IMG/VR virus record: IMGVR_UViG_3300030106_000971
Coordinates: 1-28,916 of that record
Length of the DNA: 28,916 bases
From: a virus
Direction: 5' to 3' (one strand)
Numbering within the stretch: the first letter of the stretch is position 1; each line of letters begins with the position of its first letter. The notes under the pieces were generated by a model, which saw nothing but the letters and a program-made list of their open reading frames with translations, was not told the origin of the DNA and did no database searches. This document shows positions 1 through 28,916 of this stretch, in pieces. The position numbers were made by a program, and so were the translations under genes.

Positions 1-79
1 TAAAATTATTTGGCTCATATGCAATAAATGTTATATGGTCTAAAGATAAAACTAAAATTGCAGAAATATATCACATTCC
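1..79. repeat. Terminal direct repeat, left copy (contig circularity)
   Basis: Bases 3-79 are identical to 28840-28916; base 1 also matches 28838 and base 2 differs (A here, T at 28839). Such an end overlap is typical of an assembled circular or circularly permuted phage genome. The portal reading frame stays open across the join, which supports true circularity rather than a biological terminal repeat of this length. Confidence 0.95.
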
Positions 80-1505
80 TGTAGAGCAAATACGTATTGG
101 TAAAAAGAATGATAGTGGAGAGGTGGAAGAGTATTATGTTTCTAGTGATTGGAGTAGGTATAGACAAAAGGAATATGCACCACGTATTGTAAAAGCATAT
201 GATACACAAGATAGAACTGAAGCATCACAAATAATTTATTGTGGTATTTATTCGCCTGGTATGGAGGTGTATCACACTCCTGATTACTTATCATCTATGA
301 ATTGGATTTTAACTGATCATTTAACATCTGAGTACCATTTATCAAATATAAAAAATGGTTTTCATCCTAGCTTTTGGATTAATTTCAATAATGGTGTGCC
401 TACAACTGAAGAGAGATATAAAATAGAGCAACAAATTAAAGATAAATTTACAGGAGTTAATAGTGGGCGTTTTGTACTTACATTCAGCGATGATAAAAAC
501 AATGCACCTGATTTACAACCAATACAAGTAAGTGATGCTGATAAACAATATACTGTTTTAAATGAATTATGCATACAGAATATTATGATTGGGCATCGCG
601 TTACATCACCTATGTTATTAGGAGTTAAAACTGAGGGTCAATTAGGTGGTAGAGATGAGCTTTCTACAGCTTTTGAGTTGTATTCTAACACAGTTGTTAA
701 TCCAATGAAAGATCTTGCTTTAAAAGGGCTTAGAATGGTGTTAAATGTAAACAATTTAAATCTTCCTATATCATTAAGTGAGGTATCACCTCTTTCAAGT
801 ATGTTTGATGCTGATGTATTAAAAGATGTATTGACACAAGATGAGATAAGAGAGCAGTTAGGATATGAGCCATTAGCACAAGCAGAAGAGGTAAATAGTA
901 GATTTTCAGAAGAAAGTGCATTAGATCACTTTTTAGCTAATTATGGTGAAGATGAAGATTTAGAAAATTGGGATTTGATAGATGAGGAAGATGCTAGTGA
1001 TGAGCATGAAGATTTTGATTTTGCTTACAATTTAGAAAAAATGTATTTTGCTAGAACAGGTACATCAAAAGCAGAACGTAAAAGTGAGCAAGATGGTATA
1101 GATAGAGATATTAACCTATATAGAGTAAGATATGTATATGCAACTAAAGGTGGACATACAAGCGAAAGAGAATTTTGTAAAAAAATGGTTGCTGCGAATA
1201 AAGTATATCGTAAAGAAGATATAATAGGTCAAGCACATTCATTATCAAGTATAAGAGCTAATCCTGATTTAGCAGGTAATGATAGTGGTATTTACAATAT
1301 ATGGAAGTTTAAAGGCGGTGCTAACTGTCATCATAGATGGTATCGTAGAATATATCAAACAAAATTTGGTAATAGACCTAATTTAGAAGATGATACAATA
1401 ATTACAACAACAAAAGCAAGATCAAAAGGATTTAGACCTGTACCAAATGAGCAAGAAGTACCAGTTGCACCTATTGATATGCCAAATAAAGGATATAAAA
1501 ATTAA
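1..1505 (+). CDS. Portal protein, C-terminal part (continues from 28513)
   Basis: This is the 3' part of the portal gene; the frame is open from base 3 and joins the fragment starting at 28513 to give a protein of about 609 residues. The portal forms the dodecameric ring at the capsid vertex through which DNA is packaged and ejected. The central part has portal-type features: a region with IMIGHRVTSPMLLGV followed by a long helix, and a late DEIREQLGYEPL segment, as in HK97-type portals, where it lies near the end of the core fold. After an acidic linker (about residues 400-440) there is an extra C-terminal domain with FCKKMVAANKVYRKEDI and a GGANCHHRW motif. I know a similar appendage on head proteins of Bacteroidetes phages, but its function is unknown to me. 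It could bind metal through Cys and His. The core call is from sequence resemblance. Confidence 0.85.
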   Translation, partial: KLFGSYAINVIWSKDKTKIAEIYHIPVEQIRIGKKNDSGEVEEYYVSSDWSRYRQKEYAPRIVKAYDTQDRTEASQIIYCGIYSPGMEVYHTPDYLSSMNWILTDHLTSEYHLSNIKNGFHPSFWINFNNGVPTTEERYKIEQQIKDKFTGVNSGRFVLTFSDDKNNAPDLQPIQVSDADKQYTVLNELCIQNIMIGHRVTSPMLLGVKTEGQLGGRDELSTAFELYSNTVVNPMKDLALKGLRMVLNVNNLNLPISLSEVSPLSSMFDADVLKDVLTQDEIREQLGYEPLAQAEEVNSRFSEESALDHFLANYGEDEDLENWDLIDEEDASDEHEDFDFAYNLEKMYFARTGTSKAERKSEQDGIDRDINLYRVRYVYATKGGHTSEREFCKKMVAANKVYRKEDIIGQAHSLSSIRANPDLAGNDSGIYNIWKFKGGANCHHRWYRRIYQTKFGNRPNLEDDTIITTTKARSKGFRPVPNEQEVPVAPIDMPNKGYKN

Positions 1506-1516
1506 ATAATAAAAAA

Positions 1517-1900
1517 ATGGAAAAATTTTATAAAGAACTAAAATTAGCTAAGGAAAAATTAATAAAAGCAAATCTTAAAAAGTATAATGTTAAATTGTCT
1601 ATGATTGATGATTTAGATGAGGTATTAGGTAGGTTATCTTATTTAGTTGAAGCAACTGATGAAGCAATAGATGAATTTCAACAAAAAAGAATGTTGGCTG
1701 CAGATATTTTACGTTTTGACTTTAGAGATTCTTTAGCTGAAGCTGAGGGTTATATTGATGATTTAACAGATGGTATAGCAAAATTAGGAATTGATAAGCC
1801 TGATGAGTTAGTAGCACTAGAGTCAAGACTAGATGATATTTATGATGAAGAAAAAAGATTAGAAGATGCTATGGCACAAGCAGGGTTTAAAATAAATTAA
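1517..1900 (+). CDS. Hypothetical coiled-coil protein downstream of portal
   Basis: A 127-residue acidic, almost wholly alpha-helical protein rich in Leu, Asp, Glu and Lys, with heptad-like spacing over most of its length (for example LDEVLGRLSYLVEATDEAI). It has no signal peptide or membrane segment. It lies 11 bases after the portal and 3 bases before the connector-like gene, so it is probably translated with the neck genes. A head or neck assembly role is inferred from position only; I do not recognise the family. Confidence 0.7.
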   Translation: MEKFYKELKLAKEKLIKANLKKYNVKLSMIDDLDEVLGRLSYLVEATDEAIDEFQQKRMLAADILRFDFRDSLAEAEGYIDDLTDGIAKLGIDKPDELVALESRLDDIYDEEKRLEDAMAQAGFKIN

Positions 1901-1903
1901 TAA

Positions 1904-2467
1904 ATGGCAGTACTTTTTATATCAGAAAATAAGTTAAAAAAATCTACTACTATAAATGGTAATGTAGATGTGGAATTGTTACGCCCACACATGAAGATCG
2001 CACAAGATGTTCATATACATACTAAACTAGGTACTGATTTATATAACAAATTACAAAGTGACATCACAGGTGGTAGCTTAAGTGGTAATTATCAAACACT
2101 TGTAGAGGATTATATACAAGATTCATTAACGCATTGGACATTATATGAAGCTATACCATTTTTAGGCTATAAAATAATGAATAAAAACATAGTGCGTAAA
2201 ACAAGTGAAACAAGTCAAAATGCAGGATTAGATGAATTAAACTATTTACGTGAGATTGTTCGTAATACTGCTGAATGGTATACCGAACGTATGATTGACT
2301 GGTTAAGACATAATAATCATTTAGTGCCTGAGTACAATACAAACACAAATGAAGATTTATCGCCTACAAAACAAAATTATTATAGTGGTATGAATTTACA
2401 TCCTATGAGAAAGCGACCAGGTGGTATATATTTAGATGATTTTTTAACGCCTGATTTAAAACCATAA
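1904..2467 (+). CDS. Probable head-tail connector (DUF6712-like)
   Basis: A 187-residue mostly helical protein starting MAVLFISENKLKKSTTINGNVD. The plan of a short N-terminal strand, then ELLRPHMKIAQDVHIHTKLGTDLYNKL and a second helical block with HWTLYEAIPFL, resembles the gp6-like/DUF6712 adaptor proteins of Bacteroidetes phages that dock under the portal and connect head to tail. Its place directly after the portal and the coiled-coil gene fits that role. The C-terminal tail (MRKRPGGIYLDDFLTPDLKP) is Pro-rich and may be extended. The family assignment is from memory of the pattern. Confidence 0.6.
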   Translation: MAVLFISENKLKKSTTINGNVDVELLRPHMKIAQDVHIHTKLGTDLYNKLQSDITGGSLSGNYQTLVEDYIQDSLTHWTLYEAIPFLGYKIMNKNIVRKTSETSQNAGLDELNYLREIVRNTAEWYTERMIDWLRHNNHLVPEYNTNTNEDLSPTKQNYYSGMNLHPMRKRPGGIYLDDFLTPDLKP

Positions 2468-2532
2468 TGTATAGACCTAAAGCAAGTAACGAAAGAAAAT
2501 TAAAAACATATTTAAAAAAATGCAAAAAATAG
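2467..2532 (+). CDS. Possible 21-residue basic peptide
   Basis: An ATG overlapping the stop of the connector gene (TAATG) opens a 21-codon frame rich in Lys and Arg (MYRPKASNERKLKTYLKKCKK) that ends 10 bases inside the next gene. The tight TAATG junction matches real junctions in this genome, but the length gives no statistical support. It may instead be the translated leader of the next gene. Confidence 0.3.
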   Translation: MYRPKASNERKLKTYLKKCKK

Positions 2533-3614
2533 TTTTTACAATATTAATATTATTTGCTACAAATAATTTATTTGCACAATTTAATTTCTTAAAATATGCA
2601 ACTGTTTACACATCTGTTAATGTAAACAATGCCTTATTTATGCAAGGCAACTATCAAATGATAGAAAATCAATTAGTCAATTTGACTAGAGAAAATCCAT
2701 ATGACTTTACAATAGCACTAGGTATTAGAAAATTAGCACGTTTTGAGTATCAAAGTAAACCAGGTAATTTCTATGATGGTACAGAAAAATATATAAGTGA
2801 TAACTCTATTATTGGTGCAGTAAAAGGATTAGAATATAAAGCACAAGTAGAATTAAAAAGACAACAAGGTAGAGAATTTGAAAATAGACATATTTCTTTA
2901 CGTTATATTGGTGATTATTACACTATAAAAGCAGAACAAAGATTTAATGGTTTAGCAGATATTAAATACTCTAATATAGATACAAGATTAAGATTAAAAG
3001 CAGGTAACAAACTAAACTTTACTTTTGGTGTTATGAATAGTTGGCGACCATTAGGTTATGAGTATAATGCAATACAACAATATATAGATGATGGTAACAT
3101 GTGGTATCAACTTGCATATGACTATAATTATACTGATCAATATTTCTATATAGATGGTAATCAAAATGGTGAAGATGATTGGTTTGATTATTATGACTGG
3201 AATTGGTATAATGAAGATGGAATACAAATAGCACAAAGTGATCACGAATTTTATAAATATCATTTTGGTAAAGTAGTTAGAGAATATACTTTAGATGTAC
3301 AAGATAGTTTAGGTATGGTACGTGAAATGAGTATTGCTATAGGTAGTAGTTTCTATCATTATGGAGATAGGTTTTGGCTACATGCATTTGCAGATGTATA
3401 TCCTAAAAGATGGTTGCAAGATGATATAGCAGAACAAACACTAAGATATATAGAATTAGAGCAAGATAGAGTAGATTATACAATAGGTTTTGTTCTAGGA
3501 ACAAAATTAGGTAATAAGAAAAAATTTGGAATATTTATAGAGGGTGATTATAATGATATGTGGGGTAGAGAATGGTATAATTTAAAAGCAGGTATTAACT
3601 ATTTATTTTTTTAA
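2520..3614 (+). CDS. Phage-encoded outer-membrane beta-barrel protein
   Basis: A 364-residue protein with a clear signal peptide (residues 1-19, hydrophobic core VFTILILF, cleavage before Q20 after the Bacteroidetes-typical FA). The mature part is rich in Tyr, Phe, Trp, Asp and Asn, with alternating short strands and turns (for example RLRLKAGNKLNFTFGVM, YTIGFVLGTKLG, KFGIFIEGDYN), and ends in a terminal aromatic YLFF, as beta-barrel outer-membrane proteins do. An Asp/Trp/Tyr-rich loop of about 50 residues lies near positions 195-245. It sits between the neck genes and the lysis cassette in a late operon. Possible roles are blocking superinfection at the receptor, altering the host surface, or helping lysis. 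It could also be a virion protein carrying a signal sequence, though that is unusual. The fold is inferred and the function is unknown. Confidence 0.65.
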   Translation: MQKIVFTILILFATNNLFAQFNFLKYATVYTSVNVNNALFMQGNYQMIENQLVNLTRENPYDFTIALGIRKLARFEYQSKPGNFYDGTEKYISDNSIIGAVKGLEYKAQVELKRQQGREFENRHISLRYIGDYYTIKAEQRFNGLADIKYSNIDTRLRLKAGNKLNFTFGVMNSWRPLGYEYNAIQQYIDDGNMWYQLAYDYNYTDQYFYIDGNQNGEDDWFDYYDWNWYNEDGIQIAQSDHEFYKYHFGKVVREYTLDVQDSLGMVREMSIAIGSSFYHYGDRFWLHAFADVYPKRWLQDDIAEQTLRYIELEQDRVDYTIGFVLGTKLGNKKKFGIFIEGDYNDMWGREWYNLKAGINYLFF

Positions 3615-3615
3615 T

Positions 3616-3699
3616 ATGAAAACAATATGTGATGTATTATCATTTTTAACATTCGGTTTAGTATGTTTTAATAAATGTGATAAAAAGTGTAAAAAGTAA
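3616..3699 (+). CDS. Small hydrophobic/Cys-Lys peptide (27 aa)
   Basis: A 27-codon frame fills the gap exactly between the outer-membrane protein and the next gene, which starts on its stop (TAATG). The product has a hydrophobic stretch LSFLTFGLVCF followed by a basic Cys-containing tail CDKKCKK. This tight fit suggests a real small membrane-associated peptide of the lysis region, but no family is recognised. Confidence 0.5.
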   Translation: MKTICDVLSFLTFGLVCFNKCDKKCKK

Positions 3700-3980
3700 T
3701 GGCTACAGAAATCAACAAAGAAACAAAATTAAAACTTAGTTTAGAAACAATAATAAGTTTAGGTTTTGCATTAGTAAGTATAACAGCAGTTTACTTTACT
3801 TTAAAAGGTGATATAGCAACTGCTATGGAGATGCCTAAACAAGATGTTACAAGAACTGAGTTTGATTTGCGTATTGAAGCAATAGGCAACCAGGTTATGT
3901 ACAATGGCGAGCAGTTAATGGAAATTAAAGAAACTTTAAAAAAGGTTGACGAGCGATTATATGAAGTTAGTAAAAGATAA
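3699..3980 (+). CDS. Single-pass membrane protein of the lysis region
   Basis: A 93-residue protein with a Lys-rich N-terminus, one membrane segment (about residues 17-35, IISLGFALVSITAVYFTL) and a helical, coiled-coil-like C-terminal half (about residues 50-93). This resembles small phage proteins that sit in the inner membrane with a periplasmic coiled coil, such as inner-membrane spanin-like or pinholin-like proteins. Its neighbours are an exported thioredoxin-like protein and the transpeptidase-like/holin pair, so a part in lysis is plausible but not proven. Confidence 0.55.
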   Translation: MATEINKETKLKLSLETIISLGFALVSITAVYFTLKGDIATAMEMPKQDVTRTEFDLRIEAIGNQVMYNGEQLMEIKETLKKVDERLYEVSKR

Positions 3981-4341
3981 TAAATACTCAGTTATATTTC
4001 TAATATATATACTATTCTTATTGTGCTTAATTAAAGTATCTAAAGCACAAGAAACAATAACTAATTTAAATAAAACAAAATCAGGCATTGTAGTATTACA
4101 AATTAATGCTGATTTTAACAAAGCAAATACATTAGATTTAAGCAACTTAAATGATTGTGTAGTGTATTATATGGACATAGCACACGCAAGTAGCTTAAAT
4201 GTAAGCAAAGTGCCTACTGTGATCATATTTGATGGTAAAGAGCAAGTAAGGTATGAAGCTAATATAATGATGAAGTTAGAAGCAACACGTAAAGATGTTC
4301 AAAACTTTGTTGATAACATAATTTTAAACAAGTTTAACTAA
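3961..4341 (+). CDS. Exported thioredoxin-fold-like protein lacking CXXC
   Basis: I chose ATG 3961 (126 residues) over the upstream TTG at 3946 because it gives a clean signal peptide: basic MKLVKDNK, a hydrophobic core VIFLIYILFLLCLI, and cleavage after SKA before Q30. The mature part resembles the thioredoxin fold: strand GIVVLQINADF, strand CVVYYMDI, a VPT cis-proline motif (84-86) followed by VIIFDGKEQVRYEA, then a C-terminal helix. The active-site CXXC is missing, and C66 is the only Cys in the mature part. It therefore cannot be a classical dithiol oxidoreductase and may be a binding or chaperone domain in the periplasm. It overlaps the previous gene by 20 bases. The fold call is by eye. 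Confidence 0.55.
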   Translation: MKLVKDNKYSVIFLIYILFLLCLIKVSKAQETITNLNKTKSGIVVLQINADFNKANTLDLSNLNDCVVYYMDIAHASSLNVSKVPTVIIFDGKEQVRYEANIMMKLEATRKDVQNFVDNIILNKFN

Positions 4342-4472
4342 TGGCTAAGGGAATTAATTTTACATTTAGAGCAAAACCTAAGAAAAAACGTAAAAACATA
4401 CATTCTAAAAATAGATCAAGAACAAAAGGAGGTAAGCAATTCCTAAAGCTATATAAAGGTCAAGGTAGATAA
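4341..4472 (+). CDS. Small very basic protein (43 aa)
   Basis: A 43-codon frame joins its neighbours by TAATG overlaps on both sides, which strongly suggests it is translated. About 40 percent of the residues are Lys or Arg (AKPKKKRKNIHSKNRSRTKGGK), and it has no membrane segment. The charge suggests nucleic-acid or polyanion binding. I do not recognise the family. Confidence 0.6.
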   Translation: MAKGINFTFRAKPKKKRKNIHSKNRSRTKGGKQFLKLYKGQGR

Positions 4473-4936
4473 TGGAATTAATCGTATTAAGATTTAGCAG
4501 TCAAGAAGATAGTACAAGTGGTTTATTATTTGAACGTACAGATTTAGGTAATAATTTTTTATGTTATACATTAGAAGATGAACGTAGAGCATTAAAAATA
4601 CCAGGTGAAACTAGAGTACCTGCAGGTATATATGATATAGAGTTTAGAACTGAGGGTGGCTTTCATAATAGATATAGTAAAAAATTTGCGTTTCATAAAG
4701 GCATGTTACAAGTTATGAATGTACCCAATTTTGAATATATACTATTACACATAGGTAATGATGATAGCCATACCGCAGGGTGTTTATTAATCGGAGATAG
4801 TCAAGAAAATAACATCATAATAAAAGATGGTTTTATTGGAAAATCAGGTAATGCTTACAAAAGAATATATCCTAAAATTGCAAAGGCATTAGAAAATGGT
4901 GAACGTGTTACAATACAATATATAGATTATGCTTAA
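4472..4936 (+). CDS. DUF5675 family protein, candidate L,D-transpeptidase-like lysis enzyme
   Basis: A 154-residue protein matching the DUF5675 pattern: KIPGETRVPAGIYDI (42-56), MNVPNFEYILLHIGN (82-96) and a following HTAGCLLIGD (100-109). The H93...H100-T-x-G-C104 arrangement resembles the catalytic His/Cys signature of YkuD-type L,D-transpeptidases (H...[ST]HGC), so it may act on peptidoglycan. It overlaps the holin-like gene directly downstream by 8 bases. No lysozyme, amidase or peptidase gene is visible elsewhere in the genome, which makes it the best endolysin candidate. Family membership is fairly clear; the enzymatic role is inferred from motif and position. Confidence 0.7.
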   Translation: MELIVLRFSSQEDSTSGLLFERTDLGNNFLCYTLEDERRALKIPGETRVPAGIYDIEFRTEGGFHNRYSKKFAFHKGMLQVMNVPNFEYILLHIGNDDSHTAGCLLIGDSQENNIIIKDGFIGKSGNAYKRIYPKIAKALENGERVTIQYIDYA

Positions 4937-5348
4937 TAACATATTTGGTAATATAATAGGTAAAGTAGTAGATAATGCTGAGGGAATACTCGATAAAGTT
5001 ATTACAACTGACAAGGAACGTGAAGAGGCAAAGATACAACTACGTAAAATATTGTTAGATGCTGAGAAAGAAGCATTTAATAAAGAGGTAGAAGATAGGA
5101 AAGATGCAAGATCATTATATAAAGATGATGCAATTATACAAAAGATATTAGCAACTTTATTTACTATAGCATACTTTGGTATAACATACGTAATGTTTAG
5201 CTATTTTGTTACAAGTACCTTAGATTTAGGTGAGTTTGAAATTAGTTTTATATCTACAATTTTTGGTGCTATGTCAAGCAAAGTTAATACTATCATTGAT
5301 TTTTTCTTTGGTGGATCTGCAAATAAAAATGGACAACAAAAACAATAG
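4929..5348 (+). CDS. Holin-like protein (3TM holin family type)
   Basis: A 139-residue protein with an amphipathic N-terminal segment (MLNNIFGNIIGKVVDN), a charged helix of about 50 residues (KVITTDKEREEAKIQLRKILLDAEKEA...), and two C-terminal hydrophobic segments (about 73-91 ILATLFTIAYFGITYVMFS and 103-127, ending IIDFFFGGSANKNGQQKQ). This matches the plan of the holin-of-3-TMs/GTA-holin group, which oligomerise in the inner membrane and release or activate the endolysin. It directly follows the transpeptidase-like gene and overlaps it, and the metallophosphoesterase start lies inside its 3' end. Confidence 0.75.
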   Translation: MLNNIFGNIIGKVVDNAEGILDKVITTDKEREEAKIQLRKILLDAEKEAFNKEVEDRKDARSLYKDDAIIQKILATLFTIAYFGITYVMFSYFVTSTLDLGEFEISFISTIFGAMSSKVNTIIDFFFGGSANKNGQQKQ

Positions 5349-6063
5349 ATTTAGGTTAAAACCACACGAAATTACAATACTAAAAGATATACGTAAGCCT
5401 AAAGTAAATCGTTTAGTAATTGGCGATATTCATCTACCCTATACACATAAAAATTATTTAAGTCATTGTCAAAGAATAGCAGAACTCTATAATTGTACTG
5501 TATTTTCAGCAACTGGCGATGTTATCGATTCTCATTTTGGTAGCTTTCATTCAACAAATACACAAACACACGGTGCTAAGTTTGAATTAGACATGGCTAT
5601 AGAACAGATGAAAGAATGGAGTAAAGCATTTCCAAAAGTAGATGTAACTATTGGAAACCACGATTTGATAGTACATCGTAAAAGTGAAGAGGGTGGAATA
5701 GATAAAAGGTGGATAAGAGATTTTAGTGATGTGTTAGGTTGTCCAGGTTGGAACTTTCAAGAAAAATTTGTGCATGATGAAGTGTTATATGTGCATGGTA
5801 CTGGTTGTAGTGGTAAATCTATAATGAAGAGAGTACAAAATTGGGGGCTTTCTATGGTGCAAGGCCATATACATACAGAAAGTTTTGCAATATATACTGC
5901 ATCTTTAAATGATCTAAAATTTGGTGTACAAGTTCCTTGTGGAATTGACTACAAAAGTTGGGCGTATTCTTATGCTAAATTTCATACTGCGAAACCAATA
6001 TTAGGGTGTGCAGTTATTCTAGATTCAGGTAAATTACCTATAATTTGTCCTATGGAATTATAG
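5329..6063 (+). CDS. Calcineurin-like metallophosphoesterase
   Basis: The start at ATG 5329 gives 244 residues; the open frame extends upstream to 5230, but that part only shadows the holin gene. All five metallophosphoesterase motifs are present in order: GDIH (32-35), GDVID (63-67), GNHD (109-112), the single His in VHG (156), and GHIH (179-182). These coordinate two metal ions for hydrolysis of phosphomono- or diesters. Similar stand-alone phosphoesterases occur in many phages, with nucleic acid or nucleotides as possible substrates; the substrate here is unknown. It is the last gene before the early control region, so it is probably late-transcribed. Confidence 0.85.
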   Translation: MDNKNNRFRLKPHEITILKDIRKPKVNRLVIGDIHLPYTHKNYLSHCQRIAELYNCTVFSATGDVIDSHFGSFHSTNTQTHGAKFELDMAIEQMKEWSKAFPKVDVTIGNHDLIVHRKSEEGGIDKRWIRDFSDVLGCPGWNFQEKFVHDEVLYVHGTGCSGKSIMKRVQNWGLSMVQGHIHTESFAIYTASLNDLKFGVQVPCGIDYKSWAYSYAKFHTAKPILGCAVILDSGKLPIICPMEL

Positions 6064-6195
6064 TTATTAACAACTACTTTAATCTAGTATTGTTAATTAT
6101 TTCTTTACTTTCTCAACAATTTTCTGTTAATAATCAATTATTTTTTGTATATTTGTCTTGTGTTTGCAATTAAGCAACACACTAAAAACAAAACA
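6064..6195 (+). promoter_or_regulatory. Early control region with host-type promoter
   Basis: This 132-base gap is the longest purely regulatory interval. TATATTTG at 6148-6155 is a perfect match to the Bacteroidetes -7 box TANNTTTG; the upstream -33 box is weak (TTCTG around 6122-6126). An inverted repeat ATTAACAA (6066-6073) / TTGTTAAT (6090-6097), with further TCAACAA and TGTTAA copies between 6113 and 6129, may form an operator or a weak terminator for the late genes before it. A T5GTA...CTTGTG block at 6142-6162 is nearly repeated at 10453-10473. I infer that early transcription of the replication block starts here. Confidence 0.65.
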
Positions 6196-6198
6196 ATG
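6179..6198 (+). repeat. Leader repeat copy 1 (ends on the start codon)
   Basis: The 20 bases ending in ATG 6196-6198 are identical to 6355-6374, which end in the start codon of the next gene. The sequence is ACACTA followed by an A/C-only run and ATG. It lacks a Shine-Dalgarno and is A-rich, as expected for efficient Bacteroidetes leaders. The exact repeat suggests a conserved translation-enhancing or regulatory leader, or a local duplication. Confidence 0.7.
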
Positions 6199-6348
6199 AC
6201 AAAACAAGAAAAATTTGAATTACAAAAATTACTCTACAAAATTATGACAATGGGAGATTGTAATTCAATGATTAGATTAAGATTTGACAAAACAAAAAGA
6301 AAAGATTGGCAAAAATTTATGCTTGAATTTATAGACAAAATTAAATAA
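6196..6348 (+). CDS. Small early protein (50 aa), unknown
   Basis: The start is ATG 6196, because it is preceded by the same 20-base leader found before the next gene; the open frame upstream to 6145 would begin inside the promoter. The 50-residue product (MTKQEKFELQKLLYKIMTMG...) is basic and helical. As the first gene after the early promoter it could be a host-takeover factor, but that is inference from position. A GTG at 6160, in frame, is a possible leaderless alternative start. Confidence 0.6.
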   Translation: MTKQEKFELQKLLYKIMTMGDCNSMIRLRFDKTKRKDWQKFMLEFIDKIK

Positions 6349-6354
6349 CTAACA

Positions 6355-6374
6355 ACACTAAAAACAAAACAATG
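6355..6374 (+). repeat. Leader repeat copy 2 (ends on the start codon)
   Basis: Identical to 6179-6198, ending in the ATG of the 96-residue early protein. See copy 1. Confidence 0.7.
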
Positions 6375-6662
6375 GACAAAGACAAATTTAAAGAACTATT
6401 AACCACACAATTTAATGTTGTTGATGGTGATGCACCTATAAATGTACAAAAAGTAACATTTGGAGATGTTATGTTTAATATTGAAAAATATAAAACTTAT
6501 TTAGAAAATAAAATATCTGCAAATAAAGAATTAAAAATACAGTACACACAAGAAGATAATACTGAAATGATACATTATTGTCAAGGTAAAATTAATACTT
6601 ATAATGAAACAAAAGATATGTTAGATGATATACAACAACAAATTTATAAAAAAGTATTATAA
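6372..6662 (+). CDS. Early protein, unknown (96 aa)
   Basis: A 96-residue soluble, probably helical protein rich in Lys, Asp, Asn and Gln. Its second half (KTYLENKISANKELKIQ...DMLDDIQQQIYKKVL) is coiled-coil-like. It is expressed from the repeated A-rich leader and runs into the next small gene by a TAATG overlap. No family is recognised. Confidence 0.65.
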   Translation: MDKDKFKELLTTQFNVVDGDAPINVQKVTFGDVMFNIEKYKTYLENKISANKELKIQYTQEDNTEMIHYCQGKINTYNETKDMLDDIQQQIYKKVL

Positions 6663-6790
6663 TGAATAAAAATGAAAACCCATTACACGCACTATTTGGT
6701 GTATTGTTTATAAGTGGTATATTCTGTATGTGTTTTACATATACTGGACATAAAATAGTAAAAGAATTATTAACATTAATTATTAAATAA
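6662..6790 (+). CDS. Small membrane protein (42 aa)
   Basis: A 42-codon frame starting on the stop of the preceding gene (TAATG) and ending just before the SSB-like gene. It has one membrane segment (about residues 10-28, ALFGVLFISGIFCMCFTYT) followed by a helical tail (KIVKELLTLIIK). The exact fit into the gap and the coherent single-pass topology support a real gene. Its function is unknown; early phage membrane peptides often target host functions, but nothing here shows that. Confidence 0.55.
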   Translation: MNKNENPLHALFGVLFISGIFCMCFTYTGHKIVKELLTLIIK

Positions 6791-6791
6791 A

Positions 6792-7202
6792 ATGATAAAA
6801 AAAGGAGTAGTAACACAAGCACAAGCAAATGGAACATGGGAGGGTAAATTCGGTCTTATGTATAAACATGAGATTACATTTGATAATGGAGATAGTGGTG
6901 AATATAGTAGTAAATCACAAGATCAAACAAAATTTATAGTAGGTCAAGATACTGAATATGAATTTATAGATGGTAAATTTCCTAAGATAAAACCAGTCAA
7001 TACATTTCAACAAGGTAATTTTACAACTAAAGCAAAAGATGATGTACAAGAATATATAGTAAAACAAAGTAGTTTAAAATGTGCTACTGATTTTATTATA
7101 GCTAATGGTGGTGATGTTAAATCTATTATAGATACTGCTGAAATATTTACAAACTGGGTGCTAAAAGGAGAAAAACCTAGTAGTAATAATATGCCTTTTT
7201 AG
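6792..7202 (+). CDS. Probable single-stranded DNA-binding protein
   Basis: A 136-residue protein whose N-terminal part (KKGVVTQAQANGTWEGKFGLMYKHEITFDNGDSGEYSSKSQDQTKFIVGQDTEYEF) has the alternating strands of an OB fold. It ends with a flexible SSNNMPF tail, like the (D)DIPF tip through which SSBs contact partner proteins. The middle section (DDVQEYIVKQSSLKCATDFI...) is helical. It lies at the head of the replication block, where phage SSBs are common. The classical acidic tip is absent, so the call is moderate. Confidence 0.6.
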   Translation: MIKKGVVTQAQANGTWEGKFGLMYKHEITFDNGDSGEYSSKSQDQTKFIVGQDTEYEFIDGKFPKIKPVNTFQQGNFTTKAKDDVQEYIVKQSSLKCATDFIIANGGDVKSIIDTAEIFTNWVLKGEKPSSNNMPF

Positions 7203-7204
7203 TT

Positions 7205-7408
7205 ATGAGTTATTTTAAAAATCATAAAAAGAAAACTATTCAAATCTTAAATCATGTTGCAAAACATATGAAAGAAAGTGATTTTGATTATGAGATGATA
7301 GATTTAGAATTAGCATTAGAAGAGGCAAAAACACATTATTATCATTATTTAAAAATGAAAGATGATGATAAATACAAACCGAATATTGAACATAAAAGTT
7401 ATAAGTAA
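7205..7408 (+). CDS. Hypothetical protein (67 aa)
   Basis: A 67-residue helical protein with a basic N-terminus and several His and Tyr residues (AKTHYYHYLKMKDDDKYK). It overlaps the next start by one base (TAATG), so it is translationally linked to it. No family or motif is recognised. Confidence 0.55.
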   Translation: MSYFKNHKKKTIQILNHVAKHMKESDFDYEMIDLELALEEAKTHYYHYLKMKDDDKYKPNIEHKSYK

Positions 7409-7620
7409 TGAAAAATATATATTATACAGATACAGGTTTAGAAATAAAATATTTAATACATAAAGATAGTGGTGATTATTTACAACCACCACATAATGAA
7501 ATAGAAATAATATCAATTTGTTATAATGATATTGACATAACTAATTTAATGTATGAAACATCAGAGCCATATTTAGAAACTTTAATAGAAAAAATAGAAG
7601 ATGATACAAAAAGAAATTAA
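7408..7620 (+). CDS. Hypothetical protein (70 aa)
   Basis: A 70-residue acidic protein of mixed strand and helix (IYYTDTGLEIKYLIHKDSGDY...IEIISICYNDIDITNLMYE). It overlaps the downstream DnaA-like gene by 20 bases. No family is recognised; coupling to the replication genes suggests early expression. Confidence 0.55.
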   Translation: MKNIYYTDTGLEIKYLIHKDSGDYLQPPHNEIEIISICYNDIDITNLMYETSEPYLETLIEKIEDDTKRN

Positions 7621-8032
7621 TAAAATAAAATTTATAGCAGAACAGTATTTAGATATACCATTAGGCTCAATAGATGGTGAGAAACGCACACGTGATATTT
7701 CATTAGCAAGAATGGTAGTAGGTGCTTTTATAATTTGTGATTTAGATATAAGTATCGGCAAAGCATGTAAACTTTTAAATAGAGATAGAACTAGCTTTTA
7801 TTTTTATCAAAAAAAATATAAAGAGTATATGAGTGATTGTAAAATTTATCCTGAATATATAGAGTTATATAATTTTATACATGATACATATATGAACGAT
7901 CAAAAGAGTTTGTTAAAAGATGCTAATACAAAAAACTGGCTATATAAATTAGAAACAGTAAAAAACCATCAAAAAATTATTGATAGAAAAATGAAACAAA
8001 TTGAGAAAGAGGCAAAAATGTTAGGCATATGA
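7601..8032 (+). CDS. DnaA domain IV-like DNA-binding protein
   Basis: A 143-residue protein. Residues about 23-72 follow the DnaA domain IV (Bac_DnaA_C) pattern: EKRTRDISLARMVVGAFI, then IGKACKLLNRDRTSFYFYQKKY, which aligns with the DnaA box-binding helix-turn-helix and its signature GRDHTTV. No AAA+ domain is present, so it is an orphan DNA-binding module with a charged helical tail (about 95-143). It precedes the initiator gene with a 4-base ATGA overlap. It may bind DnaA boxes or the phage origin and help load host replication proteins, or compete with host DnaA; both roles are inferred. Confidence 0.65.
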   Translation: MIQKEINKIKFIAEQYLDIPLGSIDGEKRTRDISLARMVVGAFIICDLDISIGKACKLLNRDRTSFYFYQKKYKEYMSDCKIYPEYIELYNFIHDTYMNDQKSLLKDANTKNWLYKLETVKNHQKIIDRKMKQIEKEAKMLGI

Positions 8033-8670
8033 AAAAAATAGTAGTTAAGAAAAAAACAGATTATACAGTAATATCTAATGTGTTTTTACGTGATGAAAAA
8101 CTATCACTTAAAAGTAAAGGTTTATTAGCATATGTTTTATCATTACCGAATGATTGGGTTTTGTATGTTACTGAATTATCAAATCACCATAAAGACGGCA
8201 CAAGTGCTATTTATAGTGCTTTTAAAGAATTAATAGAGCATGGATACGTAAGGAGAAAACGTGAACGCATAGATGGTAAATTAAAAGGTATTGATTATAT
8301 TATATCAGAAATGCCTATATTAGAAAACCTTAATGTTGAAAACCTTAATCAAGAAAATCTTAATAAAGAAAATCAAGCACTACTAAATACTAATAATAAC
8401 AAAGTAAATAATATACAAAGTAATTATATATTAGAGTGGAATGATATAGCAATACAAATAAATTTTAATGATCTTGACAACTTTATAGATTATTGGACAG
8501 AAAAAAGTCCATTAGGAAAAAAGATGAGATGGCAAAAACAAAAGACATTTGATGTAAAAAGGAGAATGTTAAGGTGGCAAAGAAATAATTTTAATAAGCC
8601 TAAAGTATCACAAACAAAACACATGCTTAATGTATGGCAAGAGGCTAAAAAAATAATTAATAATGGATAA
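8029..8670 (+). CDS. Replication initiator-like protein (winged helix, lambda O-like)
   Basis: A 213-residue protein. The N-terminal about 95 residues match the phage initiator winged-helix pattern (YTVISNVFLRDEKLSLKSKGLLAYVLSLPNDW, then YSAFKELIEHGYVRRKR). A linker at about residues 99-116 repeats ENLNx, encoded by tandem 15-base repeats that could be origin iterons. The C-terminal part (about 135-213) is helical, with WTEKSPLGKKMRWQKQKTFDVKRRMLRWQRN, and probably contacts the helicase loader. In lambda O, origin iterons lie inside the initiator gene in the same way. Its neighbours are the DnaA-like protein and a possible loader, so I infer a role in starting phage DNA replication. Confidence 0.75.
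   Translation: MKKIVVKKKTDYTVISNVFLRDEKLSLKSKGLLAYVLSLPNDWVLYVTELSNHHKDGTSAIYSAFKELIEHGYVRRKRERIDGKLKGIDYIISEMPILENLNVENLNQENLNKENQALLNTNNNKVNNIQSNYILEWNDIAIQINFNDLDNFIDYWTEKSPLGKKMRWQKQKTFDVKRRMLRWQRNNFNKPKVSQTKHMLNVWQEAKKIINNG
8323..8376 (+). other. Candidate replication origin: tandem 15-bp repeats
   Basis: Three tandem 15-base units at 8323-8337, 8338-8352 and 8353-8367 share GAAAAYCTTAAT plus three variable bases; a partial fourth unit follows at 8368-8376. A strongly AT-rich stretch (about 8377-8440) follows directly. The layout parallels the iterons and AT-rich melting region inside the lambda O gene. The repeats also encode a low-complexity peptide linker, so selection could be at either level. 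Confidence 0.5.
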
Positions 8671-9052
8671 AATATGGCATAGATTTAATACAGATATTAA
8701 AGCACTCAAAAATGATTGTGTTGATGTTATTAGTAAGTGTTATTTAATGTTAGGACAAAAGCCTGATGCACAACAAGTTGTAACAATGGCTAGTTTATTA
8801 TATTATGATTTAATAAATAGATATTCTACTATGACAATACAAGAGGTGCAATTTGCTTTAGAGAAAGGCATAAAAGATGGTGATGATCTAAATTGTTTTA
8901 TAAATGCTAGAAGTTGGAATGTATGGTTAAAACAACATAAAAAAAGTGAGCAATTAAAAAGACAACAAAAACTAATTACAGATTATCAAAAACACGAGCA
9001 AAACATTAAAGCAATAGATAGTACAATAAATAAAGCAAAACAATTAAAATGA
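8663..9052 (+). CDS. Possible helicase loader-type protein
   Basis: A 129-residue helical protein. The segment MLGQKPDAQQVVTMASLLYYDLINRYSTMTIQEVQFALEKGIKDGD resembles the helical core of small replication-accessory proteins of the helicase-loader type found after phage initiator genes, and the C-terminal third is a charged helix. It overlaps the initiator by 8 bases and the methyltransferase by 4 (ATGA). No ATPase motif is present. The role is mainly inferred from order and general pattern. Confidence 0.45.
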   Translation: MDKIWHRFNTDIKALKNDCVDVISKCYLMLGQKPDAQQVVTMASLLYYDLINRYSTMTIQEVQFALEKGIKDGDDLNCFINARSWNVWLKQHKKSEQLKRQQKLITDYQKHEQNIKAIDSTINKAKQLK

Positions 9053-9690
9053 AAGTGTTAGAATTATTTGCAGGTAGTCGTAGTATAGGAAATGTCGCAG
9101 AAAAATATGGTTGTAAAGTTTTTAGTGTTGATATTATAAATTTTAAAAAAATAAATTTAGTTAAAGATATTTGTAATGTAAATATGAATGACATTCCTTT
9201 TTATCCTGACATGATTTGGGCATCACCACCTTGTACATATTTTAGTGTAGCTAGTATAGGACATCATTGGAACGAAGATCATACTCCAAAAACTAAAGAA
9301 GCTATAAAAGGCATGGAAATTCTTGAAGCTACTTTAAATCTTGTTTTAAGCTATAAAAAAAGCATATATTACATAGAAAATCCAGTTGGTAAAATGCGAA
9401 GAAAAATAAAAGGAATAAACAGAACAACAATTACATATTGTAGTTATGGTGACAATAGAATGAAGCCAACAGACATTTGGAGTAATAATATATTTGACAT
9501 ATTTAATATAAATGGTTGGAAACCGAAGTCACAATGTTTTGCAGGAAACAAAAAATGTCACCACGAAGAAGCACCAAGAGGTAGTAAAACTGGAACTCAA
9601 GGACTTAAAAATAATTATGAACGCAGTAAAATACCTGAACAATTATGTAAAGATATTATTGAAGCAACAATTTATAAACTAAAAAAATAA
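9049..9690 (+). CDS. DNA (cytosine-5) methyltransferase-like protein
   Basis: A 213-residue small C5 methyltransferase. Motif I is VLELFAGSRSIG (3-14) for S-adenosylmethionine binding. Motif IV is WASPPCTYFS (57-66) with catalytic C62. The motif VI counterpart is IENPVG (109-114), with Glu110. The C-terminal NNYERSKIPEQLCKDI matches the RSxIPxxL element near motifs IX-X. It is shorter than restriction-modification C5 enzymes, as is common for solitary phage methylases. It may protect phage DNA from restriction. Target specificity cannot be read from the sequence. Confidence 0.8.
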   Translation: MKVLELFAGSRSIGNVAEKYGCKVFSVDIINFKKINLVKDICNVNMNDIPFYPDMIWASPPCTYFSVASIGHHWNEDHTPKTKEAIKGMEILEATLNLVLSYKKSIYYIENPVGKMRRKIKGINRTTITYCSYGDNRMKPTDIWSNNIFDIFNINGWKPKSQCFAGNKKCHHEEAPRGSKTGTQGLKNNYERSKIPEQLCKDIIEATIYKLKK

Positions 9691-9691
9691 A

Positions 9692-9817
9692 ATGAATATA
9701 TTAATATTAACATTAGCTATATTATCTTTACTATATACTTGTATATGGTTAGCAGTAGATAATATGAATTATAAAAGAAAACAAAAAAAATTTAAAGATA
9801 GAATTAACAAATATTAA
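9692..9817 (+). CDS. Small membrane protein (41 aa)
   Basis: A 41-codon frame starting just after the methyltransferase. Residues 2-20 form one hydrophobic segment (NILILTLAILSLLYTCIWL) followed by a strongly basic tail (NYKRKQKKFKDRINKY), giving a clear inside-positive single-pass topology. It fills the gap between two genes. No family is recognised. Confidence 0.55.
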   Translation: MNILILTLAILSLLYTCIWLAVDNMNYKRKQKKFKDRINKY

Positions 9818-9823
9818 ATAATT

Positions 9824-10039
9824 ATGAAACTAAATCAAAAACAAAAGGTATTAAGACATTTAAAAAACTATGGTAGCATCACGCCATTAGAGGCATTTAA
9901 TGATTATGCAATTATGAGATTAACAAGCAGAATATGTGAGTTAAAAGATGAGGGTTATAATATTAAATCAGAATTAATAAGTAGCACAAATAGATTTAAA
10001 GAGAAAGTATCATTTAGTAAATATACACTTTGTGAGTAA
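9824..10039 (+). CDS. Small winged-helix DNA-binding protein (HTH_39-like)
   Basis: A 71-residue protein that is a single winged-helix domain: QKQKVLRHLKNYGSITPLEAFNDYAIMRLTSRICELKDEGYNIKSE, then a short wing. The pattern (iTplEA...ig.rLtsRI.eLk.eGy.I) is typical of the phage HTH_39 group, often found beside replication and NinG genes. It is a candidate early regulator of phage transcription or replication. The next gene starts at a GTG inside its last codons. Confidence 0.7.
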   Translation: MKLNQKQKVLRHLKNYGSITPLEAFNDYAIMRLTSRICELKDEGYNIKSELISSTNRFKEKVSFSKYTLCE

Positions 10040-10415
10040 ATCAAAACTTGTAAAAAAACTAGATCAAATATTCAGTAAGTACATTAGATGGTATTATGCT
10101 GATGCTAATGGTTATGTATCTTGCTATACTTGTGGCACTACTAAACCAGTAAAAGAAATGCAGGCAGGACATTTTCAAAGCAGACGACATTATGCAACTC
10201 GCTGGTTATCAGATAATTGCAGACCACAATGTGTAAAATGCAATATGTTTATGCAGGGCAATATTTGGATTTATGGTAATAAGCTAAAAGCAGAAATAGG
10301 TGAAGATAAATTTGATAAACTTATACAATTATCAAACACAAGTGTAAAACGTAGTAAACAAGATTATGAAGATATGATAAAATACTACAAAGATGAATTA
10401 AACAAATTTATGTGA
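10032..10415 (+). CDS. ninG: NinG-like recombination protein
   Basis: A 127-residue protein beginning at a GTG that overlaps the previous stop by 8 bases. It shows the NinG/Rap pattern: CYTCGT (C31, C34), AGHFQSRRHYATRWLSDNCRPQCVKCN (H47, C67, C70), then a helical tail. Lambda NinG (Rap) is a Holliday-junction endonuclease that directs RecBCD- or Red-type recombination; the Cys/His set suggests a zinc-stabilised HNH-like fold. No phage recombinase of the RecT/Erf type is visible, so it probably works with host recombination. Confidence 0.85.
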   Translation: MSKSKLVKKLDQIFSKYIRWYYADANGYVSCYTCGTTKPVKEMQAGHFQSRRHYATRWLSDNCRPQCVKCNMFMQGNIWIYGNKLKAEIGEDKFDKLIQLSNTSVKRSKQDYEDMIKYYKDELNKFM

Positions 10416-10452
10416 ATAACTAATTTTCAACAACTTACATATTGCTTATTTA

Positions 10453-10473
10453 TTTTTGTAAACTTGACTTGTG
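10453..10473 (+). promoter_or_regulatory. Second early/middle-type promoter, reaching the GTG start
   Basis: The bases TTTTTGTA, then AAACTTG, then ACTTGTG match the block at 6142-6162 in 18 of 21 positions. The -7 box here is TAAACTTG (10459-10466), one change from TANNTTTG. The GTG start codon at 10471 lies inside the block, so a transcript starting a few bases after the -7 box would be almost leaderless. I infer that it drives the sigma-like gene. Confidence 0.5.
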
Positions 10474-10995
10474 CAACTAACACAAAAAGAATATAATAAA
10501 TTATTATCTATTGCAAGAAATATATGTAAAACAGATTTTGTAGAAGATTTGTTACATGAGGCATTGTTTGTATGCTTAAAGTACCCACCTGAAAAAATGG
10601 AGTTTATCAAAAAAGATGGTAAACTCTTTTTTTTTGTAGCACGTATAATGGCTAATATGTATCATAGTAAAACAAGTCAATACTATTATCAAATAGCTAG
10701 GTTTTACGATAAGCACACTTTACAAGATTGCAATAAAATACAAAAATTTATATTTACTAATGAAACTAATAATAGACAAAAGATAGAAACAATAGAGATA
10801 ATTTTAGATGAACTCTATTGGTATGATAAAGAATTATTTAAATTATATTACTTTGGTGAATTAGATGGTAATAAATATACACTATCTTCATTAGCAAATA
10901 AAACAGGTATAAGTAGGCGTAGTATATTTACTACAATTAAAAATGTAAAAACATACATAAAAAAAAGATTAGATGAAATTAGAAGAGTTGATTAA
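10471..10995 (+). CDS. Sigma-70-family-like transcription factor
   Basis: A 174-residue protein with an ECF-sigma layout. Residues about 11-75 resemble region 2 (LLSIARNICKTDFVEDLLHEALFVCL...LFFFVARIMANMYHSK). After a linker, residues about 110-168 resemble region 4, with a helix-turn-helix LSSLANKTGISRRSIFTTIKNVKTYIKKRL. The only possible start is GTG 10471, since an in-frame TGA lies at 10465. It sits between the early and late blocks behind its own promoter, as expected for a middle gene that turns on late transcription. It also contains one copy of the phage-specific promoter element (10730-10759). I infer that it redirects host RNA polymerase to the four TTATATTTACTA promoters. Similarity is moderate, so it could be a sigma-like DNA-binding activator. 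Confidence 0.7.
   Translation: MQLTQKEYNKLLSIARNICKTDFVEDLLHEALFVCLKYPPEKMEFIKKDGKLFFFVARIMANMYHSKTSQYYYQIARFYDKHTLQDCNKIQKFIFTNETNNRQKIETIEIILDELYWYDKELFKLYYFGELDGNKYTLSSLANKTGISRRSIFTTIKNVKTYIKKRLDEIRRVD
10730..10759 (+). promoter_or_regulatory. Phage-specific promoter copy 1, inside the sigma-like gene
   Basis: GCAATAAAA at 10730-10738, nine further bases, then TTATATTTACTA at 10748-10759, with exactly the same 18-base offset as the three intergenic copies. Though inside a coding region, the whole bipartite element is kept. Placed here it could transcribe the downstream block of regulators, ParB/Mom, the tRNA-like RNA and terminase, and give the sigma gene an antiterminal feedback arrangement. 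Function is inferred. Confidence 0.55.
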
Positions 10996-11185
10996 ATATA
11001 CAGATTATAATGTACCTGCAATAGAATTTTATAATGAATATGGAGATTTAGAATATGTAGCAAATTTAAATGAATTTGAGTTTGATGATATAGATGTAGT
11101 ATATGGTAGATGGTTTGAGCCATATGGAATAGTTAAAATAAGAAGAAAATATGAAAAAACCGAATTTGATGATAAAAGCATATAA
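10973..11185 (+). CDS. Hypothetical acidic protein (70 aa)
   Basis: A 70-residue acidic protein rich in Tyr, Glu and Asp (VPAIEFYNEYGDLEYVANLNEFEFDDIDVVYGRWFEPYGIVKI), probably a small strand-rich domain. It overlaps the sigma-like gene by 23 bases and the zinc-ribbon gene by 35 bases. No family is recognised. Confidence 0.6.
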   Translation: MKLEELIKYTDYNVPAIEFYNEYGDLEYVANLNEFEFDDIDVVYGRWFEPYGIVKIRRKYEKTEFDDKSI

Positions 11186-11393
11186 TCTACTTAAAGCTAG
11201 TTATAGAAGATCTGTAAGTGGTTTTGAAGATGTAGATGAAGTTACTTTTTATGATAGAGTACACACTTGTACAAGGTGTGATAAATTTGATTATATAGAA
11301 TATGAATGTACTGTATGTGGCTGTCCTATAGAAACTAAAGCAAAATGGAAGTCAGAAACATGTCCTAAAAATAAATGGTATGAAGTTAAGTAA
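11151..11393 (+). CDS. Small zinc-ribbon protein
   Basis: An 80-residue protein with two Cys pairs plus extra Cys: C40-x-x-C43, C53-x-x-C56-x-C58 and C71. The layout HTCTRCDKFDYIEYECTVCGCPI is a zinc ribbon like those in small phage proteins near terminase or modification genes. It may be a protein or nucleic-acid adaptor. It overlaps genes on both sides. Confidence 0.65.
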   Translation: MKKPNLMIKAYNLLKASYRRSVSGFEDVDEVTFYDRVHTCTRCDKFDYIEYECTVCGCPIETKAKWKSETCPKNKWYEVK

Positions 11394-11622
11394 AGAACAA
11401 AAGGAGAAAGTAGAATATATTTGGAAAGGTATTAAAACAGGTCAAGCTAAAAGTCATCACTATAAGGTAGAGATGATTAAGTTTTATAATGAGATGAATA
11501 ACAAAAAATATAAATATACAACTGGTTGTAGTAGTTGTTTAAATACAATATATAAATATTTTGAAATGTTAGTTGAAACTAAACCAAAAAAAACTAAAAA
11601 GAAAAATGCAAGAAAAAAGTAA
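11380..11622 (+). CDS. Hypothetical basic protein (80 aa)
   Basis: An 80-residue Lys-rich helical protein with a CSSC motif (GCSSCLNTIYKYFEMLV) and a very basic tail (KPKKTKKKNARKK). The start ATG lies inside the end of the zinc-ribbon gene, and the tail overlaps the start of the next. The motif and charge suggest nucleic-acid binding. No known family is recognised. Confidence 0.6.
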   Translation: MKLSKEQKEKVEYIWKGIKTGQAKSHHYKVEMIKFYNEMNNKKYKYTTGCSSCLNTIYKYFEMLVETKPKKTKKKNARKK

Positions 11623-11881
11623 ATATTATTATGATTTTACTAGAAACATGAAATGTGATGAAATGTTAGAAGATGAAAACAAAGTACCTGCATACTATGT
11701 AGGGCGTAAAGGTATGATGGCTAAAGATGTTATATATGAGTTTGATTTATCATATAATTTAGGAACTGCATGTAGTTACATTTTACGTGCAAAACGTAAA
11801 CACAAATCACCAATAGATTGTATAAAAAAAGCTATAGCACATTTAGAGTTTGAAATAAATAATTTAGAAAATGAAAGTTAA
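11606..11881 (+). CDS. DUF3310-family protein
   Basis: I chose ATG 11606 (91 residues); the upstream TTG at 11573 would only add a shadow of the previous Lys-rich tail. The segment FDLSYNLGTACSYILRAKRKHKSPIDCIKKAIAHLEFEI matches the DUF3310 core (LGxaxxYilRaxxK...xdxxKAxxhLe), a small helical domain frequent in phages and sometimes fused to or described as nucleotide-kinase-associated. Its biochemical role is not established. It overlaps the ParB-like gene by 11 bases. Confidence 0.7.
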   Translation: MQEKSKYYYDFTRNMKCDEMLEDENKVPAYYVGRKGMMAKDVIYEFDLSYNLGTACSYILRAKRKHKSPIDCIKKAIAHLEFEINNLENES

Positions 11882-12446
11882 ATATGTAAAACCATATGAG
11901 GTAAAAGTAAATTCTAATAATCCTAGATTTATAAAAGATAATAAGTTTGATAAATTAACACAAAGTGTTAAAGATTTACCACAAATGTTAAAAATGCGAC
12001 CAATAATTGTAGATGATGATATGATTATATTAGGTGGTAATATGCGTTATCAAGCATGTGTTAAAGCAGGTTTAGATAATATACCTATTATACAATACAC
12101 AAAAAAAATGCATGAAAGTTTAGATACTGATAAAACATATGAACAAACATGTAAAGAAATTATTATAAAAGATAATGTAGGTTTTGGAGAATGGGATTGG
12201 GATATATTAGCAAATGAATGGAATACAGTAGAATTAACTGATTGGGGATTAGATGTATGGCAAAACCAAGATGATTTAATAGAGCCTGATTTTAATGATT
12301 TAACAGATGATAATATAAATAAGCCACCTGTTATTAAAATTACTTTTGCAAATGAAAATGATTTACAAAATGCAGAAACAGAAATAGCAAAAATAGTTAG
12401 TAAATACAATAAGGCAATATATTCAGTAAGTGCTGGAGAATTATGA
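11871..12446 (+). CDS. ParB/Sulfiredoxin-like nuclease-domain protein
   Basis: A 191-residue protein. Residues about 1-75 form a ParB N-terminal-like domain: NNPR (16-19), RPIIVDDDMIILGGNMRYQACVKAG (43-67) with the conserved GGxxRYxA loop that binds nucleotide in this fold. The middle keeps the DNVGFGEWDWDILANEW...LTDWGLDVW pattern common in phage ParB-like proteins that accompany DNA methylases or modification enzymes. The C-terminus (about 140-191) is a small alpha/beta domain. It overlaps the Mom-like gene by 4 bases, so the two probably act together in DNA modification; such proteins are not partition factors here, as no ParA is present. Confidence 0.8.
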   Translation: MKVKYVKPYEVKVNSNNPRFIKDNKFDKLTQSVKDLPQMLKMRPIIVDDDMIILGGNMRYQACVKAGLDNIPIIQYTKKMHESLDTDKTYEQTCKEIIIKDNVGFGEWDWDILANEWNTVELTDWGLDVWQNQDDLIEPDFNDLTDDNINKPPVIKITFANENDLQNAETEIAKIVSKYNKAIYSVSAGEL

Positions 12447-13009
12447 TATTAAAAAAGGCATCACATAAAGCTATAAAGTATGCATGTTTAAAATTTCATT
12501 ATAGTAAAAGTATGCCTGTAAATGTATTAGGATTTTCAGTATTTAATAAAAAAAATGAATGGTGTGGTTGTATTGTATATGGTTTAGGTGCTAATAATAA
12601 TTTAGCAAAGTCATTTAATGAGCCACAAGGTAGTGTAATAGAATTAGTTAGAATGGCTTTGAATGGTAAACAAGAAAGCACAAGCAAAGCGATGTCATTA
12701 AGTATAAAAATATTAAAAAAATATTTACCTTTAGTTAAATTAATTGTAAGTTATTCAGACATGGCTCAAAATCATAAAGGTATTATATATCAAGCATGTA
12801 ATTTTTACTATGTCGGTTACACACAAAGTAGGAGTGCAATAGATCCACAAGACGGTAAAATTAAACATACAAGAATATTGCATAATAAATATGGTAGTAT
12901 AAAAGGTTTTACAAGTGTAAAAGATAAACCAAAACACAAATATTTATATCCTTTAACAAAACAATATAGGAGTATATGTGAAAATATGAAAAAAGCATAT
13001 CCTAAATAA
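12443..13009 (+). CDS. Mom-like DNA adenine modification enzyme (GNAT fold)
   Basis: A 188-residue protein matching the phage Mu Mom pattern: FHYSKSMP (18-25), FSVFNKKNEWCGCIVYG, VIELVRMAL (65-73), then IVSYSDMAQNHKGIIYQACNFYYVG (101-125), the GNAT-like core with Asp106, His111 and Tyr116. Mu Mom converts adenine to N6-carbamoylmethyl-adenine and shields phage DNA from many restriction enzymes. The partner ParB-like gene lies immediately upstream, and the gene sits next to terminase, so modification may happen before packaging. The donor and exact product cannot be read from sequence. Confidence 0.8.
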   Translation: MILKKASHKAIKYACLKFHYSKSMPVNVLGFSVFNKKNEWCGCIVYGLGANNNLAKSFNEPQGSVIELVRMALNGKQESTSKAMSLSIKILKKYLPLVKLIVSYSDMAQNHKGIIYQACNFYYVGYTQSRSAIDPQDGKIKHTRILHNKYGSIKGFTSVKDKPKHKYLYPLTKQYRSICENMKKAYPK

Positions 13010-13081
13010 GCGAGTAAAGCATAAAGAGTAATGCGTTGGCTAATCCAAGTCAAAGAAGAGGTGCAATTCCATCTACTCGCT
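13009..13081 (+). ncRNA. tRNA-like structured RNA upstream of terS
   Basis: The gap folds as a full cloverleaf by hand. Acceptor-like stem: GCGAGTA 13010-13016 with TACTCGC 13074-13080, extended by A13009-T13081. D-like arm: GCAT 13019-13022 with ATGC 13031-13034, 8-base loop. Anticodon-like arm: TTGGC 13036-13040 with GTCAA 13049-13053 (one G-U), 8-base loop. T-like arm: AGAGG 13057-13061 with CC...TCT 13069-13074 around one bulged A (13071; the last pair competes with the acceptor stem), 7-base loop TGCAATT 13062-13068, resembling the canonical T-loop. Departures from a decoding tRNA are the 8-base anticodon loop, no GG in the D loop, the bulged T stem and no encoded CCA. It may be a tRNA mimic, or serve in processing, terS translation or packaging. 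Confidence 0.65.
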
Positions 13082-13094
13082 CAAAACATATAAT

Positions 13095-13445
13095 ATGGAC
13101 AAAAATAGACACTTAAAAAAGGAAACAATAATAAAGGCTTTAGAAAGTAGTTTAGGTGTAGTTACAACTGCATGTAAAAAAACTGATATACCTAGAAGTA
13201 CATTTTATAAATGGCTTAAAGAAGATGATGATTTTGCAAGTAAGGTAAAAGATATAGAGAATGTTAGTCTAGATTTTGCAGAAAGTAAATTGTTTGAACA
13301 GATACAAGAAAATAATACAAGTGCTACTATATTTTATTTAAAAACAAAAGGTAGAAAACGTGGCTATTGGGAGAAACAACAAATGGATATGACTACAGAT
13401 GATGAGCCTGTACAAATAAACATTAAACTTACTGATGAAGATTGA
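13095..13445 (+). CDS. terS: Terminase small subunit
   Basis: A 116-residue protein with an N-terminal helix-turn-helix (IIKALESSLGVVTTACKKTDIPRSTFYKWLKED, about 9-41) as in TerS DNA-binding domains. A helical oligomerisation part (VKDIENVSLDFAESKLFEQIQENNTSATIFYLKTKGRKRGYWEK) follows, with the F-x-L-K-x-x-x-R-x-R-GY-W pattern common in small terminases. The acidic C-terminus can contact TerL. It overlaps terL by 11 bases. It recognises the packaging site, which may lie in or near the structured gap just upstream. Confidence 0.85.
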   Translation: MDKNRHLKKETIIKALESSLGVVTTACKKTDIPRSTFYKWLKEDDDFASKVKDIENVSLDFAESKLFEQIQENNTSATIFYLKTKGRKRGYWEKQQMDMTTDDEPVQINIKLTDED

Positions 13446-14748
13446 AGCTGAATTTACGCCAAAACAAAGCAAAGCAATAAAATATTTATTTGATAATGAA
13501 ACAAGTGAGTTGTTATTTGGTGGAGGTGCTGGTGGTGGTAAGTCATATATAGGTTGTGCATGGATAATATATAGTTGTATAAAATACAAAGGCATAAGAT
13601 GTTTAATTGGTAGATCTAAACTTGATACACTTAAAAAAACTACATTAGCTACATTTTGGAATTGTTGTAGTGAATGGGGATTAAAAGCAAACAAAGATTA
13701 TACATTTAATGGATCAAGTAATGTAATTACATTTTACAATGGCTCAGAAGTTATACTTAAAGATTTATTCTTATACCCTAGTGATCCTAATTTTGATAGT
13801 TTGGGTAGTTTGGAACTTACTATGGCTTTCCTTGATGAATGTAATCAAATTACACAAAAAGCTAAAGCAATATTATCATCTAGAATAAGATACAAATTAG
13901 ATGAGTATGATTTAATACCTAAATTATTTATGTCATGCAACCCTGCAAAAAATTGGGTATATAATGAGTTTTACTTACCTAACAAAAAAGGCTTGTTACC
14001 AAAGTATAGAAAGTTTATACAAGCATTAGCTAGTGATAATGTACATATATCTAAACACTATAAAGATCAACTACTTAAATTAGATGAAATAAGTAAACAA
14101 AGATTATTGTATGGTAATTGGGAATATGATGATAGTGAGGATAAACTAATAGAGTATGATGCAATTTTAAATATGTATGATGCAAACAATATTGAAAATG
14201 GTAGTAAATACATATCATGTGATGTAGCAAGGTTTGGTAAAGACAAAACAGTTATAATATATTGGAATGGATTAAGAGCAGAACAAATAAAAGTTTTTGA
14301 TACAAACACAATAACACAAGTAGCTGATGAAATAAAAAAAATACAAAGATTAGAAAATGTACCATTGACTAATATAATAGTTGATGATGATGGAGTAGGT
14401 GGTGGTTGTAGAGATATACTCAGGTGTAAAGGTTTTGTAAATAATAGCAAAGCAATTAATAATGAAAATTACACAAACTTAAAAACACAATGCTATTATA
14501 AATTAGCAGATTATATTAATACAGGTAAAATATATGTAGCAACTAAAGATATTACAATTAAAGAAAATTTAACAAAAGAATTAGAACAAGTTAGAAGAGA
14601 TAAAATAGATAAGGATACAAAACTAGCTATTATACCTAAAGAGAAAGTAAAACAACAACTAGGAAGATCACCTGATTATAGTGATGCATTAATGATGAGA
14701 ATGTATTATGAATTAAAACCTAATGTAGGTAGATATTTTGTACATTAG
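13435..14748 (+). CDS. terL: Terminase large subunit
   Basis: A 437-residue packaging motor and nuclease. The ATPase domain has Walker A GGGAGGGKS (29-37), Walker B MAFLDE (130-135) with catalytic Glu135, and coupling motif SCNP (167-170). The RNase H-like nuclease domain has CDVARFGKD (262-270) with Asp263, IIVDDDGVGGG (315-325) and DYSDALMMR (414-422) for metal binding. It powers DNA translocation into the prohead and cuts the concatemer. The hairpin at 14745-14795 begins on its stop codon. Confidence 0.95.
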   Translation: MKIEAEFTPKQSKAIKYLFDNETSELLFGGGAGGGKSYIGCAWIIYSCIKYKGIRCLIGRSKLDTLKKTTLATFWNCCSEWGLKANKDYTFNGSSNVITFYNGSEVILKDLFLYPSDPNFDSLGSLELTMAFLDECNQITQKAKAILSSRIRYKLDEYDLIPKLFMSCNPAKNWVYNEFYLPNKKGLLPKYRKFIQALASDNVHISKHYKDQLLKLDEISKQRLLYGNWEYDDSEDKLIEYDAILNMYDANNIENGSKYISCDVARFGKDKTVIIYWNGLRAEQIKVFDTNTITQVADEIKKIQRLENVPLTNIIVDDDGVGGGCRDILRCKGFVNNSKAINNENYTNLKTQCYYKLADYINTGKIYVATKDITIKENLTKELEQVRRDKIDKDTKLAIIPKEKVKQQLGRSPDYSDALMMRMYYELKPNVGRYFVH

Positions 14749-14799
14749 TTAGAGGGGCAACCAAAACAAAGAAAAAATATACCCCTCTTAACTAATTTT
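14745..14799 (+). terminator. Hairpin terminator after terL
   Basis: TTAGTTAGAGGGG at 14745-14757 pairs with CCCCTCTTAACTAA at 14782-14795 (13 pairs with one bulged A), loop of 24 A-rich bases, followed by TTTT. It starts on the terL stop codon and lies just upstream of promoter copy 2, separating the terminase and tail transcription units. Confidence 0.65.
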
Positions 14800-14805
14800 A
14801 AAAAC

Positions 14806-14835
14806 GCACCAAAAATAAACAATTTATATTTACTA
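14806..14835 (+). promoter_or_regulatory. Phage-specific promoter copy 2 (tail operon)
   Basis: GCACCAAAA at 14806-14814, nine bases, then TTATATTTACTA at 14824-14835, 17 bases before the tail chaperone start. The terminator directly before it and the long tail operon after it make promoter function likely. Confidence 0.75.
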
Positions 14836-14852
14836 ATAAATAAACATTACTA

Positions 14853-15500
14853 ATGTTATTAACAATTAAGAATAAAGATTATAATATACCTAGCAAATGG
14901 TCACAAGTAAGTATTAGTAGTTATCAAAAATTTATGCTTAACTATGATGATGAGCAAGATGAATATACAAAGACATTAAATACTATATGTGCCTTTACAG
15001 GTGTGCCTTTTGCTGATTTAGAAAAATGTAAAAAAAGTGATGTAGATAAAGTTAATGTAGTTTTATCTAAATTACTAAAAGATAAAGTTAGTGAGGATTT
15101 AAATATGATAATCACAATTAATGATAAAGAGTATGGCTTTCATCCTAATCTTAAAGAATTAACATTTGCAGAATTTGTTGATTTAGATAATTATCTAAAA
15201 GAGCCTATAAAAAATTTACATTTAATAATGGGTGTTTTATATAGAGAAATTAAAAACAAGAAGAAAGAAAAATATAACATTGTAGATTATGATAGTACAA
15301 CTTGTATGAAAAATGCAGATATATTTAAAGATAAATTAAGTGTATCTACAGTACAAGGTGCATCAAGTTTTTTTTTGCTTATAGGCAAAGTATATCAAAA
15401 GAATATGCAATCATCTTTGAGCAAACAACAAAAAAAGATGAAGAAACAATACACAGCAAAGAAGAGCAGTTTGGCGAAAAATGGGGCTGGTATAGTGTAA
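14853..15500 (+). CDS. Tail assembly chaperone, unshifted product (gpG-like)
   Basis: A 215-residue acidic/basic mixed helical protein beginning MLLTIKNKDYNIPSKWSQVSISSYQKFM, a pattern typical of the short tail chaperone of Bacteroidetes siphophages. Tail chaperones coat the tape measure while the tail tube assembles. After residue 195 the zero frame continues only into a Lys-rich low-complexity tail (KKSSLAKNGAGIV), while the -1 frame encodes a well-formed domain; see the frameshift product. It is the first gene of the tail operon behind promoter copy 2. Confidence 0.75.
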   Translation: MLLTIKNKDYNIPSKWSQVSISSYQKFMLNYDDEQDEYTKTLNTICAFTGVPFADLEKCKKSDVDKVNVVLSKLLKDKVSEDLNMIITINDKEYGFHPNLKELTFAEFVDLDNYLKEPIKNLHLIMGVLYREIKNKKKEKYNIVDYDSTTCMKNADIFKDKLSVSTVQGASSFFLLIGKVYQKNMQSSLSKQQKKMKKQYTAKKSSLAKNGAGIV

Positions 15501-15610
15501 TCTATAATTTAAGTAATGGAGATATAACAAAAATTAATAACATATTAGAGTTAAGTGCAAAAGAGGTTTTTACTTTTTTGTGTTATTCTAAAGATCATAG
15601 TACTTTATAA
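14853..15610 (+). CDS. Tail assembly chaperone, -1 frameshift product (gpGT-like)
   Basis: Ribosomes slipping back one base at A-AAA-AAG (15431-15437) would read on from GAT 15437 for 57 more codons to TAA 15608-15610, giving about 252 residues. The extension (EEQFGEKWGWYSVIYNLSNGDITK, then INNILELSAKEVFTFLCYSKDHSTL) is free of stops, folds as a coherent helical domain and has the WGWY..IY.L..GDI.k pattern I know from tail chaperone C-termini. Without the shift this 110-base stretch would be an unexplained gap in a densely packed operon. Lambda G/GT works the same way. A sequencing indel in the A run is the main alternative. Confidence 0.75.
15431..15437 (+). other. Slippery site A-AAA-AAG (-1 frameshift)
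   Basis: The heptamer A AAA AAG is in the right register for the zero frame (CAA AAA AAG). It is the same slippery heptamer used in E. coli dnaX. I see no obvious Shine-Dalgarno-like stimulator upstream or strong hairpin just downstream, so the efficiency is uncertain. Confidence 0.7.
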
Positions 15611-15612
15611 AT

Positions 15613-16101
15613 ATGAGTTTTGAATTTACAAATCAAGCAGGATTAAACCAAAAAAATGTTACACTTAGTAACATAATAAAACTATATGAAGATATAGCAG
15701 ATGCAAATGAGTACATACAAGATTTTACATTTGGTGATATATTTGAAATAGATTTAAAAGAAACTAATTATGCATTATCACATTTAAGCATAGAAAGTGC
15801 AAGATTTACAAATAATGAATTATCTTATAGCTTAAGTTTGTATGTTATGGATTTAGTAAGTACTGATGAAAGTAATGAAAATGATGTACTTAGTGATACA
15901 CTACAAGTTATAGGAGATTTTATAAGTCAATTTAAACATAGTACTGCATTTGGAGATGTAGAAAATGATTTTAGATTTAGTGATGATGTAAACTGTACGC
16001 CATTTACAGAAAGGTTTGATAATGATGTAAGTGGTTGGAGAGCAGATTTAGAAGTCGTAGTATCATTTAATGCAAGTGCTTGTACAAATAATATAATGTA
16101 A
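15613..16101 (+). CDS. Probable tail terminator/tail completion protein
   Basis: A 162-residue protein with mixed strands and helices, containing NIIKLYEDIADANEYIQDFTFGDIFEIDL and an ELSYSLSLYVMDLV strand pair, then a helix VLSDTLQVIGDFISQFKHS and a C-terminal strand DLEVVVSFNASACTNNIM. This helix/strand plan is that of small phage tail-completion proteins (lambda gpU type). It lies between the chaperone and the tail genes. The role is inferred from fold pattern and place. Confidence 0.5.
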   Translation: MSFEFTNQAGLNQKNVTLSNIIKLYEDIADANEYIQDFTFGDIFEIDLKETNYALSHLSIESARFTNNELSYSLSLYVMDLVSTDESNENDVLSDTLQVIGDFISQFKHSTAFGDVENDFRFSDDVNCTPFTERFDNDVSGWRADLEVVVSFNASACTNNIM

Positions 16102-16117
16102 ATTAAATAAAAATAAT

Positions 16118-16573
16118 ATGGCAACAACAGTAACAACAGCAACATTAAAAGTAGATATAACAGAAACAATAACATTGAATGGTACTACTTATGACAAAAC
16201 AACAACACAAAGTATTACAGGCATAGCACAATATACATCAAGAGTATATCAGCTAAAAGCAAGTACAACACATACTGTAGTAGAGTTTGCAAGTGATCCA
16301 AGCAATAATGTATTTGATAGTGATGATTTTAAGTACATGCGTATTACTAACTTAGATGATACTAATGCAGTTAATTTAACATTTGCTACAGAAAGCAACG
16401 TAGGTTGTGCATTTCAATTAGATGCAGGTGAAAGTTTTGTAATAAGTGCATTAACAGTTGATAGTAATACAAGTGGTGGTGCGATAACAACATTAGGACA
16501 TACAATATCAGATTTGTTTATTAGAACTGGTGCAAGTGAAACAGATGTAGAAATAGTAGTAGCAACTGCATAA
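16118..16573 (+). CDS. Beta-rich virion protein (151 aa)
   Basis: A 151-residue Thr-, Ser- and Ala-rich protein with short alternating strands and no long helix (MATTVTTATLKVDITETITLNGTTYDK...). An immunoglobulin-like or jelly-roll virion domain is plausible. It may be a tail tube or decoration component; a second tube-like candidate lies at 26535. It is joined to the next gene by a TAATG overlap. No family is recognised with confidence. Confidence 0.55.
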   Translation: MATTVTTATLKVDITETITLNGTTYDKTTTQSITGIAQYTSRVYQLKASTTHTVVEFASDPSNNVFDSDDFKYMRITNLDDTNAVNLTFATESNVGCAFQLDAGESFVISALTVDSNTSGGAITTLGHTISDLFIRTGASETDVEIVVATA

Positions 16574-17121
16574 TGAGTAAAGTAAACAAAAAAACAAAAC
16601 GTGTTTTTGAGATGTTTGCAAGAAAGGTTATTAGAGATTCTATAAATAACTTATCAAGACAAAATCACATAGACACAGGTAAACTAGCTAGTGCTTTAGC
16701 GTATGATTTATTTGTATATCGTAGTGGTGCATTAGAATTAAAGTTTACAATGCCTTTATATGGTATGTTTCAAGATAAGGGTGTAAAAGGTAGTCAAAGT
16801 GGTAGAAGAGCATATAAATCACCATATAGATTTAAAGGAAAAAACATAAAAGAAGATGTTATAGAAGCATGGATAAAAAGAAAAGGTTTACAAGGTAGAG
16901 ATAAAAAAGGTAGATTTATAAAAAGAGAAACTTTTGCATATTTAATAGGTAGAAAAATAGCACTATTTGGTTTACCTGCAACCAGGTTTTTTAGTAATGC
17001 TTTTAGATTACATTTTAGACAAATGCCTAGAGAGGTAATTAGATCATATGCAACTGATGTAGCTGATTTTTTAAGATTTACAACTAAAGATATAACAACA
17101 GATGGCGGTACAATTTCATAA
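16573..17121 (+). CDS. Probable head-tail joining/neck protein (HK97 gp10-like)
   Basis: A 182-residue basic protein. The N-terminal helix, then IDTGKLASALAYDLFVYRSGALELKFTMPLYGMFQDKGVKGSQSG, resembles the gp10-like neck proteins (helix, xTGxLxxS, strands, then YxxfxexGt). The rest is Lys/Arg-rich helical (GRKIALFGLPATRFFSNAF). Neck proteins join the head completion ring to the tail. It overlaps the next gene by 20 bases. The call is by motif pattern only. Confidence 0.55.
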   Translation: MSKVNKKTKRVFEMFARKVIRDSINNLSRQNHIDTGKLASALAYDLFVYRSGALELKFTMPLYGMFQDKGVKGSQSGRRAYKSPYRFKGKNIKEDVIEAWIKRKGLQGRDKKGRFIKRETFAYLIGRKIALFGLPATRFFSNAFRLHFRQMPREVIRSYATDVADFLRFTTKDITTDGGTIS

Positions 17122-18478
17122 ACAACCAACAAAATTTCTAAACCCAGTATATGATGATATTGTGTTTAGTTTAAAAAATGCAACACAAAGTGTATTTAAT
17201 CATAAATTTGTGCTTAAAGTATTTGTAAACGATAATGTATTAACAAATTCTTATACAGAACAAGTAACATTAAAAGCAGTAAAAAATAATGATGGCAAAG
17301 CACATTTTAACATATCTAATATTTTACAAGATTTTTGTGAAACTGATGTAGATGGTTTTATAGATGTTTCTCAATTTGCATCATCTTCTTTTGATAGTGT
17401 ATTTGCACATACAAATCAACACAATATACATGTTACTGATAACTTTGCACATAATAAAAGTAATCTAAAAAAATATTATGTAGTAGCTACAGAAGAGTTT
17501 AGCACAACTGCTACAGGTGAAATAATAGAACAAACAAATGTAGCAACAAGTGATAGAAGATTAGTCTGGAACGCTACAAGACAATTAGAAGATGGTTTTG
17601 AAACATTTAATGCAGATACACTTTTACTAAGTGGTAGTGATTGTTTCTTTTTAAGTGGATTAGCATCAAATGTAAACAGAAAAATACAATTAACTGATTA
17701 TCACACATTAGCTTTTTTCAATGGTAAGTTTGGTAGTACAAACGCACAAGAAAGTTTTGTAGATAAAATAAACTTTGAATTTTTTAATGCTAGTGGTAAC
17801 ACAATACAAACAGTACAAAAAAGTATGGGAGTAGGTATAGGAAGTGGTATAACAGGTGTTACTTTTGATTTTACAGATCCTAATCAAACTTTAACTGCAA
17901 TAGGTTTAGTATATGTAGGGGTAGGTTTAAAGAACTTAAATAATGCAGGTGTTATACCATCTACTGCAAGTACAAAATATGAGGTTAAAGCATTGGATAG
18001 TACAGGTGCAGTAGTAAGTGATACATACACATTTGAAATACAGGATACAGATTGTAAAGGTTTTGAAACAATTAGATTAGCATATTTAAATAGATTAGGT
18101 GCTTATGACTATTACAACTTTACTAAAAAAAGCACACGTACAACAGAAATAAAAAGAGCAAATTTTAAACAACAATATGGCTCATATCAAACAGATAACT
18201 ATTCGCAAGGTACATATTTAGGTGGTGACACATCATTTAGAGTAAATGCAATAGAAACAATAGAGGCTAATACTGATTTTATAACTGAAGCTGAAGCAAC
18301 TACATTAGAAGAGTTATTTACATCACCTTTAGTATATATGCAATTAGATAATGGTGTTTTTGTTAAAGTTATGGTAAATGAAAATAACTATGTTAAACAA
18401 ACAATAGCAAATGATAAGCTAATACAATATGTTATTGACATACAAAAATCTAATGAAACAAGGATACAAAACTTATGA
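17102..18478 (+). CDS. Tail structural protein (458 aa), Bacteroidetes phage type
   Basis: A 458-residue beta-rich protein beginning MAVQFHKQPTKFLNPVYDDIVFSL, then strands with KFVLKVFVNDNVL and FNISNILQDF. The middle has SLDRLGAYDYYNF-like aromatic segments (IRLAYLNRLGAYDYYNFTKKSTRTTEIKRA is cut here: it spans about residues 325-354). The C-terminal half (ITEAEATTLEELFTSPLVYMQL, VPKVMVNENNYVKQ-like) resembles distal tail/baseplate proteins of Bacteroidetes siphophages, which bear Ig-like strands. It lies upstream of the large hub protein with a 4-base overlap. Virion role is likely; the exact position in the tail tip is inferred. Confidence 0.55.
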   Translation: MAVQFHKQPTKFLNPVYDDIVFSLKNATQSVFNHKFVLKVFVNDNVLTNSYTEQVTLKAVKNNDGKAHFNISNILQDFCETDVDGFIDVSQFASSSFDSVFAHTNQHNIHVTDNFAHNKSNLKKYYVVATEEFSTTATGEIIEQTNVATSDRRLVWNATRQLEDGFETFNADTLLLSGSDCFFLSGLASNVNRKIQLTDYHTLAFFNGKFGSTNAQESFVDKINFEFFNASGNTIQTVQKSMGVGIGSGITGVTFDFTDPNQTLTAIGLVYVGVGLKNLNNAGVIPSTASTKYEVKALDSTGAVVSDTYTFEIQDTDCKGFETIRLAYLNRLGAYDYYNFTKKSTRTTEIKRANFKQQYGSYQTDNYSQGTYLGGDTSFRVNAIETIEANTDFITEAEATTLEELFTSPLVYMQLDNGVFVKVMVNENNYVKQTIANDKLIQYVIDIQKSNETRIQNL

Positions 18479-20952
18479 TACGATTAGTTATATATGCAAG
18501 GGAAACTTTTGAGTTAGATACATATGGTGATGAAAATATTGCTATAACTTATAACATAGATGATATTACAAATGTAGAAAGCAAGTTTGGTAATTACTCA
18601 AAAACATTTGATTTACCTGCGACTAAAAAAAACAACAAATTTTTTCAACAACTTTATGATCTACAATCAGATGTATCACAATTTAGTACATTAAAAGGAC
18701 ATAAGTGTCAATTATTTAGTAATGACATATCTATATTTGAGGGTTTATTATATTTAAATGAAATAGTAAAAGTAGAAACAGAAATAAAATATAGAGTAAA
18801 CTTAGTAGGTGAAACAATTAGATTTATAGATGCTTTAGGGGATGCTACTATATCTGATTTAGATTTTACTGAATTAAGTAATGAATTAAGTTTAACTAAT
18901 ATAGAAAATTCTGCAAGTAATGATCCTACAGTTACAGTAACTACTGTAAATCCTACAGGTACAACTAAAGATATATATTATAGTTATATACAAAATGGTG
19001 GCATAATAGGAAGTGGTGCAGGTAATATACACGATCATTTTCCACCTATGAATATACAAATGTTTGTAAAACTTAAAAACATTGTAGATAAAATATTTGA
19101 GTTTGCTGGTTTTGATTATCAAAGTGGTTTTTTAGATAATATGCTAGAAACTATATTTATGGATACAGGTTTGCATGATAGAAGATTTAGAGATGATATT
19201 GGTAGAGCCTTTACACACATAGACGCATCTTCTAGTGCAACTATATCAACTGAGCAAATAGACCATTTATTTTTAAGTGATGAAATAAAACCATTTGGTG
19301 GTCAAGGTAATATAAATAATACGATTACAACTAATTTTGAATTTGATGTAGTGCAAAATATCACATCATCATATGAACAAATAAAATTCTCTATAGAGCC
19401 TACGCAAGACCCTCTTTATTTTAATGATAATGATACAGGAAACATATTAACAGTAACATCATCAGGTGCTACATTAACTGCACCTGCAGTATCTTTTAGT
19501 GCTTTTATGCAAATGGAATTACATTTATTTGCAGAGCCTGGTATACAAATAAATGTTGAAATAAGAGAAACTCCATCAGGTGGTGGATCTACTACAAACA
19601 CAACTTTTACTCGTGTAGTACCTGCATTAGCAGATACAATATTTGGTGATGTAGGTTGTGATACTAATCAAAATTTAGTATATCATAAAATAGCTATAAA
19701 TCAAGCTATTGCTTTACAACCTAGTAGTACAATGCAGTTTTTTATTAAAACAGTAGGTACAGGTGATTTAGGTGGTACTGATGCTTTTATTTGTAGAAAG
19801 GAACACACGTTCCAAGATTATAGTAATCAAGGTGGTATTTTTACAGGTGCTTTTAATATGTCAAGTGGTTTATTTGCACAACAAAGTGCTAGTGGTACTA
19901 TTAGATATTTTTATGAAAGTGATGGTTTAGGCTCAGGTGCTAATCAAACAATAAAAACAAATAGTTCTATTTTGGATTTAAGATTAACAGATGCCTTTTT
20001 TCCAAACGCTTTTAATCCTGCACAAGTATCACCAAATACACAACACAATTTTTTATATATAAGACCATTATCAGGAACGCCATTTGCAACACAAACAAGA
20101 TTACACGATAATCATGGTAAGGTAAAATTAGCAGATATTATAAAAGATTTGTTTAAAATGTTTAATCTTGTTTCTGAGCAACGTGGACAAAAATTATTCA
20201 TAGAGCCTTTTAATGATTTTATGCAAACAGGCACTACAAAAAATTGGAGTACAAAAGTAGATAGTACAGAAATAGTACAAAACTATGAGAAAGTACCAAG
20301 TAAAATTACATGGAAATATAATAATGATAAAGATGATGCAAGATTAAATAAATATGAGCAAGAAACAGGGCAAGAGTATGGTAGTATGGTTGTTAATTTA
20401 CCTGTAGATTATATAGATGAGAAAGTTATAAAATTAGATGTGTTTAGTGCTATGGTATTTGAACAGAATAGTAGTGGTTTACGCTACCCTACTTGTTATG
20501 CAGAAAATAATGGAGTTTTTGAGCCTATAAAAAACGCACCTAGATTAATATTTAAACAACCACATAAAGTTGTAGCAACTGTTTTTAGTTCAACTTTCTC
20601 TAATTTTAATACAACACATTATAGAGTAGGTAGTCATATGAAAGATTATCCTGATCAAATGCATAGTGCAAAACCTGATCTTAATTTTGGTTATACACAA
20701 AATGTGTTTATTTCAACGCCATATCAACATGGTGCTAATTTATATCTTAGTTATTGGTATGATTACATACAACAAAGATTTACAAATGAAAGAGTATTAG
20801 TTAAAGCTAAGGTATATTTAACAGAAACAGATATATTAAATTTTAGTTTTGCAGATACTATAATAATAGATAATCAAAACTATAAAATAGTAAAAATAGA
20901 ATATAACGCAGGTAAAAAAGGACTTGCTAAATTAGAAATGTTAAAACAATAA
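18475..20952 (+). CDS. Large tail tip/hub protein (825 aa)
   Basis: An 825-residue protein, the largest in the genome. It starts with ARETFELDTYGDENIAITYNIDDITNVESKFGNYSKTFDLPATKKNNKFF, the pattern of Bacteroidetes phage tail hub proteins, and ends with a strand-rich domain in which DTIIIDNQNYKIVKIEYNAGK resembles the OB/hub-type close of gp27/Tal proteins. A second marker is VKLADIIKDLFKMFNLVSEQRG (about 550-571), also typical of hub domains. The middle part (about 330-520) is rich in Thr, Ser, Gly and Asn, likely extended receptor-facing beta structure. It follows the distal tail gene and is followed by a possible fibre protein. Confidence 0.6.
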   Translation: MIRLVIYARETFELDTYGDENIAITYNIDDITNVESKFGNYSKTFDLPATKKNNKFFQQLYDLQSDVSQFSTLKGHKCQLFSNDISIFEGLLYLNEIVKVETEIKYRVNLVGETIRFIDALGDATISDLDFTELSNELSLTNIENSASNDPTVTVTTVNPTGTTKDIYYSYIQNGGIIGSGAGNIHDHFPPMNIQMFVKLKNIVDKIFEFAGFDYQSGFLDNMLETIFMDTGLHDRRFRDDIGRAFTHIDASSSATISTEQIDHLFLSDEIKPFGGQGNINNTITTNFEFDVVQNITSSYEQIKFSIEPTQDPLYFNDNDTGNILTVTSSGATLTAPAVSFSAFMQMELHLFAEPGIQINVEIRETPSGGGSTTNTTFTRVVPALADTIFGDVGCDTNQNLVYHKIAINQAIALQPSSTMQFFIKTVGTGDLGGTDAFICRKEHTFQDYSNQGGIFTGAFNMSSGLFAQQSASGTIRYFYESDGLGSGANQTIKTNSSILDLRLTDAFFPNAFNPAQVSPNTQHNFLYIRPLSGTPFATQTRLHDNHGKVKLADIIKDLFKMFNLVSEQRGQKLFIEPFNDFMQTGTTKNWSTKVDSTEIVQNYEKVPSKITWKYNNDKDDARLNKYEQETGQEYGSMVVNLPVDYIDEKVIKLDVFSAMVFEQNSSGLRYPTCYAENNGVFEPIKNAPRLIFKQPHKVVATVFSSTFSNFNTTHYRVGSHMKDYPDQMHSAKPDLNFGYTQNVFISTPYQHGANLYLSYWYDYIQQRFTNERVLVKAKVYLTETDILNFSFADTIIIDNQNYKIVKIEYNAGKKGLAKLEMLKQ

Positions 20953-21692
20953 TGGCTAAAATATTTCAAATAAAAAATAATACAATAACTTTTGTAGGTA
21001 CAAAAGGTGAAGAGATAAGTGGAACAAGTGAAGATTGTAGATTAGTAGGTGGTGTGTTTACAGGTACAAGTTGTATAATAGAAAACAAAGAAATTAATGT
21101 TGATTCTATTAATAATAGATACACTATAGGACAACAAAATGAATTTGACTACAATGCTTTAAACACAAATGTACAAGGTAATTATAACCAAATAGATAAC
21201 GTAGATAGCACACATACTATAGGTAATTTAGCACATACAACAAGACATAAAGAATTTAACCACGCAATAACAAGTAGTTTAGGGCGAACACAAAGAAGTG
21301 TCTTGATGTTTGAAGGCCGTACTACAGATGATACAGAAACAGAAATATTTATTGGTGGTGAAAGTAACAAAAGATTTATAATAGATGAAACTAAAGAAAG
21401 TGTAATAGCTTTAGAATGTTATATTTTAGCAAGGCGTGTTGATAGTAGTGATGATGCTTGTATGGGTAAATATCAACGAAATACATTTAGAGTACATTCA
21501 GGAGTATTAAGTAGAATAGGACAAAATAATTTAACAAATCATAATCACGGTATAAATGCTTGGACAAATGATTTTACTGCTGTAAGTGATACCCCTGATT
21601 ACATTAAAGTAACGTGTACAGGTGAATTGAGAGTTACTATTGACTGGAGTGTAATAGTTATGGTAAATGAATTAAAAACAAGTTTTATATAA
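20952..21692 (+). CDS. Probable tail fibre/tip protein (246 aa)
   Basis: A 246-residue protein. The N-terminal part is beta-rich (FQIKNNTITFVGTKGEEISG). A middle stretch is rich in Asn, Gln, His and Thr (NEFDYNALNTNVQGNYNQIDNVDSTHTIG), as in fibre shafts. The C-terminal part (about 115-246) has a compact strand-rich look (SVIALECYILARR, FRVHSGVLSRIG, YIKVTCTGELRVTIDWSVIVMVNEL). Placement after the hub and before the tape measure suggests a tail-tip or receptor-binding protein. No family is recognised. Confidence 0.5.
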   Translation: MAKIFQIKNNTITFVGTKGEEISGTSEDCRLVGGVFTGTSCIIENKEINVDSINNRYTIGQQNEFDYNALNTNVQGNYNQIDNVDSTHTIGNLAHTTRHKEFNHAITSSLGRTQRSVLMFEGRTTDDTETEIFIGGESNKRFIIDETKESVIALECYILARRVDSSDDACMGKYQRNTFRVHSGVLSRIGQNNLTNHNHGINAWTNDFTAVSDTPDYIKVTCTGELRVTIDWSVIVMVNELKTSFI

Positions 21693-21845
21693 ATGGATAA
21701 TAATAAGAAATATCAAGCTATAAGCACATATATAATATTAGGTATGGTAGCATTAAAAAAAACATTACCATACATTACTAAAATGAAAGGCAAAAAACAA
21801 TACAATAAAATACTACAAGGCAAATGGCAAATGAAGAAAGAGTAA
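21693..21845 (+). CDS. Small basic protein (50 aa) before tape measure
   Basis: A 50-codon frame starting directly after the fibre-like gene and overlapping the tape measure start by 22 bases. The product has a short hydrophobic helix (AISTYIILGMVALKK) and a very basic tail (KMKGKKQYNKILQGKWQMKKE). It fills the gap between two genes and probably is translated. No family is recognised. Confidence 0.5.
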   Translation: MDNNKKYQAISTYIILGMVALKKTLPYITKMKGKKQYNKILQGKWQMKKE

Positions 21846-23632
21846 GGTTAAGCCTTAAAATGTCCACACAAGAGGCAGAAAAAGGTTTAGAAAATGTACA
21901 ACAAAGAATAAAAGATGTAAATAAAGAGCTAAAATCTAATATAGATAGTTTTGGTTTTTTAGGTGTTACTATAGGTGATGTCAAAAAGAAATTTGCAGAT
22001 TTAAGACAAATAGGTAGAAAGGCATTAGAAGTTTTAACAGTACAAGGTGAACAAGCATATCTAGGTTTACAACTTATGGCTGGTGGTAAAATGAGGGCAG
22101 GTTTTGGTGCTTTATTTAAAACTATAAAAGTTGGTATAGCGGCGACTGGTATTGGTTTGTTAGTAGTTGCATTCGGATCATTAGTAACATTTTTTACAAA
22201 AACAAAAAGAGGTGCTGAATTATTAGAAACTGCTTTAGCTGGTGTTGGGGCTGCGGTACAAGTTATTACAGATAGAGCAAGTAAAGTAGGTGAAGCATTA
22301 ACAAAAGTATTTAAAGGTGATTTAAAAGGTGCTATAGAAGATGTAAAAGGTGCAGTATCAGGTATAGGTGAAGAAATTGTAAAAGAAACAAAACAAATGA
22401 TGGACTTGTCAGGTGCAAGTACTAATTTAAGAGATAGACAAAGAGAATTAAATGTAGAAACTGCAGAACGTAGAGCAGAGTTAGAAAAATTAAAATTAAT
22501 TGCAGAAGATACTACAAAAACAGAACAAGAAAGATTAGACGCGGCTCAAAAAGGTTTAGATATAGAAACTGATTTAATGGATCGTAGAGTTGCACAAGCA
22601 CAAGAACAATTAAATATTAGAAAGGAAGAGTTAAGTACACGTGAAAAAACTGCAGAAGATTTAGATGAGTTAGCACAATTAGAAATTGACTTATTTAACA
22701 TACAACAAGAAAGTACAACTAAACAAATAGAACTTAATAATAAGGTTAATGCAATACGTAAAGAGGGCGAGGCAAAACGTGAAGCAGAAGAGAAAGAAAG
22801 ACAAGCACAAATAGATGAAGAAAATAAAAAAAGAGAAGAAAAAGAGAAAGAAGATAATGACAAAAAGATTGAGATGCTCAAAGGTAGGTTACAAGCCGAG
22901 CAAGAGTTAGAATTAGCTAAAGCAGAAAGTGATGAACAAAGAGAATTATTAAAATTAGAACAAGATGAGGCAAATGCATTAAAAGATGTAGAGGATTTAC
23001 AAACTAGATTAGCAATAATTGAAAAATTTGAAATTGCAGAAACTGAGTTAAAAAAGAAACATAACGCAGAACGTAAAGCAGATGATGAGGGAGTACAAAG
23101 GGCAAAGTTAGGTGTAATGGCAAATGCTATGGGTACAATATCAGAAATTGCTGGTAAAGAAAGTGCTGGTGGTAAAGCATTAGCAGTAGGTCAAGCAACA
23201 ATAAATACATATTTGGCTGCGACAAATGCTTTAGCTAACACGCCTGCACCACCACCTTTCCCACAAATCGCGGCAGCCATGACTATAATAAATGGTTTTG
23301 CACAAGTAAAAAAGATAGTAGCAACTGATAATACTCCTAAATTTGCAACTGGTGGTATGGTACGTGGTATTGGTACTACTACAAGTGATAGTGTTAATGC
23401 AAGATTAAGTAAAGGAGAAAGCGTTATAAATGCAAAATCTACAAGAATGTTTAGACCTATGTTATCTGCAATAAATCAAGCAGGTGGTGGTAGAGGTTTT
23501 GCTAATGGCGGTATGATTGGTGGAGATTCAGGTGGAGTTACTACAGGAACAGTAAAAGCATTTGTAGTTGCTGATGAGATGACTACAGAACAAGATAGAT
23601 TAAATAATATAAGAAGAAAAGCAACAATATAA
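21824..23632 (+). CDS. Tape measure protein
   Basis: A 602-residue protein with the tape measure plan: a helical N-terminus (about 1-60), two hydrophobic segments (GFGALFKTIKVGIAATGIGLLVVAFGSLVTFF, about 89-120, and an AGVGAAVQV stretch), a long charged coiled coil (about 190-430, rich in E, K, Q and A), then a hydrophobic Ala-rich region (ALAVGQATINTYLAATNALANTP, about 450-480) and a Gly-rich tail with a FATGGMVRG motif typical of tape measures. It sets tail length and can help DNA enter the cell. At about 1.5 angstroms per residue it implies a tail near 90 nm, a siphovirus scale. Confidence 0.85.
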   Translation: MANEERVRLSLKMSTQEAEKGLENVQQRIKDVNKELKSNIDSFGFLGVTIGDVKKKFADLRQIGRKALEVLTVQGEQAYLGLQLMAGGKMRAGFGALFKTIKVGIAATGIGLLVVAFGSLVTFFTKTKRGAELLETALAGVGAAVQVITDRASKVGEALTKVFKGDLKGAIEDVKGAVSGIGEEIVKETKQMMDLSGASTNLRDRQRELNVETAERRAELEKLKLIAEDTTKTEQERLDAAQKGLDIETDLMDRRVAQAQEQLNIRKEELSTREKTAEDLDELAQLEIDLFNIQQESTTKQIELNNKVNAIRKEGEAKREAEEKERQAQIDEENKKREEKEKEDNDKKIEMLKGRLQAEQELELAKAESDEQRELLKLEQDEANALKDVEDLQTRLAIIEKFEIAETELKKKHNAERKADDEGVQRAKLGVMANAMGTISEIAGKESAGGKALAVGQATINTYLAATNALANTPAPPPFPQIAAAMTIINGFAQVKKIVATDNTPKFATGGMVRGIGTTTSDSVNARLSKGESVINAKSTRMFRPMLSAINQAGGGRGFANGGMIGGDSGGVTTGTVKAFVVADEMTTEQDRLNNIRRKATI

Positions 23633-23634
23633 TT

Positions 23635-24849
23635 ATGGAAAAAAATACAACAAAAATAGTAGAATTGGTTATAGATGAAAACCATGAAGAAATTACAATA
23701 GATGCGATAAGTTTAGTTACTGAGCCTGCAATAGCTGAAAACTTTGTTTATTTTAAAAAAGATAAACATAATTTAACATTAGCAAAAGTAGATGAAGAGC
23801 AAAAGCTACTTGTATCACCTGCATTAATACCTAACAAACAAATATATAGATTTGATGCAGAAACAAATCAAGAGTATTATGTATATTTTACTGAAGCAAC
23901 TGTAAAAAAAGCAAGTGAGATGTATTTAAAATACAACAATAACAACAATGCTACAGTACAACATGAAAATAAAGTAACAGGTGTACATACAGTAGAAAGT
24001 TGGATAGTGCAAAATCCTGAAATGGATAAATCTAAGTTATATGGCTATGATGTACCTAAAGGCACATGGTTTGTGAGTATGAGAATAGAAAATGAAGAGA
24101 TTATAGAACGTATAAAAAATGGTGAGCTACGTGGATTAAGTATTGAGGGATATTTTACTGATAAAATGGCTGAAATGAGCAAGTTTGCAAGAGTAGGTAG
24201 CATGGTAACAGATGGTAAAGATGGTAAAATAGATCTACCTTTATATGATAATGAAGATGAAGCACTAGCAAAAGCTAAAGAACTTGGTTGTGATGGCGTA
24301 CATTCTCATTCACTAGATGGTAAAGAAGTTTTTATGCCTTGCTCAGATCATGATATTATAAGCAATTTATCAGAAATACTAAAAGAAGATTGTGGTTGTG
24401 AAGAAACAGAACTAATATCACCTAATCCTTGTACAAGTGGTTACAAGCCTATAGGACATAAAATAAAAGATGGTCGTAAAGTACCAAATTGTGTGCCTGT
24501 AAATGCAAAAAAGAAAAAAAAAAAGAAAAAAAAACGTAAGTACTTAGAAAGTTATAATGATTATCCACAAAGTGCTACAAACAACGCCAAAAGAGCAATA
24601 AAGTGGAAAGAAGAAAATGGTACAACTTGTGGAACACGTGTTGGTTGGACTAGAGCAGGTCAATTAGCTAGAAGAGAAAATATAACAAGAGATACTATTG
24701 CAAGAATGGCGTCGTTTAAAAGACATCAACAAAACAAAGATGTACCATATACTGAGGGATGTGGTGGTTTAATGTGGGATGCATGGGGTGGATCTAGTGG
24801 AATTAATTGGGCAATAAGCAAATTAAAAAAAATAGATTCAAAAAAGTAA
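23635..24849 (+). CDS. XkdF-like prohead protease with extra C-terminal domain
   Basis: A 404-residue protein. Residues about 20-185 match the XkdF-like (Peptidase S78-type) prohead protease pattern: AISLVTEPAIAENFVYF, then ATVQHENKVTGVHTVESWIV (His110, Ser122) and ELRGLSIEGYF (Ser169). Candidate catalytic residues are His110 and Ser169. These proteases remove scaffold and mature the capsid. After a variable part (about 190-290) there is a Lys tract (about 292-302) encoded by an A-rich run, then a basic C-terminal domain (YNDYPQSATNNAKRAIKWK...CGTRVGWTRAGQLARRENITRDTIARMASFKRH) known to me as an appendage in Bacteroidetes phage head proteins, with unknown function. It precedes the scaffold and capsid genes. 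Confidence 0.75.
   Translation: MEKNTTKIVELVIDENHEEITIDAISLVTEPAIAENFVYFKKDKHNLTLAKVDEEQKLLVSPALIPNKQIYRFDAETNQEYYVYFTEATVKKASEMYLKYNNNNNATVQHENKVTGVHTVESWIVQNPEMDKSKLYGYDVPKGTWFVSMRIENEEIIERIKNGELRGLSIEGYFTDKMAEMSKFARVGSMVTDGKDGKIDLPLYDNEDEALAKAKELGCDGVHSHSLDGKEVFMPCSDHDIISNLSEILKEDCGCEETELISPNPCTSGYKPIGHKIKDGRKVPNCVPVNAKKKKKKKKKRKYLESYNDYPQSATNNAKRAIKWKEENGTTCGTRVGWTRAGQLARRENITRDTIARMASFKRHQQNKDVPYTEGCGGLMWDAWGGSSGINWAISKLKKIDSKK
24507..24534 (+). other. A-rich slippage-prone tract in the protease gene
   Basis: Twenty-eight bases made only of A apart from two G (A6-G-A11-G-A9), encoding Lys. A shift to -1 reads ACG TAA (stop at 24537-24539); a shift to +1 reads GTA AGT ACT TAG (stop at 24545-24547). 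Either slip would therefore release a protease without its C-terminal domain. Confidence 0.5.
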
Positions 24850-24875
24850 CAAAATATATAAACTTATATTTACTA
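24846..24875 (+). promoter_or_regulatory. Phage-specific promoter copy 3 (scaffold/capsid operon)
   Basis: GTAACAAAA at 24846-24854, nine bases, then TTATATTTACTA at 24864-24875. The upstream half overlaps the protease stop codon; the next start is 28 bases on. It would boost scaffold and capsid transcription, which are needed in large amounts. Confidence 0.75.
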
Positions 24876-24903
24876 TAAATAACCTAACTATAAAATTTTC
24901 AAA

Positions 24904-25530
24904 ATGGACTTAAAAACTAGAATTAGAGTTGCCTTAGGCATTGAGGAAGAAACTACTCAATTAGCATATGAGGGCAAACTAGCAGATGGTACTTTAATTG
25001 TATCTGAAGCAGATGCTCTTGCTGAGGGTGTCGCAGTAAATGTTCTTGTAGAAGATGGTACACAAATACCATTACCTGTAGGAGAATATGAAACAGAAGA
25101 TGGCGTAAAATTTATCATAGAGGAAGAGGGTGTAATTGCTACAATGGTAGAAGAAACTGAAGCAAAAGATGAAGATGAAGAAATGTATGATGAAAAAGAA
25201 GAGATGTCAGATGAACATGCAGAACTATTTAATGAAATAGGAACTGTAGTTAAAGAATTATTAGAAGAGGTGCGTAATGATATAGCACGTTTATCTACAG
25301 AATTAGATGAGATAAGAGGAGAAAGCTTATCTAAAGATGAAAACATAGCTGAATTACAAGAAGAGAATGTAGAATTGGCTAAACAAGTAAAAGAATTAGG
25401 TGAAGAGCCAGGTGATAAGCCTGTAAAACTTAATAAGTTTACAAAAAATAATAAAAAAACAGAATTGTCAAAAGCAGAATATAACAAATTATCTGCTAAA
25501 GATAGATTTTGGTATAACTTAAATAATTAA
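24904..25530 (+). CDS. Probable scaffold protein
   Basis: A 208-residue very acidic protein. The N-terminal part (about 1-85) is strand-rich (GKLADGTLIVSEADALAEGVAVNVLVEDGTQIPLPVGEYETEDGVKFIIEEEG). The middle is an acidic low-complexity segment (about 86-110) followed by a coiled coil (about 110-175, LFNEIGTVVKELLEEVRNDIARLSTELDEI...). The C-terminus is basic (KLNKFTKNNKKTELSKAEYNKLSAKDRFW). This layout and its place between protease and major capsid protein are those of phage scaffolds, which are cut by the protease once the shell is built. Confidence 0.7.
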   Translation: MDLKTRIRVALGIEEETTQLAYEGKLADGTLIVSEADALAEGVAVNVLVEDGTQIPLPVGEYETEDGVKFIIEEEGVIATMVEETEAKDEDEEMYDEKEEMSDEHAELFNEIGTVVKELLEEVRNDIARLSTELDEIRGESLSKDENIAELQEENVELAKQVKELGEEPGDKPVKLNKFTKNNKKTELSKAEYNKLSAKDRFWYNLNN

Positions 25531-25551
25531 TAACAATAAAATTAAAAAAAA

Positions 25552-26466
25552 ATGGGTTTTAATATTACTTCAAACTATAGTGGGGAACACGCAGGACAGT
25601 ATATCGCGGCTGCGTTAAAATCTGCTAAATCTTTAGACTTTTTAACTGTTCTAGAGAATGTTAAATTTAAAAGAAACATAACAAAAGTAGCTACATCAGG
25701 ATTAATTGTAGATGCAACTTGTGATTTTACTGATGCAGGTACACTTACACTAACTGAAAGAGTGCTTAATCCAAAAGAATTACAAATTAACGTTGATCTT
25801 TGTAAAAAAGATTTACTTGCTGACTGGCAGGCGGCTCAAATGAGAGCAGGGGCACACAATAGAGGAATGTCTGATGACTTTACAGCTTTCTTATTTTCAC
25901 ACTTAGCTATGGAAATAGCAAATAGCGTAGAAACTAGCATTTGGGATGGTTTAGATGCTAATGCAGGTGAGTTTACTGGCTTTATGCAGGCAGGTAATGG
26001 ACACTTTGAAAATGATACTGCAATAGTAGAGGCAGATAATGAGGGTGGTGCAGGAACAGCGTTTACAGCATCAAACATTATTGCAAACTTACAAAATGTA
26101 GTTGAAAATATACCAAGTGCTGTTTACACTAAGGAAGATTTATATATTTATTTATCACCAACATCTTATAGAAAATATTTATCTGCTATTTCTGCCTTAT
26201 CTGCTTTCCCTTTTAATCACATGGGAGAATATACAAAAATGTTTGAAGGCATTAAATTAGCAGTTTGTCCAGGTATGGTAGAAAATAAGATGTGCGCGGC
26301 ACAACAGTCAAACTTATTCTTTGGAACTGATTTATTATCAGATCATACTGAGGTACGTGTACTAGATATGCAAGACCTCGATGGAAGCGATAATATTCGT
26401 GTGGTCGCGAAATTTACTGGCGGAACACAACACGCACAAGGTGGCGATATTGTGAGATTAGACTAA
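25552..26466 (+). CDS. Major capsid protein (HK97 fold type)
   Basis: A 304-residue protein following the scaffold with only 21 bases between. It begins MGFNITSNYSGEHAGQYIAAAL, has LTVLENVKFKRNITKVAT and TERVLNPKELQINVDLCKKDLLADWQA, a helical spine (FTAFLFSHLAMEIANSVETSIWDGLDANAGEFTG) and a late strand block (VRVLDMQDLDGSDNIRVVAKFTGGTQHAQGGDIVRLD). This is the pattern of the capsid proteins of Bacteroidetes siphophages with the HK97 fold. Codon choice here is noticeably less AT-rich (GCG, CGC, CTC), as in other highly expressed genes. A hairpin follows the gene. Confidence 0.8.
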   Translation: MGFNITSNYSGEHAGQYIAAALKSAKSLDFLTVLENVKFKRNITKVATSGLIVDATCDFTDAGTLTLTERVLNPKELQINVDLCKKDLLADWQAAQMRAGAHNRGMSDDFTAFLFSHLAMEIANSVETSIWDGLDANAGEFTGFMQAGNGHFENDTAIVEADNEGGAGTAFTASNIIANLQNVVENIPSAVYTKEDLYIYLSPTSYRKYLSAISALSAFPFNHMGEYTKMFEGIKLAVCPGMVENKMCAAQQSNLFFGTDLLSDHTEVRVLDMQDLDGSDNIRVVAKFTGGTQHAQGGDIVRLD

Positions 26467-26482
26467 TTAATAACTAGCTTAG

Positions 26483-26508
26483 AGCAAGGGGATTAAATTC
26501 CCTTTGCT
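26483..26508 (+). terminator. Hairpin after the major capsid gene
   Basis: AGCAAGGGGA (26483-26492) pairs with TCCCTTTGCT (26499-26508): ten pairs with one G-U, loop TTAAAT. No U-rich tail follows, so it may be an attenuator or an mRNA 3'-end stabiliser that keeps capsid mRNA high relative to the next genes. Confidence 0.55.
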
Positions 26509-26534
26509 TAAAAGCACTTAAAACATATAAAAAT

Positions 26535-27086
26535 ATGGCATGTGAATTAACGAAAGGAAGAGGTTTAGATTGCCGTGATGTGATGGGTGGTATAAAAGCC
26601 ATCTATTTTGCACAGCATGAGGACGCTACAATAGTAGAAACAGCAGGTGCAGTTAGTGATTTAGATTTAACTACAAATTTGTTCAAATATACATTACCAC
26701 GTGGTACAGGATCATTTACAGAAACTGTACAACCATCACAAGAAAATGGTACTGTATTTTATGAGCCTAGTGTGAATATTAAATTACACAAAATGACTGT
26801 AGGTGATAGAAATGAATTAAAACTATTAGCACAAAATAGATTATTAGTGTTTATACAAACTAATGTAAAAGATGCTAATGGTAAAGATAAAATTTGGTGT
26901 TTAGGAAGAGAAAATGGTTTAGAATTATCAGCAGGTACATCACAAACTGGTGCTGCCTTAGGAGATATGAATGGACTAGATTTGACATTTAGTGGCGCGG
27001 AAAGTGAGCCTTGTTTATTTGTACAAGCATACACAACAGCACCATTTGACAACGCAGGGTTTACAGTTACAATAACTGCATCATAA
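26535..27086 (+). CDS. Probable major tail tube protein
   Basis: A 183-residue protein beginning MACELTKGRGLDCRDVMGGIKAIYFAQ. The pattern (CxxTxGRxxxCRDxxGGIKxIYF, then KYTLPRGTGSFTETVQPSQENGTVFYEPSVNIKLHKM and GAALGDMNGLDLTFSGAESEP) is one I know from tail tube proteins of Bacteroidetes siphophages. The strand-helix-strand order fits the tube fold. It is placed after the capsid gene, far from the other tail genes, between a hairpin and a strong terminator, as expected for a highly expressed unit. Confidence 0.65.
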   Translation: MACELTKGRGLDCRDVMGGIKAIYFAQHEDATIVETAGAVSDLDLTTNLFKYTLPRGTGSFTETVQPSQENGTVFYEPSVNIKLHKMTVGDRNELKLLAQNRLLVFIQTNVKDANGKDKIWCLGRENGLELSAGTSQTGAALGDMNGLDLTFSGAESEPCLFVQAYTTAPFDNAGFTVTITAS

Positions 27087-27112
27087 TATATAAATTATAT
27101 ATATAATCAATT

Positions 27113-27140
27113 AAAGGTAAGGTAAAACTTACCTTTTTTT
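27113..27140 (+). terminator. Rho-independent terminator
   Basis: AAAGGTAAG (27113-27121) pairs perfectly with CTTACCTTT (27128-27136), six-base loop GTAAAA, then four more T (run of seven T in all, 27134-27140). It ends the capsid/tail-tube unit and lies just before promoter copy 4. Confidence 0.85.
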
Positions 27141-27150
27141 GTATATAAGC

Positions 27151-27180
27151 GTAATAAAATTAAGTTTTTTATATTTACTA
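27151..27180 (+). promoter_or_regulatory. Phage-specific promoter copy 4 (portal/late operon)
   Basis: GTAATAAAA at 27151-27159, nine bases, then TTATATTTACTA at 27169-27180. The next ATG is only five bases on (27186), so the transcript would be nearly leaderless. It would drive the beta-rich virion proteins, portal and connector and, across the join, the lysis genes. Confidence 0.75.
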
Positions 27181-27185
27181 AAAAG

Positions 27186-27551
27186 ATGTTATATATAAAA
27201 AAGGCAGTAACAAATACTTTAAAAGTTGCATTAGCAGATAAAGTAAATGCATCTATAACACAATATAAGATAGTTTTGACAAATGATGTTAAAACATTAG
27301 ATCAAGAATTAGTTATAGTACCTACATTTACTAATAGATATGCACAATTTAACATTGTAGAGCCTAGTAATATAACATTAACAGATGAGGGTAGTTATAC
27401 TTATCAAATAAAAGGAGATGATGTAACACTTGCAAGAGGTAAAGCAATAGTTTATGATGGTACATTTACTACAGCTACAAAATTTGGAGATGAGGTAACA
27501 TATACAGAACACACAAATACAGAAACTAACACACAATATATAACAATTTAA
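27186..27551 (+). CDS. Beta-rich virion protein (121 aa)
   Basis: A 121-residue protein made of alternating strands (NTLKVALADKVNASITQYKIVLTNDVK, QELVIVPTFTNRYAQFNIVE, GSYTYQIKGDDVTLARGKAIVYDG), like a small immunoglobulin-like or phage decoration domain. The IYKIVLTNDVKT-type core is often seen in Bacteroidetes phage head proteins. It starts five bases after promoter copy 4. Virion role is inferred from position. Confidence 0.6.
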   Translation: MLYIKKAVTNTLKVALADKVNASITQYKIVLTNDVKTLDQELVIVPTFTNRYAQFNIVEPSNITLTDEGSYTYQIKGDDVTLARGKAIVYDGTFTTATKFGDEVTYTEHTNTETNTQYITI

Positions 27552-27553
27552 TT

Positions 27554-27820
27554 ATGGGATACAAAAATACAAACGATCATTTACAAGAGATGTTAGGTAA
27601 AAAAGGAACTGTAGAGGTTTTTACAACTTCGGCACAAACAAGTAAAGATTTTTACGCAATACATTTTGTAAATGAAAGTGTTATTACAAATTGTACTATA
27701 ACAGGTGCAACAAATGATAGCAATTTAGATAGTAAAACAATACCTGCAGGTACTGTTATTTTCGCACCATTTACAGCGATAACTCTAACAAGTGGTTTAG
27801 CAATAGGATATAACAACTAA
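27554..27820 (+). CDS. Small beta-rich virion protein (88 aa)
   Basis: An 88-residue protein with strands (GTVEVFTTSAQTSKDFYAIHFVNESVITNCTIT, TIPAGTVIFAPFTAITLTSGLAIGYNN) in a pattern seen in small trimeric phage decoration or spike-attachment proteins. It is two bases after the previous stop and three bases before the next gene. A capsid decoration role is plausible but unproven. Confidence 0.55.
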   Translation: MGYKNTNDHLQEMLGKKGTVEVFTTSAQTSKDFYAIHFVNESVITNCTITGATNDSNLDSKTIPAGTVIFAPFTAITLTSGLAIGYNN

Positions 27821-27823
27821 GAT

Positions 27824-28510
27824 ATGTTAAATCAAGCATTAGTATTAAAATCTAAAGTTTATAGTGCATTTGCTATTACTGATATTGAAAGTTTAAAACA
27901 ATGGTTTAAATTTAATACAGGACAAATTGCAATAACAGATGGTATTCAATGGAATGATAGTAGTGGTAACAATTTACACGCGAGTCAAACAACAGATGCT
28001 CAAGAGGGTAGTGGATTTAGTGGTGGTGGTTTTGTAACAGATGCAGGTAGTCAAGATAATTTAGATTTTAGTACAACATATACTGATAGTGGTGATTATC
28101 ACGTATTTATGGTATTAGATTTATCAGAAGAAAGTAATGAAAGTTTTTTAACAAGTGTAGATAACACATCTTTTATGCGTTTTGGACAGGGTGGTACTGC
28201 TACAGCATTTAGAATGAAACATGGTGGTACTACTTTAAATATAACACTATCAAGTGGTTTTGGTACTACAAAAGCAATAGCAGAAGTTACTAGAAATTCA
28301 AGTAATGTAGTTAGAGTTTTAAAAAATGGTGTTTCTTTAGGTAGTGGTACTGGTAGTGGTACATTTGGTTTTGAGCAATTAGGTAGTTCATCAAATGGTT
28401 TAACATCAGCAACAATATTTGAAGTGGTAATATTTAGTAGTGCATTATCAAGTGCAGATGCTACAAATGTACGTAATGATATTGCAGATAGAAATAGTAT
28501 AAGTATATAA
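27824..28510 (+). CDS. LamG/concanavalin-like lectin domain virion protein
   Basis: A 228-residue protein. Residues about 20-228 have the LamG-type jelly-roll pattern: ESLKQWFKFNTGQIAITDGIQWNDSSGNNLHA, then FSTTYTDSGDYHVFMVLDL, AIAEVTRNSSNVVRVLKNGVSLGSG and the typical close ATIFEVVIFSSALSSADATNVRNDIADRNSI. Such domains bind carbohydrates or proteins. It lies in the head operon between tail tube and portal, so it may be a capsid-surface adhesin or a fibre. There is no signal peptide. Confidence 0.7.
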   Translation: MLNQALVLKSKVYSAFAITDIESLKQWFKFNTGQIAITDGIQWNDSSGNNLHASQTTDAQEGSGFSGGGFVTDAGSQDNLDFSTTYTDSGDYHVFMVLDLSEESNESFLTSVDNTSFMRFGQGGTATAFRMKHGGTTLNITLSSGFGTTKAIAEVTRNSSNVVRVLKNGVSLGSGTGSGTFGFEQLGSSSNGLTSATIFEVVIFSSALSSADATNVRNDIADRNSISI

Positions 28511-28512
28511 TT

Positions 28513-28916
28513 ATGGATAAAAATAGATTGTTACAAGTTTATTTAGAGCAACAAACTGCACCACGTGTAATGGAAAATGCATCTAATGATTGGATATCAT
28601 ATGGTGATGGTGAGTATAAAAATTTGTACCCACAATTTCTTATAGACATGTATAATTCAAGTGCAACACATTCTGCGATAGTAAATGCAACTGCATCTAT
28701 GGTAGCAGGTAAAGATATTGTAATTGAAGATGAGGGTGCTGATCTTAGTACTTTTGTACAATTAAAGAAATTTTTAGCAAGTGTAAATAGAACAGGAGAT
28801 TCAGCACATCAAATTATAACAAAATGTGCTTTTGATCTTAAATTATTTGGCTCATATGCAATAAATGTTATATGGTCTAAAGATAAAACTAAAATTGCAG
28901 AAATATATCACATTCC
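28513..28916 (+). CDS. Portal protein, N-terminal part (continues at base 3)
   Basis: The ATG at 28513 follows the previous stop by two bases and opens the portal gene, with 109 codons before the overlap at 28840 and the frame carried on without a break to 1505. The first residues include NDWISYGDGEYKNLYPQFLIDMYNSSATHSAIVNATASMVAG, a pattern typical of the portal N-terminus (start of the wing/clip region). See the entry at 1-1505 for the rest. Confidence 0.85.
   Translation, partial: MDKNRLLQVYLEQQTAPRVMENASNDWISYGDGEYKNLYPQFLIDMYNSSATHSAIVNATASMVAGKDIVIEDEGADLSTFVQLKKFLASVNRTGDSAHQIITKCAFDLKLFGSYAINVIWSKDKTKIAEIYHI
28838..28916. repeat. Terminal direct repeat, right copy
   Basis: Same sequence as 1-79 with one mismatch at 28839 (T; A at base 2). 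In the portal frame this is the third base of a Leu codon (CTT here, NTA in the left copy), so it would be silent if the left codon is CTA or TTA. Confidence 0.95.

Follow-up and report, generated by a model that had tools for sequence, protein, structure and literature searches.

A divergent tRNA-Gly gene genomically linked to the phage DNA modification gene mom, and its proposed role as glycine donor

The modified base of phage Mu DNA is alpha-N-(purin-6-yl)glycinamide (N6-carbamoylmethyl-adenine; Swinton 1983, cited in PMC3874153), and an acyl-CoA such as glycyl-CoA has been proposed as its donor (PMC7824862). In S. aureus, non-proteinogenic tRNA-Gly carries changes in the T stem and escapes EF-Tu (PMC9976931, PMC8007984). 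The tRNA-Gly(UCC) of the S. aureus pentaglycine bridge, which is among the closest parallels to the RNA described below, has altered D and T regions, is a GlyRS substrate, is poorly used by EF-Tu and serves a non-ribosomal transferase, the charging and EF-Tu traits being those of the S. aureus RNA (PMC8007984, PMC9976931); it showed that such specialisation happens. The bacterial glycine identity set consists of G1-C72, C2-G71, C35, C36 and U73 (PMC9976931), and tRNA-Gly(ACC) has been described as universally missing (PMC8007984). U73 shields Gly-tRNA from the deacylase DTD (PMC6097841), a protection from which a charged tRNA not bound to EF-Tu would benefit. By analogy, aminoacyl-tRNA-dependent transferases of the Fem, Aat and MprF types also bring an amino acid from tRNA to a non-ribosomal use, whereas the acceptor in the system proposed here would be DNA. 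To our knowledge, no aminoacyl-tRNA-dependent transferase with DNA as acceptor has been described.

The window analysed here was the whole 28,916-nt stretch of DNA (positions 1 to 28,916) of IMG/VR virus record IMGVR_UViG_3300030106_000971. A mom-like gene encoding a DNA adenine modification GNAT was located on the plus strand at 12443–13009 (Pfam Mom PF25680, E 8.8e-35). The AlphaFold model of its product (pLDDT 92.8) had a GNAT fold, and the closest structure was Mu Mom (8bv8; Z 18.6, rmsd 3.2 over 171 residues), with the next entry at Z 11.2. In the alignment, the serine replaced in the inactive Mu Mom mutant S124A corresponded to the near-invariant S81 of the window protein, with an inferred numbering offset. 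On this predicted structure, the window protein is a Mom that shares the fold of the Mu enzyme. None of 31 Mom sequences contained the canonical acyl-CoA loop [QR]xxGx[GA]. Directly upstream of mom lay a ParB-like gene (11871–12446, plus strand; PHROG and weak Pfam ParB_N matches); the same order was found in phiEf11 (Enterococcus), BarretLemon (Arthrobacter), Appa (Microbacterium) and Sicarius2, and the ParB-like gene may belong to the cassette as its third component. A DNA methyltransferase-like gene (PHROG 757) was present at 9049–9690, within the early block to which mom also belongs.

The gap between mom and terS (13095–13445) contained a 72-nt element on the plus strand, 13010–13081, extending from G1 to U73 and assigned as a putative non-decoding tRNA-Gly-like RNA gene on the basis of covariance model R1 and covariation in 77 homologues. 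R1 matched the window at 13010–13084 with 69.2 bits and an E-value of 5e-15, the window sequence being part of the R1 training set. The acceptor stem of 7 bp was formed by GCGAGTA (13010–13016, containing G1, C2 and G3) and TACTCGC (13074–13080), both on the plus strand, as were all other parts. It was followed by the discriminator U73 and an encoded C74 (13081–13082) and then by AA, giving a 3' TCAA and no CCA; T-CCA was encoded by 33/105 members of the RNA family. The D arm, GCAT-AAAGAGTA-ATGC, occupied 13019–13034 and had no GG in its loop. The anticodon arm, TTGGC-TAATCCAA-GTCAA, occupied 13036–13053; in place of a 7-nt loop with U33 it had an 8-nt loop with A before the anticodon UCC (13044–13046). 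The T arm, GAGG-TGCAATT-CC(A)TC, at 13058–13073, had a stem of 4 bp with a bulged A at 13071 instead of the regular 5 bp. G18 G19 and T54-T55-C56, both of which host genes have, were lacking, and the T loop was TGCAATT. Every part of the cloverleaf described in the initial annotation (acceptor, D, anticodon and T arms) was found in the window sequence, as were the oddities it had listed, namely the 8-base anticodon loop, the D loop without GG, the bulged T stem and the missing CCA. Its eighth acceptor pair, in which the mom stop codon supplied the first paired base (A13009-T13081), was rejected: position -1 was unconserved, being A in only 23/104 members, and T13081 is U73.

The MFE of the window element was -19.2 kcal/mol, which was reached by 0/200 dinucleotide shuffles (z -2.65); because the opposite strand scored nearly alike (z -2.62), folding energy alone is weak evidence. 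The element escaped tRNA gene finders and Rfam, as ARAGORN reported 0 genes in it and Rfam gave 0 matches at the gathering threshold. Rfam at a permissive threshold returned only a minus-strand Plastid-ycf2 match of 14.6 bits (E 2.6), for which the gathering score is 65.7; it was regarded as a chance match. BLASTN of the region against the phage collection gave no match. For covariation, 77 diverse members were aligned by sequence only and 20 pairs were scored. Paired cells amounted to 96.9%, compared with 64.8% after shuffling, and double-sided changes were found in 524 cells, compared with 141 in shuffles. The covariation score was 0.851, against 0.195 for shuffled alignments and at most 0.148 when the structure was slid. 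Compensatory changes, which the initial annotation had asked for, occurred in 18/20 pairs, and the pattern it had named as refuting, stems broken by uncompensated substitutions, was not what the alignment showed. In the same alignment, acceptor pairs 1-72 and 2-71 were invariant, 3-70 was kept in 76/77 members and outer pairs of the stem covaried, while the D-arm helix was 95.8% paired with double changes in 4/4 pairs. RNAalifold, run independently, returned the same cloverleaf. Covariation is decisive evidence for a cloverleaf RNA, and the earlier reading of the element as a structured tRNA-like RNA was borne out.

The glycine identity set G1-C72, C2-G71, C35, C36 and U73 was present in the window RNA and across the family. 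Using a cloverleaf parser that set no requirement on the anticodon loop sequence, the anticodon was NCC in 105/105 distinct cloverleafs (UCC 81, ACC 18, CCC 6, GCC 0). Since the acceptor and U73 statistics of this 105-cloverleaf set were filtered on those positions, they were counted in an unfiltered set of 104 members: the anticodon CC was present in 104/104, and acceptor GCG/CGC with T73 in 101/104, the other three being register shifts or an aberrant parse. The ACC anticodons are expected if decoding is not under selection. Features used in decoding were lost to varying degrees: the D-loop GG was missing in half of the members, the 7-nt anticodon loop was lost in 28/105 cloverleafs, with 8-nt or 6-nt loops occurring, T55 was lost in many members, and a bulged A lay in the T stem two pairs from the acceptor in 86/105 cloverleafs. 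Some members were near-canonical tRNA-Gly (L145, Appa). A D-armless class of 39 aligned sequences (alignment A4; for example L185:1185-1254), 68–70 nt long and also at the mom 3' end, kept the GCG..CGC-TCC(A) acceptor, the bulged T stem and CC in an anticodon-like loop, and the bulged A was an invariant column in all 39. None of these losses occurred in the tRNA-Gly genes of three Bacteroidetes genomes: in these, GG was present, the anticodon loop was 7 nt long and the T stem had no bulge.

The window RNA is a divergent tRNA-Gly. It shared the cloverleaf, the GCG..CGC acceptor, U73 and C35 C36 with canonical bacterial tRNA-Gly, but was without the features on which decoding and EF-Tu depend, and judged by its sequence it is almost certainly too altered for use in protein synthesis. 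As in a non-proteinogenic tRNA-Gly, glycine identity was kept and the D-loop, T-loop and T-stem features were replaced. Unlike the S. aureus RNA, it is a phage gene, its partner is a DNA-modifying GNAT and its T stem is bulged; the phage family further differs in having 8-nt loops, D-armless forms and ACC anticodons. The earlier suggestion of a tRNA mimic was right as to the tRNA-like structure, for which specialised tRNA-Gly is the better name.

The distribution of the RNA was examined in viral loci fetched by terminase (80) and by Mom protein (80). In relatives, tRNA-like RNAs ranging from near-canonical to very odd occurred at the same place beside mom, at its 3' end and on either strand. 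ARAGORN found 38 tRNAs in 161 loci, all of them in Mom loci (38/81) and 2–36 bp from the mom end; those to which it assigned an identity were glycine in 35/35 cases, with both strands used. It found no tRNA in the 80 loci without Mom. R1, which was built from loci also present in the searched sets and whose E-values are partly circular, matched 83/84 loci found with the window's Mom, 98/99 loci fetched with the Mom proteins of BarretLemon (Arthrobacter phage) and Appa (Microbacterium phage), and 53/80 loci fetched with the Mom of Enterococcus phiEf11. Two of the 98 matches were 2.2 kb (L240) and 0.7 kb (L326) away, and the misses of the phiEf11 set were Enterococcus and related prophages. The ARAGORN result and the pattern scans were independent of R1. 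In these scans, which started from the RNA, 2.9 million viral contigs were searched for two patterns of T arm plus acceptor sequence, and among contigs with enough sequence Mom adjoined the RNA in 39/39 and 74/77. Locus L417 combined an RNA nearly identical to that of the window with a highly dissimilar neighbouring Mom (E 8.8e-49). In Microbacterium phage Appa, a tRNA-Gly(CCC) encoded opposite to mom was already annotated, and the RNAs of BarretLemon and Sicarius2 were unannotated and overlapped the mom end. The evidence for genomic linkage between the RNA and Mom is very strong. Because both strands are used, the RNA is read as acting in trans.

No R1 match was found near mom in Mu, Listeria A511, ICP1, Salmonella VSiP, Proteus P2-71 or Polaribacter P12002L. 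The window locus thus resembles phage Mu in its Mom (Pfam family, fold and the S124/S81 serines) and differs from it in having such an RNA next to mom. The tRNA-Asn and tRNA-Trp upstream of mom in Enterococcus prophages were discarded as ordinary tRNAs 1.2–1.8 kb away. L163, from a Psychroflexus genome, had a close Mom relative (46–48% identity) with no RNA element beside it, and thus offers a comparison for Mom action in the absence of a dedicated tRNA. The mom frame often ran 60–100 nt beyond its conserved PYPK end and through the RNA (L200, L209, L365 and many of L176–L412). In the regions of L523:528 and L486:832, the element followed a C5-cytosine methyltransferase gene, with no Mom seen and the contig ends nearby; in L523, ParB-like and radical-SAM-like genes preceded the methyltransferase gene.

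From its place next to terS, the initial annotation had proposed a packaging signal or a control of terS. R1 had two matches in the 80 terminase-selected loci, L010 with a divergent Mom (Pfam E 9e-49) and L073 with a DAM-like/GNAT fusion, and 0 matches in the 78 related terminase loci that had neither Mom nor another GNAT. Conservation at terS was therefore not independent of which gene lay upstream, and phages whose downstream genes differ also have the element next to Mom. Because the RNA does not track terS or terminase, it is not a packaging signal or a control of terS. An RNase P/Z site that merely separates mRNAs, also raised at that stage, is disfavoured, as many relatives carry the RNA opposite the mom strand with the same glycine identity.

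A tRNA-Gly or tRNA-Gly-like gene was also located directly upstream of, or overlapping, the start of genes of a second family, in which DAM-like-phage1 and GNAT-phage-like domains are fused (L073:1495-2931, L581:2273-2345, L585:1496-2938 and L586:1403-2908). The fusion together with tRNA-Gly occurred in Mycobacterium phage Megabear, Gordonia phage Sting and two environmental contigs. This second GNAT family beside tRNA-Gly argues for a link to chemistry and not to one gene order. In L506, a GNAT domain alone was seen in the vicinity of the element, from which a ParB-like gene separated it.

Four other explanations were considered. The RNA might be a decoy for host defences whose target of attack or modification is tRNA-Gly, placed in the anti-defence cassette of Mom. 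Mom is itself anti-restriction, TacT acetylates glycyl-tRNA-Gly through U73 and G71, and FaRel2 reportedly picks tRNA-Gly by its acceptor stem. However, a decoy would leave unexplained the near-perfect pairing with one enzyme class in distant phages and on both strands, as well as the near-identical element beside the two very different Moms of L417 and the window group, and we consider it very unlikely. A charged tRNA-Gly could alternatively serve Mom as an activator or as a DNA/RNA guide while an acyl-CoA is the donor, which would agree with Mom having a GNAT fold and with the glycyl-CoA donor suggested in the literature; as the glycine identity fits a glycine-derived product and the acyl-CoA loop motif is absent, this is very unlikely indeed.

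A divergent phage tRNA-Gly of the ordinary kind, which would help to translate glycine codons late in infection and lie near mom only incidentally, would account for the glycine identity and for the near-canonical members L145 and Appa. It would not account for the 8-nt and 6-nt loops, the loss of U33 and of the D-loop GG, the D-armless forms, the bulged T stem, the ACC anticodons reported absent from cellular genomes, or the restriction to glycine and to places beside Mom or a similar GNAT, and it appears highly improbable. The least probable reading is that the RNA is part of the mom mRNA and acts there in structure or processing, by protecting the 3' end, by serving RNase P/Z cleavage or by controlling the translation of mom or terS. 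Overlap with the 3' end of mom is frequent among members on the same strand, and in many of them the frame of mom continues into the RNA, but the identity positions are the same in opposite-strand members and such an element gives no reason for the invariant NCC.

We consider it probable, with good confidence, that the RNA is a phage tRNA-Gly kept out of translation, charged by host GlyRS and delivering glycine to Mom for DNA modification. This is the simplest reading of an RNA that kept the features read by GlyRS, shed those needed by EF-Tu and the ribosome, and is retained, on either strand, only next to an enzyme with a known glycine-derived product. Judging from the positions retained, host glycyl-tRNA synthetase would charge the RNA via G1-C72, C2-G71, C35, C36 and U73, and the changes in its D loop, in its anticodon loop and in its T stem may keep it off EF-Tu and the ribosome. 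Mom, with its GNAT fold, would then take glycine from the RNA and put it on adenines of phage DNA. The product would be glycinamide (N6-carbamoylmethyl-adenine) as in Mu, the modification of Mu being assumed for this Mom clade. In a chemically reasonable route, the glycyl ester would acylate adenine N6, and the glycine amine would then attack purine C6 with migration, a rearrangement that would yield alpha-N-(purin-6-yl)glycinamide. The DNA decoration would probably serve the phage against host defences. Points against a glycine donor are the published proposal of an acyl-CoA and the Mom lineages of Mu, Listeria A511, ICP1, Salmonella VSiP, Proteus and Enterococcus and related prophages, which are without the RNA. 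It follows from the latter that a dedicated tRNA is not required by every Mom; Mom lineages of this kind would have to use host glycyl-tRNA. More broadly, it seems rather likely that in phages of several bacterial phyla translation-dead glycine tRNAs, D-armless ones included, feed at least two GNAT families (Mom and the DAM-like/GNAT fusion) that move glycine to DNA bases.

The literature searched, which had preprints and most subscription journals outside its scope, held no report tying Mom to tRNA-Gly or glycyl-tRNA. The Mom base has been known as a glycinamide since 1983, and in this literature its donor has so far been described only as a predicted acyl-CoA. A tRNA-Gly locked to Mom across unrelated phages points to glycyl-tRNA as the donor, and the question is now testable. 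If the proposal is true, the origin of the Mom DNA mark would be answered and DNA would join the acceptors of tRNA-borne amino acids; there would also be a viral route for removing tRNAs from translation, and a large RNA family missed by tRNA finders and Rfam would be defined.
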